Shown: piece after piece, positions 1-64,000 of the stretch | Layout of the letters: each line of letters starts with the position of its first letter | How positions within the stretch are numbered: position 1 is the first letter of the stretch | Assembly: GCF_022846615.1 (NCBI RefSeq) | Contig: NZ_AP025637.1 | Coordinates: forward strand, 2,381,001-2,445,000 | Length of the DNA stretch: 64,000 nucleotides | DNA from: Roseomonas fluvialis | GTDB lineage: Bacteria > Pseudomonadota > Alphaproteobacteria > Acetobacterales > Acetobacteraceae | Direction of reading: 5' to 3' | Made by a program: the position numbers and the translations under genes | The notes under the pieces: generated by a model | What the model saw: only the letters and a program-made list of their open reading frames with translations | The model's database searches: none | What the model was told of the DNA's origin: nothing

Positions 1-459
1 CGCGTTGGTGCGTCCAAGGAACGCATCCGCCGGCTGAAGCTGATCGCGAAGGAAACGCCGGGCGGCGCGCGGCCGGTCATGGAGGACCCGCGGTTCCGCT
101 CGCGCCTGACGGATGTCGAGGTGCAGTTGAAGGCGCTGGAGATGACCACGCTTCGCGTGCTGGCGGATGAGAACCGCGCGCTCAGCCAGCGCAAGCCGAA
201 CCCGGCTTCGTCGGTGCTCAAGATCCGCGGTACGGAACTGCAGCAGGCGATCAGCGAATTGTATGTCATGGCTGCCGGCCCCTACGGCCTGGCCGCCCCG
301 CACGACCCGGAAGCCGATGGGCGCAACGAACCGGATGTCGCGGCGGATTGGCAGACGCTGGCGCAGGCGACCTATTTCAACTGGCGCAAGCAGTCGATCT
401 ACGGCGGGTCCACCGAGATCCAGAAGAACATCATGGCCAAAGCGTTTCTGGGGCTCTGA
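1..459 (+). CDS. Acyl-CoA dehydrogenase, C-terminal part (5' end outside window)
   Basis: The reading frame is open from base 1 and ends at TGA 457-459, leaving 152 visible residues; the start lies upstream of the window. The visible part is the C-terminal helical domain of an FAD-dependent acyl-CoA dehydrogenase. It ends with IYGGSTEIQKNIMAKAFLGL, a form of the family's GGTxEIxxNI motif that contacts FAD. The next acyl-CoA dehydrogenase starts 6 bases downstream. Such adjacent pairs occur as the large and small subunits of pimeloyl-CoA-type dehydrogenases (PimC/PimD) used in dicarboxylate or aromatic-ring beta-oxidation. This would be the large subunit. The family is clear; the substrate is an inference from the pairing. 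Confidence 0.88.
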   Translation, partial: RVGASKERIRRLKLIAKETPGGARPVMEDPRFRSRLTDVEVQLKALEMTTLRVLADENRALSQRKPNPASSVLKIRGTELQQAISELYVMAAGPYGLAAPHDPEADGRNEPDVAADWQTLAQATYFNWRKQSIYGGSTEIQKNIMAKAFLGL

Positions 460-465
460 GCACAC

Positions 466-1608
466 ATGGATTTCGACCTTTCTGAAGACCAGCGCCTTCT
501 CCAGGACAGCCTGGCGAAGCTGCTGAAGGACAAGTACGGTTTCGAGCAGCGCAAGGCCTACCTGAAGTCCGAGACCGGCTGGTCGCGCGAGGTCTGGGCG
601 GCCTTCGCGGACCTCGGCCTGCTGGGGATGCCGTTCGCGGAAGACGATGGCGGCCTGGGCTACGGCGCCGTCGAGACGATGATCGTGATGGAGCAGATGG
701 GCCGCGCGCTGACGCTCGAACCCTTCGTCTCCACGGTCGTGCTGGGTGGCGGCTTCCTGCGCCATGGCGCGACGCCGGAGCAGCGCAGCGCGCTGGTGCC
801 GATGATCGCCGAAGGCAAGCTGCTGATGGCCTTCGCGCATACCGAACAGCAATCGCGCTTCGACCTGCATGATGTGGCCACCACCGCGAAGAAGGATGGC
901 GACGGCTGGGTCATCGAGGGCCGTAAGGGCGTGGTGGTGCATGGCGACACCGCCGACCAGCTGGTGGTGACGGCGCGCATCTCGGGCGGGCGGCGCGACC
1001 GCGACGGCATCGGCGTGTTCCTGGTACCGGCGGATGCGACCGGTGTCACGCGCCGCGGCTTCCGCACCTCCGACGGGCAGCGCGCCGCCGACATCACCTT
1101 CGATGCGGTAAAGGTAGACGCTGCCGCCGAGCTGCAAGGCGGGCTCGCGCTGGTCGAACGCGTGGCGGACGAAGCCATCGCCGCGCTCGGCGCCGAGGCG
1201 ATCGGCTGCATGGAGGCGGCCAAGGACCTCACCATCGACTATCTGAAAACCCGCAAGCAGTTCGGCCGCCCGATCGGCTCCTTCCAGTCGCTGCAGCATC
1301 GCGCGGCGGAGATGATGGTTTGCCTGGAGCAGGCGCGATCGATGGCGATGCTGGCGGCGATGATGGCGAGCGAGCGCAACGATGACGAACGCCGCCGCAA
1401 CATGCGCGCCGTGAAGATCGAGATTGGCCGCAACGCCCGCTTCGTCGGCCAGCAGACCATCCAGATGCATGGCGGCATCGCCATGACGATGGAATATGCC
1501 GGTGGCCACTACCTGAAGCGGCTGACCGTCATTGAGAACATGTTCGGCGACATGGACCACCACCTGGCCGCGCTCAGCGAGGAAGGCGGCGTCTTCGTCG
1601 CGGCGTGA
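466..1608 (+). CDS. Acyl-CoA dehydrogenase, pimeloyl-CoA dehydrogenase small-subunit type
   Basis: A 380-residue protein of normal family length, starting MDFDLSEDQRLLQDS and following the preceding dehydrogenase by 6 bases, so probably co-transcribed. The N-terminal helical domain, the middle beta domain (about 120-230) and the C-terminal helical domain are all present, with the signature TRKQFGRPIGSFQSLQHR near 262-280 and QMHGGIAMTMEY near 330. The usual C-terminal GGTxEIxxN motif is replaced by a LTVIENMFGD region, as in PimD-like small subunits of heteromeric enzymes. The predicted role is FAD-dependent alpha,beta-dehydrogenation of a dicarboxylyl- or other acyl-CoA with the upstream subunit. 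PimD is the closest family I recall; the substrate is not proven. Confidence 0.9.
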   Translation: MDFDLSEDQRLLQDSLAKLLKDKYGFEQRKAYLKSETGWSREVWAAFADLGLLGMPFAEDDGGLGYGAVETMIVMEQMGRALTLEPFVSTVVLGGGFLRHGATPEQRSALVPMIAEGKLLMAFAHTEQQSRFDLHDVATTAKKDGDGWVIEGRKGVVVHGDTADQLVVTARISGGRRDRDGIGVFLVPADATGVTRRGFRTSDGQRAADITFDAVKVDAAAELQGGLALVERVADEAIAALGAEAIGCMEAAKDLTIDYLKTRKQFGRPIGSFQSLQHRAAEMMVCLEQARSMAMLAAMMASERNDDERRRNMRAVKIEIGRNARFVGQQTIQMHGGIAMTMEYAGGHYLKRLTVIENMFGDMDHHLAALSEEGGVFVAA

Positions 1609-1615
1609 AAAGGGC

Positions 1616-1634
1616 GGGGGGCGCCACGCCCCCC
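1616..1634. terminator. GC-rich hairpin between convergent genes
   Basis: A perfect 8-bp inverted repeat (GGGGGGCG, 1616-1623; CGCCCCCC, 1627-1634) with a 3-base loop lies between the dehydrogenase stop at 1608 and the convergent stop at 1642. There is no T-run, so it is at best a strong hairpin that may act on both strands. Confidence 0.5.
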
Positions 1635-1641
1635 GACCCCG

Positions 1642-2499
1642 TCAGCCGATGAACTTCTTCGCCTGGGCGTCGTAGTCGGCGTAGCCCAGCGTATCGCGGA
1701 ATTCCTTCGTCGGCAGCGCGCTCTCGGCAGCGGAAGCGCCAGCCGCCAGCGCCGCCAGCCCCGCCTTCATCCCCGCCATGGCGGGCGAAAGCGTGCCGGT
1801 CGGGAAGGTCCCGATCTTCAACCCCAGTTCATGCGCGCGCTTCTGCGTCGGCGTCTCGCGCCCCGCGCCGGGCGACAGCACGGCGAAATGCGGACGGCCC
1901 TTTGACGCCGCGACGCCGCGCTTCACCTCGTCCTCGTCCTTCGGGCTGTCGAGGAAGAGGATGTCGGCGCCTTCCTCGACATACATCTCGATGCGCGCGA
2001 GCGCCTCCTCGATGCCGGCGGTCGGGCGGCAATCGGTGCGCGCCATGACCAGGATGCCACTGTCCTTCGCGGCCTCGACTGCGGCGCGGATCTTCATGCG
2101 CACTTCCTCGCGCGGCATGCAGGGCTTGCCGTCGGAGGTGAGCGCGCGCGGGGTGATCTTGTCCTCGATCAGGATGGCGGCGGCACCGGCGCGGCCATAG
2201 GCGCGCACCGTGCGCTGCACGTTCATCGCATTGCCGTAGCCATGGTCACCATCTGCCAGAACCAGCAGGTCCGGTGCCGCGCCGCGCACCATCTCGAGGC
2301 TGTTCAGCATCTCTGCGAACGACAGCAGGTCGAGGTCGGGCCCGCCGAGGCGGCTCGCCGCCACGCAAGACCCAGACAGGAAGGCGGTCTTGAAGCCTGC
2401 CGCCGCAGTCAGCTTCGCCGACAGCCCGTCCCACACGGCAGGCATGGCGACGAAGCCCGGCTGGCTGAGCAGGGCGCGCATTCTTTCGGGTGGCGTCAT
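1642..2499 (-). CDS. Isocitrate lyase/PEP mutase superfamily protein, oxaloacetate decarboxylase-like
   Basis: A 285-residue protein starting MTPPERMRALLSQPG at 2499, preceded by an AGGA ribosome site; the longer in-frame extension to 2580 has no good ribosome site. It has the Mg-binding ADGDHGYGN motif and the FLSGSCVAAS strand of the PEP mutase/isocitrate lyase fold. The KKCGH catalytic loop of true isocitrate and methylisocitrate lyases is absent (LIEDKITPRALTSDGKPC instead). That fits the oxaloacetate decarboxylase or carboxyPEP mutase branch, which cleaves C-C bonds of oxo-diacids. It lies 99 bases downstream of the molybdenum hydroxylase on the same strand, so the two may be co-transcribed. 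The exact reaction is uncertain. Confidence 0.82.
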   Translation of the reverse strand: MTPPERMRALLSQPGFVAMPAVWDGLSAKLTAAAGFKTAFLSGSCVAASRLGGPDLDLLSFAEMLNSLEMVRGAAPDLLVLADGDHGYGNAMNVQRTVRAYGRAGAAAILIEDKITPRALTSDGKPCMPREEVRMKIRAAVEAAKDSGILVMARTDCRPTAGIEEALARIEMYVEEGADILFLDSPKDEDEVKRGVAASKGRPHFAVLSPGAGRETPTQKRAHELGLKIGTFPTGTLSPAMAGMKAGLAALAAGASAAESALPTKEFRDTLGYADYDAQAKKFIG

Positions 2500-2598
2500 G
2501 GGGGCGTTCCTCGGGTCGTGTCGTGAAACCGGTGGCGCGACGGGTTGCGCGCGCCACCGGTATGGAACGACACGGGCCAATCAGGAAGAGGCTGCCCG

Positions 2599-4929
2599 TC
2601 AGCCTCGCAGCGCAGCCCAGACCCGCTCCGGCGTCGCCGGCATGTCGATATGCCGCCCGCCCAGCGCATCCGAGATCGCGTTCATCACCGCCGGCAGCGA
2701 TCCCGCGCAGCCGGCCTCGCCACACCCCTTGGCACCCAGCGGATTGGTCGTGCAGGGGCTGGGCGCGCTCTCGAAGCCGAAGGAGGGCAGGTCGTCGGCG
2801 CGCGGCAGGCCGTAGTCCATGTAGGTGCCGGTCAGCAGCTGCCCGTCCTCGGAATAGGCCACGCGCTCGTGCAGCGCCTGGCCGATGCCCTGCACGATGC
2901 CGCCATGCGCCTGGCCCTCGACCAGCATGGGGTTCACGATCACGCCGAAGTCGTTGACCGTGACGTAGCGGTCGATGCGCACGATGCCGGTGTCGGGGTC
3001 GATCTCGACCTCGCACACGTGGCAGCCATTCGGATAGGCCATCGGCGCCTGGTCATAGACGGTCTGCGCATCGAGGCTGTTCGGCACCTCCTGCGGCAGC
3101 GGCCCGATCGCGCGCAGCTTCGCCGCCAGTTCCATGATGCCGATACCGCGATCGGTACCGGCGATGCTGAAGCGCCCGGCGGTGAACTCGATATCCTCGG
3201 CCGCCGCTTCCAGCACGTAGCCGGCCGCCGCGCGGCCCTTCTCGATGACGATGTCAGCCGCCTGAAGGATGGCGGCACCCGAGGCCATCAGCGACTTCGA
3301 CCCGCCCGTGCCGCCCCCCGCGACCAGCCGGTCGGAGTCACCCTGCATCAGGCGGATCTTCTCGAAGGGCACGCCGAGCTTCGAATGCAGCACCTGGGCA
3401 AAGGCCGACCAATGCCCCTGGCCGTAGTCGAGCGTGCCGGTGACGATGGTGACGGTCCCGTCCGCCTCGAACACCAGTTCGCCCTGTTCCTTCATCGGTG
3501 GCGCCGTACATTCAAGGAAATTGCCGATACCGCGCCCGCGGAGCACGCCGCGTGCGTCGCTCTCTGCCTTGCGTGCCGCATATCCGTTCCAGTCGGCCGC
3601 TTCCAATGCGCGATCGAGCACCGCAGAGAAATCACCCGAATCGTACACAGACCCCGACGGTGCGCTGAACGGGAAGGCCTCCGGCTTGATGTGGTTCAGT
3701 TTGCGCAGGGCGATCGCGTCGCGCCCGGTCTCGCGCGCGGCCGTCTCGATCAGTCGCTCCATGAAGTAGTTGCCCTCGGGCCGCCCGGCGCCGCGATACG
3801 CACTCACCGGCGTGGTGTTGGTGACCACGTTCTTCGTCTCGACCAACAGCAGCGGTGTCGCGTAGTTCGACTGGATGTTCTTGCTGAAATTGCCCGTGCC
3901 CATGAGGTTGCCCACGGTGGACAGATAGGCGCCCATGTTGCCGTAGGACCGCAGGCGCACCGCCAGGAACCGGCCATCGCCATCCAGTGCCAGCGACGCC
4001 TCCGTCTCGTGATCGCGCCCGTGGCAATCGGACAGGAAGGACCCGCTGCGCTCGTCGGTCCACTTGACCGGCCGGCCGAGCAGCTTCGCCGCATGCAGCA
4101 CGCAGGCATATTCCGGATAGGCGCTGGCCTTCATCCCGAACGACCCGCCGACATTCCCGGTGATGATGCGCACCTTGTCCACCGGTACCTTCAGGATGTC
4201 GTTGGCCATCTGGTTGCGCAGACCGAACACGCCCTGGCTGCCGACGCGCAGCACGTAGCGACCCTCGGCCGCGTCCCATTCCCCGATCGCGCTGCGCGGC
4301 TCCATCGCCGCCACGACGATTCGGTTGTTGCGGATGTTGAGGGTCGTGACATGCGCGGCCTTGGCGAAGGCCGCCTCGACTTTCTCCGCATCGCCGAATC
4401 GGAAATCCAGCACCACGTTGCCGGGTACGTGGTCGTACAGAAGCGGTGCGCCCGGCGCGGCGGCCACCGAGGCCTCGGTCACGGCGGGCAGCGCGTCGAT
4501 GTCCATCTCCACCGCCTCGGCGGCGTCCTTCGCCTGCGCCTTCGTCTCGGCCACCACGAAGGCGACCGGGTCGCCCACGAAGCGCACACGGTCGGCGGCG
4601 AGCGGCCCGCGGTCGATGTTGATCAGCGGCGTGCCGTCCTTGTTCTTCAGCGGCAGCACCGATCGCATCGGCCCGTATTCCGCCATGTCGGCCGCGGTGA
4701 ACACGCCCAGCACCCCCGGCATCCCCCGCGCTTCATCCACGCTGATGCCGCGGATCACGCCATGCGCGTAGGGGCTGCGCACCATCACGCACCACACCTG
4801 GCCCTCGACCGCCATGTCGTCCGTGTAGCGGCCCTGGCCGCGCAGCAGGATCGGGTCCTCCTGGCGCTTCACGGGCTGGCCGATGCCGAACTTCAGCAGG
4901 GTGGGGTCGGCCAGGTTGGTGTCGGGCAT
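2599..4929 (-). CDS. Molybdenum hydroxylase large subunit (xanthine dehydrogenase/CoxL family, form II)
   Basis: A 776-residue molybdopterin-cytosine-dinucleotide-binding subunit. Start MPDTNLADPTLLKFG at 4929 has an AGGA ribosome site; an upstream in-frame ATG at 4965 is less likely. The N-terminal domain begins GIGQPVKRQEDPILLRGQGR. The active-site loop is AYRGAGR (377-383), which marks form II CoxL-like enzymes rather than true CO dehydrogenase (AYRCSFR). The catalytic glutamate is E738 in GAKGCGEAGCAG. No 2Fe-2S or FAD partner gene is adjacent, so electron transfer needs distant subunits. It should hydroxylate an aromatic heterocycle or aldehyde; the substrate is unknown. Nearest neighbours are a thioredoxin upstream and a PEP-mutase-fold lyase downstream. 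Confidence 0.9.
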   Translation of the reverse strand: MPDTNLADPTLLKFGIGQPVKRQEDPILLRGQGRYTDDMAVEGQVWCVMVRSPYAHGVIRGISVDEARGMPGVLGVFTAADMAEYGPMRSVLPLKNKDGTPLINIDRGPLAADRVRFVGDPVAFVVAETKAQAKDAAEAVEMDIDALPAVTEASVAAAPGAPLLYDHVPGNVVLDFRFGDAEKVEAAFAKAAHVTTLNIRNNRIVVAAMEPRSAIGEWDAAEGRYVLRVGSQGVFGLRNQMANDILKVPVDKVRIITGNVGGSFGMKASAYPEYACVLHAAKLLGRPVKWTDERSGSFLSDCHGRDHETEASLALDGDGRFLAVRLRSYGNMGAYLSTVGNLMGTGNFSKNIQSNYATPLLLVETKNVVTNTTPVSAYRGAGRPEGNYFMERLIETAARETGRDAIALRKLNHIKPEAFPFSAPSGSVYDSGDFSAVLDRALEAADWNGYAARKAESDARGVLRGRGIGNFLECTAPPMKEQGELVFEADGTVTIVTGTLDYGQGHWSAFAQVLHSKLGVPFEKIRLMQGDSDRLVAGGGTGGSKSLMASGAAILQAADIVIEKGRAAAGYVLEAAAEDIEFTAGRFSIAGTDRGIGIMELAAKLRAIGPLPQEVPNSLDAQTVYDQAPMAYPNGCHVCEVEIDPDTGIVRIDRYVTVNDFGVIVNPMLVEGQAHGGIVQGIGQALHERVAYSEDGQLLTGTYMDYGLPRADDLPSFGFESAPSPCTTNPLGAKGCGEAGCAGSLPAVMNAISDALGGRHIDMPATPERVWAALRG

Positions 4930-5004
4930 GGGTGTCCTCGGGAAACGTTGCGGCGTTCGATGCAAAGGATGGGCCGCATCCGCCGGCCCGCAACCCGCGC
5001 GCGG

Positions 5005-5442
5005 TCAGCCGGCCACCTGGCGCGCCCAGGCTACGATCTGCGCTGCGCCCATCGCACCGGCCTGGCGCGCTACCTCTGCCCCGCCCCTGAACAGCGCGAG
5101 CGTGGGGATCGACTGGATTGCCATCTCCTGCGCCAACGCCGGGGCGTCCTCGGTCGAGACCTTCACCAGCCGCATACCGGGTTCCAGGATGCCTGCCGCT
5201 GCCTCGAACTGTGGTGCCATGGCGCGGCAGGGGCCGCACCAGCTCGCCCAGAAATCGACCAGCAGCGGCAGGGAGGACGCGCGCAATTGGCGCCGGAACC
5301 GAGCCTCATCCAGCGCGACAGGCTTGCCCGTGAACAGCGCGCCCTTGCAGGCGCCGCAGACGGGGTGGTCCGCGATACGCGTGGCAGGCACGCGGTTCAC
5401 CGCATCGCAACGCGGGCAGACGACCTGCAGGGCTTCGGACAT
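5005..5442 (-). CDS. trxC: Thioredoxin with N-terminal zinc ribbon (TrxC type)
   Basis: A 145-residue protein starting MSEALQVVCPRCDAV at 5442; the much longer in-frame ORF upstream (to 6498) is a shadow of ribokinase. CPRC (C9, C12) and CGAC (C29, C32) form the zinc ribbon of thioredoxin 2. The redox site is WCGPC (C69, C72) in the thioredoxin fold, followed by the cis-proline loop SIPTL. It is a cytosolic disulfide reductase; the zinc ribbon makes the E. coli homologue sensitive to oxidative and zinc stress. It is divergent from the ribokinase gene and 75 bases upstream of the molybdenum hydroxylase. Confidence 0.93.
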   Translation of the reverse strand: MSEALQVVCPRCDAVNRVPATRIADHPVCGACKGALFTGKPVALDEARFRRQLRASSLPLLVDFWASWCGPCRAMAPQFEAAAGILEPGMRLVKVSTEDAPALAQEMAIQSIPTLALFRGGAEVARQAGAMGAAQIVAWARQVAG

Positions 5443-5473
5443 GGCGGGCACTCCTCCTCGGCGCAGCCTTGAC

Positions 5474-5510
5474 CCTGCGCGCGGCCGCGCGCCAGCGTGG
5501 CGCGCGCAGG
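5474..5510. promoter_or_regulatory. 10-bp inverted repeat in the trxC/ribokinase divergent region
   Basis: CCTGCGCGCG (5474-5483) and CGCGCGCAGG (5501-5510) are perfect reverse complements separated by 17 bases. They end at the ribosome site of the ribokinase gene (GGGGAGG just before ATG 5521). It could be an RNA hairpin that masks this site or an operator, but the region is so GC-rich that chance is possible. Confidence 0.3.
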
Positions 5511-5520
5511 GGAGGCGTGC

Positions 5521-6411
5521 ATGGGCCGCATCGTCGTCGTCGGGTCCTACAATCGCGATACCGTGCTGCGCGTCCCGCGCTTCCCGCAGCCCGGCGAAAC
5601 GCTGGCCGCGGCGGGCATGGCGCGCTTCCACGGCGGCAAGGGCAGCAACCAGGCGGTCGCCGCCGCGCGCGCCGGGGCGACAGTCGCGATGGTCGCCGCG
5701 ATCGGCGCCGATGCGCCGGGGCGGGGGGCGATCGACCTCTGGGCGGCGGAATGCGTCGAAGCGCGATATGTCATCCGCGATCCCGCCTTGTCGACTGGCG
5801 AGGCGCTGATCCTCGTCGATGATGCCGGCGAGAACGAGATCGTGATCGTGGCCGGCGCCAATGCGGCGCTGGCGCCGCCGCCCGGCGATGCCTTCGCTGG
5901 CGCCGCGCTGGCAGTGGCCCAACTCGAGACGCCGGTCGCGACCACCATCGCCGCCTTCGCCGCCGCGCGCGCCGCCGGTGCGGTCACGCTGCTGAACGCC
6001 GCGCCGGCGCAGGCGCTGCCCGATGCGCTGCTCTATGCGACCGACCTGCTGGTGGTAAACGAGACGGAGGCCGCGCGCATCGTCGGGCGTGACGGTAGGC
6101 CGCAGGACCTCGCCGCTGCGCTCGCACCGCGTTTTCGTCGCGGTGCGGTGCTGACCGCGGGCGCGGCAGGCGCCGTGTGGGGGCGGCCCGGCGCCGCGCT
6201 GCTGCATGTGCCTGCACCCGCGGTGCGCGTGGTCGACAGCACGGGTGCCGGCGATGCCTTCATCGGTGCCTTCGCCGCTGGCCTGGCGGAGCACCTGGAG
6301 GATTCGGCCGTGCTGCGGCGTGGCGTGGTGGCCGGGGCGCTGGCCTGCCAGCAGGCGGGCGCGGTGCCGTCCCTGCCGCGCCTCGCGGCGATCCTTGCCG
6401 GGGGAGGCTGA
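5521..6411 (+). CDS. rbsK: PfkB-family carbohydrate kinase, ribokinase-like
   Basis: A 296-residue cytosolic kinase starting MGRIVVVGSYNRDTVLRV at 5521 behind a GGGGAGG site; an ATG at 5497 is upstream of this site and unlikely. It has both PfkB signatures: GGKGSNQAVAAARAGA (from about residue 38), which binds the sugar, and DSTGAGDAFIGAF near 240, with the catalytic aspartate in GAGD. Its opening resembles ribokinase (GSYNRDTVLRVPRFPQPGET). It would phosphorylate ribose or a related sugar with ATP. No sugar transporter lies next to it, so the substrate is inferred from the family only. Confidence 0.85.
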   Translation: MGRIVVVGSYNRDTVLRVPRFPQPGETLAAAGMARFHGGKGSNQAVAAARAGATVAMVAAIGADAPGRGAIDLWAAECVEARYVIRDPALSTGEALILVDDAGENEIVIVAGANAALAPPPGDAFAGAALAVAQLETPVATTIAAFAAARAAGAVTLLNAAPAQALPDALLYATDLLVVNETEAARIVGRDGRPQDLAAALAPRFRRGAVLTAGAAGAVWGRPGAALLHVPAPAVRVVDSTGAGDAFIGAFAAGLAEHLEDSAVLRRGVVAGALACQQAGAVPSLPRLAAILAGGG

Positions 6412-6440
6412 GTCCGGGTCGTCGCGCGACGCCGGCAGCG

Positions 6441-6938
6441 TCAGTAGCGGTAGTACCCCGCCGCATCCGGTGGCGCGTAGTAGGGCTGGGGCTGCCAATA
6501 GGACCCCGGCGGCGGCTGGTAGGCCTGCGGCGGCGGGGGCTGCTGCGGGTACGGCGCGCCAACATAGCCACCCCCCTGCGGCGCCTGCTGCCAGCCGCCC
6601 TGGTAGGGTTGCGGCGCATATCCCTGAGCTGCGTAGCCTTGGGGCGCGTAGCCCTGTTGCGCATAACCCGGCGGCGCATAGGTCGGCGCGCCATAGCCGC
6701 CGCCATATTGCGGCGGAGGCGGCGTGGTCGCCGCACCGATCGCCGCGCCGCCGAGGCCCCCGGCCAGCGCGCCCACCGCTGCGCCGCGGCCGCCGCCGGC
6801 CAGCGCGCCGATCGTCGCGCCCGTACCGGCGCCGATCAGCCCGCCACCTACCGCGCGCTGCCCAGGGTCGTAGGGGTTGGTGCAGGCCGTCCCGACCAGG
6901 GCGACCGCGCCAAGGGCCATCATTGCGCTGCGGTGCAT
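6441..6938 (-). CDS. Glycine-zipper lipoprotein with Tyr/Pro/Gln-rich tail
   Basis: A 165-residue envelope protein behind a strong AGGAGG site. Residues 1-19 are a signal with a lipobox-like VGTAC (C19). Residues 30-70 form a glycine zipper (GGLIGAGTGATIGALAGG and repeats), a membrane-inserting motif of the YMGG/17-kDa antigen type. From about 74 onwards it is a low-complexity tail of repeated GYAPQGY, AQGY and PPPPQ units. It probably sits in the outer membrane or periplasm. It is convergent with ribokinase and follows a second secreted proline-rich gene on the same strand. Function unknown. Confidence 0.75.
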   Translation of the reverse strand: MHRSAMMALGAVALVGTACTNPYDPGQRAVGGGLIGAGTGATIGALAGGGRGAAVGALAGGLGGAAIGAATTPPPPQYGGGYGAPTYAPPGYAQQGYAPQGYAAQGYAPQPYQGGWQQAPQGGGYVGAPYPQQPPPPQAYQPPPGSYWQPQPYYAPPDAAGYYRY

Positions 6939-7029
6939 CCGCGATCCTCCTGGAAAGACCGGACCATGACGGTCGGTACGATTCCTGGAAGCAGGCTAGG
7001 GTCGACCTATGGCGACGCGATGGCGGCGT

Positions 7030-7506
7030 TCAGGAGCCCGGTGGGCGGCCATAGAGCGGGCGTTCAGGCGTTGGCCAGGGCCGCGCGCGCAAGGGTGCGT
7101 CCGAAGGGCGCCCGACGCGACGGGCATCCGGGAGCGGCGAATCATACGGGCCGGGCTCCCGCACGGTGCGGCGCGGCTGCGCCCGCGGCTGGCGGGGCGG
7201 TCGTTCCGGCTGGCCGAGCCAGGCCGGCGGCCGGTTCCAGTAGGAGGGCGGCGGCAGGTAGGCCGGGCCGGTCTGGATGGTCAGGCTTGTGTCCGGCACC
7301 TGCGGCGGAAGGGCGGCCAGTGGGGGCGGCGCGACCGGGCCGGGGGCCGGCGCGGGCTCCAGCGGCGTGCCGTAGAACACCTGTGGTGGGGGCGTGCCAT
7401 AGAAGACGCGCGGCAGGCCACGCTCCGGCGTCTGTGCCCCGGCCGGGAGCGCAAGCGCCGCGAGCAGGGCAACGAGGCAGGCGCGCTGGCGCTGCGTGGC
7501 GTTCAT
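7030..7506 (-). CDS. Secreted proline/arginine-rich protein of unknown function
   Basis: A 158-residue protein with a clear signal peptide (MNATQRQRACLVALLAALALPAGAQ, cleavage after about 25). An in-frame ATG at 7524 only lengthens the signal. The mature part is low complexity, rich in Pro and Arg, with two RVFYGTPPPQ/QVFYGTP repeats near the N-terminus and a PERPPRQPRAQPRR stretch later. I recognise no domain. It lies 31 bases downstream of the ThDP enzyme and 91 upstream of the glycine-zipper lipoprotein. It may be an envelope or exported basic protein. Confidence 0.65.
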   Translation of the reverse strand: MNATQRQRACLVALLAALALPAGAQTPERGLPRVFYGTPPPQVFYGTPLEPAPAPGPVAPPPLAALPPQVPDTSLTIQTGPAYLPPPSYWNRPPAWLGQPERPPRQPRAQPRRTVREPGPYDSPLPDARRVGRPSDAPLRARPWPTPERPLYGRPPGS

Positions 7507-7537
7507 GCGCGCATCATAGCGCATGTTGCGGCGGAAT

Positions 7538-9277
7538 TCAGACTGGCCTGTCGCCCTTTTCGACCTTCAATGTCCGGTTGTCGGTGCCGGGCAGCATCCG
7601 CGCCGGGTCGCGCGTGACGATCACGTCGAGGATGGTCGGCGTCGAGGTGTTCGCCAGGCCCTCGCGGATGGCGCCGGCCAGGGCATCGGGGCTTTCGACG
7701 CGCAGGCCATGGCAGCCGAAAGCGCGCGCGGCGGCGGCGTAGTCGGTCTCCCCCAGGTCCGAGGACTGATACTTCCCCGGCCCGTACACCGCATGCTGCA
7801 GCGCCTTCACGTAGCCCGACGCGCCGTTGTTGAACACGCACAGCACATAGTTGGCACCGATGCGCTTCGCCGTCTCGATCTCGCCGATGGTCATGTTGAA
7901 GCCGCCATCGCCGGTCAGGCCGACCACCCGGCGCTTCGGACCGGCGGCCATCTGCGCGCCCATCGCACCCGGCGCGCCATAGCCGATGGAGGCGAAGCCG
8001 CGATCGGCGATGAAATGCCGCCCGGCCGCCTTGGTGTCGAACAACAGCCCGCCCCAATGGCCGGCGAAGCCACCATCCGCCACCAGGATATCGTCTGCCG
8101 CCATGGCGATGTTCAGTTCGTTGATCAGGCGGCCGACATTGATCGGCGTCTCGTTCGATTCCAGCCGGTCGGCCGCACCCACGCGCCAGGCGGCCATGCG
8201 CGGGGCGACGGCGCCGGCGAAGTCGGCGCGTTCCTCGGGCAGGGCGCCGCGCGGCAGGGCGATCAACAGGTCGGACAGCGCCAGGCGCGCATCGGCGGCC
8301 AGCGCCACATCGGCACGGGTGGTGCGGCCGATTTCTTCCGGCACGATCTCGATATGCACGACCGGCACGCCGGCCGGCATCAGGGCGAAGCGCCTGGTGG
8401 CAATCTCGCCGAGCTTGCAGCCGACCACGATCAGCAGGTCGGATTGCGCGATGAAATCGTTGGCGATGCGCGAATACCGCCCGAAGACGCCAAGCGACAG
8501 GCGATGCGTGCAGGGGATGGCCCCCTTGCCGGACATGGTGTGCGCGACCGGGATGTTCTGCGCCTCGGCCAGCGCCAATAGCGCGTCATGCGCGCCGGAG
8601 ATGTGGATGCCGCCACCCACCAGCAGCATCGGGCGCTTGGCCTTCGCCAGGAGCGCGGCGGCGCGCTCGACCTCGTCCGGGTCGGGGCGGGTGCGGCGGG
8701 CCTGCGCCATCAGCGTGCCGGGGTCGGCCCAGATCTCGTCGGCGGCGAAGTCGTGTTCGCCGTGGGCGACATCCTCGGGCACGTCCAGCACCACGGGGCC
8801 GGGGCGGCCGGAGGTGGCGATGGCGAAGGCGCGGCGGACCAGTTCGGGGATGCGCTTGGTATGCTCGACGCGGATCAGTTCCTTGCAGGCGGGGCGCAGG
8901 ATTTCGACCTGCCGGGCCTCCTGCGTCATGTTCTTCCAGGCGTGCTCGCGGTTGGCGTCGCCGGTGATGGCGACCATCGGGATGCCGGCGTTCAGCGATT
9001 CCACCAGGCCGGTGACGAGGTTGGTCGCCCCCGGCCCGAGCGTGGCGTCCACCACGCCCGGCCGGTTGGTCACGCGCGCCCAGGCATCGGCGGCGAAGGT
9101 GCCGCAGCGTTCGTCGTTGATCAGGTGGTGCTTGAGGCCGAGCGCGCGGCAGGCCTCGTAGAAGGGCAGCAGCTGGAAACCGCCCATGCCGAACATCGGG
9201 CCCACCTGGTGGGCCTGGAGCATGCGCGCCAGAGCCTCGCCGCCAGTGATGGTGAGGGTCGTGTTGGATGCACTCAC
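7538..9277 (-). CDS. Thiamine-diphosphate-dependent enzyme, acetolactate-synthase-like
   Basis: A 579-residue ThDP enzyme with a GTG start that overlaps the upstream stop by 4 bases (GTGA). The Pyr domain carries the activating glutamate E56 (NDERCGTFAADAWAR) and GPGATN. The central Rossmann-like domain covers about 190-340. The PP domain has the ThDP/Mg motif TGDGGFN (G456-D457-G458) and ends near FNNG about 26 residues later. Family members include acetolactate synthase, glyoxylate carboligase, sulfoacetaldehyde acetyltransferase and oxalyl-CoA decarboxylase; I cannot assign which. No acetolactate synthase small subunit is present, which argues against a plain ilvB. Translational coupling to the duplicated-domain protein suggests a shared pathway. 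Confidence 0.88.
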   Translation of the reverse strand: MSASNTTLTITGGEALARMLQAHQVGPMFGMGGFQLLPFYEACRALGLKHHLINDERCGTFAADAWARVTNRPGVVDATLGPGATNLVTGLVESLNAGIPMVAITGDANREHAWKNMTQEARQVEILRPACKELIRVEHTKRIPELVRRAFAIATSGRPGPVVLDVPEDVAHGEHDFAADEIWADPGTLMAQARRTRPDPDEVERAAALLAKAKRPMLLVGGGIHISGAHDALLALAEAQNIPVAHTMSGKGAIPCTHRLSLGVFGRYSRIANDFIAQSDLLIVVGCKLGEIATRRFALMPAGVPVVHIEIVPEEIGRTTRADVALAADARLALSDLLIALPRGALPEERADFAGAVAPRMAAWRVGAADRLESNETPINVGRLINELNIAMAADDILVADGGFAGHWGGLLFDTKAAGRHFIADRGFASIGYGAPGAMGAQMAAGPKRRVVGLTGDGGFNMTIGEIETAKRIGANYVLCVFNNGASGYVKALQHAVYGPGKYQSSDLGETDYAAAARAFGCHGLRVESPDALAGAIREGLANTSTPTILDVIVTRDPARMLPGTDNRTLKVEKGDRPV

Positions 9278-10083
9278 GCGCGGTGGTCCTTCATGCTGGC
9301 GTCGGCGAGCAGGGCGACGGCGTCGCGGACCGTCCCGCCGGGCGTCAGGCCCAGCGATGCGGCGCGCGCATTGACGGCGGAGACGATGCCGGTCTCGACG
9401 GCGGAACGGCCATCGCCGATCCGCGCCGTCCAGGCGGAATAGGTGGCCGCGGCGATGCCACGCGCATCCAGCGCGGGCAGGCGGGTGAAGCCTGCGCCGT
9501 CGATCCCGCCATCGGCATCGTTGTAGAGCGCGGCAAACACGGCGGCGCGCGCGGCGGTCTCGGGTCGTCCGCCGAGCAGAGCGCCATGGCTGCCGGTGAC
9601 GACGACCGTGCCGTCATCGGCGGGCGTCATCAACGAATTGGAATCCATCGCGGATGCGCGCGGTCCGATGGCGAAGCGCGATTCCACGCTGGCCGGTGCA
9701 TCGACCGCGGGCACCGGCGCGCCGGCCAGCCGGCGCGCGGCCTCGCGGCACCACATGCCAGGTTCAACGCCCAGGGCTGCCGCGGCGGCGTTCACCTCGG
9801 TGACGATTCCGCGGCCCAGCATGTCGAAGCCATCGCCGATGCGTGCGGTGCGGTGCGAACAACAGGCGGCCGGTATGCCGAGGGGGTCCAGGTAATCCAG
9901 CCCCGCGATCCCCGCGCCCTGCAGCCCGATGCCGGCATCGTTCAGCAGCACGCCGGCGACGCGCGCCTTGGCCGCGAGATACGCCGCATAGATCCCGCCA
10001 TGCGACCCGCCGACGATGACGCGCCCTTGCGCCTCCGGCCCCAGCCGGGTGACGCTGTCCACCACGATCAGCCGGTCCAGCAT
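9274..10083 (-). CDS. Unrecognised protein made of two tandem copies of one domain
   Basis: A 269-residue protein starting at 10083 behind AAGGA; the in-frame extension to 10833 is a shadow of the opposite E1-alpha gene. It has no signal peptide or membrane segment. It contains an internal duplication: GSHG (26-29 and 164-167), ND (48-49 and 188-189), TARIGDG (79-85 and 219-225) and the following GIV-VNA-LG-PG-R-A pattern occur in both halves with nearly the same spacing and about half of aligned residues identical. Its stop overlaps the start of the ThDP enzyme, so the two are probably translated together. I do not recognise the fold; GSHG and IGDG loops suggest a ligand-binding or catalytic site in each half. 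Confidence 0.75.
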   Translation of the reverse strand: MLDRLIVVDSVTRLGPEAQGRVIVGGSHGGIYAAYLAAKARVAGVLLNDAGIGLQGAGIAGLDYLDPLGIPAACCSHRTARIGDGFDMLGRGIVTEVNAAAAALGVEPGMWCREAARRLAGAPVPAVDAPASVESRFAIGPRASAMDSNSLMTPADDGTVVVTGSHGALLGGRPETAARAAVFAALYNDADGGIDGAGFTRLPALDARGIAAATYSAWTARIGDGRSAVETGIVSAVNARAASLGLTPGGTVRDAVALLADASMKDHRA

Positions 10084-10096
10084 GCGGCGTTCCTTG

Positions 10097-10111
10097 CTCC
10101 CGTGGCGGGAG
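10097..10111. promoter_or_regulatory. Small palindrome in the divergent ThDP-gene promoter region
   Basis: CTCCCG, TGG, CGGGAG forms a perfect 6-bp inverted repeat in the 70-base gap between the divergent starts at 10083 and 10154. It could be an operator shared by both ThDP operons; length alone is weak support. Confidence 0.3.
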
Positions 10112-10153
10112 TAGAGCGCGGGCGGAGGACTGGCAACAGGGGGAGGGATCGGC

Positions 10154-11134
10154 ATGTCGGGCACGTCCAACGAGACGGCGCGGCGGATGGCGATGCTGCG
10201 CGACATGGCGCGCATCCGCGCCTTCGAGCGCGAGGCGGTGGCGGCGATGCGTTCGGGCGAAGCGCCGGGCGTGGTGCATCCGTCCATCGGGCAGGAGGGT
10301 GTCGCCGTCGGTGTCTGCGCGAACCTCAAGCGCGCAGACCGGATTACGTCGACGCATCGCGGGCATGGCCACGCCATCGCCAAGGGCGCGGATGCGCGCG
10401 CGATGATGCTGGAACTGCATGGCCGCGCTGGTGGGTCCTGTGGTGGTAAGGGCGGGTCGATGCACATCGCGGATTTCGCGGTGGGAATGCTCGGCGCGAA
10501 CGGGGTCGTCGGCGCGGGCATTCCCATCGCGTGCGGTGCGGCGCAGGCGATCCGGCTGACCAAGGAAGACGCGATCGTGGCGTGCTTCTTCGGCGATGGC
10601 GCGGTGAATCGTGGGCCGTTCCTGGAAGGGATGAACTGGGCCGCGCTGTATCGCCTGCCGGTGCTGTTCGTCTGCGAGGATAACGGCTTCGCCGCCTTCA
10701 CGCGCAACAGCGCGGTGACGGCCGGCGGCGGCCCCGCGGTGCGCGCCGAGGCCTGCGGCGTGCCCGCCACGGCGGTGGATGGCGAGGACGTGCTGGCCGT
10801 CGATGCCGTCACCGCTGACCTGGTCGCGCGCATCCGCGCCGGCGCCGGCCCGCAATTCCTGCATGCGATATGCTATCGCTGGGAAGGCCACACCGGCACC
10901 GACGCCGCAGCGTACAGGCCGGCCGACGAAGCGGCCGCCGCGCGCGGGCGCGACGCGATCCGCCGCCTCGCCGCCGTGCTGGAGGCCGAAGGCATCGCCG
11001 CCGGCGAGATCGCCGGCATCGAGGCACAGGCCGCGGCCGAGATGGCATCGCACCGCGCCGCCGCCATGGCCGCGCCCTGGCCTGATCCGGGTGCAGCCTA
11101 TTCCGACGTCCAGGATGCGGGGGCGCCGGCATGA
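10154..11134 (+). CDS. ThDP-dependent 2-oxoacid/acetoin dehydrogenase E1 component, alpha subunit
   Basis: A 326-residue E1-alpha of the AcoA/PdhA family. It has VVHPSIGQEGVAVGV, THRGHGHAIAKGAD and GKGGSMHIAD near the active site, and the ThDP/Mg motif FFGDGAVNRG (G147-D148-G149). It should decarboxylate a 2-oxoacid or cleave acetoin together with the beta subunit, whose start overlaps its stop (ATGA at 11131-11134). Neither a lipoyl E2 nor an E3 gene follows, so the complex is incomplete locally. It is divergent from another ThDP gene. An AcoA-type or branched-chain-type role is possible; the substrate is unknown. Confidence 0.9.
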   Translation: MSGTSNETARRMAMLRDMARIRAFEREAVAAMRSGEAPGVVHPSIGQEGVAVGVCANLKRADRITSTHRGHGHAIAKGADARAMMLELHGRAGGSCGGKGGSMHIADFAVGMLGANGVVGAGIPIACGAAQAIRLTKEDAIVACFFGDGAVNRGPFLEGMNWAALYRLPVLFVCEDNGFAAFTRNSAVTAGGGPAVRAEACGVPATAVDGEDVLAVDAVTADLVARIRAGAGPQFLHAICYRWEGHTGTDAAAYRPADEAAAARGRDAIRRLAAVLEAEGIAAGEIAGIEAQAAAEMASHRAAAMAAPWPDPGAAYSDVQDAGAPA

Positions 11135-12096
11135 CGCGCATGACTTTCGCGGAAGCCGCCCGTTGCGCGCTGGCCGCCGAGATGCGCCGCGACCCGCTGG
11201 TCTGGGCGCTCGGCGAGGACCTGGTGCAGGGCGGCATCTTCGGACAGTACAAGGGCCTGGCCGGCGAGTTCGGTACCGACCGCATCGTCTCCACGCCGAT
11301 CAGCGAAAGCACCATCATGGGCGCAGGCCTGGGTGCGGCGCTGTGCGGCACGCGGCCGGTGATCGAGATGCGCATCGCCGACTTCACGCTGTGTGCGATG
11401 GACGAACTCGTCAGCCAGATCGCTAAGGTGCGCTACATGTTCGGCGGGCAGGGACGCGCCGCGCTGGTCGTGCGGATGCCGCAGGGCATGTGGCGCAATT
11501 CTGCCGCGCAGCACAGCCAATGCCTGGAAGCCTGGCTCACCCATATCCCGGGGCTCGTCGTGGTGGCACCCGGCACGCCGGCGGATGCTGCCGGGCTTCT
11601 GGCCGCGGCAATCCGCTCCGACGATCCGGTGGTGCTGATGGAACCCAAGAACCTCTGGACGACGGAAGGCGAGGTTCCCGACGACATCACGCCGGTGCCG
11701 TTCGGCATTGCCCGCCACGCGGCGGAGGGCGATGCGCTCACCGTCGTGACCTGGTCCGCGACCGTGCCGGTGGTCGAGCAGGCGGCGCGCGAGAGCGGCA
11801 TCGCCTGCGACGTCTTCGACCTGCGCAGCCTCTGGCCCTGGGACGAGGCGGCGGTGGTGGCCTCGGTTCGGCGCACCGGACGGCTGCTGGTGGTGCATGA
11901 GGCTGTGACCGTCTCGGGCTTCGGGGCGGAAATCGTCGCGCGCGTGGTCGAAGGTGTGGGCCCCGGCGGGTTGCGTGCGATCGAGCGCCTCGGCGCCCCG
12001 CGCGCGCCGGTGCCGTTCAGCCCGCCGCTGGAGGATGCGATGCGCATTACGCCCGCGCGCGTGGCGCAGGCGATCCGGCGCGTCGCCAATACCTGA
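11131..12096 (+). CDS. ThDP-dependent 2-oxoacid/acetoin dehydrogenase E1 component, beta subunit
   Basis: A 321-residue transketolase-like beta subunit (AcoB/PdhB family) translated with the alpha subunit through a 4-base overlap. Recognisable parts are VWALGEDLVQGGIFGQYKGL near the N-terminus, TPISESTIMGAGLGAAL, the phosphate and K-ion region QGMWRNSAAQHSQ, and the C-terminal swivel domain (about 195-321) with DLRSLWPWD and LLVVHEAV. It forms the alpha2beta2 E1 heterotetramer. The absence of E2/E3 genes within the next several kilobases is unusual for aco or pdh operons. Confidence 0.9.
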   Translation: MTRMTFAEAARCALAAEMRRDPLVWALGEDLVQGGIFGQYKGLAGEFGTDRIVSTPISESTIMGAGLGAALCGTRPVIEMRIADFTLCAMDELVSQIAKVRYMFGGQGRAALVVRMPQGMWRNSAAQHSQCLEAWLTHIPGLVVVAPGTPADAAGLLAAAIRSDDPVVLMEPKNLWTTEGEVPDDITPVPFGIARHAAEGDALTVVTWSATVPVVEQAARESGIACDVFDLRSLWPWDEAAVVASVRRTGRLLVVHEAVTVSGFGAEIVARVVEGVGPGGLRAIERLGAPRAPVPFSPPLEDAMRITPARVAQAIRRVANT

Positions 12097-12256
12097 CGCG
12101 CGCGAGCCGAGGCTTCGGCACGATTTTGCGCCGCAGGCATGTGCGGTGGCCGATGCTGCTCCGCGCAGCGCGCGGTGAAGCAGCGCATTGCCGCGCTTGC
12201 GCGATCCGGCGCAGCCGTGCTCGGGTCCGCGCCTGACATCCGCAGGAGCATCCGCC

Positions 12257-12919
12257 ATGTCCATCCAGATCGGCCAGATCGCGCCCGATTTCGAGGCCGA
12301 CACCACCCAGGGCCGCATCCGTTTCCATGACTGGATCGGCGATGGCTGGGCCATCCTGTTCAGCCACCCCAAGGACTTCACACCGGTCTGCACGACCGAG
12401 CTCGGCACCATGGCCGGCCTCAAGCCCGAGTTCGACAAGCGGAACTGCAAGATCATCGGCCTATCGGTGGACCCGGTGGAGAGCCACCACCGCTGGGAAG
12501 GCGACATCGCCGAGGTCACCGGCCACGCGGTGACCTATCCGATGATTGGGGACCCGACGCTCGCGGTGTCCAAGGCCTACGGCATGTTGCCGGCGGATGC
12601 GGGCGCGACCTCGGAAGGGCGCACCGCCGCGACGAACGCCACGGTGCGCGTGGTGGTCTTCATCGGCCCGGACAAGCAGGTGAAGGCGTACCTGGCCTAT
12701 CCGATGACCGCAGGGCGCAATTTCGACGAGGTTCTGCGCCTGCTCGACAGCCTGCAACTGACCGCGAAGCACAAGGTCGCCACGCCGGCCAACTGGAAGC
12801 ATGGCGAGGACGTGATCATCGCCGGTTCGGTCAGCAACGAGGACGCTAAGACGCTGTTCCCGGACGGCTGGCGCGAGCCCAAGCCCTACATCCGGATCGT
12901 CCCGCAGCCGGGCGGCTGA
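12257..12919 (+). CDS. 1-Cys peroxiredoxin (Prx6 type)
   Basis: A 220-residue peroxidase starting MSIQIGQIAPDFEADTTQG at 12257; an earlier in-frame ATG at 12188 would add a non-homologous leader. The peroxidatic cysteine is C45 in HPKDFTPVCTTELG, and the long C-terminal domain is typical of Prx6/1-Cys enzymes rather than AhpC. It reduces H2O2 and organic peroxides in the cytosol. The 160-base gap upstream, after the E1 pair, holds no gene that I can see, so it probably has its own promoter. A strong hairpin follows the stop. Confidence 0.93.
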   Translation: MSIQIGQIAPDFEADTTQGRIRFHDWIGDGWAILFSHPKDFTPVCTTELGTMAGLKPEFDKRNCKIIGLSVDPVESHHRWEGDIAEVTGHAVTYPMIGDPTLAVSKAYGMLPADAGATSEGRTAATNATVRVVVFIGPDKQVKAYLAYPMTAGRNFDEVLRLLDSLQLTAKHKVATPANWKHGEDVIIAGSVSNEDAKTLFPDGWREPKPYIRIVPQPGG

Positions 12920-12923
12920 GGCT

Positions 12924-12956
12924 CCGGCGGGGCAGGCGAAAATCCTGCCCCGCCGG
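12924..12956 (+). terminator. Strong 13-bp-stem terminator hairpin after peroxiredoxin
   Basis: CCGGCGGGGCAGG (12924-12936) and CCTGCCCCGCCGG (12944-12956) are perfectly complementary around a 7-base A-rich loop, starting 5 bases after the stop codon. No T-tract follows; the stem strength and position still make it the best intrinsic-terminator candidate in the window. Confidence 0.7.
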
Positions 12957-13004
12957 CACGCCAGGGTGGTAGCGTTCCCGCCAACGACATTGGGAGGGAA
13001 CAGC

Positions 13005-13979
13005 ATGCCGCACGCATTGCTCGCGCGCCGTCGCGCCATCCTGCTCGCTGCCGGCGCGATTCTCGCGCGCCCTGCGCTGGCGCAGCCGCCCTTCCCGGAT
13101 CGACCGATCCGCGTGATCGTACCCTGGACGCCGGGCGGGGCCACCGACATCCAGATGCGGTCGATCTGCGACCAGGCATCGCGCCGGCTCGGCCAGCCGG
13201 TTATCGTGGAGAACAAGCCGGGTGCGTCCGGCACGCTCGGCGTGCAGTTCCTGGCACGCGAGGGGAGGCCCGACGGGTACACCCTCGGCCAGGTTCCCAA
13301 CGGCACCTTCCGCATGCCGGCCATGACCGACAGGCCGCAATGGGATCCGACGCGGGACTTCACCTGGATCATTCGCCTGGTCGGCTACATGGGCGGCGTG
13401 GTGGTGCGTCCGGATTCGCCCTGGCATTCCATGCAGGAACTGGTCGCTTATGCCCGCGCCCATCCGGGCCGTCTCAGCTACGGCACGCCGGGGGCGAACA
13501 CCACCGATATCCAGATGACGCGTCTCGCGCGGCTGGCCGGCATCGACTGGGTGGCGGTGCCCTTCCGGGGGGCGGCGCCGAACCTGCAGGCGCTGCTCGG
13601 CGGGCAGATCCATTTTTCGGCCGAGACCAGCGCCTGGGCCGACATGGCACTGGAAGGTCGCGTGCGCCCGATCGGCGTGTGGATGAGCGAGCGCGCCGCG
13701 CGCTTCCCGAACGTGCCGACCTTCCGCGAGGCCGGCTTCGACGTGCTCGGCGAGAGCACCTACGGCATCGCTGGCCCGCGTGGGATGGACCCAGGCGTGG
13801 TGCGCATCCTGCACGATGCCTTCAAGGAGGCGCTGTACGACCCGGCGCATCTCGCGACCATCGCGCGCTTCGACATGCCGGTGCGCTACCTGAATACCGA
13901 GGACTACGCGACGGCGGCGATGATGCAGAACGAGGAGGAGAAGCGCACCGTCCAGGAACTCGGGCTGCGCGCGTCCTAG
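13005..13979 (+). CDS. Tripartite tricarboxylate transporter (Bug/TctC) solute-binding protein
   Basis: A 324-residue periplasmic protein starting MPHALLARRRAILLAAG at 13005 behind GGGAGG; the ATG at 12966 lacks a ribosome site. Residues 1-27 are a signal peptide ending ARPALAQ. The Bug signature WTPGGATDIQMRS and VENKPGASGTLG carries the loops that bind carboxylates. It normally works with TctA/TctB membrane proteins; neither is in this window. Its stop codon overlaps that of the convergent TRAP permease. The ligand is likely a small organic acid. Confidence 0.9.
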   Translation: MPHALLARRRAILLAAGAILARPALAQPPFPDRPIRVIVPWTPGGATDIQMRSICDQASRRLGQPVIVENKPGASGTLGVQFLAREGRPDGYTLGQVPNGTFRMPAMTDRPQWDPTRDFTWIIRLVGYMGGVVVRPDSPWHSMQELVAYARAHPGRLSYGTPGANTTDIQMTRLARLAGIDWVAVPFRGAAPNLQALLGGQIHFSAETSAWADMALEGRVRPIGVWMSERAARFPNVPTFREAGFDVLGESTYGIAGPRGMDPGVVRILHDAFKEALYDPAHLATIARFDMPVRYLNTEDYATAAMMQNEEEKRTVQELGLRAS

Positions 13980-15262
13980 CCCAGCCCCATCACCCGCGGC
14001 AGCCACAGCGCCAGGTCCGGCACCGCCATCACGCAGGCTGCCGCCGCGGTCATGGCCAGCACCATCCAGGTCACCCAGGGGATGGTGGTCTCCATCGGCA
14101 CGCCGGCGATGCGGCAGGACACCATCAGGTTCACCGCCATGGGTGGGGTGAACTGCCCGATCGCGATCATCATGGTCAGCACCACGCCGAACCAGGTGAG
14201 GTCCCAGCCGAAGGTGGCGGCGATCGGCAGCAGGATCGGCAGCAGGATCAGGAAGATCGAGATGCCATCGAGGAACATGCCGACGATGATCAGGAACACT
14301 GTCAGCAGTGCCAGCGTGCCAGCCGACCCGAAGCCGAGCCCCACCACCCATTCCGCGATCGGGCGCACGATGCCGAGCGTACTGGTCGACCAGGCGAAGA
14401 CGGTCGCCAGCGCCACCACGATCAGGATGACGGCCGAGATCTCGCCGGCTTCGATCAGCATCTCGTAGACGTCGCGCAGGGTCAGCGACCGGTAGACCAC
14501 GAAGCCGACGAACAGGCCGAAGAACACCGCGACGACGGCGGCCTCGGTCGGCGTGAAGATGCCGATCCGCATGCCACCCAGGATCACCACCGGCGCCATC
14601 AAGCCCCAGATCGCTTCCTTGAAGGTCTGCCAGACGTGCAGCACCTCGGTCCTGCGCGCCTTGCCGCCGAAATCCTTGACGATCGAGATCGCCACCACCG
14701 CGCCGATGATGAAAAGCCCCGCCAGCACGCCCGGGATCATGCCCGCGGCGAAGATCGCCGGCACCGACACACCCGGCACCAGCACCGCATAGACGATGAA
14801 GGCGATCGAGGGCGGGATCAGGATGTCGGTTGCCGCCGCCGCGCCCACCGTGCTGGCGATGAAGGGGCGGGGGTAGCCGTCCTCGACCATCGCCTTCGTC
14901 ATCACCTGCCCGACGGCGGCCGAATTGGCAGGGCCGGACCCCGTGATGCCGCCCAGCACCATCGCCACCAGCACCGCGACCGAGGCCAGCGCCCCGCGCC
15001 CCGCACCGACGATCGCGCTGGCGAAGCGCACCAGGCGCAACGCCACGCCGGTGCGTTCGAAAACGCAGCCCACCAGCACGAACATCGGGATCGCGATCAG
15101 CGGATACTTCGCGATGCCGGCATAGACGTTGGTCGGCATCGCCATGATCGACTGGTCCGCCAGCCAGATCGCGAAGGCGCCGGCGAGCCCGAGGCAGATG
15201 CCCACCGGCACGCCGGCCGCCAGCAGCACGCCGAAGCCGAGGAACAGCGTGGCGGCGATCAT
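13976..15262 (-). CDS. dctM: TRAP transporter large permease, DctM type
   Basis: A 428-residue integral membrane protein with about 12 hydrophobic segments, the ion-coupled translocation subunit of a TRAP carrier. Typical stretches are GGITGSGPANSAAVGQVM, IPPSIAFIVYAVLVPGVS and FTPPMAVNLMVSCRIAGV near the C-terminus. Its start overlaps the stop of the small permease by 4 bases. Its stop (TAG) overlaps that of the Bug protein: the four bases CTAG at 13976-13979 give both genes their stop on opposite strands. It is part of a P-Q-M operon reading leftwards. Confidence 0.92.
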   Translation of the reverse strand: MIAATLFLGFGVLLAAGVPVGICLGLAGAFAIWLADQSIMAMPTNVYAGIAKYPLIAIPMFVLVGCVFERTGVALRLVRFASAIVGAGRGALASVAVLVAMVLGGITGSGPANSAAVGQVMTKAMVEDGYPRPFIASTVGAAAATDILIPPSIAFIVYAVLVPGVSVPAIFAAGMIPGVLAGLFIIGAVVAISIVKDFGGKARRTEVLHVWQTFKEAIWGLMAPVVILGGMRIGIFTPTEAAVVAVFFGLFVGFVVYRSLTLRDVYEMLIEAGEISAVILIVVALATVFAWSTSTLGIVRPIAEWVVGLGFGSAGTLALLTVFLIIVGMFLDGISIFLILLPILLPIAATFGWDLTWFGVVLTMMIAIGQFTPPMAVNLMVSCRIAGVPMETTIPWVTWMVLAMTAAAACVMAVPDLALWLPRVMGLG

Positions 15263-15768
15263 GCCGCTTCACCGCGCGCGATGCGCACCAGCCGCCCCGC
15301 CGCGCGCCCGATCACCAGCAGCGACAGCAGTGGCAGCCACCCCGTATAGAGCCAGTTCGGATTGCCCAGACCGTTCGACAGCACCTCGAAGCGGTACTCG
15401 TCGTAAGCCAGCTTCGCACCGAAATACGCCAGCAGGCCGAAGCAGGTGATGGCGAGCAGCAGCGCCAGGATCTCGGCGCGTCGCTGCCAGGGCGCGGGCA
15501 TGAGGCCGGTGAAGTACTCGACCCGGATGTTGCGACCCGCGGCCGTGGCAAGCGCGGCGCCCACCAGCGTCACGATCACCATCAGCACCACCGAGTATTC
15601 CTCGGTGACGGCGAGCGAGACATTGGTGAGGTAGCGCGCCGCCACGTTCGCTGCGGTGATCAGGGCCATCGCCGACATCGCGAGTGCCAGCAGCACCCGC
15701 TCGAAGGTCAGGGGCAGGCGCGTGCGGGGTTCCGGCTGCGCCGCAGCCGGGTCGAGCTCGGCGCTCAC
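15259..15768 (-). CDS. dctQ: TRAP transporter small permease, DctQ type
   Basis: A 169-residue membrane protein with four hydrophobic segments, as usual for DctQ, and the family pattern RYLTNVSLAVTEEYSVVLMV followed by AALATAAGRNIRVEYF. It forms the membrane complex with DctM, whose start it overlaps. Only 7 bases separate it from the stop of the binding-protein gene upstream. The N-terminal 20 residues are charged and cytosolic. Confidence 0.9.
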   Translation of the reverse strand: MSAELDPAAAQPEPRTRLPLTFERVLLALAMSAMALITAANVAARYLTNVSLAVTEEYSVVLMVIVTLVGAALATAAGRNIRVEYFTGLMPAPWQRRAEILALLLAITCFGLLAYFGAKLAYDEYRFEVLSNGLGNPNWLYTGWLPLLSLLVIGRAAGRLVRIARGEAA

Positions 15769-15775
15769 CGGCGCG

Positions 15776-16813
15776 TCAGGAGATGGCGCGGTTGATGGCG
15801 GCCTGCGCCTTTTCGACCAGCGCCGTGCCGACCGTCTGCGCCCACTTGTCGTAGACCGGACGGGTGACGCGGGCGAAGGCTTCCTTCTCCGCCGCGGTGA
15901 GTTCGGCCACCGCGACGCCGCGCCGCGCGCATTCCTCGAGCGCCGAGCGGTCGCCGCCGATGCCCGTGCCCTTGCGGGATGCCTCGATCTGCTTGGCCGC
16001 GGCTTCCCGCGCGCAGGCCACCACCAGTTCGCGGTCCGCCGGTGCCAGGCTGTCCATCATCTGCTTGCCGACCACGAAGATCCCGGCATCGGCGACGTAG
16101 TTCCAGATGGTCAGGTACTTCTGCGCCAGCGTGTCCATGCGGAAGGCGAGGAACAGGTTGACCGGGTTCTCCTGCCCATCCACCGCGCCCGTGGACAGCG
16201 CGGGCTGCAGGTCGGCGAAGGACATCTGCAGAGGGTTCGCCCCCATGGCGGTGAAGATCTCGCTGAAGATGGCGCCGGCGGCGAAGCGGATCTTCATGCC
16301 GCGCAGGTCCTCCGGCCGGCGCACCTCGCGCTTCGAATTCGACAACTCGCGGAAGCCGTTCTCGCCCCAGGCGACGGGCACCACTTCGCGCGTCGCCAGC
16401 ACGCGGAACAGGTCCTGGCCGACCTCGCCATTGATGATGGCGTCGAAGCCTCGATGGTCGCGCAGCAGGAAGGGCAGGGAAAAGATGTTCATCTCGCGTA
16501 CCTGCGGCGAGATGTTGATGGTGCTGAACACCGCCATGTCGATCACGCCCTGGCGCATCGCCACCAGTTCGCGCGTCTGGTCGCCACCGACCAGCTGGCT
16601 GCCCGGATAGACCTTCACGTTGATCCGCCCTCCGGAGCGCTGCGTGACGAGGTCGGCCCACTGGAAGGCGCCCTCCGACAGCGGGATCGGCCGGTTGCCG
16701 ACGACGGACAGCTTGTATTCGGCGCGGTATTGCGTCTGCCCGCGCGCCACGGTCGGCAGCGCGAGAACGCCGGCGCCGAGCAGCAGCGCACGGCGCGGGG
16801 GATGGATCGTCAT
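15776..16813 (-). CDS. dctP: TRAP transporter solute-binding protein, DctP type
   Basis: A 345-residue periplasmic receptor starting MTIHPPRRALLLGAGVLALP at 16813 with an AGGGAG site; the frame stays open to 16942 but that leader is not homologous. A signal peptide with paired arginines (PPRRALLLG, possibly Tat) precedes TQYRAEYKLSVVGNRP. The DctP core includes the carboxylate-binding arginine region LRGMKIRFAAGAIFSEI and DGQENPVNLFLAFRMD. It delivers an organic acid to the DctQM permease downstream. An SDR gene ends 88 bases upstream and may act on the imported compound. Confidence 0.92.
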   Translation of the reverse strand: MTIHPPRRALLLGAGVLALPTVARGQTQYRAEYKLSVVGNRPIPLSEGAFQWADLVTQRSGGRINVKVYPGSQLVGGDQTRELVAMRQGVIDMAVFSTINISPQVREMNIFSLPFLLRDHRGFDAIINGEVGQDLFRVLATREVVPVAWGENGFRELSNSKREVRRPEDLRGMKIRFAAGAIFSEIFTAMGANPLQMSFADLQPALSTGAVDGQENPVNLFLAFRMDTLAQKYLTIWNYVADAGIFVVGKQMMDSLAPADRELVVACAREAAAKQIEASRKGTGIGGDRSALEECARRGVAVAELTAAEKEAFARVTRPVYDKWAQTVGTALVEKAQAAINRAIS

Positions 16814-16901
16814 CTGGTGTCGCTCCCTGGGATGGACATGCGCCGTGGCCCGGCGCTTGGAGGCAAGACTGGCCCGGCCGGGGGCGCCGCGGCAAGCGCC
16901 C

Positions 16902-17648
16902 TTATGCGCGGCTGTCCATGCCGGCGGCCGCGAAGCCGCCATCGACCGGCAGGACGTGGCCGGTGATGTAGGCCGCTTCCGCGCTCACAAGGAACAGCGC
17001 GGCGGCGGCCATCTCCTCCGGGGTCCCGTAACGGCGCAGCATGGTAGCGCGCGTCCAGGCCTGGCGCGTCTCGGGCGTGTGCACGCGCAGCGTCAGCGGC
17101 GTGTCGACCGGCCCCGGAGCCAGGGCATTCACCCGGATCCCGTATTGCGCCAGGTCCATCGCCATGACCTGCGTGAGCGTCACGATCGCCCCTTTCGACG
17201 CGCCATAGGCGGCGCGCCCGGAGGACCCGCGCAGCCCCGACACGCTCGCGATGTTCACGATGGCGCCCGACCCGGCGTCGCGCATGGCGCGCCCGCAGGC
17301 CTGCGCGGCGAGAAAGGTCCCGCGGACATTGACGGCCAGGATCCGGTCCAGCACCGCGACTGGCGTATCGAGGAAGGGGATATCCAGTCCGAAGCCGGCG
17401 CTGTTCACCAGGATGTTGATCCGGCCATGTGCGTCCATCACCGCGGCGGCCATCGCATCGGTCGAGGCTTCCTGCGTCACGTCGACGTGCAGAGGCGCGA
17501 TGGTGGCGCCGGCATCCAGCGGGCCTTCCGGCGCGGCGAGGTCGGCCGCGACCACCCGTGCGCCCTCGCTTGCGAAGCGTGCCGCGATGGCCGCGCCGAT
17601 GCCCGACAGCCCGCCGGTCACGACCGCGACCTGGTCCTGGAGCCGCAT
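16902..17648 (-). CDS. SDR-family NAD(P)-dependent oxidoreductase
   Basis: A 248-residue classical short-chain dehydrogenase starting MRLQDQVAVVTGGLSGIG at 17648 behind AGGG. Key parts are the nucleotide-binding TGGLSGIG (11-18), NSAG (82-85), catalytic S135, Y148 and K152, and the C-terminal PVDGGFAAAG. The acidic VVAADLA end of beta-2 suggests NAD preference. It precedes the TRAP P-Q-M genes on the same strand and may oxidise the hydroxy acid they import. FabG-like by length and motifs; the substrate is unknown. Confidence 0.9.
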   Translation of the reverse strand: MRLQDQVAVVTGGLSGIGAAIAARFASEGARVVAADLAAPEGPLDAGATIAPLHVDVTQEASTDAMAAAVMDAHGRINILVNSAGFGLDIPFLDTPVAVLDRILAVNVRGTFLAAQACGRAMRDAGSGAIVNIASVSGLRGSSGRAAYGASKGAIVTLTQVMAMDLAQYGIRVNALAPGPVDTPLTLRVHTPETRQAWTRATMLRRYGTPEEMAAAALFLVSAEAAYITGHVLPVDGGFAAAGMDSRA

Positions 17649-17725
17649 GCGCGTGCCCTCCGTTTCCAACCCGTGCTTGCGATAGGCGCCGCGTCGCGGC
17701 AGATCAAGCATTCGGAGGATGCGCC

Positions 17726-19288
17726 ATGATCCCGACGTCGAACCTGGCTTCGCTCCTGCTGCACACGGCGCGGCGGTTGCCCGACCGCCCGGCGCTGGCC
17801 TGGCGCGAGCGGACATGGACCTGGTCGGACCTCGCTGCGCGCGTCTGCGCCGCGGCGACCGCGCTGCGAGCGCGCGGCATTGGCGCCGGCGACCGCGTTC
17901 TCGTTCATGCGCGCAACGGTAATGCTATCTTCGAATCCTGCTGGGCTTGCTGGCTCATTGGCGCGGTCTGGGTGCCGACGAATTTTCGTCTGAGCCCACC
18001 GGAAGTCGCCTACCTGGCTGCTAATGCCGGCTGCCGGGCGCACGTGTTCGACACGGGCTTTCCCGATCATCGCGCCGCCGCGCGCGCCGACAACCTCGCC
18101 TGCGTGCTCGATGTCGCGATTGGGGAGGATTCGGGCCTGTCCTGGGAAGACCTGGTCACCGAGGGCAGGGGCGCGTCGGTGCCGGAGACGGCGGCGGTGG
18201 ATCGCGACCATCCGGCCTGGCTGTTCTACACCTCGGGCACCACGGGGCGGCCCAAGGGCGGTACGCTGACGCATGGGCAACTCGCCTTCGTGGTGGTGAA
18301 CCACATCGCCGACCTGATGCCGGGGCTGAACGAACACCATGCCTCCCTGGTGGTGGCGCCGCTGTCCCATGGTGCGGGAATCCATGCCATGGCGCAGGTG
18401 GCGCGCGGCGCGGTCTCGGTGCTGCTGCCGGGCGAGCGGCTCGACGTGCCGGAAGCCTGGCGGCTGGTCGAGCAGCACCGCGTGACCAACATGTTCACCG
18501 TGCCGACCATCCTGAACGCGCTGGTGCGCGATGCCGGCGTGGACGCATATGACCATTCATCGCTGCGCCACGTGATCTACGCCGGCGCGCCGATGTATCG
18601 CGAGGACCAGAAGCACGCTTTGCGGAAGCTGGGTCCGTGCCTGGTGCAGTATTTTGGTCTGGGCGAAGTGACCGGGAACATCACCGTGCTGCCGCCCGAA
18701 TGGCACAGCGTCGAGGACGACCCGACAATGCCGTTGGGCTCCTGCGGCTACCCGCGCACGGGAATCGAGGTGGCGATCCTGGACGCCACGCAAGCCCGCC
18801 TGCCCGCCGGAGCGACCGGTGAGATCTGCGTGCGCGGCCCGGCCGTGATGGCCGGGTATTTCGGCAATGATGACGCCAACGCGAAGGCGTTTGCCGGCGG
18901 CTGGTTCCACACCGGCGACCTCGGTCACCTCGATGAGCGCGGCTTCCTGTTCATCACCGGGCGGCAGTCGGACATGTACATCTCCGGCGGGTCGAACGTG
19001 TATCCGCGCGAGGTCGAGGAAGCGCTGCTGACCCACCCCTGCATCGCCGAGGCCTGCGTGGTCGGCATGCCCGATGCGAAGTGGGGCGAGACCGGCGTGG
19101 CGGTCCTCGTGGCGGCCGATGGCGCGACCATCGACCCGGCCGCTGTGCTGGCGCATCTGCACGGCCGGCTGGGTCGCTACAAGCACCCGGCGCGCATCGT
19201 GGTGTGGGATGCGCTGCCGCGGTCAGGCTACGGCAAGGTGCCGAAGGCCGACGTCAAGCGCCTGCTGGCCGAACGCGGGGAGGCGTAG
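17726..19288 (+). CDS. Acyl-CoA synthetase (AMP-forming, fatty-acid/aromatic-acid CoA ligase)
   Basis: A 520-residue ANL-family ligase starting MIPTSNLASLLLHTARRL at 17726 behind GGAGG; the open frame back to 17429 is a shadow of the SDR gene. The P-loop motif YTSGTTGRPKGGTLTHG is near residue 168. Further motifs are YFGLGEVTGNI, GWFHTGDLGHLDERGF and the hinge ITGRQSDMYISGGSNVYP; the C-terminal catalytic lysine region is SGYGKVPKADVK. It activates a carboxylic acid to acyl-AMP and then acyl-CoA. It is divergent from the SDR/TRAP operon, consistent with handling an imported acid. Confidence 0.92.
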   Translation: MIPTSNLASLLLHTARRLPDRPALAWRERTWTWSDLAARVCAAATALRARGIGAGDRVLVHARNGNAIFESCWACWLIGAVWVPTNFRLSPPEVAYLAANAGCRAHVFDTGFPDHRAAARADNLACVLDVAIGEDSGLSWEDLVTEGRGASVPETAAVDRDHPAWLFYTSGTTGRPKGGTLTHGQLAFVVVNHIADLMPGLNEHHASLVVAPLSHGAGIHAMAQVARGAVSVLLPGERLDVPEAWRLVEQHRVTNMFTVPTILNALVRDAGVDAYDHSSLRHVIYAGAPMYREDQKHALRKLGPCLVQYFGLGEVTGNITVLPPEWHSVEDDPTMPLGSCGYPRTGIEVAILDATQARLPAGATGEICVRGPAVMAGYFGNDDANAKAFAGGWFHTGDLGHLDERGFLFITGRQSDMYISGGSNVYPREVEEALLTHPCIAEACVVGMPDAKWGETGVAVLVAADGATIDPAAVLAHLHGRLGRYKHPARIVVWDALPRSGYGKVPKADVKRLLAERGEA

Positions 19289-19292
19289 CCTA

Positions 19293-19490
19293 TCAGCCCG
19301 GGTGCTTTCCGGCGGGCGGGGTCGGCGCGTCGATCACGCCCTTGCCGTGTTCGTCGGCACGTTCCTCAGCCGGGTCGGGCTCGGGCGCGGGTTCGGGGTG
19401 CTTCGCGTTGGCGGGGGTCGGCACAGGGATCGTGCCCTGGCCCGTGGCGTCGGGTTCGGGGGGCGGGGGCGTGGTCTTGGGGTCGGGCAT
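19293..19490 (-). CDS. Small Pro/Glu-rich hypothetical protein (65 aa)
   Basis: A 65-codon frame starting MPDPKTTPPPPEPDATG at 19490, 7 bases after a clear AGGAG site, and ending 4 bases from the stop of the convergent CoA ligase. It is rich in Pro, Glu, Asp and Thr, with no hydrophobic segment, so probably disordered and soluble. Two TIPVPTPANAKHPEP and VIDAPTPPAGKHPG segments form an imperfect internal repeat. The good ribosome site and codon-phase GC content favour a real gene; function unknown. Confidence 0.6.
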   Translation of the reverse strand: MPDPKTTPPPPEPDATGQGTIPVPTPANAKHPEPAPEPDPAEERADEHGKGVIDAPTPPAGKHPG

Positions 19491-19618
19491 TCGTGTTCTC
19501 CTGCGCGCACGCGGCGGCGCGTCAACGGAAGAACACGCGCGCGGCGCCGGAGTTGCGCGCCGCGCGGTTGCACCGGGGACAGCGACGCCCTTCACGCCGC
19601 CCGGACTTTTGAGCGGCC

Positions 19619-20371
19619 TCAGCCGCGCCCTTCGAAGGGCATCTTCGACGCCTTGATCGTCATGGTCAGGATGTTTGATTCCAGCGGCAGGTTCGCCATG
19701 TGCAGGATCGCCTGGCCGACATGATTTACATCCATGGTCGGCTCCACCGCGATGGACCCGTCGCCCTGCTTCACGCCCTTCGACATGCGCGCGGTCATCG
19801 GCGTGGCGGCATTGCCGATGTCGATCTGCCCGGCGCAGATGTCGTACTTCCGGCCGTCCAGCATCAGCGACTTGGTCAGCCCCGTGATGGCGTGCTTGGT
19901 CGCGGTATAGGGCGCGCTGTCGGGGCGCGGCGTATGCGCGCTGATCGACCCGTTGTTGATGATGCGCCCGCCCTGCGGGGACTGGTCCTTCATCATGCGG
20001 AAGGCGGCCTGCGCGCACAGGAACGACCCGGTCAGGTTGACCGAGACCACCCGCGTCCAGTCGGCATAGGTCAGGTCCTCGAAGGGCATGCCGGGCACGT
20101 TCTGGCCGGCATTGTTGAACAGCATGTCGATGCGGCCGTGCTTCGCCTTCACCGCGGCGAACAGCGCATCGACCGAAGCGGGGTCGGCCACGTCCGACGG
20201 CACCGCCATAGCGCGCGAAGCAGCATCGCCTGCGAGGCCGATGCTCTCCTCCAGCGCGTCCTTGCGCCGTCCGGTCAGCACCACCGACCAGCCGCCCCCG
20301 AGCAGCGCGAGGGCGGCAGCGCGCCCAACGCCGGTGCCGGCCCCGGTGACGACGGCGATCTTGGTGGACAT
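19619..20371 (-). CDS. SDR-family oxidoreductase
   Basis: A 250-residue short-chain dehydrogenase starting [18 protein letters not shown] at 20371 behind GGAGGA; a leader to 20530 is a shadow. It has TGAGTGVG (9-16), NNAG (86-89), S142, Y155 and K159. The LTGRR at the end of beta-2 suggests NADPH use. The C-terminus ([24 protein letters not shown]) is of the YdfG/oxidoreductase-with-unknown-substrate type. It is divergent from the alpha/beta hydrolase gene. Confidence 0.9.
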
Positions 20372-20493
20372 GCGCGTTTCCTCCGCTGCGTTGCGGGCCG
20401 CAATGTGCGCGGGCGCTGCGATGCTGGCAACGCCGGTTGCCGGGGCAGGGGGCTGCCGGCATGATTCGTCCCGTCTGCACCAGGGAGGAACAC

Positions 20494-21735
20494 ATGGCGG
20501 GGTGGCCGGAGGGCGAGGCGTGGTCGGCATTCGTCGCGCGCTGGCAGGCCGCCTGCGCGGGGGATGCCGTGCTGGCGGAATGGCGTGCGGGTGCTGCGAC
20601 GCGCTTCGCCATCGTCAGCGGCGATGCGCGCGCGGAATTCGCCTTCGGCGATGCACCCGCCGCAGCCGACTTCGCCCTGGAAGCACCGCCGCATGTCTGG
20701 GCGCTGCACCTGCTACCCATCCCGCCGCGCCACCACCACGCGATCTTCGCGATGCGCCACCGCGTGCCGGAATTCCGCGTCATCGGGGAGGAGATCGCCT
20801 TCCTGCGCCACTGCCACTTGACGCGCCGCGTGCTCGAGATCGGCCGCTGGCTGGTGCTGCATGGCGACGGCCCGGTGCCTGCCTTCCCACGCCCCGTGTT
20901 GCCGCTGTCGCCAGCACCTGACGTCGCTGGCCGCTACCTGGTCGTCAGCGCGGATGGGCGCGACTGGCGGCTCTATGCTGAGTCAGCCGGGCAGGGGCGC
21001 GACATGCTCTGCCTGCACACCGCCGGCGCGGATGGGCGGCAGTTCCACGGCATCATGGCCGATCGTCGGCTGACCGAGCGCTACCGGCTGACGTCGTTCG
21101 ACATGCCCTGGCACGGCAAGAGCCCACCGCCGGCCGAAGTGCCCGGCGCGTGGCGGCTGACCACGGACCGCTATGTCGACCTCATCATGGGCGTGGTCGC
21201 CGCGGCGGGGCTGAACAAGCCCGTGCTGCTCGGCGCCTCCATGTCAGGCGAGATCTGCCTGGAGATCGCGCTGCGCCATCCCGAGGCGTTCAGCGCCATC
21301 ATCGCCTGCGAGGCCTGCGACCATGTGCCTGGCCGGCGCACCCCCTGGTCCGCCGACCCGCGCATCAACCAGGCGATCTTCGCGCCCGAATGGATCCACG
21401 GGCTGATGGCGCCGCAAAGCCCCGCAGACTGCGCCGCGCAGATCTGGTGGCACTACTCGCAGGGCGGCTTCGCCACCTTCCACCGCGACATCGGATTCTA
21501 CTCGGGCGAATGGGATGCGCGCGATCGTGTCCATCGCATCGACACCACGCGCTGCCCGTTGGTCATGCTCACCGGCGAGTACGATTATTCCTGTACGGCC
21601 GAGATGTCCGAAGCGACCGCGGCGAAGATCTCCGGCGCGCGCTTCACCCGCATGAACGGGATCGGCCATTTCCCCTTCGCCGAGAACCCGCCGCTGTTCC
21701 TCGACTACCTGCTGCCGGCGCTGGATGGGCTGTAG
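20494..21735 (+). CDS. Alpha/beta hydrolase with extra N-terminal domain
   Basis: A 413-residue protein starting [17 protein letters not shown] at 20494 behind GGGAGGA. The C-terminal 270 residues are an alpha/beta hydrolase: nucleophile elbow GASMSGE with S249, acid region TGEYDYS near 360 and histidine H392 in GIGHFPF. The first 140 residues form a separate domain ([30 protein letters not shown]) that I do not recognise with confidence; a small ligand-binding fold is possible. It may hydrolyse an ester, lactone or C-C bond. Two hairpins follow the stop. Confidence 0.85.
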
Positions 21736-21740
21736 ATCGG

Positions 21741-21765
21741 CGGCACGAGCTTCAGACTCGTGCCG
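21741..21765 (+). terminator. Hairpin after the alpha/beta hydrolase
   Basis: CGGCACGAG (21741-21749) and CTCGTGCCG (21757-21765) pair perfectly around a 7-base loop just after the stop at 21735. It is likely a terminator or 3'-end stabiliser; no T-run is present. Confidence 0.55.
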
Positions 21766-21787
21766 AGGCCGCCACGGGTTCCCGTCA

Positions 21788-21804
21788 GCGTTGCTTCGCA
21801 ACGC
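21788..21804. terminator. Second hairpin in the hydrolase/SDR convergent gap
   Basis: GCGTTGC, TTC, GCAACGC form a perfect 7-bp stem with a 3-base loop. It may serve the minus-strand SDR ending at 21887, so the two convergent genes would each have a hairpin. Confidence 0.4.
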
Positions 21805-21847
21805 GTGCGGGGTCCCGGAATGCTATCCGCCGGTGGTCCGGCGAAAG

Positions 21848-21861
21848 CCAAGCCGGCGCTG
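21848..21861 (+). repeat. 14-bp direct repeat, copy 1
   Basis: CCAAGCCGGCGCTG occurs here and again at 22751-22764, in the non-coding sequence on both sides of the SDR gene 21887-22630. It may be chance in GC-rich DNA or part of a longer degenerate intergenic repeat. Confidence 0.35.
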
Positions 21862-21886
21862 CTGGCGTCCGGCGCCTGAGGGCTCG

Positions 21887-22630
21887 TCAATACGTCCCGC
21901 GCCCACCCGAGATGTCGAACACCGCGCCGGTGCTGAACGAGCAATCCTCAGAACATAGCCAGCAGGCCAGTGCTGCGATCTCCTCGATGTTGACGAAGCG
22001 GTCCATGGGAATCTTGGACCGCATCCAGGCCACCTGCTCGGGCGTCATCTGCTTGAAGATATCGGTCTCGGCCGCTGCCGGGGTAATGCAGTTCGCCAGC
22101 ACGCCGGTCTTGGCCAGTTCCTTGCCGAGCGATTTGGTGAAGCCGATCAGCCCCGCCTTCGACGCGCTGTAGTGCGAGGCATTCGGATTGCCCTCCTTGC
22201 CCGCGATCGAGGCGATGTTCACCACGCGCCCATAGCCCGCCGCGATCATCACCGGCACCACGGCGCGCGAGACCATGTAGGGCGCGACCAGGTTCACCTC
22301 GATCACCCGCTTCCATTCCGCCACGGGCAGTTCCCAGGCGGGCGCATTGCCGCCGGTGATGCCGGCGTTGTTGACCAGGATATCGACGCGCCCATGCGCC
22401 GCCTGCGTCGTCGCCAGCGCGCCACCGATCGCCGCTTCATCCGTCAGGTCCAGCACATGCGCGGAGGCGCGGCCGAGCACGCGCACCGCCTCCTCCGCTG
22501 CAGGGCGGTCCATGTCCCACACCGCGACGGCGCCGCCCGATTCTACGATGCGCTTGCCGATGGCGAGGCCAATGCCGCGCGCGGCGCCGGTCACGATGGC
22601 CACGCGCCCGGCCAGGTCGATGCGGTTCAT
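21887..22630 (-). CDS. SDR-family oxidoreductase (FabG-like)
   Basis: A 247-residue classical short-chain dehydrogenase starting MNRIDLAGRVAIVTGAARG. It has TGAARGIG (14-21), NNAG (87-90), S141, Y154 and K158, and the C-terminal FDISGGRGTY. The aspartate after beta-2 (VAVWDMDRP) points to NAD(H). It is divergent from the second TRAP operon across a 155-base gap, so it may oxidise the substrate of that transporter; this link is an inference from position. Confidence 0.9.
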   Translation of the reverse strand: MNRIDLAGRVAIVTGAARGIGLAIGKRIVESGGAVAVWDMDRPAAEEAVRVLGRASAHVLDLTDEAAIGGALATTQAAHGRVDILVNNAGITGGNAPAWELPVAEWKRVIEVNLVAPYMVSRAVVPVMIAAGYGRVVNIASIAGKEGNPNASHYSASKAGLIGFTKSLGKELAKTGVLANCITPAAAETDIFKQMTPEQVAWMRSKIPMDRFVNIEEIAALACWLCSEDCSFSTGAVFDISGGRGTY

Positions 22631-22750
22631 GCGTTTCCCCTTTGCATTCGTAAGTCAGTCTCGGATACCGGCGCCGCGGCGGGAAGGGGGCAGTAACCGC
22701 ACGGTTCCCATGGGCGCAATTCCACCCCTATAGTCGCCGGACAGCCGGCA

Positions 22751-22764
22751 CCAAGCCGGCGCTG
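22751..22764 (+). repeat. 14-bp direct repeat, copy 2
   Basis: Second CCAAGCCGGCGCTG, lying 22 bases before the start of the TRAP binding-protein gene. The nearby GCCGGC occurs twice within 15 bases and could form a small hairpin. Confidence 0.35.
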
Positions 22765-22785
22765 AGATGAGGGAGAGTCCGTTCC

Positions 22786-23790
22786 ATGAACCGTAGGCAA
22801 TTGCTCGGCGGCGTCGCCGCCAGCGCGGCTCTGCTGGCCAGCCCCCATGTGGCGCGCGCGCAGCAGGCCATCACCCTGAACGGCGCGGTGCAGTTCAACG
22901 ACGACCACGTCTTCACCCGCGCCCTTGTGCGCTTCGAGGAACTGGTGAAGCAGTACTACACCGCGTCCCCGGTGAATTTCGTGCTGCACAAGAACTCTAG
23001 CCTGGGCCTCGAGAAGCAGTATTTCGAGTACATGTCGGCCGGGCGCGGCGCCGTGGACTACGGCATCGTCTCGCCCGCGCACATGTCGACCTTCTCGCGC
23101 GCCGCGCCCTTCGTGGATGCGCCCTTCCTGTTCCGCGACCTCGCGCATTGGAACACCGTGCTCGACCAGGACCTGTTCGCGCCGGTCGCACAGGAAGTGG
23201 AACGCCGTGCCCGCGTGGCGCTGATCGGCTATGCCGGCGGCGGCGTGCGCAACATCTTTGCCAACAAGCGCGTGACCAACATGGCCGAGCTGCGCGGCCT
23301 CAAGGTGCGCGTGCAGGGCGCGCCGATCTGGTCGCGCACCTTCCAGGCGGCCGGGATGTCGCCCTCGGTCATCGCCTACAACGAGGTTTACAACGGCATC
23401 CAGAACAACGTCATCGAGGCCGGCGAGAACGAGGCCGCGGGCGTTGAGGCGATGCGCTTCTACGAAGTCGCGCCGAACCTCATCATGACGCAGCACGCCA
23501 TCACCATTCGCCCGATCTGCTTCTCGACCCAGACGCTCTCGCGCCTGCCCGCGCCGCTGCAGGAAGCGGTCAAGCGCGCCGGGCGCGAGGCCGGCGTGTT
23601 CGGTCGGCAGGCCGAGAGCACGGAGGACGGCCAGAAGGTCGAGGCGCTCGAACGCGCCGGACGCCTGCGGCGTGTTGAATTCACCGAACGCGCCGCGCTG
23701 AAGCGCGCGGTGGATCCGGTGATGATCGCCTATGCGCGGGAAGTGGATGCCGAGGGCATCTACACCCGCATCAACGCCATCAGCGCCTGA
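22786..23790 (+). CDS. dctP: TRAP transporter solute-binding protein, DctP type
   Basis: A 334-residue periplasmic receptor. The first 26 residues (MNRRQLLGGVAASAALLASP) are a signal with RRQLLGG, possibly Tat. The DctP core includes MSAGRGAVDYGIVSPAHM, the conserved LRGLKVRVQGAPIW arginine loop and EVYNGIQNNVIEAGENE. It starts a P-Q-M operon (68 bases to DctQ). It is diverged from the dctP at 15.8 kb, so the two TRAP systems probably take up different acids. Confidence 0.92.
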   Translation: MNRRQLLGGVAASAALLASPHVARAQQAITLNGAVQFNDDHVFTRALVRFEELVKQYYTASPVNFVLHKNSSLGLEKQYFEYMSAGRGAVDYGIVSPAHMSTFSRAAPFVDAPFLFRDLAHWNTVLDQDLFAPVAQEVERRARVALIGYAGGGVRNIFANKRVTNMAELRGLKVRVQGAPIWSRTFQAAGMSPSVIAYNEVYNGIQNNVIEAGENEAAGVEAMRFYEVAPNLIMTQHAITIRPICFSTQTLSRLPAPLQEAVKRAGREAGVFGRQAESTEDGQKVEALERAGRLRRVEFTERAALKRAVDPVMIAYAREVDAEGIYTRINAISA

Positions 23791-23857
23791 CCCGCGCCCG
23801 GCCGGCGGCACGCATGCCGCCGGCCGACTCATCCCTGCGCCACATCCGGAGCTTTCC

Positions 23858-24358
23858 ATGCCCCTGCGCGGCCTGGTGCGACGGGTGGCCGACGCCTATG
23901 CGCGGCTGCTCTCGACGTTGCTTGCCATCTCGGTCCTCATCCTGGTGTTTCCGGTCACGCTGCAAGTGGTCTCGCGCCAGACCTCGCTGCTGCCGCATTA
24001 CATCTGGACCGAGGAGATGGCCCGCTTCCTGCTCGTCTGGACCATCATGATCGGCGCCATCGTCGGCCAGCGCGAGGGCATCCATTTCATCGTGGATCTC
24101 TGGCCACGGCTGACAGGACGCTTCCGCGCCTTCATGGACCTGGTCTCGGGCGTGTTCGTGCTGAGCTTCGGCGCGGTCTTCCTGTGGTTCGGGATCGAGT
24201 TCGTGGACTTCGCGTGGTTCCGCATCAGCGAATTGGCGGAACTCCCGCTGTGGCTGATCCACCTGGCCTGGCCGATCCTGGGCTTTTCCTGGCTCATCTT
24301 CGGGGGCGAGAAATTCGTGGCCGACCTGCGCGTGCTGATCCATGGGGAAGCGGCCTGA
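23858..24358 (+). CDS. dctQ: TRAP transporter small permease, DctQ type
   Basis: A 166-residue membrane protein starting MPLRGLVRRVADAYARLL at 23858; a longer frame begins inside dctP. It has four hydrophobic segments and the DctQ pattern VVSRQTSLLPHYIWTEEMAR then GAIVGQREGIHFIVDLWP. Its stop overlaps the start of dctM by one base (TGATG), so the two membrane subunits are translationally coupled. Confidence 0.9.
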   Translation: MPLRGLVRRVADAYARLLSTLLAISVLILVFPVTLQVVSRQTSLLPHYIWTEEMARFLLVWTIMIGAIVGQREGIHFIVDLWPRLTGRFRAFMDLVSGVFVLSFGAVFLWFGIEFVDFAWFRISELAELPLWLIHLAWPILGFSWLIFGGEKFVADLRVLIHGEAA

Positions 24359-25677
24359 TGGGTGGCAATGTCCTCGAGCCCGGCCAGGCGGCTTGGATCC
24401 TGTTCGGCGTGTTCTTCACGCTGCTGGCGCTGCGCGTGCCGGTTGCGGTGGCGCTTGGCCTCGCGTGCCTGCCAGTGATGGCACTCGAGCCCCGCCTGGG
24501 GCCGATGACGCTGATGCAGGAGACGTTCAACGCCTATAACTCCTTCATCCTGCTGGCGGTGCCCTTCTTCCTGCTGACCGCGAACCTGATGAATGTGGGC
24601 GGCATCACCGATAGGCTCATGCGCCTGTCGCGCACCATGGTCGGGCATTTCCCGGGCGGGCTGGCGCAGATCAACGTGGTGCTGTCGTTCTTCTTCGCGG
24701 GCATCTCCGGATCCTCGACTGCAGACGCAGCGTCGCAATCCAAGATCTTCATCGAGGCCCAGCGCAAGGAAGGCTACGACGACAGCTTCTCGGTCGCGAT
24801 CACCGCAGTCTCGGCGGTGTTGGCCGTCATCATCCCGCCCTCGATCCTGATGATCGTCTGGGGCGGCGTGCTGACCACCTCGATCGGCGCACTGTTCCTC
24901 GCCGGCATCATACCGGGCGCGCTGATCGCCGGCGTCCAGATGGCGACGGTGCACGCCTATGCGAAGCGCCGCGGCTACCCGACCTATCCGAAGGCCGCCT
25001 GGGGCGAGTTCGCGCGCGCCATCTTCGTCGCCGGCCCCGCGCTGATGACGCCGCTGATCATCATCGGCGGCAAGGTCTTCGGCTGGTTCACCGCGACCGA
25101 GAGCGCGTGCATCGCCGTGCTCTATGCCGGCGCGCTATCGCTGTTCGTCTATCGCGAGATGGGACTGCGCGAATTCTGGGGTGCGCTGGGCGAGACCGGG
25201 CGCCTCGCTGCCGTTACGCTGTTCTGCGTCGGCACCGCATCCGCCTTTGGCTGGCTGCTGGCCTATTACAAGATACCCGAGGCGATCCTCACCGGCGTCT
25301 CGGCCTGGGGCATGGGGAAGATCGCGACGGGCTTTTTCGTGGCGGCGGTGTTCCTGGTGGTGGGCTGCTTCCTCGATGCGATCCCCTCCATCATCATCGT
25401 CGGCGCCATCCTTCAGCCGCTGACGGCGGCGGTCGGCATCGACCCGGTACACTTTGCGATGATCGGCATCATCAGCCTCGCCTTCGGACTGGTCACGCCA
25501 CCCTATGGGCTCTGCCTGATGATCGCCTGCCACGTGGCCGGGATGCGGATGATGGACGCGCTCAAGGACACATTCATCATGCTGATCCCGATGTTTGTGG
25601 TGCTGGTGCTGGTGATCATGTGGCCGGAGGTAACGCTGTTCCTGCCGCGGCTGGTATCGCCGGAATTCCTCGACTGA
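24358..25677 (+). CDS. dctM: TRAP transporter large permease, DctM type
   Basis: A 439-residue polytopic permease starting MGGNVLEPGQAAWILFG at 24358. Family motifs are FNAYNSFILLAVPFFLLTAN, FFFAGISGSSTADAASQSK, IIPPSILMIVWGGVLTTS and GLVTPPYGLCLMIACHVAG. It uses the ion gradient to import the acid delivered by the DctP protein of the same operon. The downstream glycosyltransferase starts 118 bases later. Confidence 0.92.
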   Translation: MGGNVLEPGQAAWILFGVFFTLLALRVPVAVALGLACLPVMALEPRLGPMTLMQETFNAYNSFILLAVPFFLLTANLMNVGGITDRLMRLSRTMVGHFPGGLAQINVVLSFFFAGISGSSTADAASQSKIFIEAQRKEGYDDSFSVAITAVSAVLAVIIPPSILMIVWGGVLTTSIGALFLAGIIPGALIAGVQMATVHAYAKRRGYPTYPKAAWGEFARAIFVAGPALMTPLIIIGGKVFGWFTATESACIAVLYAGALSLFVYREMGLREFWGALGETGRLAAVTLFCVGTASAFGWLLAYYKIPEAILTGVSAWGMGKIATGFFVAAVFLVVGCFLDAIPSIIIVGAILQPLTAAVGIDPVHFAMIGIISLAFGLVTPPYGLCLMIACHVAGMRMMDALKDTFIMLIPMFVVLVLVIMWPEVTLFLPRLVSPEFLD

Positions 25678-25795
25678 CGCCGGTGGTTGCGGGGCGCAGG
25701 GTTGCTTGACCTCGCGCCGGCCACGCCTCAGGTTGCCGCGCCAAGGCGCCACGATCCGGCGCGGACTGCCTCGCCTGGAACGGACTACGCCGCTG

Positions 25796-27145
25796 ATGCC
25801 CTCCGACCGTTCGCCGCGCATCTTCATCGATGGCTACAACCTGGCCCTCGAACAGGGGACGGGTGTGGCGACCTATGCGCGAAATCTGTCCTTCTGCCTG
25901 CGCGACATGGGTGCCGAGGTCGGCGTGTTGTACGGCACCAGGACCTCGACCATCAGCACGAATTCACTGATCCGCGAGATCGCCTTCTTCGACCCGCGCG
26001 TGGGTCAGCCGTCCAAGATCACCCAGGCCGCGGGCGCGATGCGCCGTGCGCTCAGCAGCCCCTTCGGCGAGATCGCGACCCAGGTGCCCATCACCGGGCG
26101 CGTCGTGCGCGACACCTTCAAGTCCCGCCTGCCGCATTTCGACCATGTCTGGAACGTGCAGAACCTGTTCGAGATGCAGCGGCTGCACTTCAAGCTCTAT
26201 CGCAACCGCATGAACGTGTATTTCCGGCAGGCGCCGCAGATCATGCACTGGACCTATCCGCTGGCGATCAAGGTGCGCGGTGCAAAGAACGTCTACACCA
26301 TGCACGATTTGGTGCCGTTGCGCCTGCCCTACACCACGCTCGACAACAAGCGCATTTACTTCCGCCTCACGCAGCAGCTGGCGCGCCGCAGCGACCACAT
26401 CATCACCGTCAGCGAGGCCTCCAAGCGCGACATCGTCAGCCTGCTCGGCGTGCCCGAGGAGAAGGTCTCGAATACCTACCAGGCGGTCGACATCCCGGCG
26501 CCCTACGCCCAGAAGCCCCTGACGGATGTGAAATCCGAGATCGAGGGCACCTTCGGCCTCACCTATCAGAAGTACTTCCTGTTCTTCGGCGCCATCGAAC
26601 CGAAGAAGAACGTCGGCCGCATGATCGAGGCCTACCTCGCCTCGGGCGTGCAGGATCCGCTTGTTATCGTCGGCAAGAAGGCCTGGCAGTCGAGCGAGGA
26701 GCTGCGTCTGCTGTTCGGCAACGATCATGTCCGCTACCTGTTTACGCAGGACGGCGTGACGCAGCAGCGGCATCGTGTGCAGCAACTCGACTACGCGCCG
26801 TTCCCCCTGCTCGTCAGCCTGATCCGGGGCGCGAAGGCGGTGCTGTTCCCATCCCTGTACGAAGGCTTCGGTCTGCCGGCGCTGGAGGCGATGCTGCTGG
26901 GCACGCCGGTGCTGACCTCCAACACTTCCTCGATGCCCGAGGTGGTGGGCGCTGCCGCCATGAAGGCGGACCCCTACGACGTGCGGGCCCTGGTCGAGGG
27001 GATTCGCGCGCTCGACACCGATGCCGACTTGCGCGGCCGGCTGTCACAGGCCGGGCCTGGCCAGGCCGCGCTGTTTTCACCGGAGCGCTATCGGGTGCGG
27101 CTGCGTGACGCTTATGCCAAGATGGGCGTCACCATCGACACCTGA
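25796..27145 (+). CDS. Glycosyltransferase family 4-type protein
   Basis: A 449-residue GT-B glycosyltransferase. I take ATG 25796 (MPSDRSPRIFIDGYNLALEQ) as start; the frame is open to a TTG at 25706, but that leader looks non-coding and no start has a strong ribosome site. The N-terminal domain contains YNLALEQGTGVATYARNL. The C-terminal nucleotide-sugar domain has FFGAIEPKKNVGRMIEAYL and the E-x7-E motif EGFGLPALE (E356, E364). It probably transfers a sugar onto a polysaccharide or glycan in the cytosol. It is followed by a second GT, 36 bases on. Confidence 0.88.
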   Translation: MPSDRSPRIFIDGYNLALEQGTGVATYARNLSFCLRDMGAEVGVLYGTRTSTISTNSLIREIAFFDPRVGQPSKITQAAGAMRRALSSPFGEIATQVPITGRVVRDTFKSRLPHFDHVWNVQNLFEMQRLHFKLYRNRMNVYFRQAPQIMHWTYPLAIKVRGAKNVYTMHDLVPLRLPYTTLDNKRIYFRLTQQLARRSDHIITVSEASKRDIVSLLGVPEEKVSNTYQAVDIPAPYAQKPLTDVKSEIEGTFGLTYQKYFLFFGAIEPKKNVGRMIEAYLASGVQDPLVIVGKKAWQSSEELRLLFGNDHVRYLFTQDGVTQQRHRVQQLDYAPFPLLVSLIRGAKAVLFPSLYEGFGLPALEAMLLGTPVLTSNTSSMPEVVGAAAMKADPYDVRALVEGIRALDTDADLRGRLSQAGPGQAALFSPERYRVRLRDAYAKMGVTIDT

Positions 27146-27146
27146 C

Positions 27147-27166
27147 GCCGGGCCGCGCGCCCCGGC
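27147..27166. terminator. Short hairpin between the two glycosyltransferase genes
   Basis: GCCGGG (27147-27152) and CCCGGC (27161-27166) can pair in the 36-base gap. It could attenuate the downstream gene, but the stem is short. Confidence 0.25.
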
Positions 27167-27181
27167 TCCACGAGGACATGC

Positions 27182-29374
27182 ATGGACGGGCAACGCCAGG
27201 ACCCAACCCCCGATGACCGGCTCCGCCAGGCCGATGCGCTGCGCGACCAGCGCCTGTGGGATGCCGCGGCCACCGCCTATCGTCGCCACCTTGAACGGAA
27301 CCCCGAGGATTGGCGCGCGCAGCTCCAGCTCGGCCACTGCCTGAAGGAATCAGGCGACCCGTCGGCAGCGCTGGTTGCCTATCGCGCGGCGGAAGCACTG
27401 GCAGCCAACAACCCCGACATCCACCTGCAGATCGGCCATGCGCTGAAGCTCACCGGCAATGCCGCGCAGGCCTGGCGGTCCTATGCTCGCGCGCTGGAGC
27501 TCGACCCGGCGAACGAGGAAGCCTCGCGCGAGGCCGCCGCCCTGTCGCGCCTCGCCTCGCCAATGGTGCTATCGCCGCCAACACCTGGCCAGGCGGTTCA
27601 GGTGGTCTTCGACACCTCCGACCTGATGGCGTATTTCCGTTCTGATCGGACGCCCACCGGCATCCAGCGCGTGCAGCTCAGCATCACTGCGCGGGCCCTG
27701 CTCGACCCGATCGAAGGCGTGGCTACGGTTGCGGTCGCCTTCGATACCGCCTCGGGCGGGTGGCGCGAGATCAGACGCGACCTGTTCCTGCGCCTATGGC
27801 GTCTGTCGCGGATCGGCGGCGACCCGCTGGCGCCGGACTGGGCAGAGGCGATTGCCACGCTCGAGGCGGCGCTGCAGGGCGGCGAAGAGTTCGCCTTCGC
27901 GCCGGGGGCAAGCCTGGTGAACCTCGGCACATCCTGGTGGATCCCGGACTACTTTCTGCGGGTGCGCAACGCCGCGCGGCTCTACGGCGTACGCTACGTG
28001 CCGCTGATCTACGACTGCATTCCGCTGGTTGCACCCGAACACTGCCAGCAGCTGCTGGTCGAACAATTCGCGGACTGGTTCTCTGGCATGGTCGCGCTCT
28101 CGGATTCCGCTCTCGCCATCTCGGAATGGTCGGCCGCCGATGCCCGCCGCCTGGCGCGCGAAGTGGCCCCGCAGCGCCAATTCGACGTGACCGTGGTGCG
28201 CCTCGACGCGGATCTGCGGCGCGAGTTGGGACCGACGACCCAGCATGACTGGCCGGAGCGCCCCGACCTGCCGGCCGCGCACGAGCCCTTCGTGCTGTGC
28301 GTCGGTACGATCGAGAGCCGCAAGAACCATCTGATGCTATTCCACGCTTGGCTAACGCTGCTGCGCAAGCACGGCGCCGCACGCGTGCCGCGCCTGGTGT
28401 GCATCGGGAAGGCCGGCTGGCTGGCCGAGGCGGCAATGACGCTGTGGCAGCGATCGCCAGCGCTGCAGGCCAAGGTCTCGATCGCGCATGGAGTGCCCGA
28501 CGTGGCGCTCGCCGCGCTGTATGATCGCGCGATGTTCACCGTCACGAACAGTTTCTACGAGGGCTGGGGCCTGCCGGTCACCGAAAGCCTGTCCTTCGGC
28601 CGCGTGCCGCTGGTCGCGCGCAACACGTCGCTGACCGAGGCCGGCGGAGATGCTGCCGTCTACTTCGAGTCGATGAACGAGCCCGACCTGGTGGCACAGC
28701 TCGAGATGTTGATCTTCGACACGGCGGAACGCGAGCGCCGCGAAGCGAACATCGCCACTTCCGCGCGCCTGCGCAGCTGGGGCGATGTCGCGGACCAGGT
28801 CATGCGCGAGGTCGCCGCGCATGCCGGCAAGCCCGCCTCGACGCAGCGCATGGCGCTGGTCCCCGGCGAGACCTATGCCCTGGGCCTGCAGGGCGGGGGC
28901 CAGCCAAGCCGGGCCAAGGCCGTCAGCGACCTGATGCGCGACGGGCTGAACTGGTGCGCGCGCGAGCATTGGGGCGTCTGGACGCGCCCCGGTGTGGCGC
29001 GATTGCGGTTGACGCTGCCCGAGGACGCGCCGATTGGGCCGGTGCGCGTCTATCTCGGGCTGCTTGGCCCGGCTTCGGCTGTCACGGTCGGTCTGCGCGC
29101 CTTCGGTGTGAATGCCGCGCCGCCGGCCTTCGTGAGTGTCGCACTCACGGCCTATGCGCCGCAGACCTGTGTGATCGAGGTCGCGGAGCCTGGCCGCGAG
29201 ATCCTGGTCGAGATCGATGGCGGCAAGGGGGTCGCGCTCGGTACGCCCGAGCGGCCTGATAGCCGCATCGCCGGGGCCGGCGTGACCTGCGCGATGATCT
29301 GCGCGGTGGACGACATCGCGGCCAGGGTCGATTTCCTGGAACGCCATGCATTCCGCGTTCTCCGTCCGGAATAG
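27182..29374 (+). CDS. Large glycosyltransferase with N-terminal TPR-like repeats and extra C-terminal domain
   Basis: A 730-residue protein. Residues about 10-125 are TPR-like helical repeats (AATAYRRHLERNPEDWRAQL, AAQAWRSYARALELDPANE). Residues about 135-570 are a GT-B glycosyltransferase with SDRTPTGIQRVQL, VGTIESRKNHLMLFHAW and the E-x7-E motif EGWGLPVTE (E460, E468). The last 150 residues form a separate domain of short beta-strand-like stretches that I do not recognise. The layout suggests a processive or protein-modifying glycosyltransferase whose TPRs hold a partner. It follows a related GT and is likely co-transcribed. Confidence 0.88.
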   Translation: MDGQRQDPTPDDRLRQADALRDQRLWDAAATAYRRHLERNPEDWRAQLQLGHCLKESGDPSAALVAYRAAEALAANNPDIHLQIGHALKLTGNAAQAWRSYARALELDPANEEASREAAALSRLASPMVLSPPTPGQAVQVVFDTSDLMAYFRSDRTPTGIQRVQLSITARALLDPIEGVATVAVAFDTASGGWREIRRDLFLRLWRLSRIGGDPLAPDWAEAIATLEAALQGGEEFAFAPGASLVNLGTSWWIPDYFLRVRNAARLYGVRYVPLIYDCIPLVAPEHCQQLLVEQFADWFSGMVALSDSALAISEWSAADARRLAREVAPQRQFDVTVVRLDADLRRELGPTTQHDWPERPDLPAAHEPFVLCVGTIESRKNHLMLFHAWLTLLRKHGAARVPRLVCIGKAGWLAEAAMTLWQRSPALQAKVSIAHGVPDVALAALYDRAMFTVTNSFYEGWGLPVTESLSFGRVPLVARNTSLTEAGGDAAVYFESMNEPDLVAQLEMLIFDTAERERREANIATSARLRSWGDVADQVMREVAAHAGKPASTQRMALVPGETYALGLQGGGQPSRAKAVSDLMRDGLNWCAREHWGVWTRPGVARLRLTLPEDAPIGPVRVYLGLLGPASAVTVGLRAFGVNAAPPAFVSVALTAYAPQTCVIEVAEPGREILVEIDGGKGVALGTPERPDSRIAGAGVTCAMICAVDDIAARVDFLERHAFRVLRPE

Positions 29375-29460
29375 TCCACGCCTTGCGTCGGGGCCGTCCA
29401 GGCGCCAGAACGCGGCATCGATACCGCCCGGCTCAGGGCGGCCATAATGGGAGCAGGATC

Positions 29461-30672
29461 ATGTCGACGAACAGGATCGCGCGGCGCAGCCTGATGCTCG
29501 GCGGCGCCGGCGTGCTTGGCGCGCCACTCGTGGCAGGCGCTCAGGCGCCCGCGGTGAAGCTGGGCATCCTCCAGCCGGTCACCGGCGCTTTATCGCAGGA
29601 TGGCGAATACGGGCGTCTCGGCGCCGAACTCGCAATCGCCGAGATCAACGCCGGCGGCGGCATCCGCGCCTTGGGCGGTGCGCGCATCGAGACGGTGTTC
29701 GGAGATGCGCGGTCGAACCCCGAGGGTGGCGTCGCCGAGGTCGAGAAGATGCAGGCCGAGGGCGTCACCGCCATCGTCGGCGGCTTCGCCAGCCCGATCT
29801 GCCTCGCGGCCTCGCAGGCGGCGTCGCGCTACGATCTCCCCTATGTGGTCGATGTCGGCGTGTCCGACCAGATCGTCAGCCGCGGCCTCAGCAACACCTT
29901 CCGCTTCGGCCCCGGCTTCGGCGTGGTGACGCAGACCGCGCTCGACAACCTGGTTGCGCTGAACGACGCGGCGGGCAAGCCGTCGCGCACCGTGGTGATC
30001 GTGCATGAGGACGGGCTGTTCGGCTCGGGCATGGCGCGGCTGCTGAACACCGAACTCCCCAAGCGCGGCTTCGAGGTGCTCGAGACCATCGCCCACCCGA
30101 CCCCGGCGCGCGACATGAACAACGTCGCGCTGCGCATCCGGTCGCTGCGGCCGGACCTGGTGATCCCGTCGTCGTACTATGCGGAATTCGTGCTGCTCAG
30201 TCGCACCATGCAGCAGCAGCGCATCCGCCCGAAGGGCATCTACTGCGTGCTGAATGGTGCTGCGTCCAACTATCGCTTCGTGCGCGAATTCCCCGATGCG
30301 GCGAACCTGGTGATGGACTGCAACCACTGGCCCGACCCGCGCAAGCCGCGCACCGCGGAATTGCGCCGCGCTGTCGAGGCGCAGAACCGCTTCTGGCTGT
30401 ATAACGTGCCGTTGAACTACTCCGCGGTGATGCTCGTGGCCGATGCGCTGGAGCGCGCCGGGCGCAACGACCGCGCCGCGCTGACCACCGCGCTGGCCGC
30501 GACCGATGGCGCCTTCACGAAGCACATCATGCCCTATGGCCCGACGCGCTTCGTCAATGGCCAGAACCAGGCTGGCGCACCGGTCAACACGCAGGTGCAG
30601 GGCGGCGACATCAAGGTGATCTTCCCCCGCGATTTCGCCGACGCGCAGCCCGTTTATCCCGTCACTGGCTGA
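29461..30672 (+). CDS. Branched-chain amino-acid-type ABC transporter substrate-binding protein
   Basis: A 403-residue periplasmic type I binding protein starting at ATG 29461. The signal STNRIARRSLMLGGAGVLG contains a twin-arginine-like RRSLMLGG. The mature protein starts VKLGILQPVTGALSQDGEYG, the LivJ/UrtA-like ligand region, and continues with GGGIRALGGARIETVFGDA. It is the first gene of a Liv-type operon followed 2 bases later by the LivH permease. The ligand could be an amino acid, amide, purine or aromatic acid; downstream enzymes favour a heterocycle or amide. Confidence 0.9.
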   Translation: MSTNRIARRSLMLGGAGVLGAPLVAGAQAPAVKLGILQPVTGALSQDGEYGRLGAELAIAEINAGGGIRALGGARIETVFGDARSNPEGGVAEVEKMQAEGVTAIVGGFASPICLAASQAASRYDLPYVVDVGVSDQIVSRGLSNTFRFGPGFGVVTQTALDNLVALNDAAGKPSRTVVIVHEDGLFGSGMARLLNTELPKRGFEVLETIAHPTPARDMNNVALRIRSLRPDLVIPSSYYAEFVLLSRTMQQQRIRPKGIYCVLNGAASNYRFVREFPDAANLVMDCNHWPDPRKPRTAELRRAVEAQNRFWLYNVPLNYSAVMLVADALERAGRNDRAALTTALAATDGAFTKHIMPYGPTRFVNGQNQAGAPVNTQVQGGDIKVIFPRDFADAQPVYPVTG

Positions 30673-30674
30673 GC

Positions 30675-31550
30675 GTGGGCTTCCCGCCGGACATCATCCT
30701 GGAGGCCGTGCTGAACGGCCTCCTGACTGGGGCCGTCTATGGGCTGGTGGCGCTCGGCCTCACGCTGGTCTACGGCGTGCTGCATATCATCAACTTCGCT
30801 CATGGCGCGCTGCTGACGGCGGCAATGTATGCCGCCTATGTGGCGCGCGCGTCCTTCGGCGTGGACCCCTATGTCGCGGCGTTGCCCCTGGCCGCGCTGT
30901 TCTTCGGCGTGGGGTACCTGGTGCAGCGCCTGGTGATCGGCCCGGCCAGCCGGGGCAAGGACGAGAACATTCTGCTGGTGACGCTCGGCCTGTCCATCAT
31001 CATCGAGAACTTGATGCTGGCGGTGTTCCGATCCGACACGCGCAGCATCGACGTGCCCTATGCGATGGAGGTTATCGAGTTCGGCCCGGCGCTGCTGTCC
31101 TACCCGCGCGTCATCGGCTTCGGCGCGACCATCCTGGTGGGCATCGCGCTGTTCGTGCTGATGCGCTTCACCGCGACCGGCAAGGCGATCCGCGCGGTGG
31201 CGAAGGAACGCACCGGGGCGGCGCTGGTGGGCATCGACGTCGCGCATATCTACGCCGTGACCTTCGGGATCGGCACCGCGTGCCTGGCGATCTCGGCGGC
31301 GCTGCTGCTGCCGTCGTTCTATGTCTCGCCGCGGGTGGGCAATGCCTTCGTGCTGGTGGCCTTCACCATCGTGGTGCTGGGCGGCATGGGGTCGGTGGTG
31401 GGCGCGCTGGTCGGCGGGCTGGTGATCGGCGTGGTGGAGAGCCTGAGCGGCCTGTATCTCGGTGAGAGCCTGGGCCAGATCGGCATCTTCCTGATCTTCA
31501 TCCTGGTGCTACTGGTGCGCCCCACGGGCCTGTTCGGGGCGCGGGCATGA
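30675..31550 (+). CDS. livH: Branched-chain amino-acid-type ABC transporter permease, LivH type
   Basis: A 291-residue inner-membrane permease with a GTG start 2 bases after the binding-protein stop. Hydrophobic segments are typical of LivH, with LLTGAVYGLVALGLTLVYGV and INFAHGALLTAAMYAAY at the N-terminus and VVLGGMGSVVGALVGGLVIG near the C-terminus. The stop overlaps the livM start by 4 bases (ATGA). Confidence 0.92.
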   Translation: MGFPPDIILEAVLNGLLTGAVYGLVALGLTLVYGVLHIINFAHGALLTAAMYAAYVARASFGVDPYVAALPLAALFFGVGYLVQRLVIGPASRGKDENILLVTLGLSIIIENLMLAVFRSDTRSIDVPYAMEVIEFGPALLSYPRVIGFGATILVGIALFVLMRFTATGKAIRAVAKERTGAALVGIDVAHIYAVTFGIGTACLAISAALLLPSFYVSPRVGNAFVLVAFTIVVLGGMGSVVGALVGGLVIGVVESLSGLYLGESLGQIGIFLIFILVLLVRPTGLFGARA

Positions 31551-32491
31551 CCGGTCGGGACCTGCTGCCGATCGCCGTCTTCGCGCTGCTGGCGGCCTGC
31601 GTGCCGCTGTTCGTCACCAGCAACGTGGTGCTGAACTTCCTGGTCTTCACGCTGATCATCGCGCTGGCCGCGCAGGGGTGGAACCTGCTCGGTGGCTATG
31701 GCGGGCAGTATTCCTTCGGCCATGCGGCTTTCTTCGGCACGGGGGCGTATCTCACGGCGATCCTGCAGGTGCGCTATGGGATGAACGCCTATCCGGCCTT
31801 CGCGGCCGGCATCGCGCTGGCGGCGCTGGTCGGGCTGGCGATCGGCTTCATGGCGTTCCGATCCGGGCTGCGCGGGTCGTATTTCGCGCTGGTGACGCTG
31901 GCCTTCGCCGAAGTGTTCCGCGTGCTGGCGAATGCCTCGGAGGTCACCGGCGGCGCGGCCGGCATCCTGATCCGCCTGCGCGCCGACCCGATGAATTTCC
32001 AGTTTGCCGAACGCGGAACCTTCCTGTGGGTCGCGGCGGCGCTGGTGACGCTCGCGCTGCTCGCCACGCTTGCGCTGGAACGCTCCCGCCTCGGCGCGCA
32101 GCTGGTCGCGGTGCGGGAGAACGAAGCCGCGGCCCAGGCGCTCGGCGTCGACGTGCTGGCGGTCAAGCTGCGTGCCATCGTGTTGTCTGCGGGCATGACG
32201 GGGGCGGCGGGCGGGCTCTACGCGCAGTACTTCCTCTACCTCGACGCGCAGATTGCCTACGGCACCTGGATCTCGGTCGAGGCGCTGCTCGCGCCCATCG
32301 TCGGCGGTGCCGGCACGGTCTTCGGCCCGCTGCTCGGCGCCGTGATCCTGCACGGGCTGGCGGAGGCGACCAAGACCATCGCCGGGCGCATCCCGGGCAT
32401 CGACCTGGTGGTCTTCGGAATCGTGCTGATCCTGGTCGTGCGCTTCCCGCCGCGCGACATCCCCGGCCTGCTGAAGCGGTGGCGGCGATGA
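31547..32491 (+). CDS. livM: Branched-chain amino-acid-type ABC transporter permease, LivM type
   Basis: A 314-residue permease partner of LivH, with the LivM pattern NLLGGYGGQYSFGHAAFFGTG and a hydrophilic loop followed by LGAQLVAVRENEAAAQALGV, the EAA-like contact with the ATPases. It overlaps livH and livG by 4 bases at each end, implying strict coupling. Confidence 0.92.
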   Translation: MTGRDLLPIAVFALLAACVPLFVTSNVVLNFLVFTLIIALAAQGWNLLGGYGGQYSFGHAAFFGTGAYLTAILQVRYGMNAYPAFAAGIALAALVGLAIGFMAFRSGLRGSYFALVTLAFAEVFRVLANASEVTGGAAGILIRLRADPMNFQFAERGTFLWVAAALVTLALLATLALERSRLGAQLVAVRENEAAAQALGVDVLAVKLRAIVLSAGMTGAAGGLYAQYFLYLDAQIAYGTWISVEALLAPIVGGAGTVFGPLLGAVILHGLAEATKTIAGRIPGIDLVVFGIVLILVVRFPPRDIPGLLKRWRR

Positions 32492-33255
32492 CCGGCACCG
32501 GCCCCGACCCCGCCTTCCTGGCCGTGCGCGGCATCACCAAGCGCTTCGGCGGGTTGGTCGCGGTGAACGACGCGACGCTGGACGTCGCGGAGGGCTCCAT
32601 CACCGGCCTGATCGGCCCGAACGGCGCAGGCAAGACCACGCTGTTTGCCGTGGTGGCGGGCTTCGAGACGCCGACCTCGGGCCTGGTGATGCTGGAAGGC
32701 GAAGACATCACCGGCCGCAAGCCGCACGACCTGGCGCGTATGGGCCTCGCGCGCACCTTCCAGATCGTGCAGCCCTTCGCCGGGCTGTCGGTGCGCGAGA
32801 ACATCGCCGTCGGCGCCTTCCTGCGCGAAAGCCGGCGCGCCGCCGCTCTGGCTGTCGCTGAACAGGTCGCGGCGCAGGTCGGCTTGACGGACCAGCTCGA
32901 CAAGCCCGCCGCCGCGTTGACGGTGGCCGGGCGCAAGCGCCTGGAAGTGGCGCGCGCGCTGGCCACGCGCCCGAAGCTGGTGCTGCTCGATGAAGTGCTG
33001 GCGGGTCTGAACCCCTCCGAGGTCCGCGACATCGTCCCCGTAGTCCGCGCGATCCGCGACTCAGGCGTGACCGTGCTGATGATCGAACACGTTATGCAGG
33101 CCGTGATGAACCTGTGCGAGCGCGTGCACGTCCTGGCACAGGGACGCATCATCTGCTCCGGCACGCCAGCGGAAGTGGTCGCCGCGCCGCAGGTGATCGA
33201 GGCCTATCTCGGCCACGGCGCGGCCGCGCGGCTGCAGGGCGGCGCCCATGCTTGA
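32488..33255 (+). CDS. livG: Branched-chain amino-acid-type ABC transporter ATP-binding protein, LivG type
   Basis: A 255-residue ATPase starting MTGTGPDPAFLAVRGITKRF at 32488; the frame open from 31678 is a livM shadow. Walker A is GPNGAGKTT and Walker B LVLLDEVLAGLNPSE. The ABC signature is LTVAGRKRLEVARAL rather than LSGGQ, a known variation in this transporter class. It overlaps livF by 8 bases. It powers uptake of the ligand bound by the 29.5-kb binding protein. Confidence 0.92.
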   Translation: MTGTGPDPAFLAVRGITKRFGGLVAVNDATLDVAEGSITGLIGPNGAGKTTLFAVVAGFETPTSGLVMLEGEDITGRKPHDLARMGLARTFQIVQPFAGLSVRENIAVGAFLRESRRAAALAVAEQVAAQVGLTDQLDKPAAALTVAGRKRLEVARALATRPKLVLLDEVLAGLNPSEVRDIVPVVRAIRDSGVTVLMIEHVMQAVMNLCERVHVLAQGRIICSGTPAEVVAAPQVIEAYLGHGAAARLQGGAHA

Positions 33256-33949
33256 GATCCGCGGCCTCGAGGCCGGCTACGGCCTGGTCACCGTGCTGCG
33301 CGGCGTGGACCTGTCCGTCCCCGCCGGACGCATCGTGGCGGTGCTGGGTGCGAATGGCGCTGGCAAGACCACGCTGAACATGACCATCAGCGGCCTGGTG
33401 AAGGCGCGCGCCGGGTCCATCACCTTCGAGGGGCAGCGCATCGACGGGCTCTCGCCGCCCGCCATCGCCGCGGCCGGGCTCGTGCATGTGCCGGAAGGCC
33501 GCAAGATCTTCCCGAACCTGAGCGTGCGGGAAAACCTCGACCTCGGCGCCTATCGCCGCGCGGGTGCCAACCGCGCGCGCAACATGGACCGCGTCTTCGA
33601 CACCTTCCCGCGCCTGCGCGAACGTGCGCGGCAATTCGCCGGCACGCTCTCTGGCGGGGAACAGCAGATGCTGGCGATCGGCCGGGGCATGATGGCGGAA
33701 CCGCGGCTGCTGATCCTCGACGAGCCCTCGCTCGGCCTCTCGCCGCTGCTGGTCGAGGAGATGTTCGCGCTGATCCGCCGCCTGCACGCCGATGGCCTGG
33801 CGATCATGCTGGTCGAGCAGAACGTGGCGCAGAGCCTCGATGTCGCGGATGACGCGCATGTTCTCGAGAACGGCGCCTTCGCCATCAGCGGCACGGCGGC
33901 GCAGGTGCGCGCCGACCCGCATCTGCAACGCACCTATCTGGGCCTGTGA
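33248..33949 (+). CDS. livF: Branched-chain amino-acid-type ABC transporter ATP-binding protein, LivF type
   Basis: A 233-residue ATPase with Walker A GANGAGKTT, the LivF marker VPEGRKIFPNLSVRENL, ABC signature LSGGEQQMLAIGRGMM and Walker B LLILDEPSLGLSP. It pairs with LivG. Its stop overlaps the ATG of the isochorismatase-fold gene (TGATG), so that gene is part of the transport operon. Confidence 0.92.
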   Translation: MLEIRGLEAGYGLVTVLRGVDLSVPAGRIVAVLGANGAGKTTLNMTISGLVKARAGSITFEGQRIDGLSPPAIAAAGLVHVPEGRKIFPNLSVRENLDLGAYRRAGANRARNMDRVFDTFPRLRERARQFAGTLSGGEQQMLAIGRGMMAEPRLLILDEPSLGLSPLLVEEMFALIRRLHADGLAIMLVEQNVAQSLDVADDAHVLENGAFAISGTAAQVRADPHLQRTYLGL

Positions 33950-34539
33950 TGCACGACACCACCGCGCTGCTGCTGTGCGACCTGCAGAACGACTTCATCC
34001 ATCCGGAGGGCGCCTATGGCCGTGCCGGCCAATCCGCACCGGCCATCGCCGCGCTGCCGGCGCGCCTGAAGCCGCTGGCCGATGCGCTGCGAGCGAAAGG
34101 CGGCTGGATCGTCTCCACGCATTTCACGCTGGTGCCGGGGAAGGGGGGCGAGCCCTTCATCGCCGACCACCTGCGCCAGATGCGCCCCTTCCTCGGCAAG
34201 GGCGATTTCGCGCCGGGATCCTGGGGTCATGCGTTGGTGGATGACCTCGCGCCGTCGGACCTGGCGGTGGAGAAGCTCGGCTACGACGCCTTCTGGAACA
34301 GCCGGCTGGAATGGGTGCTGCGGCGCGCCGGCGTGACGCGCCTGCAGGTCGCGGGCATCGTGACCAATGGCGGCGTCGCCTCCACCGTGCGCGGCGCGCA
34401 CGTGCGGGAATTCGACGTGACGCTGCTGGAAGACGGCTGTGCCGCCTTCGCGCCGGCGATCCACGACGCCGCCGTCGAGGGCCTGCGCCCCGTCGCAGCG
34501 GTCACCACCGTCGCGGATGCGCTCGCCGCGCTGAGCTGA
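33949..34539 (+). CDS. Isochorismatase-fold hydrolase with Gly in place of the nucleophilic Cys
   Basis: A 196-residue protein; ATG 33949 overlaps the livF stop, and a GTG one codon earlier is also possible. The fold is clear: D11 in LLLCDLQNDF and K109 in VEKLGYDAFWNS are the first two triad residues. In the usual TNVCV loop the sequence is TNGGV (139-143), so the cysteine nucleophile is G142. Amidase members of the family need that cysteine; true isochorismatases use a glycine there. It may therefore be an enol-ether or vinyl-ether hydrolase, or inactive. It sits between a Liv transporter and a molybdenum hydroxylase, which suggests catabolism of an imported cyclic compound. Confidence 0.85.
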   Translation: MHDTTALLLCDLQNDFIHPEGAYGRAGQSAPAIAALPARLKPLADALRAKGGWIVSTHFTLVPGKGGEPFIADHLRQMRPFLGKGDFAPGSWGHALVDDLAPSDLAVEKLGYDAFWNSRLEWVLRRAGVTRLQVAGIVTNGGVASTVRGAHVREFDVTLLEDGCAAFAPAIHDAAVEGLRPVAAVTTVADALAALS

Positions 34540-34602
34540 CCCCCTGGACAAGGCGGCGTCGCCTGTCATCTATCGGGCGCTTTTACTCTCGGGACCAGCA
34601 CC

Positions 34603-36906
34603 ATGGACAAGTTCGGCATCGGCCAGCCCGTGCGGCGGAAGGAAGACCTGCGCCTGCTGACCGGGCGCGGCACCTACACCGACGACATCGACAAGCCCGG
34701 CCAGGCCCATGCCGCCATCCTGCGCTCGCCACACGCCCATGCGCGCATCGTCTCGATGGATGTGACGGAGGCGCTGGCTGCGCCCGGCGTGCTGGCGGTG
34801 CTGACCGGCCATGACGCGGATGCCGACGGGATCGGCCTGCTGCCCGTGCATGTCGACGTGCCTGGCAAGGACAAGCCGCTGTTCTGCCCGCCGCGGCGCA
34901 TCCTGCAGACCGACCGTGTGCGCTACGTCGGCGACCCCGTCGCGCTGGTGGTGGCGGAGACCCGCGAACAGGCGCTGGATGCCTGCGAACTCATCGCCAT
35001 CGACTATGACATCCTGCCCAGCATCACCGAGACCGCCCGCGCACTCGATCCCGACGCGCCGGTGATCTGGGAGCAGAACGGCAGCAACCTCTGTGTCCAC
35101 TGGGACAGCGGCCGTGCGGAGCAGGCCGACGCCGCCTTCGCCACAGCGCATCGCACCGTCAGCGTGGAACTCGTGCAGAACCGCCTGGTCGGCAATCCGA
35201 TGGAACCGCGCGTCGCGATTGGCGAATGGGACGGCGAACGCTGGACGCTCACCTCGCCGACGCAAGGCGTGATCAAGGTCCGAGAGTCCCTCGCGAAATA
35301 CGCCTTCAAGGTGCCGCTCGAAAAGGTCCGCGTGATCTCCCCTGATGTCGGCGGCGGCTTCGGCTTGCGTGGCAAGCTGTTTCCGGAATCCGCGATGGTG
35401 CTCTGGGCCGCGCAGCGCCTCGGCCGGCCGGTGAAGTGGCGGGCCGGGCGCACCGAGACCTTCCTGTCCGACCCTCACGGCCGCGACCACGTCACCCAGG
35501 CTGACATGGCCTTCGATGCGAATGCGAAGATGACCGGCGTGCGCATCCGCACCACCGCGGCGATGGGCGCCTATCTGCTGGATTTCGGCCCACGCATCCC
35601 GACACTCGCGGGCGGGCGCATCAACGGCACGGTCTATGACATCCAGGCGCTGAACGTGCAGGTGCGCTGCGTCTTCACCAACACGGTATCCACCGACGCC
35701 TATCGCGGCGCGGGACGGCCGGAGACGGCCTATGTGCTGGAACGCCTGCTCGACCAGGGGGCCATCGCCTTCGGCATCGGGCGCGACGAGATCCGCCGGC
35801 GCAACTACGTGAAGCCCGAACAGATCCCCTACGCGAATGCCGCCGGCAACGTGATCGATTCCGGTCGCTTCGAGGAGACGCAGGAGATGGCCCTGCGCCT
35901 GGCCGACTGGTCAGGCTTCCAGCAGCGCCGCGCGGATGCCGCCGCACGCGGCAGGAAGCGCGGCATCGGGCTGGGCTATTTCATCGAGGCCTCCGGCGGC
36001 CAGCCCTTCGAATGGGCGCGCGTGGCCCTCACGCCCGAGGGCCGCGCGAAGCTGACTGTCGGCACATTCAGCCACGGCCAGGGCCACGAGACCGCCTATG
36101 CGCAGGTGCTGAGCGAGAAGCTCGGCATCCCCTACGACAGCATCGACCTGATCCAGGGCGATACGGAGGTCGTGCAGAAGGGTGCCGGCACGGGTGGATC
36201 GCGGTCGTCGCAAATGGGCGGCGTGGCGATCAGCCGCACCGCGACCCTTGTGCTGGACAAGGCCAGGCGCATCGCGGCCCATCTGCTGGAAGCCGGCGTG
36301 GCCGACATCGAATTCGCCGATGGCCGCTTCAGCGTGGCCGGCACCGACCTCTCGGTGGACTGGCCCGCCGTAGTCGCCGCCGCGCATGACCCGGCGCGCC
36401 TGCCGGACGGCGAAGCCCCTGGCCTCGACGAGAACCTCACCTACACCCGCGACACCGAGTGCAACTTCCCGAATGGCTGCCACGTGGCCGAGGTCGAGAT
36501 CGACCCCGACACCGGCGAGGTCGCGCTGGTCAACTACGCCGCGGTCGATGACGTCGGCGTGGTGATCAACCCGATGCTCGTGCACGGTCAGTGCCATGGC
36601 GGCATCATGTCCGGCATCGGCCAGGCCATGCTCGAGCACGCGCGCTACGACGACGAGAGCGGCCAGTTCCTCACCGCCACCTTCCAGGACTACTGCATGC
36701 CGCGCGCGAACGACGCGCCGGCGTTCAAGCTCGGCCTCAACATCGTGCCGAACCCGTCCAACGACCTCGGCGTGAAGGGCGCGGGGGAGGGTGGGGCCTG
36801 CGGCGCGCCGCCGGCGATCGTCTCGGCGGTGTGCGACGCGCTGGGTGTGTCGCACATCGACATGCCGCTCACGCCCGAGAGCGTCTGGCGCGCGCTCGCC
36901 CGCTAG
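34603..36906 (+). CDS. Molybdenum hydroxylase large subunit (xanthine dehydrogenase/CoxL family, form II)
   Basis: A 767-residue molybdopterin subunit starting MDKFGIGQPVRRKEDLRLL. It has the form II loop AYRGAGR (366-372) and the catalytic glutamate E729 in GVKGAGEGGACG. It is related to the 2.6-4.9-kb protein but clearly diverged. No FAD or 2Fe-2S subunit gene is next to it. It follows the Liv/isochorismatase genes by 63 bases, so hydroxylation of an imported heterocycle is plausible. Its stop TAG (36904-36906) lies in the terminal TAGAGCCG of an intergenic repeat. Confidence 0.9.
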   Translation: MDKFGIGQPVRRKEDLRLLTGRGTYTDDIDKPGQAHAAILRSPHAHARIVSMDVTEALAAPGVLAVLTGHDADADGIGLLPVHVDVPGKDKPLFCPPRRILQTDRVRYVGDPVALVVAETREQALDACELIAIDYDILPSITETARALDPDAPVIWEQNGSNLCVHWDSGRAEQADAAFATAHRTVSVELVQNRLVGNPMEPRVAIGEWDGERWTLTSPTQGVIKVRESLAKYAFKVPLEKVRVISPDVGGGFGLRGKLFPESAMVLWAAQRLGRPVKWRAGRTETFLSDPHGRDHVTQADMAFDANAKMTGVRIRTTAAMGAYLLDFGPRIPTLAGGRINGTVYDIQALNVQVRCVFTNTVSTDAYRGAGRPETAYVLERLLDQGAIAFGIGRDEIRRRNYVKPEQIPYANAAGNVIDSGRFEETQEMALRLADWSGFQQRRADAAARGRKRGIGLGYFIEASGGQPFEWARVALTPEGRAKLTVGTFSHGQGHETAYAQVLSEKLGIPYDSIDLIQGDTEVVQKGAGTGGSRSSQMGGVAISRTATLVLDKARRIAAHLLEAGVADIEFADGRFSVAGTDLSVDWPAVVAAAHDPARLPDGEAPGLDENLTYTRDTECNFPNGCHVAEVEIDPDTGEVALVNYAAVDDVGVVINPMLVHGQCHGGIMSGIGQAMLEHARYDDESGQFLTATFQDYCMPRANDAPAFKLGLNIVPNPSNDLGVKGAGEGGACGAPPAIVSAVCDALGVSHIDMPLTPESVWRALAR

Positions 36907-37009
36907 AGCCGCCTCCGCTCGACCCGGCTTGCGGGAATGCCCCCAGCTCTCGTTCTCACGAGCGTGCTGACCGGGTCAGATGCTTCCATCCGATCGGGAC
37001 CGGCTCTAG
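36903..37009. repeat. Palindromic intergenic repeat, copy A (composite, inverted ends)
   Basis: CTAGAGCCG (36903-36911) and CGGCTCTAG (37001-37009) are perfect inverted ends of a 107-base unit between convergent genes. The TAG of each end is the stop codon of one gene (36904-36906 plus strand; 37006-37008 minus strand). The minus-strand core (36971-37000) resembles copies B and C: CCCGATCGGATGGAAGCATC. A small hairpin CTCGT-TCTC-ACGAG lies in the middle. No transposase is encoded. Confidence 0.7.
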
Positions 37010-37959
37010 TCCACGCGCGCGCCTGAGACGCGCACCACCTCCGACCAGCGCGCGATCTCGGCGGCGACGAAGGCGGTATAGTCGGCGCGCGAAAGCGGTG
37101 GGGACTGCGCGCCGATCTCCGCGCGCCGCTGCGCCACATCCGACGCGGCCAGCGCCGCTATTGCCTCGGCATGCAGCCGGTCGGCCACCGGGGCGGGCAG
37201 GCCGGCGGGACCGGACAGCCCGAACCAGGTGGAGGCCACCAGGTCGGGGAAGCCCTGCTCCACGATGGTGGGCACGTCGGGCCAGCCGGGAACACGCTCG
37301 CGGCTCATCACCGCCAGGATGCGCACACGCTCGTTGCGCCCGGCCTCCTGCAGCGTGGTGATCATGCCTTCGATCTGGTTGGCGACGATGTCGTTGAAGG
37401 CCGGTCCACTGCCGCGATAGGGCACATGCGTCAGTTCGATATTGGCCAGGCGCTTGAACAATTCCTGGGTGACATGGCTCGACGATCCATTGCCGGGCGA
37501 GGCCACGCGCACACCGCCCGGGTCGAGCCGCGCGGTCGCAATGAAGTCTGCCACGCTGCGCTCCGGGCGTGCGGCATTGACGATCAGCACATTCGGGATC
37601 GCGGCCAGCAGCGCGATATGCGTGAAGTCGCGCATCGCATCATAGGGCAGGGCGCGATAGACGCTCGGCCCGACGCCATGGCTGGCGATGTTGGAGACCA
37701 CCAGCGTGTGCCCGTCCGGCGTGCTCTTGGCGACGAAGTCGCTGCCGACCGTCCCGCCGGCGCCAGCGCGGTTTTCGACCACCACGGGCTGGCCGAGCGC
37801 CGTGCCCATGCGCTGCGCGACAAGGCGCGCCACCACGTCGGTCGCGCCGCCGGGCGGGAAGGGCACCACCAGGCGCACCGGGCGGCTCGGCGCCCAGGCT
37901 TGCGTCTGCGCGATGGCAGGTGTGGCGAACAGCGAGGCGAGAACCGAGCGGCGCTTCAT
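37006..37959 (-). CDS. Tripartite tricarboxylate transporter (Bug/TctC) solute-binding protein
   Basis: A 317-residue periplasmic protein starting MKRRSVLASLFATPAIAQTQ at 37959, 7 bases after AAGGG; an ATG at 37974 that overlaps the monooxygenase stop is the alternative. It has a signal peptide, then VVPFPPGGATDVVARLVAQR and VENRAGAGGTVGSDF, typical of Bug proteins. The stop TAG lies in the repeat copy A. It is downstream of and coupled to the FAD monooxygenase, so the ligand may be an aromatic acid. No TctAB genes are nearby. Confidence 0.9.
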   Translation of the reverse strand: MKRRSVLASLFATPAIAQTQAWAPSRPVRLVVPFPPGGATDVVARLVAQRMGTALGQPVVVENRAGAGGTVGSDFVAKSTPDGHTLVVSNIASHGVGPSVYRALPYDAMRDFTHIALLAAIPNVLIVNAARPERSVADFIATARLDPGGVRVASPGNGSSSHVTQELFKRLANIELTHVPYRGSGPAFNDIVANQIEGMITTLQEAGRNERVRILAVMSRERVPGWPDVPTIVEQGFPDLVASTWFGLSGPAGLPAPVADRLHAEAIAALAASDVAQRRAEIGAQSPPLSRADYTAFVAAEIARWSEVVRVSGARVD

Positions 37960-37970
37960 GGCGTGACCCT

Positions 37971-39173
37971 TCATTCGACCGCGGCGGCGGCACGCAGGCC
38001 GGTGATCATGGACGATCGCAGCAGGTGTTCGCGGGCGCGGACAGGATCGCCCGCTGTCGCCTGCAGGTCGGCCAGCATTGCCGCACGTCGCCCGGGGTCG
38101 CGTTCGCGCATGCGGGCACGGTTGCGGTCGGCCTGAGCGATGATCTCGCGCTCGGCGATCGGGCGGCGGCGGCGCGTGTAGCGATCCAGATGCGCCGCCT
38201 CCGCCTCGCCGCGCCAGACCGGCACAAGATGCGCGGCGAGTTCGAACGCATCATGGATACCGCCATTCATCCCCATCCCGCCCGAGGGCGAATTGAGATG
38301 CGCCGCATCGCCCGCCAGCAGCATCCGCCCGCGCCGATAGTCCTGCACGATGCGCTGATGGATGCGGTATGGGCGCAGGTCCGGCACGTCGTACGGCGTG
38401 GGCTTCGGATGGATCGCCTGCAGCTTGCACTCGATAGCCTCGGGCGTGAGCGCGGCCTCGACATCCTCGCCCGGCGCGGTGTGCAGGCTCGCGCGCCACT
38501 TTCCCGGCACGTGCAGCAGGGAAAAGGTGCCCGAGAAGGTCGGGTGTTCGGTCCAGATGTAGTTGACGTTGGACAGGCCATCGAACACCGCGCCGAAGTC
38601 GAAGGGCGTGGTCGCGAGGATGGTGGTCTCGGGATAGGTATCGCCCGCGAAGGGCATCTCCATCGCGCGCCGCACTACCGATCGTGCGCCATCGCAGCCG
38701 ACCACGAAGGCCGCGCGGAAGGCCTCGAAGCCTCGCGCGGTCACCGTGACGCCATCGGCATCCTGCGTCAGCGCCTCGACCGCGCAGCCGAAGCGCGGCG
38801 CCACACCCGCGCGATTCAGGTCCGCGAGCACCAGGCGCGATAGCTTCCACTGTTCCGCCTGCAGCCGATACGGATGCGCCGTGTCGGGCGCGATCACGCC
38901 CAGCTCGAAGACCGCGCGCGCGCCATCCTCGTGCCGGCGGATTTGCCAGGTCGGCGTGACCAGCCCCTGCGCGATCAGCGGCGCCGCCAGCCCCAACCCG
39001 TCGAGCATGTCGAGCGTCGGCGGATGGAAGGTCGAGGCGCGCAGCTCCTCGCTGATGTCGCCCTCCGCCTCCAGCAGCACGGCGGGAATGCCGGCCCGCG
39101 CCAGCAGCAGCGCCAGCACCAGCCCGACCGGGCCGGCGCCGATGATGGCGACCGGGTCGCGTTCTGCCGTCAT
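37971..39173 (-). CDS. FAD-dependent monooxygenase (aromatic hydroxylase type)
   Basis: A 400-residue flavoprotein starting MTAERDPVAIIGAGPVG at 39173. It has the ADP-binding GAGPVGLVLALLLARAG, the DG motif GCDGARSVVRR and the GD motif LLAGDAAHLNSPSGGMGMN of class A flavin monooxygenases (PHBH, MhpA, UbiH). It should hydroxylate an aromatic ring using NAD(P)H and O2. It is divergent from the maleate-isomerase-like gene and upstream of a Bug protein; together they suggest aromatic acid uptake and breakdown. The substrate is not determined. Confidence 0.9.
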   Translation of the reverse strand: MTAERDPVAIIGAGPVGLVLALLLARAGIPAVLLEAEGDISEELRASTFHPPTLDMLDGLGLAAPLIAQGLVTPTWQIRRHEDGARAVFELGVIAPDTAHPYRLQAEQWKLSRLVLADLNRAGVAPRFGCAVEALTQDADGVTVTARGFEAFRAAFVVGCDGARSVVRRAMEMPFAGDTYPETTILATTPFDFGAVFDGLSNVNYIWTEHPTFSGTFSLLHVPGKWRASLHTAPGEDVEAALTPEAIECKLQAIHPKPTPYDVPDLRPYRIHQRIVQDYRRGRMLLAGDAAHLNSPSGGMGMNGGIHDAFELAAHLVPVWRGEAEAAHLDRYTRRRRPIAEREIIAQADRNRARMRERDPGRRAAMLADLQATAGDPVRAREHLLRSSMITGLRAAAAVE

Positions 39174-39246
39174 GCGTCTATCCTCAGCGGCGCGTCGCCG
39201 GCATATCGCCCACGACATGCCCGGCGTGAAGAGGGGACGGTCAATC

Positions 39247-40014
39247 ATGGCGGTGGAATACGGTGCGGAAGGACTGCTCGGCGTGCTGACGCCGCAGGCC
39301 AACACGACGGTCGAGCCCGAACTCGGGATCCTGTTGCCGCCGCGCATGGCCATGCTGAATGCGCGCCTCACCAGCCCCAAGCCGACGATCGCGGCGCGCC
39401 TGGTGGACTATGTGGATGGCCTCGATGCCGCGGTCGCGCAATTCGCGAATGCGCCGCTGGGTGCGATCGCCTTCGCCTGCACCGGTGCGTCCTACCTGGT
39501 CGGTGCGGCGGCGGAGGACGCGGCGGTGGCGCGGATCGAGGCGCGCACGGGCGTGCCGTTCATCACCGCCGCGCGGGCGGTCTGCGATGCCTTCCAGGCG
39601 CTGGGCGCACGCCGCATCGGCTTGGTGTCGCCCTATCCGCTCGACCTCACGGAAGCCTCCGCGGCCTATTGGGCGTCGCGCGGCTTCACGGTGGGGCGCA
39701 TCGTGGCCGCGGCCGCACCGGACGCCGCATTCCACCCGATCTATGCCATGTCCGCCGGCAGCGCGGCCGAGGCGCTCGCCGGCATGACGGGCGCGGGCGT
39801 GGATGCGATCATCCTGCTCGGCACCGGCATGCCGACGCTCAAGCCGATCCTGGACAACCCGGCGGTGGACGGCGCGCCGGTCATCTCCTGCATGACGGCG
39901 CTGGGCTGGCGCAGCGTGACGGCGCTGTGCGGCGTGGCGCCCAATGGTGACACGCTGCGCTGCTGGATCGCCGGCGAAGGCTGGCGCGACCGCTACGCGC
40001 AACGCATGTGCTGA
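39247..40014 (+). CDS. Asp/Glu racemase superfamily protein, maleate cis-trans isomerase/arylmalonate decarboxylase-like
   Basis: A 255-residue protein starting MAVEYGAEGLLGVLTPQANT at 39247 with a GAGGGG site; the frame open to 38746 is a monooxygenase shadow. The two catalytic cysteines expected for maleate isomerase and Asp/Glu racemase are present at C78 (AFACTGASY) and C215 (VISCMTALG), one per half of the pseudo-symmetric fold. Maleate isomerase would produce fumarate from aromatic (for example nicotinate or gentisate) degradation, which fits the divergent FAD monooxygenase. Racemase or decarboxylase activity cannot be excluded. Confidence 0.85.
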   Translation: MAVEYGAEGLLGVLTPQANTTVEPELGILLPPRMAMLNARLTSPKPTIAARLVDYVDGLDAAVAQFANAPLGAIAFACTGASYLVGAAAEDAAVARIEARTGVPFITAARAVCDAFQALGARRIGLVSPYPLDLTEASAAYWASRGFTVGRIVAAAAPDAAFHPIYAMSAGSAAEALAGMTGAGVDAIILLGTGMPTLKPILDNPAVDGAPVISCMTALGWRSVTALCGVAPNGDTLRCWIAGEGWRDRYAQRMC

Positions 40015-40020
40015 AGCACA

Positions 40021-40051
40021 TCCCGATCGTACGGAACCATCCGGCCGGGTA
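40021..40051. repeat. Palindromic intergenic repeat, copy C
   Basis: This 31-base stretch between convergent genes matches the core of copies A and B (CCCGATCG-A-GGAA-CATC-G-C-GG pattern) starting 6 bases after the isomerase stop. The terminal TAGAGCCG is less clear here, but the nitrile hydratase stop codon sits in a TAGAATCG sequence on the minus strand at 40068-40075. Confidence 0.55.
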
Positions 40052-40072
40052 GCGCCGCGCGCGATAGCGATT

Positions 40073-41059
40073 CTACGGGCTGCGCGCCGGCGTCACGCCG
40101 ATCATCGAATCCCGCGTCACCAGCGTCGCGAGGCGCGCCTCGTCCCAGCCATCCGTGCCCGCCGGGCGTGCCGGCACCACTAGGTACCGCAACTCCGCAT
40201 TGCTGTCGTGCACGCGCAACTCCGTGCCCTCCGGCAGCACCGTGCCGAATTCCGCCAGCACGCCGCGCGGGTCGCGCACAGCCCGCGCACGATAGGCGCG
40301 CGATTTATACCAGGCCGGCGGGCGCCCCAGAACGCTGCGCGGATAGCAGGAGCACAGCGTGCACACGACCAGGTTGTGCAGTCGGTCGGTGTTGAACAGC
40401 GCCGTCAGAACCGTCTCGCCCCGCGCGAGGCCCAATTCCTCCACCGCGGACCCCGCATCTGCCGCCAGCCGCGCGGCGTAAGCCGCATCCGCCCATGCTT
40501 TCGCGACCACGCGCGCGCCGTTATGGGGGCCGCGGGCGTCCATGCGTTCGATCTCGGCGCGGATTTCCTCCGCCGTGACGATTCCGCGCGCCAGCAGCAG
40601 GTTGCGCAGCGCCATGCCGCGCAGCCGCAGCGGCGGGACCTCATCGAGGCCGGAATCATCATCCTCCTGGTAGGGATGGTCATCGTGATCGTGATCGTGG
40701 TCGTGGTGATGATGGCCGGCGGCCTCGCCCTCGATGCGGTGCGCACCCGTGGCGCGCAGTCGTGCCTCCTCGGCCTCGAGGTCCGAAAGCGTCACCACGC
40801 CCTTATCGATGATCAGCGATGAGGTCGCGTGGATCCAGCGCTGGTAGTAGGGCAGCGACCAGTACGTCTCGCCGTCGAGCTGTTCCTGCACGCGGCGGCT
40901 TTCATCGGTCGTGAAGAAATGCCGCTTGCGGTCGGCCAGCAGCATGCGCAGCGCGTCGGCTTCCTTTTCCCAATGCGCGGCCTGGTGGTCGTCCTCCTGC
41001 GCGATCGGCGCGTCGAAGCGGCCACCGGCATCGTGCGGGGCGTGGTCGGGGTGGGTCAT
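40073..41059 (-). CDS. Fused nitrile hydratase: beta-subunit N-domain, His-rich linker, cobalt-type alpha subunit
   Basis: A 328-residue protein starting at 41059 behind GGAGG. Residues about 28-105 resemble the helical N-terminal part of nitrile hydratase beta (HWEKEADALRMLL, WSLPYYQRWIHATSSLIIDKG). Residues 116-128 are a linker with eight histidines among aspartates. Residues about 145-328 are a complete alpha subunit with the metal claw VCTLCSC (C233, C236, C238); threonine in the second claw position marks cobalt enzymes. The beta C-terminal barrel is absent, and no separate beta or activator gene is near. It would hydrate nitriles to amides, or thiocyanate-like substrates. It is divergent from a Bug binding protein. 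Confidence 0.85.
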   Translation of the reverse strand: MTHPDHAPHDAGGRFDAPIAQEDDHQAAHWEKEADALRMLLADRKRHFFTTDESRRVQEQLDGETYWSLPYYQRWIHATSSLIIDKGVVTLSDLEAEEARLRATGAHRIEGEAAGHHHHDHDHDHDDHPYQEDDDSGLDEVPPLRLRGMALRNLLLARGIVTAEEIRAEIERMDARGPHNGARVVAKAWADAAYAARLAADAGSAVEELGLARGETVLTALFNTDRLHNLVVCTLCSCYPRSVLGRPPAWYKSRAYRARAVRDPRGVLAEFGTVLPEGTELRVHDSNAELRYLVVPARPAGTDGWDEARLATLVTRDSMIGVTPARSP

Positions 41060-41156
41060 GGCATCCTCCAGGGCGGCATGGTGCCAGCAGCGCCGCCATC
41101 TCGACAGGGGGCGCGCGCGCCAGCATCCTCGCGGGGCCAACCGGGAGAGACACACC

Positions 41157-42146
41157 ATGACCGATATGACCCGCCGCGGCGTGCTGGGGCTCGCCGGTGC
41201 TGCGGTCACTGCCGGCGCGGCGCGCGCGCAGCCCGCCTGGCCCAACCGCGACCTGCGTCTGGTCTGCCCCTTTCCACCGGGCGGCACGACCGACGTGGTA
41301 GCGCGCCTGATGGCGGCCGCGATGCGCGACCCGCTCGGCCGCACCATGGTGGTCGAGAACCAGCCGGGTGCGGGCAGCACGCTCGCGGCCGGTCGCTTCG
41401 CGCGCGAAGGGGACGACCACGGGCTGTTCCTCAGCCAGATCGCCTCACATGCCATCGGCCCGGCGCTGTATCGCAACCTGCCCTATGATCCCGAGGCCGA
41501 CTTCCGCGCCGTCACGCTGCTGGTGACCGTGCCCAACGTGCTGGTCGCCAATCCGCGCAAGGTGCCAGATGGCGACATCCGCGCCTTCCTGCGCGAGGCG
41601 CGCGCGAAGCCGAACGAACGCAATTTCGCGTCCGCCGGCAATGGCACCTCCACGCACCTGACCGGCGAGTTGATCGGCCAGCTGGCCGGCGCGCGCATCA
41701 CCCATGTGCCCTATCGCGGCGCCGGCCCCGCCATGACCGCGGTGATCGGCGGCGAGGTCGATACACTGATCGACAACCTGCCCACCGCGCTGCCGCAGAT
41801 CCGCGCCGGCACGGTGCGCGCGCTGGCCGTCACGTCGCGCACGCGCGTGCCGGACCTGCCCGATGTGCCGGCGCTGTCCGAACTCGGCGCCGAATTCGGC
41901 ATGGAGGGCTTCGAGGCGGAGGCCTGGTTCGGCCTGCACACGCACAAGACCGCGTCGGATGCCGTGGTCGCGCGCATGGCCGCGGCGGCGCAGGCGGCGC
42001 TCACCGACCCAGCCATGCGCCGCCAGCTCGCCGAACGCGGCACCACCCCGCGCGGCGGCCCGCCGGCCGACTACGCGGCGCTGGTCACGGCCGAGCGCGC
42101 GCGCTGGCTGCGCGTGGTCCGCGACGGCAATGTCCGCGCCGACTGA
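41157..42146 (+). CDS. Tripartite tricarboxylate transporter (Bug/TctC) solute-binding protein
   Basis: A 329-residue periplasmic protein starting MTDMTRRGVLGLAGAAVTAG at 41157; the earlier frame from 40911 overlaps nitrile hydratase on the other strand. The signal contains TRRGVLG (Tat-like). The Bug motifs CPFPPGGTTDVVARLMAAA and VENQPGAGSTLAAG follow. It is upstream of an RraA-like gene by 59 bases. This is the third Bug protein in the window without TctAB. Confidence 0.9.
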   Translation: MTDMTRRGVLGLAGAAVTAGAARAQPAWPNRDLRLVCPFPPGGTTDVVARLMAAAMRDPLGRTMVVENQPGAGSTLAAGRFAREGDDHGLFLSQIASHAIGPALYRNLPYDPEADFRAVTLLVTVPNVLVANPRKVPDGDIRAFLREARAKPNERNFASAGNGTSTHLTGELIGQLAGARITHVPYRGAGPAMTAVIGGEVDTLIDNLPTALPQIRAGTVRALAVTSRTRVPDLPDVPALSELGAEFGMEGFEAEAWFGLHTHKTASDAVVARMAAAAQAALTDPAMRRQLAERGTTPRGGPPADYAALVTAERARWLRVVRDGNVRAD

Positions 42147-42205
42147 CCCCCTTTGACCGCAGCGCGCGGCCGGTCGATGCTGCCGGCAACGGAGGAACCA
42201 ACGCC

Positions 42206-42910
42206 ATGACCTATCCCTTCACTGCCGCGGATCTCGAGGCGCTGCGCCAGTGGGACACGCCCACCATCTGCAACGCGTTGGAAGTCGTCGCTCCCGCACG
42301 CCGTGGCTACGGCTTCACCGTGCGGCCGATGACCGCCGTCTTCCCGAAGCTGCCGCCGATCTGCGGCCTGGCGCGCACCGGCACGCAGCGCGCAGCCTTC
42401 CCCTCGGGCCGCAGCAAGGACGCCGACAAGGCCATGCGCATCGCCTGGTACACCTACGTCGCCGATGCCGCGCTGCCGACCGTGGTCTGCCTGCAGGACC
42501 TCGATGACACGCCCGGCGTCGGCGCCTTCTGGGGCGAGGTGAATTCCGCCGTGCACAAGGGCCTCGGCGCGCAGGGCGTTGTGACCAACGGGTCAGTGCG
42601 CGACCTCGACATGTTCGCCCCCGGCTTCCAGGGCATCGCGGGCGTGGTGAACCCCTCGCATGCCCATGTCCACATCGTCGCGGTGAACGTCGAGGTGACC
42701 ATCCACGGCATGCAGGTGAAGCACGACGACGTGGTGCATGCCGACCTGCACGGCGCGGTCGTCATCCCGCACGACGTGGTCACGAAGATTCCCGCCGCCG
42801 TCGACCTGCTGACGCGCAAGGAGAAGGTGATCCTCGACATGGCGCGTGCGCCTGGCTTCAACATCGATCGGCTGAAGGAAGCGCTGGCGCAGTCCGACGA
42901 CATCCACTGA
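42206..42910 (+). CDS. RraA-family protein (HMG/CHA aldolase or regulator-like)
   Basis: A 234-residue protein of the RraA/DlpA fold, with AFWGEVNSAVHKGLGAQG and VVTNGSVRDLDMF, where the RD pair positions the metal in class II pyruvate aldolases such as 4-hydroxy-4-methyl-2-oxoglutarate aldolase. Such proteins finish aromatic ring-cleavage pathways. Some relatives regulate RNase E, but the longer length and catabolic context favour an enzyme. It lies between a Bug protein and a thioesterase, all on the plus strand. Confidence 0.85.
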   Translation: MTYPFTAADLEALRQWDTPTICNALEVVAPARRGYGFTVRPMTAVFPKLPPICGLARTGTQRAAFPSGRSKDADKAMRIAWYTYVADAALPTVVCLQDLDDTPGVGAFWGEVNSAVHKGLGAQGVVTNGSVRDLDMFAPGFQGIAGVVNPSHAHVHIVAVNVEVTIHGMQVKHDDVVHADLHGAVVIPHDVVTKIPAAVDLLTRKEKVILDMARAPGFNIDRLKEALAQSDDIH

Positions 42911-42915
42911 GCCCA

Positions 42916-43350
42916 ATGCGCCGGCCGCTTTGCACCGTGCTGCCGGGGTGGGTGGACCACTACCGGCACATGAACCTCGCCTACTACCTTGTGGCCTTCG
43001 ACATCGCGACCGATGCGCTGTGGCCGGATCTGGGGCTGGGCGATGGCTTCCGTGACCGCGGCCTGGGGACCTTCGCGGCCGAGTCCTGGCAGGCCTACAA
43101 CCGCGAAGTGACCGAGGGCGCGCCGCTCGCCTTCGATAGCGAGGTGCTGTCCTTCGACGCCAAGCGCCTTCTGTGTCGTCACACCATGTTCCATGCCGCC
43201 GAAGGCTGGCAGGCCGCGGAGAACGAGGTCCTGTACCTGTGCGTGGACCTCACCGCGCGCCGCGTCGGCGCCTGGCCGGATGACGTGCTGTCGCGCTTGG
43301 AAAAGCGCGCGACGGGTGCTGCGGCGAAGCGGCTCGCCCTGAAGCGCTGA
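42916..43350 (+). CDS. Hotdog-fold acyl-CoA thioesterase
   Basis: A 144-residue single-hotdog protein starting 5 bases after the RraA stop. The GWVDHYRHMNLAYYLVAFD region matches the 4-hydroxybenzoyl-CoA/carnitine-type thioesterase signature, with an H-M-N active-site segment. It would hydrolyse an acyl-CoA made in the catabolic steps around it. Codon use and spacing fit co-transcription with the RraA-like and Bug genes. Confidence 0.85.
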   Translation: MRRPLCTVLPGWVDHYRHMNLAYYLVAFDIATDALWPDLGLGDGFRDRGLGTFAAESWQAYNREVTEGAPLAFDSEVLSFDAKRLLCRHTMFHAAEGWQAAENEVLYLCVDLTARRVGAWPDDVLSRLEKRATGAAAKRLALKR

Positions 43351-43439
43351 CACAGAAAACGACCAACGGAATCGGCGTGGCCGTATGATCATCCCCTGTG
43401 CGTGAGCCGATCCGGCGAGCCTCGCCGCGGGAGCCGGGC

Positions 43440-43922
43440 TTAGCCCAACCGGTCGCGGATCCGCTCGATTCCGGCTTCGGCGCATTGGTCGTCCAGGTGT
43501 CCGCCCGGTGCGCCGCCCACGCCGATCGCGCCCACCACTTCCTCGCCCGCGCGGATCGCAATGCCCCCGCCCACGACCAAGAACCCCTCGATGTCCGGCA
43601 GTCGCGCGGCGGCGGGGTTGGTGCGCACCGTCTCCAGGATCTGCGTGGTGTTCGCGCGCATGCTCGCTGCCGTGTAGGCCTTGGCGCGAGCCGACGCGAC
43701 CGTATGTGGCCCGGCGCCATCCGCGCGCAGCAGCGCTCGCAGCACGCCCGAACGATCGACCACCGCTGCACTCACGCGGAAGCCGCGCCCGGCGCAGGCT
43801 TCGACCGCGGCCGCGACAGCCTCGGCGGCCAGTGACGCGCTGATGTTGCGTTCGCTGACCAGGCCTTGGGTCGCGCCCGGCAGCGGGGTGAACAGGAGGC
43901 ACGCAAGCAGCAGACGACGCAT
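43440..43922 (-). CDS. Secreted GlcG/HbpS-family heme-binding-like protein
   Basis: A 160-residue protein starting MRRLLLACLLFTPLPGATQG at 43922, with a signal peptide of about 20 residues. The mature domain is DUF336/GlcG-like: ISASLAAEAVAAAVEACAGRG, VVDRSGVLRALLRADGAGPHT, ARAKAYTAASM and GGGIAIRAGEEVVGAIGVGGA. Relatives include HbpS (heme or iron sensor) and small cofactor-binding proteins. It ends convergently with the thioesterase and follows the amidohydrolase gene by 70 bases. Confidence 0.85.
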   Translation of the reverse strand: MRRLLLACLLFTPLPGATQGLVSERNISASLAAEAVAAAVEACAGRGFRVSAAVVDRSGVLRALLRADGAGPHTVASARAKAYTAASMRANTTQILETVRTNPAAARLPDIEGFLVVGGGIAIRAGEEVVGAIGVGGAPGGHLDDQCAEAGIERIRDRLG

Positions 43923-43992
43923 CGGGGCACCCTTTCGGCGCACGGTGACGCGGCGGATGTTGCACCCCGCATCCTGCCCGGGGAAGGGGGTG

Positions 43993-45612
43993 TCAGCCTC
44001 CGTGGCGCAGCACACCGCCGACCACGGTCGCGACCACCTTCGTGCCGCGTATCGCGGACGGATCGCAGGCCAGGATGTCCGTGTCGAGCACCGCCAGGTC
44101 CGCCAGCTTGCCGGGCTCGAGGCTGCCCTTGTCATGCTCCTCGCGCTGCGCCCAGGCGCCGAGCGTGGTGTAGGCCGCCAACGCCTGCACGGGCGTCACG
44201 GCCTCGGCGGCATCGAGGTCGGCGCCGGTCTGGCTGCGTCGCGTGACCATGGCGCCGATCGCGGTGAAGGGGTTCACGCGACAGACCGCGAAATCCGAAT
44301 GCCCAGGTGCAGGAATGCCGGCGGCGATCAGGCTGCGATGCGGCCACATGTGGCGCATCGCGTCCTGCCCGCGATTGGCGACATAGGCCTCGCCCAGTTC
44401 GTCCATGAAGCCAGTCGCTGAGGAATCGACGAAGCCGCCGCGCTTGAGGCGCTCGAGGATCGGCGGCGTCACGTAGCAGCAATGCTCCACCCGCATCCGG
44501 TGGTCCGCCACGGGGTGTGCGGCCAGCGCGGCCTCCATCACATCCAGCGCGAAGTCGATGCCGCGGTCGCCGACGCCCTCGATCATCACCTGAAGCCCGG
44601 CCTTGTGAGCGGCTGTGGCACGCTGCGTGAGGTCGTCGCGGTCATACAGCAGCATCCCGGTGTTCGGCACCGGTTCGCCGGGCACCGGCGTACCCCGATA
44701 GGGCTCCCAATACGCCGCCGTCCGGCCGGAGGTGGAGCAGTCCGGGCACCACTCCACGCCGATCAACCTCAGCCAGTCGTCTCCGAAGCCCGACCGGACG
44801 CCCGCACCGATCAGATGCGGGATCAACGGTTCGTCGCGCCCGGACGCGATGATGCCCATGCGCATCCGCCAGCGCCCGTCTCTGCGCATCTGCTGATAGG
44901 CGCGGATGGCCTTCGACGGCGTCAGTGAATTCGCAACGGATGTGATGCCGTGGCGCAGGCATTCGTCCTGCACCATCTCCATGCCGTCCGCGATGTCGGC
45001 CTCGCTGTCCGCGCCATGTATGGCATTCAGGAAGACATGCGCCGCGGTCTCGCGCACCAGGCCGGTAAAGGCGCCGCTGGCGGGGTCGCGGTCGAAGGCG
45101 CCGAAGGGCGGGTCGGGCGCATCGGCCGGGACGTCGCAGGCGGCGAAGGCGGCGCGGTTCGCCAGGCCCAGATGCCCGTCCGTGCGCAGGATGAAGACCG
45201 GATGCCCGGCCGACGCCGCATCCAGTTCATCGAGTGTCGGATAACCGCCGCAGGCGCGTTCGTTCAGCCGGTAGAAGGCGCCCCAGCGGCCTGGCGGCAG
45301 CGCGATGCATACGCGGTTGATGGTGGCCAATACCTCGGCGCGCGTGCGCACGCGGTCGGGCGAGAGCAGCGTCCACGTGCGCAGCCGCACGGCATAGCTA
45401 TCCGGATGCGCGTGACTGTCCACGACGCCGGGAATGACGCGCCGGCCCTGCGCGTTCAGCACGCGCGTGCCCGCGCCGATGTGCGCGCGCATTGCGTCGC
45501 TGCTGCCCAGCGCCACGATGCGTCCGCCCTGCGCCGCCAGCGCCTGCGCTTCGGTGCCCGCCGCATCCAGCGTGGCGACGCGCCCGTCGAGCAAAACGAA
45601 ATCGGCGTTCAT
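43993..45612 (-). CDS. Amidohydrolase (YtcJ/amidohydrolase-3 family)
   Basis: A 539-residue metal-dependent hydrolase. The metal-binding HxH is H67-A-H69 in GVVDSHAHPDSYAVR; later motifs are MRVEHCCYVTPP and GHSDFAVCRVNPFTAIGAMVTR. The N-terminal composite domain (MNADFVLLDGRVATLD) and C-terminal LADLAVLDTDILACDPS complete the amidohydrolase layout. It would hydrolyse an amide or lactam. Its ATG overlaps the upstream amine oxidase stop (ATGA), so the two act together. Confidence 0.88.
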   Translation of the reverse strand: MNADFVLLDGRVATLDAAGTEAQALAAQGGRIVALGSSDAMRAHIGAGTRVLNAQGRRVIPGVVDSHAHPDSYAVRLRTWTLLSPDRVRTRAEVLATINRVCIALPPGRWGAFYRLNERACGGYPTLDELDAASAGHPVFILRTDGHLGLANRAAFAACDVPADAPDPPFGAFDRDPASGAFTGLVRETAAHVFLNAIHGADSEADIADGMEMVQDECLRHGITSVANSLTPSKAIRAYQQMRRDGRWRMRMGIIASGRDEPLIPHLIGAGVRSGFGDDWLRLIGVEWCPDCSTSGRTAAYWEPYRGTPVPGEPVPNTGMLLYDRDDLTQRATAAHKAGLQVMIEGVGDRGIDFALDVMEAALAAHPVADHRMRVEHCCYVTPPILERLKRGGFVDSSATGFMDELGEAYVANRGQDAMRHMWPHRSLIAAGIPAPGHSDFAVCRVNPFTAIGAMVTRRSQTGADLDAAEAVTPVQALAAYTTLGAWAQREEHDKGSLEPGKLADLAVLDTDILACDPSAIRGTKVVATVVGGVLRHGG

Positions 45613-46937
45613 GCCGCCACTCGGTCGATATGGTCGCGCAGGCGATACCAGCCGCCGATCAGTGGCAGGAACCAGTTCGGATTGCCATTGTACAGCGGGA
45701 GCGTCGGGAAGCGCAGGCCATCGAGCGCGAAGGCCTCATTCTCGGCCCCTGCGATCTTGAGCGCGGCGCGATGGCCGAGCCAGGTCGCCATGGCCACCCC
45801 GGACCCCTGGCAGCCGGCGGCGTAGTGCATGCCGTCCTGCACGCCGATATGCGGCAGGAAGTCGAAGGTGAAGGCGACGTTGCCGGTCCAGGCGTGAGTG
45901 ATCTGCACGTCCTTCAGTTCCGGAAACACCGCGGTCATGAAGCGGTGCAGCACCGGTGCGGCGGTGGCCGGGTCGGTGGGGCCGAAACTCGCGCGCCCAC
46001 CCCACAGGATGCGGTTGCCGTAGGGCGACGGCCGGAAGTAGTTCAGCACGCGCTTGGTGTCGCTGATCATGCGCCGCCCGGGGAAGAACTTGTCGATCGC
46101 GTAGTGCGGCAGTTCCTCGGTGGCGATGATGTAGGACCCCACAGGGATCATGCGGCGCGCGAGCCAGGGCATGGCGGACCGCCCCTTGTCGTCGCGCGAA
46201 TAGCCGTTGGTCGCGACCAGCACCGCGCCGGCGCGCAGCGACCCGCGATCGGTCGCCACGCGGAAGCCGGTCCCGTCGCGCTTGATTGCATTCACGCGGA
46301 CGCCATCGACCAGCCGTGCACCGGCGCGGTCAGCCGCCGCCGCGAGCCCGCGCGCGTACTTGCCCGGATGCAGGCTGCCCGATGCCTCGGCCAGCATCCC
46401 GCCATGATAGTGGTCGCTGCCCAGCGCCTCGTGCTGGCGTTCCTTCGGCAGCATGGCGGTGGGCAGGCCGGTCACTTCCGCGATGAAGTCGGCTCGCGCG
46501 GCCAGCGCGTCGTAGTGCTTGCGCGTCCAGGCCGGCACGAAGCGCCCGCAGCGAACGTAGTCGCAGTCGATCCCCTCGCGCGCGATCGTCTCCTCGATGA
46601 AGGGGAAGGATGCCGCGGCGGCCTGGGCGATCGCCTTTGCGCGGTCGGCCCCGTGCAGCTTCTGCAGGGCGCCGGAAGCGACCTTCAGCCCGCCCGAGAC
46701 CATGCCGCCATTGCGCGAGGAGGCGCCCCAGCCGATCCGTTCCGCATCGATCACCGCCACGTCATGCCCCAGCCGGCGCAGCGTGAGCGCAGCCGACATC
46801 CCGGCATAGCCGCCGCCCACCACCGCCACGCCGACATCGGTGGGCAACACGCTGTCGCGCTTGGGTGGCTCGGCAGCCTCCCACCACCATGGCGTGGTCT
46901 TGAAGCCTGGCGCCAATAGCGCGTGCGCGGAGGTCAT
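45609..46937 (-). CDS. FAD-dependent amine oxidoreductase (PuuB/DAO type)
   Basis: A 442-residue flavoprotein with GGGYAG (41-46) in VAVVGGGYAGMSAALTLRRLG and the ADP-binding acidic end VIDAERIGWGASSRNGG. The DAO fold continues to NRILWGGRASFGPTD and VAFTFDFLPHIGVQDGMHYAAG near the C-terminus. PuuB-type enzymes oxidise gamma-glutamylputrescine. It is coupled to the amidohydrolase, which could hydrolyse the glutamyl product, and divergent from a polyamine-type ABC operon, which supports an imported-amine pathway. Confidence 0.88.
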   Translation of the reverse strand: MTSAHALLAPGFKTTPWWWEAAEPPKRDSVLPTDVGVAVVGGGYAGMSAALTLRRLGHDVAVIDAERIGWGASSRNGGMVSGGLKVASGALQKLHGADRAKAIAQAAAASFPFIEETIAREGIDCDYVRCGRFVPAWTRKHYDALAARADFIAEVTGLPTAMLPKERQHEALGSDHYHGGMLAEASGSLHPGKYARGLAAAADRAGARLVDGVRVNAIKRDGTGFRVATDRGSLRAGAVLVATNGYSRDDKGRSAMPWLARRMIPVGSYIIATEELPHYAIDKFFPGRRMISDTKRVLNYFRPSPYGNRILWGGRASFGPTDPATAAPVLHRFMTAVFPELKDVQITHAWTGNVAFTFDFLPHIGVQDGMHYAAGCQGSGVAMATWLGHRAALKIAGAENEAFALDGLRFPTLPLYNGNPNWFLPLIGGWYRLRDHIDRVAA

Positions 46938-46987
46938 TGCCCGATCAGCCTGCCCATGGTCAGATTTGTTCGGGAGAGTTCACGCCG

Positions 46988-47022
46988 GCACGGCGGCAAC
47001 CGCAAGTGGTGCCGCGCCGTGC
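46988..47022. promoter_or_regulatory. 8-bp inverted repeat in the oxidase/Pot-operon divergent region
   Basis: GCACGGCG (46988-46995) and CGCCGTGC (47015-47022) are reverse complements in the 155-base gap between divergent starts at 46937 and 47093. It could be a shared operator; no transcription factor gene is close by. Confidence 0.3.
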
Positions 47023-47092
47023 TGCTGCACCTTGGGCGATTTTCAACCCAGGCGCGAGCGGCCCGCTACGCCACCCATGAGGAGAGACGGTG

Positions 47093-48199
47093 ATGCAAAG
47101 CTTCCAGCAGGATTGCGTGGACCTGGCCTACCGCAAGTACCGGCGCGGCGAGGTCGACCGGCGTACGCTGCTCACCGGCCTGGCCGCGCTCGGCGCCGCC
47201 GTCTTTGCCGGCAACGACGCGCAGGCGCAGGCGGCACGGCAGCTGGTGATGGTCAACTGGGGCGGCATCGCCAACCAGGGCTTCGGCAACAACTACGGCG
47301 CGCCCTTCGTCGCCGCGAACCCCGGCTGGACCGTGGTGCAGGACAGCACCGGCCCGTCCGCCGGGCGCATCCGCTCGATGGTCGAGAGCGGCCGCGTCAC
47401 CTGGGACCTGTGCGACTCCTCGGCCACCTCGTCCTTCCTGCTGGGCGGGCTGAACCTGCTGAACCGGATCGACTACAACATCGTCAACCGGGAGAACGTG
47501 ATCGGGCCGACCTTCGCGCTCGACCACGGGGCGGCGCCGTATTCTTTCTCGAACGTGTTGGTCTACGACAGCAGCAAATTCCCGACCGCGCCGACCGGCT
47601 GGGCGGATTTCTGGGACCTGCAGAAATTCCCCGGCACGCGCCTGCTGCGCCGCGACGCCGCCGGCACGCTCGATGCCGCGCAGATGTCGCTCGGCAAGGA
47701 CATGGCGAATCTCTATCCGCTCGACGTGCGCGCATCGCTCGCCCGCGTTCGCGAAATCCGCCGCAACCTGGTCTTCTGGACCGGTGGCGCGGAATCCGAA
47801 CAGTTCATCCGCACCGGCGAGGCGGTGATGGGCCAGATCTGGCATACCCGTGCGAAGGTGCTGGAGCAGGAGAGCAACGGCCGCTTCAAGTTCATCTGGA
47901 ACCAGGGGATCCTGCAGCCGGGCATCTTCGTCATCCCGCGCGGCAATCCCGGTGGCGAGATGGCGCAGCGCCTGCTCGCCTCCATGCTGGCAAACGCCGA
48001 ACCGCAGGTCGAGCTCCTGAAGTTCCTCGGCAATGGCCCGACCAATCCGCGCGCCGCCGCGCTGGTGCCCGAGGAGTTCAAGCGCTTCAACCCGACCGAA
48101 CCAGCCAATGCCGCGCTGCAAGTGGCGCAGAATGGCCGCTGGTGGGGCGAGAACTACGCCCGCGTGAATGCCGACTACATCGACATGGTCACAGGCTGA
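47093..48199 (+). CDS. ABC transporter solute-binding protein, PotD/spermidine type
   Basis: A 368-residue periplasmic protein; ATG 47093 follows GAGGAGAG and a GTG one codon earlier is also possible. A long signal with GEVDRRTLLTGLAALGAAVF (RRTLL, Tat-like) precedes the mature start. The mature part has MVNWGGIANQGFGNNYGAPF and GRVTWDLCDSSATS, as in type II polyamine or iron-binding relatives. It starts an operon with a dehydrogenase, an aldolase and a full Pot-type ABC system. The ligand is likely a polyamine or similar amine. Confidence 0.88.
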   Translation: MQSFQQDCVDLAYRKYRRGEVDRRTLLTGLAALGAAVFAGNDAQAQAARQLVMVNWGGIANQGFGNNYGAPFVAANPGWTVVQDSTGPSAGRIRSMVESGRVTWDLCDSSATSSFLLGGLNLLNRIDYNIVNRENVIGPTFALDHGAAPYSFSNVLVYDSSKFPTAPTGWADFWDLQKFPGTRLLRRDAAGTLDAAQMSLGKDMANLYPLDVRASLARVREIRRNLVFWTGGAESEQFIRTGEAVMGQIWHTRAKVLEQESNGRFKFIWNQGILQPGIFVIPRGNPGGEMAQRLLASMLANAEPQVELLKFLGNGPTNPRAAALVPEEFKRFNPTEPANAALQVAQNGRWWGENYARVNADYIDMVTG

Positions 48200-48208
48200 A
48201 CCAGCCCC

Positions 48209-49147
48209 GTGATCCTGGTCGTGAAGTCGGGCGGCGAGCGCGCCGTGCCGGAATGGCAGGCGTGCTTCGCCGCGGTGGCGCCGCAACTGCAGGTGCGCTG
48301 GTGGGATGAACCATCGCTCGACCCCGCCAGCGTGGACTATGCGCTGGTCTGGGACCCCGAACCCGGGCGGCTGGCGCGCCTGCCGAAGCTGCGCGCGATC
48401 TTCGGCTCCGGCGCGGGGGTGGATGGCATCGTCGCCGACCCGCATCTGCCGCGCGGCGTGCCGCTGGTGCGCTGCGTGCCGCCTGAGGCGACGCAGCGCA
48501 TGGGCGAATTCGTGTGCTGGGCGGTGCTGTCGCTGAACAAGGATGCGCGCCGCATGGCGCTGGCGCAGGCACGCGCCGAATGGGACTGGTTCGAACCACC
48601 CTTCGCCGCGTCCGCGCAGACCGTGGGCATCATGGGCCTGGGGGCGATGGGCCTGCGCAGCGCGCAGATGCTGCTGGGCTTGGGCATTCCCGTGGTCGGC
48701 TGGTCACGTACGCGCAAGGACGTTCCGGGCGTCGAAACCTTCGCCGGCGTCGCCGACCTCCCGGCATTCCTGGCGCGCAGCGGGGTTCTGGTCTGCCTGC
48801 TGCCGGCGACGCCGGAGACCACCGGCCTCATTGCCGCCCCGCTGCTCGCGCAGTTGCCGCGCGGTGCGGGCCTGGTGCAGGTCGGCCGCGGCGTGCAGCA
48901 GGTGCTGCCCGACATCATCGACGCGCTGGATAGCGGGCAGCTCTCCGGCGCGGTGCTCGACGTGTTCGACCCGGAGCCACTGCCGCCCGGCAGCCCTGCC
49001 TGGTCGCACCCACGCATTACCGTCACGCCCCATGTCGGCTCGCTGCCCAGCAGGCTGGAGCGTGCGCGCTATGTCGCTGACTGCATCGCGCGTATCGAAC
49101 GCGGCGAGGCGCCGCCCAATGTCTACGACCCCGAGCGAGGCTACTGA
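48209..49147 (+). CDS. D-2-hydroxyacid dehydrogenase (GhrA-like glyoxylate/hydroxypyruvate reductase)
   Basis: A 312-residue protein with a GTG start, 9 bases after the binding-protein stop. The Rossmann motif is GLGAMG (143-148) in TVGIMGLGAMGLRSAQ; catalytic residues are R227 (VQVGRGVQQ), E256 (DPEPLPPG) and H275 (TPHVGS). The N-terminal GSGAGVDGI fits the GhrA subclass. It would reduce a 2-oxoacid with NAD(P)H. Its stop overlaps the aldolase start (TGATG). Confidence 0.88.
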   Translation: MILVVKSGGERAVPEWQACFAAVAPQLQVRWWDEPSLDPASVDYALVWDPEPGRLARLPKLRAIFGSGAGVDGIVADPHLPRGVPLVRCVPPEATQRMGEFVCWAVLSLNKDARRMALAQARAEWDWFEPPFAASAQTVGIMGLGAMGLRSAQMLLGLGIPVVGWSRTRKDVPGVETFAGVADLPAFLARSGVLVCLLPATPETTGLIAAPLLAQLPRGAGLVQVGRGVQQVLPDIIDALDSGQLSGAVLDVFDPEPLPPGSPAWSHPRITVTPHVGSLPSRLERARYVADCIARIERGEAPPNVYDPERGY

Positions 49148-49917
49148 TGCCGCTGCCACCACCGCCCGCGAAGCCTAATCCGAACCGTGTGCCGACCGAG
49201 CGCGAGGTGCGCGAGGACCTCGCCGCCGCCTACCGCCTGGTCGCCCATTTCGGCATGACCGACCTGGTCTTCACGCATCTCTCCGCGCGCCTGCCGGGCG
49301 AAGGGCACCGCTTCCTGGTGAACCCCTACGGCCTGCTGTTCGAGGAGATCACCGCGTCGTCGCTGGTCGTCGTCGATGCCGATGGCGAACCGGCGCAGCC
49401 GACCGACTGGCCGGTGAACCCCGCCGGCTTCGTCATCCATTCCGCCGTGCATCGCGCGCGCGACGACGCGATGTGCGTCATGCACACGCACACTCTAGCT
49501 GGGATGGCGGTGGCGGCGCAGACCGGCGCGCTGCTGCCGCTCAACCAGATGAGCATGGAATTCGACGGCCGCGTTGCGCTGCACGACTACGAAGGCATCG
49601 CCGCCGACGACAACCTGGATGAGCGCGACCGGCTGGTGCAGGACCTCGGCGATCGCCCCTGCATGATCCTGCGCCACCACGGGCTGCTCACGGTGGGGCG
49701 CACGGTCGCCGAGGCCTTCTACTGGATGTACTACCTGGAACAGGCCTGCCGCATCCAATTGGCCGCACAGTCATCCGGCGCGCCGCTGGCCGTGCCGCCG
49801 GCGCCCGTGGTGCGTCGCGCGCGCGAGCAATTCGGCACCGGCCCGACCAAGGGCTGGCTGCCCTGGCAGGCGCTGCGCCGGAAACTGGACCGCGAGCAGC
49901 CGGACTACGTCGCGTGA
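49147..49917 (+). CDS. Class II aldolase/adducin-family protein
   Basis: A 256-residue protein with zinc ligands H113, H115 (VMHTHTLAGM) and H177 (LRHHGLLTVG), and the phosphate/substrate loops THLSARLPG and NPYGLLFEEI. It is a class II aldolase such as fuculose-phosphate or 3-oxo-tetronate-type enzymes; ligand identity is open. It is between a 2-hydroxyacid dehydrogenase and the ABC genes and overlaps both neighbours by 1-4 bases, so it is part of one transcript. Confidence 0.88.
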   Translation: MPLPPPPAKPNPNRVPTEREVREDLAAAYRLVAHFGMTDLVFTHLSARLPGEGHRFLVNPYGLLFEEITASSLVVVDADGEPAQPTDWPVNPAGFVIHSAVHRARDDAMCVMHTHTLAGMAVAAQTGALLPLNQMSMEFDGRVALHDYEGIAADDNLDERDRLVQDLGDRPCMILRHHGLLTVGRTVAEAFYWMYYLEQACRIQLAAQSSGAPLAVPPAPVVRRAREQFGTGPTKGWLPWQALRRKLDREQPDYVA

Positions 49918-51005
49918 GTGCTGCCGCCGGCCACGCGCTCGGCCTGCTTGGGCTGACCAAGCGCTACGGCAGCTTTACCGCGGTCGATGATGTCTCGCTG
50001 GATGTGGGGCGGGGGGAGTTCCTGACGCTGCTCGGCCCATCGGGGTCGGGCAAGACCACGATCCTGATGGCGGTGGCGGGCTTCGTCGCACCCACGGCAG
50101 GCTCGATCCTGCTGGACGGGCGCGAGATCACGCCGCTGCCGCCGGAGAAGCGCAACTTCGGCATGGTCTTCCAGGGCTATGCGCTGTTCCCGCACATGAC
50201 CGTCGCCGACAACGTCGCCTTTCCGCTGCGCGTGCGCGGGATGTCGCGTGCAGATCGCGATTCGAAGGTGCGGGCGGCGCTGGATCTGGTGCAACTTTCG
50301 GGCTTCGCGGAGAGGCTGCCGAAGCAGCTCTCCGGCGGGCAGCAGCAGCGCGTCGCGCTGGCCCGCGCGCTGGTGTTCGACCCGAACCTGCTTCTGCTGG
50401 ACGAGCCGCTCTCGGCCCTCGACAAGAAGCTGCGGGCTGAACTGCAGGAGGAGCTGAAGGCGCTGCATCGCCGGGTCGGGCGCACTTTCATCAACGTCAC
50501 GCACGACCAGGAGGAAGCGCTCTCCCTGTCCGACCGGATCGCCATCCTCAACCACGGCAAGCTGATCCAGGCGGGCGCGCCGGGGGAACTCTATGAGCGC
50601 CCGCGCACACGCTTCGTGGCGGACTTTCTCGGCAAGTCGAACTTCATCGAAGGCACCGTCGCGGCGTCGGATGCCGACGGATTCGTGCTGGCCGCCGGGG
50701 CAGCCCGCATCGGTGTGCGTGGCCAGACGGCGCCGGAAGGCACGCGCCGGCTGCTCTCGCTGCGGCCGGAGAAGATCGCGCTGCTGGCCGATGGCGACAC
50801 CGCGGACAATGCGGTGGACGGGCGCATCCTCGCCTGGTCCTACCTCGGCGCCGGCTTCGCGCTGCGGGTCGAGACCGATACCCTGGGCGAACTCCGCGCC
50901 ACGCTGCCGGCCTGGCAGGCCGCCTTCGCGCCATCGGAAGGGCTGCCGGTACGCCTCGGCTGGTCCGCCGACGCCGCCGTGCCGGTCGAGGACGACGCGC
51001 CATGA
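49914..51005 (+). CDS. potA: ABC transporter ATP-binding protein, PotA type
   Basis: A 363-residue ATPase with a GTG start overlapping the aldolase stop (GTGA). Walker A is GPSGSGKTTILM, the ABC signature LSGGQQQRVALARAL and Walker B LLLLDEPLSALDKK. The C-terminal TOBE-like domain starts about residue 245. The PotA/FbpC class energises polyamine, iron or organic anion uptake. It is followed by two overlapping permease genes. The gene symbol is by family, not proven substrate. Confidence 0.92.
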   Translation: MSAAAGHALGLLGLTKRYGSFTAVDDVSLDVGRGEFLTLLGPSGSGKTTILMAVAGFVAPTAGSILLDGREITPLPPEKRNFGMVFQGYALFPHMTVADNVAFPLRVRGMSRADRDSKVRAALDLVQLSGFAERLPKQLSGGQQQRVALARALVFDPNLLLLDEPLSALDKKLRAELQEELKALHRRVGRTFINVTHDQEEALSLSDRIAILNHGKLIQAGAPGELYERPRTRFVADFLGKSNFIEGTVAASDADGFVLAAGAARIGVRGQTAPEGTRRLLSLRPEKIALLADGDTADNAVDGRILAWSYLGAGFALRVETDTLGELRATLPAWQAAFAPSEGLPVRLGWSADAAVPVEDDAP

Positions 51006-51847
51006 CCGCCGCCGGTCGGCCCGCGCTGGGCTGGTGGCTGCTGATCCTGCCCGCGCTGCTGCTGCTGCTGGTCTTCTATGTCGCACCCATCCTGCAGGTG
51101 CTCGCTATCAGCGTGACCGAACCGGAACCAGGCCTGGGCAACTACGAACGCATCTTCACCTCGGAATCCGTGCAGCGTGTCATCCTGACCACGCTGCGCA
51201 TCTGCCTGATCACCACGGTGTTGGCGCTGCTGCTGGGCTATGCGATCGCCCATGCCATCACGCTCGCTTCGCCGCGCGCACGGGGCTGGTGGATCATGGC
51301 AGTGCTGGTGCCGCTGTGGATCAGCGTGCTGGTGCGCGCCTTCGCGTGGGTCACGCTGCTGCGCCGGCAAGGGCTGGTCAACAATACGCTGATGAATGCC
51401 GGCGTCATCACCGAGCCGCTGCCGCTGGTGTGGAATGAATTCGGCATCATCGTCGGCATGGTGCACTACATGGTGCCCTTCGCGGTGCTGCCGATGCTGG
51501 CCTCGATGCGCGAGATCGACCCGCGGCTGCTCGCCGCCGCGCGCGGCCTCGGTGCCTCGCGCGCGCAGGTGTTCCGCAGCGTCTTCCTGCCGCTGTCGAT
51601 GCCCGGCGTGATCGCTGCCGCGGTGCTGGTCTTCATTTTCTCGCTCGGCTTCTACATCACCCCCGCCATCCTCGGCGGCGGCAAGACGCTGATGGTGGCG
51701 GAGTGGATCAGCCTGCAGATCCTCGACCTGATCCGCTGGGGCCTCGGCACCATGATGGCCACCATGCTGATCATCGCGATCCTGGTCACGCTCGCGGTCT
51801 TCTCGCGGATCGTAGATCTGCGGCGCATCTTCGGCTCCGGGGCCTGA
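51002..51847 (+). CDS. potB: ABC transporter permease, PotB type
   Basis: A 281-residue membrane protein with six hydrophobic segments and the EAA loop AAARGLGASRAQVFRSVFLP. It begins at an ATGA overlap with potA. It pairs with the PotC-type permease 4 bases downstream to form the channel. Confidence 0.9.
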   Translation: MTAAGRPALGWWLLILPALLLLLVFYVAPILQVLAISVTEPEPGLGNYERIFTSESVQRVILTTLRICLITTVLALLLGYAIAHAITLASPRARGWWIMAVLVPLWISVLVRAFAWVTLLRRQGLVNNTLMNAGVITEPLPLVWNEFGIIVGMVHYMVPFAVLPMLASMREIDPRLLAAARGLGASRAQVFRSVFLPLSMPGVIAAAVLVFIFSLGFYITPAILGGGKTLMVAEWISLQILDLIRWGLGTMMATMLIIAILVTLAVFSRIVDLRRIFGSGA

Positions 51848-51851
51848 GGCG

Positions 51852-52640
51852 ATGGACGGCATCCACCCGCCCGGACGCACCGCGCGCGGCCTCGCCTGGG
51901 CCACGGCGCTCTACCTGGTGCTGCCGATCCTCATCGTGCTGCCGGTGGCACTGACCGACCAGCGCTTCCTGTCGCTGCCGCAGGACGGCATTTCCTTCCG
52001 GCATTTTGCGACGGTGCTGACCTCGCCGGAATGGCTCGGGTCGATCTGGCAGTCCTTCGTGATCGCGGTCTTTGCGACGGTGCTGTCCGTCGTGGCCGGC
52101 ACGCTTTGCGCCATCGGCTGCTGGCGGATCTCCCGCCGCGCAACGGAACTCGTGCGCGTGCTGATGCTGCTGCCGCTGATCATCCCGTCCATCGTCTATG
52201 CCATCGGGCTGTATCGCTATTTCGGCCCGCTCGGGTTGCTCGACCGCTTCGCCGGCGTGGTGATCGCGCACGGCGTCACCGGCATTCCCTATGTGGTCAT
52301 CACCGTCTCGACGGCGCTCGCCGCCTTCGATCCACGCCTCGAACAGGCGGCCCGCGGCATGGGGGCGTCGCTGGCGCAGACGCTGCGCTGGGTGATCCTG
52401 CCGCGCATCGCGCCGGGCATCTTCTCCGGCGCCATCTTTGCCTTCATCCATTCCTGGGACGAGCTGGTGATGGTGCTCTTCATCGCCTCGCGCGACGTGT
52501 TCACGCTGCCGCGCCGCATCTGGGATGGCATCAACGAAAACCTCGACCCCGCGATGGCCGCGGTCGCGGTGCTGCTCGTGCTGTTCACAACGCTGCTGCT
52601 GATGCTGGACCTGGCGCTGCGGCGCCGCCGCGACAGCTAG
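51852..52640 (+). CDS. potC: ABC transporter permease, PotC type
   Basis: A 262-residue membrane protein with six hydrophobic segments and the EAA loop QAARGMGASLAQTLRWVILP. It is the last gene of the Pot-type operon. Its end is followed by repeat copy B and the convergent lpxB gene. Confidence 0.9.
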   Translation: MDGIHPPGRTARGLAWATALYLVLPILIVLPVALTDQRFLSLPQDGISFRHFATVLTSPEWLGSIWQSFVIAVFATVLSVVAGTLCAIGCWRISRRATELVRVLMLLPLIIPSIVYAIGLYRYFGPLGLLDRFAGVVIAHGVTGIPYVVITVSTALAAFDPRLEQAARGMGASLAQTLRWVILPRIAPGIFSGAIFAFIHSWDELVMVLFIASRDVFTLPRRIWDGINENLDPAMAAVAVLLVLFTTLLLMLDLALRRRRDS

Positions 52641-52694
52641 CGACGTGCCCGCCTGCGGCAACGCCGCGAACCCCGTGTATGCGCGAACATCCGC

Positions 52695-52734
52695 ACCAGA
52701 TCGGATGAATCCATCTGGTCGGGGGGCGGCTCTA
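52695..52734. repeat. Palindromic intergenic repeat, copy B
   Basis: Positions 52695-52719 form a near-perfect 25-base palindrome (ACCAGAT ... ATCTGGT around GGATGAATCC, with one bulged C). It is followed by CGGCTCTA at 52727-52734, the reverse complement of the TAGAGCCG end seen in copy A. On the minus strand the lpxB stop codon TAG is 52732-52734, so it is supplied by the element. Confidence 0.7.
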
Positions 52735-53883
52735 CCCGAGCGTCCCCAGCACGGCCTCCGCCGCTGCGACCGAGGGCAGCCCCTCCGGCGCGCGCAGCTT
52801 CGCCAGCGCCTCGGCAAAGCCCGCGCGCTGCATCGCCGCGGCTTGCGGGTCCAGCATCGGGCGCAGCAGCGCCTCGGCCAGTGCCTCGGGCGTGCAGTCG
52901 TCCTGGATGCGTTCCGGCACCACCTCGCGCTCCGCCAGCAGGTTCACGAGCGACGCATGCGGCACCTTTACCAGCCGTCGCACGATCGCCGCCGTGATGG
53001 GGTTCACGCGATACGCCACGACATGCGGAATGCCCGCCACCGCCATCTCGAGCGACGAGGTGCCGGACTTGATCAATCCGGCCCCGCCCGATTGCGCGAC
53101 GGCGGCGAAGGCGTCGTGCTTGTCGGCCAGCCCATCCACAAGGATCGGCGCGCCGGGCCAGTCGGCGACGCCGGCACGTACCGCATCGGCTACGATCGGC
53201 CCCACCGCCACCACCGGGCGCAGCCCCGGCATGCGCTGGGCGGCCAAGTGCAACCCGGCGCCGAATACCGGCAGCAGGCGGCTCACCTCCATGCGCCGGC
53301 TGCCGGGCATCACGATGACGGGGCGGTCGCCCTCGGCCAGCGCGTGCCGCGCGCGGAAGGCCGCGGCGTCGCCCGCATCCGCGCCGCTCTCCAGCACCGG
53401 ATGGCCCACGAAGGTCACGGGAATGCCGGCGGCCTCGAAGAAGATCGGCTCGAAGGGCAATAGGCACAGGATACGGTCCACCTTGCGCTTCAGCTTGAAC
53501 ACGCGCCCCGGCCGCCAGGCCCAGACCTGCGGCGCGACGTAGTGCACCACCGGCTGGCCGAAGGGCCGCACCATCTCCGCCAGGCGCAGCGTGAAGCCAG
53601 GGCTGTCGATGGTCACCACCACCGCCGGACGACGCGTCGCGATATCGGCCGCCGCATCGGCCAGCAGGCGCTTCAGCCGGAAGATCTTGGGCAGCACTTC
53701 CAGCAGCCCCATCAGCGCCAATTCGCGATAGTCGAACAGGCTCGCCACGCCCTGCTCGGCCATGCGCGGGCCGCCGATGCCGGCGAAATCCAGGTCCGGC
53801 CGCTTCGCCCGCAGGGCCGCGACCAGCCGCGCTCCCAGCACGTCGCCCGAGGCCTCGCCGGCCACGATATAGACCAGCGTCAT
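52732..53883 (-). CDS. lpxB: Lipid-A-disaccharide synthase LpxB
   Basis: A 383-residue enzyme starting MTLVYIVAGEASGDVLGARL at 53883; the frame open upstream is not homologous. GEASGD, FDYRELALMGLLEVLP, TIDSPGFTLRLAE and YVAPQVWAWRPGR are LpxB markers, with SGTSSLEMAVAGIPHVVAYR near 280. It joins UDP-diacylglucosamine to lipid X in the cytosolic face of the inner membrane. Its stop codon lies in repeat copy B. It overlaps the nitrilase-fold gene upstream by 4 bases, unlike the lpxA-lpxI-lpxB order common in related bacteria. Confidence 0.95.
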   Translation of the reverse strand: MTLVYIVAGEASGDVLGARLVAALRAKRPDLDFAGIGGPRMAEQGVASLFDYRELALMGLLEVLPKIFRLKRLLADAAADIATRRPAVVVTIDSPGFTLRLAEMVRPFGQPVVHYVAPQVWAWRPGRVFKLKRKVDRILCLLPFEPIFFEAAGIPVTFVGHPVLESGADAGDAAAFRARHALAEGDRPVIVMPGSRRMEVSRLLPVFGAGLHLAAQRMPGLRPVVAVGPIVADAVRAGVADWPGAPILVDGLADKHDAFAAVAQSGGAGLIKSGTSSLEMAVAGIPHVVAYRVNPITAAIVRRLVKVPHASLVNLLAEREVVPERIQDDCTPEALAEALLRPMLDPQAAAMQRAGFAEALAKLRAPEGLPSVAAAEAVLGTLG

Positions 53884-54767
53884 GTGAAGACCGCCGGCAC
53901 CGGCCGTGCGAAGGGCATGCGCGGCCAGTCGCGATGGTTGCGCACCTGGCCATCCTCGCGCACGCGACCGATCCGCGCGGGGTCGAGCTCGCAGAACACC
54001 CATTGCTCGATATCGGGCGTGCCCCGTGCCAGCACGCCATCCTCGGGAAAGCCGCGATCGACCGGCCCGAAGACCGCCGCATGGCCGCGGTTCACGTCCA
54101 GCGCCGCCGACCACGGTGCGTCGCCGACCGTCGGCGTGATTGCGACGTAGCACTGGTTCTCCATCGCCCGTGCGGCCGCGCCGATCGCGACGCGATTGAA
54201 GCCATGCGGCGTGTCGGTGCAGGACGGGGCGAGCACCAGCCAGGCGCCGGCCTCGACCTGCACGCGCACATGCTTGGGGAATTCCACGTCGTAGCAGATG
54301 GAAATGCCGATCCGCCCCCAGGGCGTGTCGAACACGCAGGGATCGGCGCCGCGCGAAACGCCCCAGCGCTCGGCCTCGAAGCGCGTCATGGCGCGCTTGT
54401 CCTGGAAGGCCAGGCGGCCATCCGGGGAGATCAGCGGCGCGCGGTTGATCACCGCGCCATCCTCGCGCCGCATCGGCAGGCTCCCTGGCAGCAGCCAAAT
54501 GCCGGCGCGCATCGCCGCCGCGCGCATCGCCGCCAGGATGTCAGGCGCGGCGGCGACCATGGCGGCCAGTTCGCCCGCCTCGTCGGCGCCATCCGCGCCG
54601 GCCAGCGTGGTGCCGAGTTCCACGCAGGCATATTCCGGCAGCACCAGCAGGTCGGCCCCGGCGCGCCCGGCCTCGATCCGCGCCTCCAGCGCGCGCGCGA
54701 ATGCCGCGACGGATGCGGGCCGCCCCACACCGTATTGCAGCAGCCCCAGGCGCAGCGGCGCGCTCAC
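53880..54767 (-). CDS. Carbon-nitrogen hydrolase (nitrilase superfamily)
   Basis: A 295-residue hydrolase with a GTG start overlapping the GNAT stop, and its own stop overlapping the lpxB start. The E-K-C triad is E45 (LLVLPEYACVE), K124 (AFQDKRAM) and C158 (ISICYDVEF). It would hydrolyse an amide or nitrile, as in omega-amidase or N-carbamoylputrescine amidase branches; which branch is unclear. It may share a transcript with lpxB and the GNAT gene. Confidence 0.88.
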   Translation of the reverse strand: MSAPLRLGLLQYGVGRPASVAAFARALEARIEAGRAGADLLVLPEYACVELGTTLAGADGADEAGELAAMVAAAPDILAAMRAAAMRAGIWLLPGSLPMRREDGAVINRAPLISPDGRLAFQDKRAMTRFEAERWGVSRGADPCVFDTPWGRIGISICYDVEFPKHVRVQVEAGAWLVLAPSCTDTPHGFNRVAIGAAARAMENQCYVAITPTVGDAPWSAALDVNRGHAAVFGPVDRGFPEDGVLARGTPDIEQWVFCELDPARIGRVREDGQVRNHRDWPRMPFARPVPAVFT

Positions 54768-55360
54768 AGCGGGTCCTTCACCCAGAAGCCGAGCGTATGC
54801 GGCGTTTCGCGATCGTCGCCGACTTCCTTCCAGTCGAACACGACGGAGATGTCGGCGCGGCGCCGGTAACCGCGCTTGCCCCAGAAGGCATCCAGCGGCA
54901 CGTAGCCTGGCGGCTTGCGCGGGTCGTTCGCGTTGCGCACCACCGCGCAGAAGGCAGTGGCCTCGAGGCCCAGCGATCGGGCATGCGCCTCGCGTTCGGC
55001 AAAGAAGCGCACGCCCGCACCCTGGCCGCGAAATGCACGCAGCAGCACGCTCTCGCCGAAATAGCAGAAGCGCGTGGGGTCGATGCCGCGCCCGCTGAAC
55101 GCCGCCTGCACGCGCGGCGCCGATTCACGCATCGGCTGGCAGGTGGCGCAGCCCACCGCGCGATCGCCCTCGATCGCCGCGACGACCGCGGCGCCCGGGC
55201 TCGCGGCATAGGCCGCGAGGTAGCCTTCCTCGTAGCCGGCCTCGCCGGCATAGAGGTACGGCCAGTCGCGAAACACCGCGATGCGCAGCCCCGCCAGGCG
55301 CGGCAGCCAGGCACGCAGCGCGTCGCCCTGCAGGGTCTCGAAGCGCAATCCGTCAGCCAT
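54764..55360 (-). CDS. GNAT-family N-acetyltransferase
   Basis: A 198-residue protein; I use ATG 55360 (MADGLRFETLQGDALRAW), with ATG 55372 (MHRAMADG) as alternative. The GNAT acetyl-CoA loop is FRGQGAGVRFFAEREAHARS near 130-150, flanked by YFGESVLLRAF. It acetylates an unknown amine. It starts the three-gene minus-strand unit GNAT, nitrilase-fold, lpxB. Confidence 0.85.
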   Translation of the reverse strand: MADGLRFETLQGDALRAWLPRLAGLRIAVFRDWPYLYAGEAGYEEGYLAAYAASPGAAVVAAIEGDRAVGCATCQPMRESAPRVQAAFSGRGIDPTRFCYFGESVLLRAFRGQGAGVRFFAEREAHARSLGLEATAFCAVVRNANDPRKPPGYVPLDAFWGKRGYRRRADISVVFDWKEVGDDRETPHTLGFWVKDPL

Positions 55361-55405
55361 GGCGCGATGCATACGGGGCCGCGCCCCGGGCGGGAAGGGG
55401 GCCTG

Positions 55406-56374
55406 CTACCGGTCGCGCACCAGGCGGAAGCCGGCGAAGGAAAAGCGGTCGGTCGCCCCGCCGCGCACCCGGTTGCCGGCGCGCACATACCAGGGCAGGT
55501 GGCTCCAGGACCCGCCGCGCATCGCGCGCGTCGAGCAATCCCCGGTCAGCCGCGCCGTGCCGTTCGCCGGCTGGCCCTCCAGCGACGGGTTCAAGCAGTC
55601 CTGCGCCCATTGCCAGACATTGCCGAGCATGTCGTAGAGCCCGAAGGCGTTCGGCCGGAAACTGCCGCCCGGCGCGGTGTAGACGAAGTTGTCGGTGCAG
55701 CGGAAGGTGAAGGCCGGACGGCGGTCCAGGTTCAGCGCGCTGGCCAGGGTCAGGTCCGCGACATTGCCGAACTGGCAGGCGATGGTGTTGCTGTCGCCCC
55801 AGAAGCGCGCGCTGCTGGTGCCCGCGCGTGCGGCGAATTCCCATTCGGCCTCGCTGGGCAGGCGGTAGCGCCGGCCCGCCTTGCGCGACAGCCAGGCGGC
55901 GTAGTTGTTCGCGTCCTCCCAGGTGACGCACACCACCGGGTGATCGTCGGTCTGCGGGAAGCCCGGGTCGCGCCAGGACAGCCCGGGCTGCTCCAGGTAT
56001 TCGTAGGAGGCGCCGTTGTTCACGAAGGTCCAGCAGCCGGTGCCGGGCTCGAAGCCGGTCTCGGCGACATAGGCGGCAAATTCCCCGCGCGAGATGGCGC
56101 GCGCCCCCATCGCGAGGCCCGGCGCGATCACCACGCGCATCTGCGGCGAGGACCGCCCGCGCACATCGGCCGGGACGCCCTCGCGCTCCTCCTCGATGGC
56201 CGGCACGCCCATGCTGAAGGTCCCGCCGGGCAGCATGACCATCTCGGGGCAATCCGGGCAGTCGCGGAACGGTGTGCGTGAGGCCGGCTGCGCCATCGCC
56301 GGCGCCGCCGCCAGCGTGACCACGAAGACACCCGCGAGAACAGACAATGCGCGGGTGACCTTTGCTGCGTGCAT
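55406..56374 (-). CDS. Formylglycine-generating-enzyme-fold (SUMF1/PvdO) protein, secreted
   Basis: A 322-residue protein with signal MHAAKVTRALSVLAGVFVV and an N-terminal CPDCPEMVMLPGGTFSMG, the common opening of this fold. It has YRLPSEAEWEFAARAGT, NAFGLYDMLGNVWQWAQDC and the ending MRGGSWSHLPWYVRAGNRVR then FAGFRL. The two active-site cysteines of true formylglycine enzymes are absent in that ending (His and Val instead), so sulfatase activation is unlikely. It probably binds another cofactor or ligand in the periplasm. It lies downstream of cobW on the same strand, 65 bases on. Confidence 0.85.
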   Translation of the reverse strand: MHAAKVTRALSVLAGVFVVTLAAAPAMAQPASRTPFRDCPDCPEMVMLPGGTFSMGVPAIEEEREGVPADVRGRSSPQMRVVIAPGLAMGARAISRGEFAAYVAETGFEPGTGCWTFVNNGASYEYLEQPGLSWRDPGFPQTDDHPVVCVTWEDANNYAAWLSRKAGRRYRLPSEAEWEFAARAGTSSARFWGDSNTIACQFGNVADLTLASALNLDRRPAFTFRCTDNFVYTAPGGSFRPNAFGLYDMLGNVWQWAQDCLNPSLEGQPANGTARLTGDCSTRAMRGGSWSHLPWYVRAGNRVRGGATDRFSFAGFRLVRDR

Positions 56375-56439
56375 CCAAACCTCCCGAGAGTTCGCGCAGC
56401 CTATCGCAGCGCGGCTTCAAAATGGTAGCCACGCAATCG

Positions 56440-57432
56440 TCACCGAACCTCCATGATCGTTTTTTCATCGGTTGCGGCGATGAAGGCGGACAGGCCCTGT
56501 TCCACCACCTCCCGCGGCAGGTTGCGCAGCACGAAGACCAGCCGTGACTTGCGGTCGTGGCCCTGGGGCCAGGCTGCCAGCATGGCGGGTGGATGGAACA
56601 CGTGCTGCACGCCATGCACGACCACGGGGCTGTCCTCACCCGCGATGTTCAGCAGCCCCTTGACCCGCAGCAGGCTCTCGCCGCGCGTCAGCGCCAGCAT
56701 CCCGAGCCAAGCCGAAACGCCCTGCCAGGGCAGCGGCGCATCGAAGGTCAGCGTGAAGGACTCGATCGACCGGTCATGCCGGCCTGCCTGCGGCGCGGGC
56801 TGTGCCGCAACCGCCACTGCGCGGCCGCCGGCCGAGATGTTCGCGGCGTCCAGCAGTGCTGCGGCCGGCACGCTCGCGGCCTCGAACAGCGGTGCGCCGG
56901 GGTTCAATGCCCGCAGCCGCGCCGTCAGCGCTGCCGCGACGCCGGGTGCGGCGATGTCAGTCTTGGTCAGCACCAGCCAGTCGGCGACCGCGACCTGCGC
57001 CATCGCCTCGCTCTGCGCATCGAGCGTCGCGGCACCCGCCACCGCGTCCACCAGCGTCGCCACGCCATCAAGCGCGAAGCCGCGCAGCACGCGCCGGTCG
57101 GTCATCAGCGTCTGCAGGATCGGCGCGGGGTCGGCCAGGCCGGTGGTCTCGATCACCACGCGCCGCACCGGCGTGCCCGCCGCGATCCGTGCCGCGAGAT
57201 CCTCGAGCGCGCGCACCAGGTCGCCGCGCACCATACAGCACAGGCAGCCGCCTTCGAGCAGCGCGACCTCCTCGGTCAGGCGCTCCACCAGCAGGTGGTC
57301 GATGCCGATCTCGCCGAATTCGTTCACCAGCACCGCGGCCCCGGCGAAGTCCGGCGTGCGCAGCAGCCGGTTCAGCAGCGTCGTCTTGCCCGCCCCCAAG
57401 AAGCCGGTCAGCACCGTGACCGGAACCCTCAT
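56440..57432 (-). CDS. CobW/COG0523-family GTP-binding metal chaperone
   Basis: A 330-residue GTPase starting MRVPVTVLTGFLGAGKTTL at 57432; the frame open to 58530 is a shadow. Walker A is GFLGAGKT, the family metal motif is GGCLCC (C63, C65, C66), and the base motif is LTKTD. The C-terminal domain runs from about 215. COG0523 proteins insert metals; its gene overlaps hisI by 4 bases and the pair is divergent from zur, so zinc delivery is the best inference. Confidence 0.9.
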   Translation of the reverse strand: MRVPVTVLTGFLGAGKTTLLNRLLRTPDFAGAAVLVNEFGEIGIDHLLVERLTEEVALLEGGCLCCMVRGDLVRALEDLAARIAAGTPVRRVVIETTGLADPAPILQTLMTDRRVLRGFALDGVATLVDAVAGAATLDAQSEAMAQVAVADWLVLTKTDIAAPGVAAALTARLRALNPGAPLFEAASVPAAALLDAANISAGGRAVAVAAQPAPQAGRHDRSIESFTLTFDAPLPWQGVSAWLGMLALTRGESLLRVKGLLNIAGEDSPVVVHGVQHVFHPPAMLAAWPQGHDRKSRLVFVLRNLPREVVEQGLSAFIAATDEKTIMEVR

Positions 57433-57830
57433 GCGCCGTAGAGCGCTTTCGGATCCACCAGCGGCTGGCTGATCTCGACCAGCGCGTCGTCGCGCAGCGC
57501 CTGGAAGAAGCAGTTGCGCCGACCCGTGTGGCAGGCGACCCCGGTCTGGTCCACCAGCGCCAGCAGCGTATCGCCGTCGCAATCGATCCTGAGGTCGACC
57601 AGGCGCTGCACCTGGCCCGAGCTCTCGCCCTTGCGCCACAGCGCGCCCCGCGACCGCGACCAGTAGCAGACGCGCCCGGTGGCGAGTGTCTCGGCCACCG
57701 CCTCGGCGTTCATCCAGGCCATCATCAGCACCTCGCCGGTATCGTGCTGTTGTGCGATGCAGGGCACGAGGCCGGCGGCATCGAAGCGGAGCGCGGCAAG
57801 GAAGCGGGCGGTGGCGTCGGTCGTTGTCAT
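57429..57830 (-). CDS. hisI: Phosphoribosyl-AMP cyclohydrolase HisI
   Basis: A 133-residue enzyme starting MTTTDATARFLAALRFDAAG at 57830; ATG 57845 would add five residues. It opens the adenine ring of phosphoribosyl-AMP in histidine synthesis. Zinc ligands C84, C100 and C107 are all present (DCDGD, ACHTG, RNCF), with magnesium-binding D83, D85 and D87. So it is the normal zinc type, not a zinc-independent variant. It is coupled to cobW and divergent from zur, unlike the usual his operon. YWSRSRGALWRKGESSG is the family signature. Confidence 0.95.
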   Translation of the reverse strand: MTTTDATARFLAALRFDAAGLVPCIAQQHDTGEVLMMAWMNAEAVAETLATGRVCYWSRSRGALWRKGESSGQVQRLVDLRIDCDGDTLLALVDQTGVACHTGRRNCFFQALRDDALVEISQPLVDPKALYGA

Positions 57831-57838
57831 CGCCAGAT

Positions 57839-57851
57839 GATACAATATACC
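57839..57851. promoter_or_regulatory. Candidate Zur operator between hisI-cobW and zur
   Basis: GATACAATATACC (reverse GGTATATTGTATC) is an imperfect 13-bp palindrome (8 of 12 paired positions symmetric, mismatches all transitions). It is AT-rich within very GC-rich DNA and lies in the 46-base gap between the hisI start (57830) and the zur start (57877). Zur sites in alphaproteobacteria are AT-rich palindromes, so autoregulation and control of hisI-cobW is plausible. Confidence 0.45.
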
Positions 57852-57876
57852 CGGGACCCGAGGCGAGGATCACACC

Positions 57877-58344
57877 ATGCCGGATGCTGCGGCACGCGAA
57901 CGCGCCCTGAAGGAAGCCGAGCAGGCCTGCCTGCGCCGCGGCGCGCAACTGACCCCGCTGCGCCGCCAGGTGCTCGACCTCGTGCTGCAGTCGGAGGCCC
58001 CGGTCGGCGCCTATGCTCTGCTCGACCGGCTCAAGGCGGACCGCCCGGGGGCGGCGCCGCCCACGGTATATCGCGCGCTGGATTTCCTGCTGGAGCACGG
58101 CCTGATCCACAAGGTCGAGCGGCTGAACGCGTTCATCGGCTGCGCCGACGCGGGGCACGGCCATGCGCACGATCACGGCCACCCGCATCAGTTCCTGATC
58201 TGCGGCACCTGCGGTGCGACCGCCGAGATCGCCGACCACGCCGTCTCGCACGCCATCGAATCGGCGGCGCGGCGGGCCGGCTTCGTGCTGGCGGTCGCGA
58301 CGGTGGAAATCGAGGGCAAATGCGCGCGCTGCGCCGCCGCCTGA
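57877..58344 (+). CDS. zur: Fur-family zinc uptake regulator Zur
   Basis: A 155-residue repressor with a winged-helix N-terminus (RRGAQLTPLRRQVLDLVLQS, PPTVYRALDFLLEHGLIHKVE). The metal domain has a His-rich stretch near 93-105 (GHGHAHDHGHPHQF), and the structural zinc cysteines C109, C112, C149, C152 (CGTC, CARC). The EHGLIHKVERLNAFIGC segment is typical of Zur rather than Fur or Mur. It probably represses the divergent hisI-cobW genes when zinc is sufficient. Confidence 0.9.
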   Translation: MPDAAARERALKEAEQACLRRGAQLTPLRRQVLDLVLQSEAPVGAYALLDRLKADRPGAAPPTVYRALDFLLEHGLIHKVERLNAFIGCADAGHGHAHDHGHPHQFLICGTCGATAEIADHAVSHAIESAARRAGFVLAVATVEIEGKCARCAAA

Positions 58345-58645
58345 ATTGGCCCTGCGTCCCAGCACCGTAGCGCCTGTCGCAGTGGCGTGCCGCGGTGGCG
58401 GTCCGCCCTTCCCCGCGGCGGGGCGGCGCGGTTTGCTCATGCGCCGCAGGGCCATTCCCGCGCGGCGGCGAAACACACTACTGTCGAGCCCGCGACGTCC
58501 GCTGCACCAGGCAGCGAACACGCAGGCCACCAGGGACTACCGCTCGTGGCGCGAGAACGAAGGCCGCAGCGCTTTCGCACTCGGGACACGGGACTCACGT
58601 CAGAGCCGCGCCATCGCGACGCGGCGCAGGAGGAAAAAGGCCGTC
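58345..58645. other. 301-base region with no credible gene
   Basis: The frame of the next gene stays open through most of this gap, but the leader is Arg-rich and has no homology-like pattern, and the best ribosome site (AGGAGG) is just before 58646. I see no tRNA, riboswitch or clear promoter. It is likely the zur 3' end plus the promoter of the following cassette. Confidence 0.5.
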
Positions 58646-59062
58646 ATGATCTTCCGATCCATCATCCCCGCCATTGCGCTGGCCGTGGCCTGCGCCGCCG
58701 CTCCGGCCATGGCACAGACCACGCCGGCGGCGGCGCCCGCCTTCACCACGGCGGACCTCGCACGCGCCTGCGGCCCGGCGGCGAATGATGCCAATGCGCC
58801 GGCCTCGCGCGCGGCCTGCTACGCCACGCTGGTCGCGATCGGCCAGACGCACGCGATCTACACCACGGGCCGCGACGCTGCGCGCCCGGTCTTCTGCCTG
58901 CCCGACCCGTCGCCGGCGATCGAGACGGTCTCGGCGGCCTTTGTTTCCTGGGTTGCGGCGAACCAGCAATTTGCCGGCGTGCGCGCGGCCGAGGGCGTCC
59001 TGCGCTTCGCCGCCGCCAGCTACCCCTGCGCCGCCCCCGCAGCCCCCGCGCGCCGCCGTTGA
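58646..59062 (+). CDS. Secreted Rap1a/Tai-like four-cysteine protein, cassette copy 1
   Basis: A 138-residue protein starting at 58646 behind AGGAGG, with signal MIFRSIIPAIALAVACAAAP ending AMAQ. The mature domain has the pattern C, C, FCLPDP, YPC with helices between (FTTADLARACGP, YATLVAIGQTHAIYTTG, VFCLPDPSP, FAAASYPC). This matches the Rap1a/Tai small immunity-type fold. It is the first gene of a duplicated two-gene unit; a glycine-zipper lipoprotein follows 16 bases on. No T6SS toxin is nearby, so immunity is not implied. Confidence 0.75.
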   Translation: MIFRSIIPAIALAVACAAAPAMAQTTPAAAPAFTTADLARACGPAANDANAPASRAACYATLVAIGQTHAIYTTGRDAARPVFCLPDPSPAIETVSAAFVSWVAANQQFAGVRAAEGVLRFAAASYPCAAPAAPARRR

Positions 59063-59078
59063 GCCGAAGGAGAACGCC

Positions 59079-59309
59079 ATGACCACCATCAAGTCCCTTC
59101 GCCTCGTGGTGCTGCTCGCCGGCGGGATCGGCCTGACGGGCTGCGCCGGCATGTCGGACAGCCAGCGTGCCACCGCCACCGGTGCGGGCATCGGTGCGCT
59201 GGGCGGCGCCGCGATCGGCTCGCTGTCGGGCAATGCCGGCTGGGGCGCGCTGATCGGCGCCGGCGTCGGCGGCGTCAGCGGTTACGCGATCGACCGCGGC
59301 CGGCGCTGA
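59079..59309 (+). CDS. Glycine-zipper lipoprotein, cassette copy 1
   Basis: A 76-residue protein starting MTTIKSLRLVVLLAGGIG at 59079 behind AAGGAG. The lipobox is LTGC (C22). Residues 34-70 form a glycine zipper (TGAGIGALGGAAIGSLSG, GALIGAGVGGVSGY). It probably anchors in the outer membrane. It is homologous to the longer lipoprotein at 59962 and, more distantly, the 6.4-kb one. Confidence 0.75.
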   Translation: MTTIKSLRLVVLLAGGIGLTGCAGMSDSQRATATGAGIGALGGAAIGSLSGNAGWGALIGAGVGGVSGYAIDRGRR

Positions 59310-59321
59310 GCCAACGGCGCC

Positions 59322-59397
59322 GGGGCGGCCACGCGCCGCGTACCAGGCAAGGCGGTGCCCGCCGCCTAGCCACCGCCGGCGCGGTTGCGGCCGCCCC
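59322..59397. terminator. Nested hairpin between the two cassettes
   Basis: GGGGCGGCC (59322-59330) pairs with GGCCGCCCC (59389-59397), and inside it GGCGGTG (59351-59357) pairs with CACCGCC (59371-59377). Such a structure would separate the two cassette copies transcriptionally. Confidence 0.5.
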
Positions 59398-59530
59398 GCC
59401 GCTGCGCGCAGCGCCCACGCCTGCCTTGCGACTGCGCGGCGACGCGCCGATGCTCTCCATGGCGCTGGCGAGTCGGGACCGGACGTCGACACGGGCGTGC
59501 GACACGCCCGCGCATGAGGAGAGCCGCCGC

Positions 59531-59947
59531 ATGAAAATCCCCCACCTGCTGGCCCTGGCGCTGCTCGCCGCCGGGCCCGCCGCGGCGCAGGGGAGCGCCG
59601 CCGCCAACCGCGGGTCCCACACCGCCACGGTCGCGGAACTCGGCACGCTGTGTGCGGTGCCCGCGGGCGACCCATCCTTCGCCCATGCCAGCGGCCTCTG
59701 CCGCGGCTTCCTGGCCGGCTTCGCACAATACCACGCGGCAATGACCCAGCCCGGCACGCGCCACCGCCCGCTGTTCTGCGTGCCAGACCCGGCTCCGAGC
59801 GGCGAGCAGGCGGCCGCCGCCTTTGCCGCCTGGGCGCGCGCCAACCCGCAGGCGGGCGGCGAACTCGCGGTGGACGGCGTCGCGCGCTGGTTCATCGCCA
59901 CCTACCCGTGCCCGGCCGCGCCCACGCGCCGGCCGGCATCCCGCTGA
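59531..59947 (+). CDS. Secreted Rap1a/Tai-like four-cysteine protein, cassette copy 2
   Basis: Another 138-residue protein, starting MKIPHLLALALLAAGPAAAQ at 59531. It shares the C, C, FCVPDP, YPC pattern and spacing with copy 1 (TVAELGTLCAVP, RPLFCVPDPAPSGEQ, FAAWARANPQAGG, FIATYPC). Sequence identity is moderate, so the duplication is old. A glycine-zipper lipoprotein follows 14 bases later, as in copy 1. Confidence 0.75.
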   Translation: MKIPHLLALALLAAGPAAAQGSAAANRGSHTATVAELGTLCAVPAGDPSFAHASGLCRGFLAGFAQYHAAMTQPGTRHRPLFCVPDPAPSGEQAAAAFAAWARANPQAGGELAVDGVARWFIATYPCPAAPTRRPASR

Positions 59948-59961
59948 GAGGGAGAGCGCAG

Positions 59962-60294
59962 ATGCGCAGGATCATCATTCTTCCCGTCGCCGCGCTGGCG
60001 CTCGGGCTCGGCGGTTGCGCCGGAGGCGACCAAATGACCGCGGGCGGGCGCGACGTGCTGCTGGGTGGCGCGGGCGGCGCGCTGGCTGGGGCGGCGATCG
60101 GGTCCTTCACCGCGAGTGCCGGCATGGGCGCGCTGATCGGTGCCGGCGTGGGCGTGGTCGGCGGCTACCTGTGGAACCAGCACGAGATCGCCGAGCGCCA
60201 GGCCGCCGAACGCCGCCAGGCGCAACTCAACGCCGCCTACCAGCGCGGGGTGCAGCAGGGCGAGCGGCAGCACCGCAGCACCACGTCGCAGTAG
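59962..60294 (+). CDS. Glycine-zipper lipoprotein, cassette copy 2
   Basis: A 110-residue protein starting MRRIIILPVAALALGLGGC at 59962, with lipobox LGGC (C19) and a glycine zipper (GGAGGALAGAAIGSFTASAG, GALIGAGVGVVGGYLWNQ). It is longer than copy 1 by a C-terminal helical, Gln/Arg-rich tail (RQAAERRQAQLNAAYQRG) that may be a coiled coil. It likely works with its partner upstream in the envelope. Confidence 0.75.
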   Translation: MRRIIILPVAALALGLGGCAGGDQMTAGGRDVLLGGAGGALAGAAIGSFTASAGMGALIGAGVGVVGGYLWNQHEIAERQAAERRQAQLNAAYQRGVQQGERQHRSTTSQ

Positions 60295-60342
60295 CGCGCA
60301 GCGCGGGGGCTCCGGGAGGCGCCTGGCTCGGTGCGTGTTTGG

Positions 60343-60364
60343 GAGTGCGTCCTTTGGCGCACTC
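60343..60364. terminator. Hairpin between convergent cassette and GNAT genes
   Basis: GAGTGCG (60343-60349) and CGCACTC (60358-60364) pair around an 8-base loop between the stops at 60294 and 60402. Confidence 0.4.
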
Positions 60365-60401
60365 GCGAAGCGCGGGCCGGTGCCGCGCGTGACAATCAGA
60401 C

Positions 60402-60887
60402 TCAGCGCGGCGCGACGACGAAGACCTTGCGCAGATAATCCGCATCCGCGACCCGCGTGCGGAAGCCGAGGCTCTCGTAGAAGGCTTGCGCGCCGTTATT
60501 GTCCGCGGCGATCAGCGCCTCGATGCGCGTGAGGCTGGCCTGCTGCGCCGCGTCCAGGCTCGCCGCGAATAGCGCGCGCCCGATGCCGCGCCCATGCGCG
60601 CCGGGCGCGATATGCGTGCCGATGATCCCCCAGCCTTCCGGCGTGCCATACGCATTGTCCGCCGCGGCCGACAGCATGGACTGGAAGCCGAGCACCGCCC
60701 CGTCCGCCTCGCAGGCGACAGAACAGAGCAGCCCCGACGGATGGCGGACATAGGTGGCGAGCACGTGCTCCGGCCCGGTCTCGCGCGCCCGCCCGTTCCA
60801 GGCGACGATGTCGCGCAGCACGCGCGACATGCCGGGCGCGTCGGCCGCGGTGGCCGGCCGGATGATGACGCCGGGCGCGGCCACCAT
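60402..60887 (-). CDS. GNAT-family N-acetyltransferase
   Basis: A 161-residue GNAT enzyme with the acetyl-CoA loop HGRGIGRALFAASLDAAQQ and the motif-B ending NNGAQAFYESLGF. It begins MVAAPGVIIRPATAADAPG. It is the last gene of a five-gene minus-strand unit, starting 3 bases after the cystathionine beta-lyase stop. The substrate may be a small amine or amino acid. Confidence 0.9.
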   Translation of the reverse strand: MVAAPGVIIRPATAADAPGMSRVLRDIVAWNGRARETGPEHVLATYVRHPSGLLCSVACEADGAVLGFQSMLSAAADNAYGTPEGWGIIGTHIAPGAHGRGIGRALFAASLDAAQQASLTRIEALIAADNNGAQAFYESLGFRTRVADADYLRKVFVVAPR

Positions 60888-60890
60888 CCG

Positions 60891-62090
60891 TCAGCGCGGC
60901 AGCGTCGCCATGCCCTGCTCGAGGTCCGCGATCAGGTCCGCCACGTCCTCGAGCCCGATATGGATCCGCATGGTCTGGCCACCGAGATCCTCGCTGGTGG
61001 CGGTGCGCGTGATGAAGCCGGTGGTGGGCAGTGCCAGGCTCTCGTATCCGCCCCAGGACGCCCCGATGCCGAACAGCTTCAGGCTGTCGATCAGCCGGAA
61101 CATGTCCGCTTCGGTATAGGCCGGCTGCAGCACGACGCCGAACAGCGAGCACGACCCGCGGAAGTCCCGTGTGAACAGCGCATGCTGCGGATGCGACGGC
61201 AGGCCCGGATGCAGCACGCGTTGCACTTCGGGCCGGTTCTCGAACCAGCGCGCCACGGTCAGCGCGCTCTGCTCCTGGTGCTTCAGGCGCACCGGCATGG
61301 TGCGCGCTCCGCGCAGCGCCAGCCAGCAATCATCGGGTGCGGCGAAATGCCCCATCTGCGACGCCGCGGTGCGCACCTTGAGGTAGTCTTCCTCGGTGTT
61401 CGTGGTGATCGACCCGAGCAGCACGTCGGAATGCCCGCCGACATACTTGGTCAGCGCCTGGATCGACACATCCACGCCGTGCTCGAACGGCATGAAATTG
61501 TGGATGCCCCACGTGTTGTCCATCATCACGGTGCAGCCGCGCGCATGGGCCGCGCGCGCAATCGCCGGGATGTCCTGCAGTTCGAAGGTGTGGCTGCCGG
61601 GGCTCTCGGTATAGACGACCTTGGTGTTCGGCTGGATCAGCGCGGCGACCTCGGCCTCGCCGATGGTGGGATCGTAGAAGGTTGTCGCGACGCCGTATTG
61701 CGCGAGCAGCCCGTTCGCGATGTTGCGCGCCGGGCCATAGACGCTGTCGGGCATCAGGCAATGATCGCCCGTCTTGAGATACGCCATCAGCGGCACCGTC
61801 ACCGCGGCCAGCCCGGTGCCGACCAGCACACAGCGGGTGCCACCCTCGATCTCGCAGATCACGTCCTCAAGGGCGTAATGCGTCGGCCCGCCCGCGGTGC
61901 CATAGGTCATCACGCGGTTGAAGCGGTCCTTCGCGAAGTCCCGCCGCGCCTGGGCGGAGGGCATCAGCACCGTCGATCCGCGATGCACCGGCGGGTTCAC
62001 GAAGCCATGCGCGCGCGTGCCGGCGCGCCCGGCATGGGACATGCGGGTGGCGAATCCCTGGGTCGCCTTGGGGGCGTGATCGTCGGGCAT
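60891..62090 (-). CDS. metC: Cystathionine beta-lyase (PLP-dependent)
   Basis: A 399-residue trans-sulfuration enzyme starting MPDDHAPKATQGFATRMSHA at 62090; a leader to 62135 overlaps the sulfurtransferase. The PLP lysine is K215 (QALTKYVGGHSD), with D191 contacting PLP nitrogen (VMMDNTWG). YGPARNIANGLLAQYG and GGYESLALPTTGF fit cystathionine beta-lyase. It cleaves cystathionine to homocysteine, pyruvate and ammonia. It lies 2 bases from the mercaptopyruvate sulfurtransferase stop, so the operon looks dedicated to sulfur amino acids. Confidence 0.9.
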   Translation of the reverse strand: MPDDHAPKATQGFATRMSHAGRAGTRAHGFVNPPVHRGSTVLMPSAQARRDFAKDRFNRVMTYGTAGGPTHYALEDVICEIEGGTRCVLVGTGLAAVTVPLMAYLKTGDHCLMPDSVYGPARNIANGLLAQYGVATTFYDPTIGEAEVAALIQPNTKVVYTESPGSHTFELQDIPAIARAAHARGCTVMMDNTWGIHNFMPFEHGVDVSIQALTKYVGGHSDVLLGSITTNTEEDYLKVRTAASQMGHFAAPDDCWLALRGARTMPVRLKHQEQSALTVARWFENRPEVQRVLHPGLPSHPQHALFTRDFRGSCSLFGVVLQPAYTEADMFRLIDSLKLFGIGASWGGYESLALPTTGFITRTATSEDLGGQTMRIHIGLEDVADLIADLEQGMATLPR

Positions 62091-62092
62091 GG

Positions 62093-62935
62093 TCAGGCGC
62101 TCTTCTGCTTGATGGTTTCCGGGCGCGAGGCCCATTCGGTCCAGGATCCGTCATAGACGGCAGGTTCGGGGAGCCCAGCACGCACCATGCCGAAGGCCAG
62201 CACGCAGGCCGTGACACCCGACCCGCACGACGTCACCACAGGCTTGCCGCCGGTGGCGCCCGCCGCGGCGAAGATGGCGCGCAGCGTGGCGGGGTCCTTC
62301 GCGCGGCCATCGGGGCCGGCCATCTCGCTCACGGGCACGTTCGCCGCACCGGGCATGTGGCCGGAGGGCAGGCCCACGCGCGGTTCCGCTGCGCTGCCGT
62401 CGAAGCGGCCCTTGGCGCGGGCGTCGATGATCAGCGCGGACCCATCGGCCACGATGCGCTTCACGTCGCCGATTCCGGCGAGCATCGAGGCCCGGAAATC
62501 CGGCACGAAAGTCGTGGGCGCGGGGGTAGGGGCCTCGCCGCTCTCGACCGGTCGGCCGTCCTTCATCCAGGCCGGCAGCCCGCCATCCAGCACCGCCACC
62601 TGGTCGTGGCCGAACAACCGCATCATCCACCACCCACGCGGGGAACCGCGCAGCCCGTGCTGGTCGTAGAACACCACGCGCGTGGCGTTCGAAACGCCGA
62701 GCGCGCCGACCATCCGCGCGAATTTCGCCGGCGTGGGAACCATGTGCGGCAGCTCGGTCTCGTCATCGGCGATCTTGTCGATGTCGAACAGCCGCGCGCC
62801 GGGAATCCGCGCCGCGCGGAAGGCGTCGTGCTTGTTGCCGGGTTCGTTGGGCAGGAAGGTCGAGCAGTCGAACACCACCAGGTCCGGGTTGCCGAGCTCC
62901 GCTGCAAGCCATTCGGTCGAGACCAGCATCTCCAT
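62093..62935 (-). CDS. sseA: 3-mercaptopyruvate sulfurtransferase (SseA type, two rhodanese domains)
   Basis: A 280-residue protein starting MEMLVSTEWLAAELGNPDLV at 62935 with a GGGGGAG site; the frame open to 63721 is a shadow of alaX. An inactive N-terminal rhodanese domain (about 1-130) precedes the active one with C237 in SCGSGVTAC, the CG[S/T]GVTA loop of mercaptopyruvate sulfurtransferases. It moves sulfur from 3-mercaptopyruvate to thiols or cyanide. It starts 5 bases before the alaX stop on the minus strand. Confidence 0.92.
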   Translation of the reverse strand: MEMLVSTEWLAAELGNPDLVVFDCSTFLPNEPGNKHDAFRAARIPGARLFDIDKIADDETELPHMVPTPAKFARMVGALGVSNATRVVFYDQHGLRGSPRGWWMMRLFGHDQVAVLDGGLPAWMKDGRPVESGEAPTPAPTTFVPDFRASMLAGIGDVKRIVADGSALIIDARAKGRFDGSAAEPRVGLPSGHMPGAANVPVSEMAGPDGRAKDPATLRAIFAAAGATGGKPVVTSCGSGVTACVLAFGMVRAGLPEPAVYDGSWTEWASRPETIKQKSA

Positions 62936-62940
62936 CCGCG

Positions 62941-63663
62941 TCACTCCCCCGCCAGCACCAGCGTCACGCGCCGGTTGGCCTTGCCCTTGTTCTCGATCTT
63001 GCTGACTTCGACGCGCCCGATCTCGCCGGTGCTGCGCACATGCGTGCCCCCGCAGGGCTGCAGGTCCACCGGCGCGGCCGTATCGCCGATCCGCACCAGG
63101 CGGATACGGCCCGACCCGCGCGGCGGCTGCACCGACAGCGTGCGCACCAGGGATGGGTTCGCGTCGAGTTCCGCCTCGGTGATCCAGGTCTCGCTCACCG
63201 CATGGTTGGCCGCAACCAGTGCATTCAGCGCCTCGGTCAACGCCTCCTTGGTCGGCGGCTCCGGCAGGTCGAAGTCGAGCCGCGCCTTCTCGACCGCGAT
63301 CTGTCCGCCGGTCACGCCGGCACCCGGGATCAGGCTGCACAGCAGGTGCATCGTGGTATGCAGGCGCATGAAGCGGTGGCGGCGGTCCCAGTCCAGCACC
63401 GTGGTCACCTCGGTGCCTGGCGCGGGCAGCGCGACGCCGGGGGCGGGCAGGTGCAGCACGGTGTCCTCCGGCCCCTTCACTGCCTCGGTGATGGCGCATT
63501 CGCCGCCCACCCAACGCAGCACGCCGGCATCGCCCGGCTGCCCGCCCGCGCGGGCGTAGAAATTCGTGCGGTCCAACACCAAGCCCTCGGGCCCGGCCGC
63601 CACCACGCGCGCGGTGGCCTCCCGCGCGTAGGCATCCTCGCGATAGAGAAGTCCGGTCGCCAT
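62941..63663 (-). CDS. alaX: Alanyl-tRNA editing protein AlaX
   Basis: A 240-residue trans-editing protein with the four zinc ligands of the AlaRS editing domain: H102, H106 (RLHTTMHLL), C204 and H208 (CGGTH). It starts MATGLLYREDAYAREA and lacks the synthetase core. It removes serine or glycine from mischarged tRNA-Ala. It starts directly at the stop of the Nudix gene. Confidence 0.92.
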   Translation of the reverse strand: MATGLLYREDAYAREATARVVAAGPEGLVLDRTNFYARAGGQPGDAGVLRWVGGECAITEAVKGPEDTVLHLPAPGVALPAPGTEVTTVLDWDRRHRFMRLHTTMHLLCSLIPGAGVTGGQIAVEKARLDFDLPEPPTKEALTEALNALVAANHAVSETWITEAELDANPSLVRTLSVQPPRGSGRIRLVRIGDTAAPVDLQPCGGTHVRSTGEIGRVEVSKIENKGKANRRVTLVLAGE

Positions 63664-64000
63664 TCAGTCCGTCCAGTCCTTGAGCAGGGCCGCGCGCCGA
63701 CGCGCGAAGCCCGACAGGCACAGCGCGCCGGTGGCGTTCGCCATGCGGTTGTCGTCCAGCATGGCGATGGCGTCGTCGGCGTCCAGCACCAGCAGGCGGA
63801 TATCCTCGTGCTCGGCATGCAGGCCATGCGTGCCGGCATGGCCAGGCTCAGGCAGGCGCGTCCGTGCGAGGAAGATCGTGATGCCCTCGTCGCAGCCGCC
63901 CTGGCTCAGGATGTAGCGCCCCATCGGCAGCATGCGGTCGGCGACCAGGCCGGTCTCCTCGGCCAGTTCGCGGCGCGCGGCGTCCTGCGGGTCCTCGCCA
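63664..64000 (-). CDS. Nudix hydrolase, 3' part (start outside window)
   Basis: The minus-strand frame is open to the window end (64000); the start is missing. The visible 111 codons carry the end of the Nudix box: GEDPQDAARRELAEETGL, giving RELAEETG that binds the metal. The ADP-ribose pyrophosphatase-like spacing and the MLPMGRYILSQGGCDEGITI continuation fit the NudF/YffH subgroup. It is the first gene of the five-gene unit. Confidence 0.85.
   Translation of the reverse strand, partial: GEDPQDAARRELAEETGLVADRMLPMGRYILSQGGCDEGITIFLARTRLPEPGHAGTHGLHAEHEDIRLLVLDADDAIAMLDDNRMANATGALCLSGFARRRAALLKDWTD

Follow-up and report, generated by a model that had tools for sequence, protein, structure and literature searches.

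The question raised by this locus is whether a nitrile hydratase (NHase) can dispense with the C-terminal barrel of its beta subunit (betaC). NHases are industrial catalysts. Whether their mechanism requires the barrel, the second active-site arginine and an activator protein can be tested directly on a natural, conserved form that has no barrel. The gene concerned lies in a 64,000-nucleotide stretch of Roseomonas fluvialis DNA (hereafter the window), which sits in a single 5.48 Mb contig, and it joins the N-terminal domain of the beta subunit (betaN) to an alpha subunit. The answer that we favor, at roughly even probability, is that it encodes a betaC-less, self-chaperoned, single-chain cobalt NHase in a conserved, catabolic-looking locus.

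The gene occupies 40073..41059 on the minus strand with the stop codon counted in (ATG at 41059, stop at 40073–40075) and encodes 328 amino acids. A GGAGG on the same strand (41065..41069), five bases upstream of the ATG, reads as a probable ribosome-binding site. The further parts of the gene are likewise given on the minus strand. The NHase beta N-domain PF21006 covers residues 7–107 (40739..41041; 68.1 bits), in agreement with structure matches, and includes an HDAGG arm (residues 9–13, 41021..41035), of which H9, D10, and G13 are invariant among fused relatives in a 69-row alignment. It is followed by the His-rich stretch HHHHDHDHDHDDH (residues 116–128, 40676..40714), with eight His and predicted disorder, and by the NHase alpha domain PF02979 (residues 147–323, 40091..40621; 253.4 bits against a threshold of 27.2), which contains the metal-binding motif VCTLCSC (residues 232–238, 40346..40366), presumably of the cobalt type because of its Thr. 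AlphaFold and Pfam evidence agree with this content of betaN and alpha domains. An earlier sequence-only reading had described one 328-residue frame with a beta-like N-domain at about 28–105, eight His in 116–128, and a full alpha subunit with VCTLCSC, all of which was confirmed, with the minus strand added as a correction. Its statement that the beta C-barrel is missing also held, as the Pfam profile search gave no match in the fused protein to PF02211, the domain that carries Arg157.

The protein misses the equivalog cut-off of TIGR01323 (241.3 vs. 249.85) and stays below that of TIGR03888 (56.4 vs. 152.2 bits). It was rejected as a complete NHase beta subunit, having the N-domain and lacking PF02211, and as a eukaryotic-type fusion of two complete subunits in one chain, betaC being absent. 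Assignment as an NHase activator was rejected because TIGR03889 is not among its NCBIfam matches and residue 55 is Arg and not Lys; assignment as thiocyanate hydrolase gamma failed on score (TIGR03887, 188 vs. a cut-off of 291.45).

In an alignment to 3qxe_B, R55 (40895..40897) and Y71 and W75 (Tyr71 to Trp75, 40835..40849) of the fusion map to beta-Arg52, beta-Tyr68, and beta-Trp72, which we take to be active-site residues of NHase beta. Near-identical sequences were removed ahead of counts and trees, and Arg then occupies the R55 position in 56 of 56 fused clusters, 37 of 37 three-gene and 17 of 17 two-gene NHases, and both unfused betaN–alpha pairs. Activator-like ORFs, a class of 14 ORFs in 11 clusters assigned by its position adjoining two-gene NHases, carry Lys there in 8 of 11 clusters and Arg in one, and the HD of their HDxGG arm is lost. 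The retained R55 speaks against a conventional activator; because three-gene betaN also has Arg, it does not speak against a chaperone resembling AnhD of Streptomyces canus. According to the accessible part of PMC4709657, two beta arginines bridge the oxidized cysteines in NHase. The second arginine, beta-Arg157, is a betaC residue and is missing from the fusion. The alpha part is approximately 50% identical to classical cobalt NHase alphas (structure matches). Nearly all alpha columns conserved in betaC-bearing NHases are kept in fused alphas, so that no lost betaC interface is visible; column 222 is the sole one among those listed to be clearly relaxed (E in 42 of 45 betaC-bearing alphas vs. 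F 14, E 8, Q 6, and A 3 of 31 fused alphas).

A separate betaC is encoded elsewhere in the same genome. Its only PF02211 match lies 1.86 Mb from the fusion in a second NHase, which consists of three adjacent minus-strand genes (G000:C1, approximately 560955–562122) in the order betaN (97 aa), betaC (97 aa), and alpha (193 aa), and this betaC has an Arg157 equivalent, R29 (by offset to the R157A mutant chain 9d6k_B). That a distant gene could supply the missing part, as had been proposed from the sequence, is supported by this finding. The same reading had named a conventional beta plus activator elsewhere, together with inactivity of this gene, as evidence against itself; a split beta does exist, but TIGR03889, the one activator family searched by profile, had no match in this genome, nor in the controls of that search. 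The profile itself works, with matches in 2 of 12 other genomes. The fusion and the three-gene NHase are approximately 56% identical in alpha and 39% in betaN, which leaves their cross-assembly uncertain.

The proposal that the linker is a special cobalt loader replacing the activator is not supported by comparison with free alpha subunits. The richest 15 residues ahead of the alpha domain hold 4–11 His in 22 of 22 fused proteins, and at least four His within 15 residues occur ahead of 41 of 42 three-gene and 22 of 23 two-gene alphas. The two unfused pairs have five and three His there, and the His-rich tail is found in two-gene loci with an activator-like ORF as well as in those without one. 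Since this stretch is common to free alphas, the linker looks, by sequence, like a tail inherited from the N terminus of free alpha, and the His-rich linker of a natural betaN–alpha fusion need not originate together with the fusion. The accessible text of the review PMC7193024 describes the (His)17 linker of Monosiga NHase as dispensable for metal incorporation, which together with the tails of free alphas leaves no special support for a linker that replaces an activator; a general cobalt-buffering role of the tail is possible. The one three-gene alpha with no His-rich stretch is that of R. fluvialis itself (L052, 7956–9123), which also forms a long branch on the alpha tree.

The fusion occurs in 23 of 35 genomes of the genus, including one (G006) whose gene is approximately 90% identical to that of the window; in four of the 23 (G009, G029, G030, and G031) the match is in pieces or cut. 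The 12 genomes with no fusion match include two (G017 and G027) from assemblies less than 90% complete. A class-wide draw of 387 genomes gave 161 with a match, at most five candidates per genome being scored, so that the fusion numbers there are a lower bound; near full-length among the class matches listed were those of R. fluvialis, G059 (two copies), and G217. All three genomes examined from the family of G059 carry a fused gene. One scan covered 31 named loci, of which 7 were fused without betaC and 24 had betaC near alpha. Unfused betaN and alpha with no betaC beside them were found in G217 (L086, 9006–9992), where a single in-frame TAG splits the two parts, and in G434 (L109, 9036–10200), where they lie in different frames; we read the G217 locus as a pair, a sequencing error being possible. 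No fused or pair locus examined has a betaC match. Elsewhere in these genomes PF02211 is widespread: it is present in 34 of 35 genus genomes and in G059, G217, G434, G435, and G436, and of the 28 genomes with a fusion or pair that were searched for it, 27 have it. The other alpha of the exception (G026) is cut off at a contig end, and help in trans is thus possible in every genome. In G030 the fused gene (C150, 5444–6410) matches in two overlapping frames, owing either to a frameshift or to faulty assembly.

Purifying selection acts on both domains, with dN/dS (NG86) of 0.14–0.40 for betaN and 0.04–0.31 for alpha in comparisons with nine of the relatives; the linker was too saturated for dN/dS in most of them. 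The alpha-domain tree took in part of the relatives as well (83 alphas), excluding P0108 and P0113 (218 and 236 aa; not fused) and two alphas cut at contig ends. In it, the 17 two-gene alphas all fall to one side of a branch with 100/100 support. A single clade of the 27 fused alphas was rejected (AU p 0.009), as was one of the fused alphas plus the two pairs (p 0.002), so the betaC-less form arose, or was given up, on more than one occasion. With its root unsure, the tree is compatible with betaC having been lost repeatedly as well as with its absence from early on.

In the window, the fused gene is divergent from a TctC-type solute receptor (41157..42146, plus strand) and convergent with a gene of the arylmalonate decarboxylase (AMDase)/Asp-Glu racemase family (39247..40014, plus). 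The latter is a frequent neighbor, as are an RraA/aldolase-like gene (42206..42910, plus) and a 4HBT_2 thioesterase-like gene (42916..43350, plus). Further away on the plus strand are an isochorismatase-family hydrolase, which may be an amidohydrolase (33946..34539), and a xanthine/CO dehydrogenase-type molybdenum large subunit (34603..36906). We examined 17 fused loci from Acetobacterales (the window, 14 same-genus genomes, L011 from Elioraea, and L012, which is filed as Asaia). A relative of the TctC receptor lies upstream and divergent in 16 of the 16 whose contig reaches there, with 66–92% identity to that of the window and, in L012, at a distance of approximately 870 bases; the contig of the 17th (G014) begins 207 bases ahead of the fused gene. 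Outside Acetobacterales the receptor was found in none of seven fused or pair loci. The isochorismatase-family hydrolase and a molybdenum hydroxylase are both near the fused gene in the window, L006, L091, and L092, and in G059 (L088) they are directly upstream of one fused copy. On the whole, the neighborhood resembles a catabolic locus that includes a nitrile step of its own.

Domain content, conservation, purifying selection, and the equivalents of Arg52, Tyr68, and Trp72 in a chain with neither barrel nor Arg157 are the observations from which the self-maturing minimal enzyme, ranked first here, is proposed. The betaN domain would dock on its own alpha domain, or on that of a partner, and would act there as a built-in maturation chaperone in cobalt insertion and cysteine oxidation. 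It may then stay in place and form the other wall of the active site, where R55, to judge from the alignment, would bind the oxidized cysteines, and the His-rich linker would be a leftover of the N-terminal tail of a free alpha. The enzyme may hydrate a nitrile handled by its neighborhood, namely the TctC receptor and the AMDase-like enzyme, in a pathway that in some loci could also involve the isochorismatase-type hydrolase and the molybdenum hydroxylase. The fusion corresponds, in covalent form, to the betaN/alpha pair of S. canus. In that system, according to the accessible part of PMC7329996, free betaN (AnhD) is a metal and subunit-swapping chaperone with no separate activator, the AnhD2A complex carries cobalt and hands its alpha to the apoenzyme, and betaN plus alpha without betaC (AnhDA) has 0.21–1.97% of full activity on acetamiprid, alpha alone having none. 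This low activity is the main fact against a minimal enzyme; the presence of betaC in 27 of 28 genomes, the conserved columns kept in fused alphas, and the absence of TctC outside Acetobacterales also count against it. The alpha subunit of ToyJ alone is reportedly sufficient for catalysis, in work by Nelp from 2014. Tentatively, we suggest a natural bacterial class of betaC-less NHases, reached more than once, in which an autonomous betaN–alpha chain matures its own cobalt center through the attached betaN as an intramolecular chaperone and uses one active-site arginine instead of two.

The explanation ranked second, which we consider possible though on balance unlikely, is that the fusion makes up two thirds of an ordinary NHase and relies on betaC supplied in trans by the three-gene operon, at a distance of 1.86 Mb. 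The single betaC gene of the genome does encode a separate protein with the Arg157 equivalent R29, fused alphas have kept nearly all conserved columns, and high activity of the S. canus NHase needs betaC (PMC7329996, accessible part). The co-occurrence in 34 of 35 genus genomes and in the five others named above points the same way but weighs little, as the 12 fusion-less genus genomes also have betaC; moreover, the moderate identity to the three-gene NHase makes cross-assembly uncertain, and betaC is missing from every fused or pair locus examined. More doubtful still is a role, ranked third, as a maturation factor, a frozen betaN–alpha mediator that is no enzyme and delivers cobalt to the three-gene NHase. 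Its composition resembles that of the AnhD2A mediator, whose betaN is of the Arg-bearing kind (37 of 37 three-gene betaN), and no TIGR03889 activator was found in the genome; in vitro, the alpha domain of an artificial fusion can receive cobalt from the alpha of another complex (PMC4709657, accessible part). However, 12 of 35 genus genomes have a three-gene NHase with no fusion match (two being assemblies less than 90% complete), the fused locus is far from the three-gene operon and has its own conserved neighbors, and a fused alpha cannot swap as a free subunit. The separate, conserved, catabolic-looking locus and a presence in the genus independent of the three-gene operon favor an enzyme.

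A decaying or non-hydratase derivative, either a pseudoenzyme or a protein of altered chemistry such as thiocyanate hydrolysis, seems very improbable. A whole domain is missing, the N-domain finds its best sequence match in the PDB in the beta subunit of thiocyanate hydrolase, and the G030 gene matches in overlapping frames, but selection is purifying, CTLCSC and R55 are intact, and the TIGR03887 score (188) is far from the cut-off of 291.

Among characterized systems, the NHase of S. canus (AnhD–AnhE–AnhA) resembles the fusion in its betaN and alpha parts, and its gene order of betaN–betaC–alpha with no activator gene (PMC7329996, accessible part) is that of the second NHase of R. fluvialis; the window differs in joining betaN to alpha and in having no betaC (AnhE) at the locus. 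Eukaryotic fusions (Monosiga and others) likewise have beta preceding alpha, in some with a His-rich stretch between, but carry both subunits (PMC2603476 and PMC3323583, accessible parts). The likeness to Monosiga drawn by the sequence-only reading therefore holds for the order and the His-rich stretch and not for the domain content, the Monosiga subunits being said to "seem complete" in the accessible part of PMC2603476. Classical cobalt NHases (P. putida and P. thermophila) share the metal motif and the beta-Arg52, Tyr68, and Trp72 equivalents, but their beta is a separate, full-length subunit that includes the barrel and Arg157, and P. putida has an activator. In Thiobacillus thioparus thiocyanate hydrolase, the homologues of betaN and betaC each form a subunit of their own, and the betaC homologue, unlike in the fusion, is present. 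The artificial P. putida fusion (Xia 2016) is a beta–alpha single chain as well, but is engineered, has a full beta, and still requires the activator.

The accessible text of Marron 2012 (PMC3323583) reports that the prokaryotic datasets of the time contained no beta–alpha NHase fusions, and by title and abstract start we found no paper on a natural bacterial betaN–alpha fusion in the literature searched, which was mostly without subscription papers. Databases already contain such proteins, which, where named among the best 120 of 8000 scored, are mostly called "nitrile hydratase" or its alpha subunit. The window provides a natural betaN–alpha fusion in bacteria, which could yield a compact one-gene catalyst.

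The genes flanking the molybdenum large subunit of the window (34603–36906) are isochorismatase-family and TctC-like by clustering, so that no small- or medium-subunit gene is directly adjacent to it. In three loci (L110, L111, and L112) molybdenum hydroxylase large-subunit genes lie approximately 7 kb or less from three-gene NHase operons; in four more viewed the same way (L013, L014, L035, and L052) none lies there. A molybdenum hydroxylase near an NHase is a feature common to these three-gene loci (L110–L112) and some fused loci.
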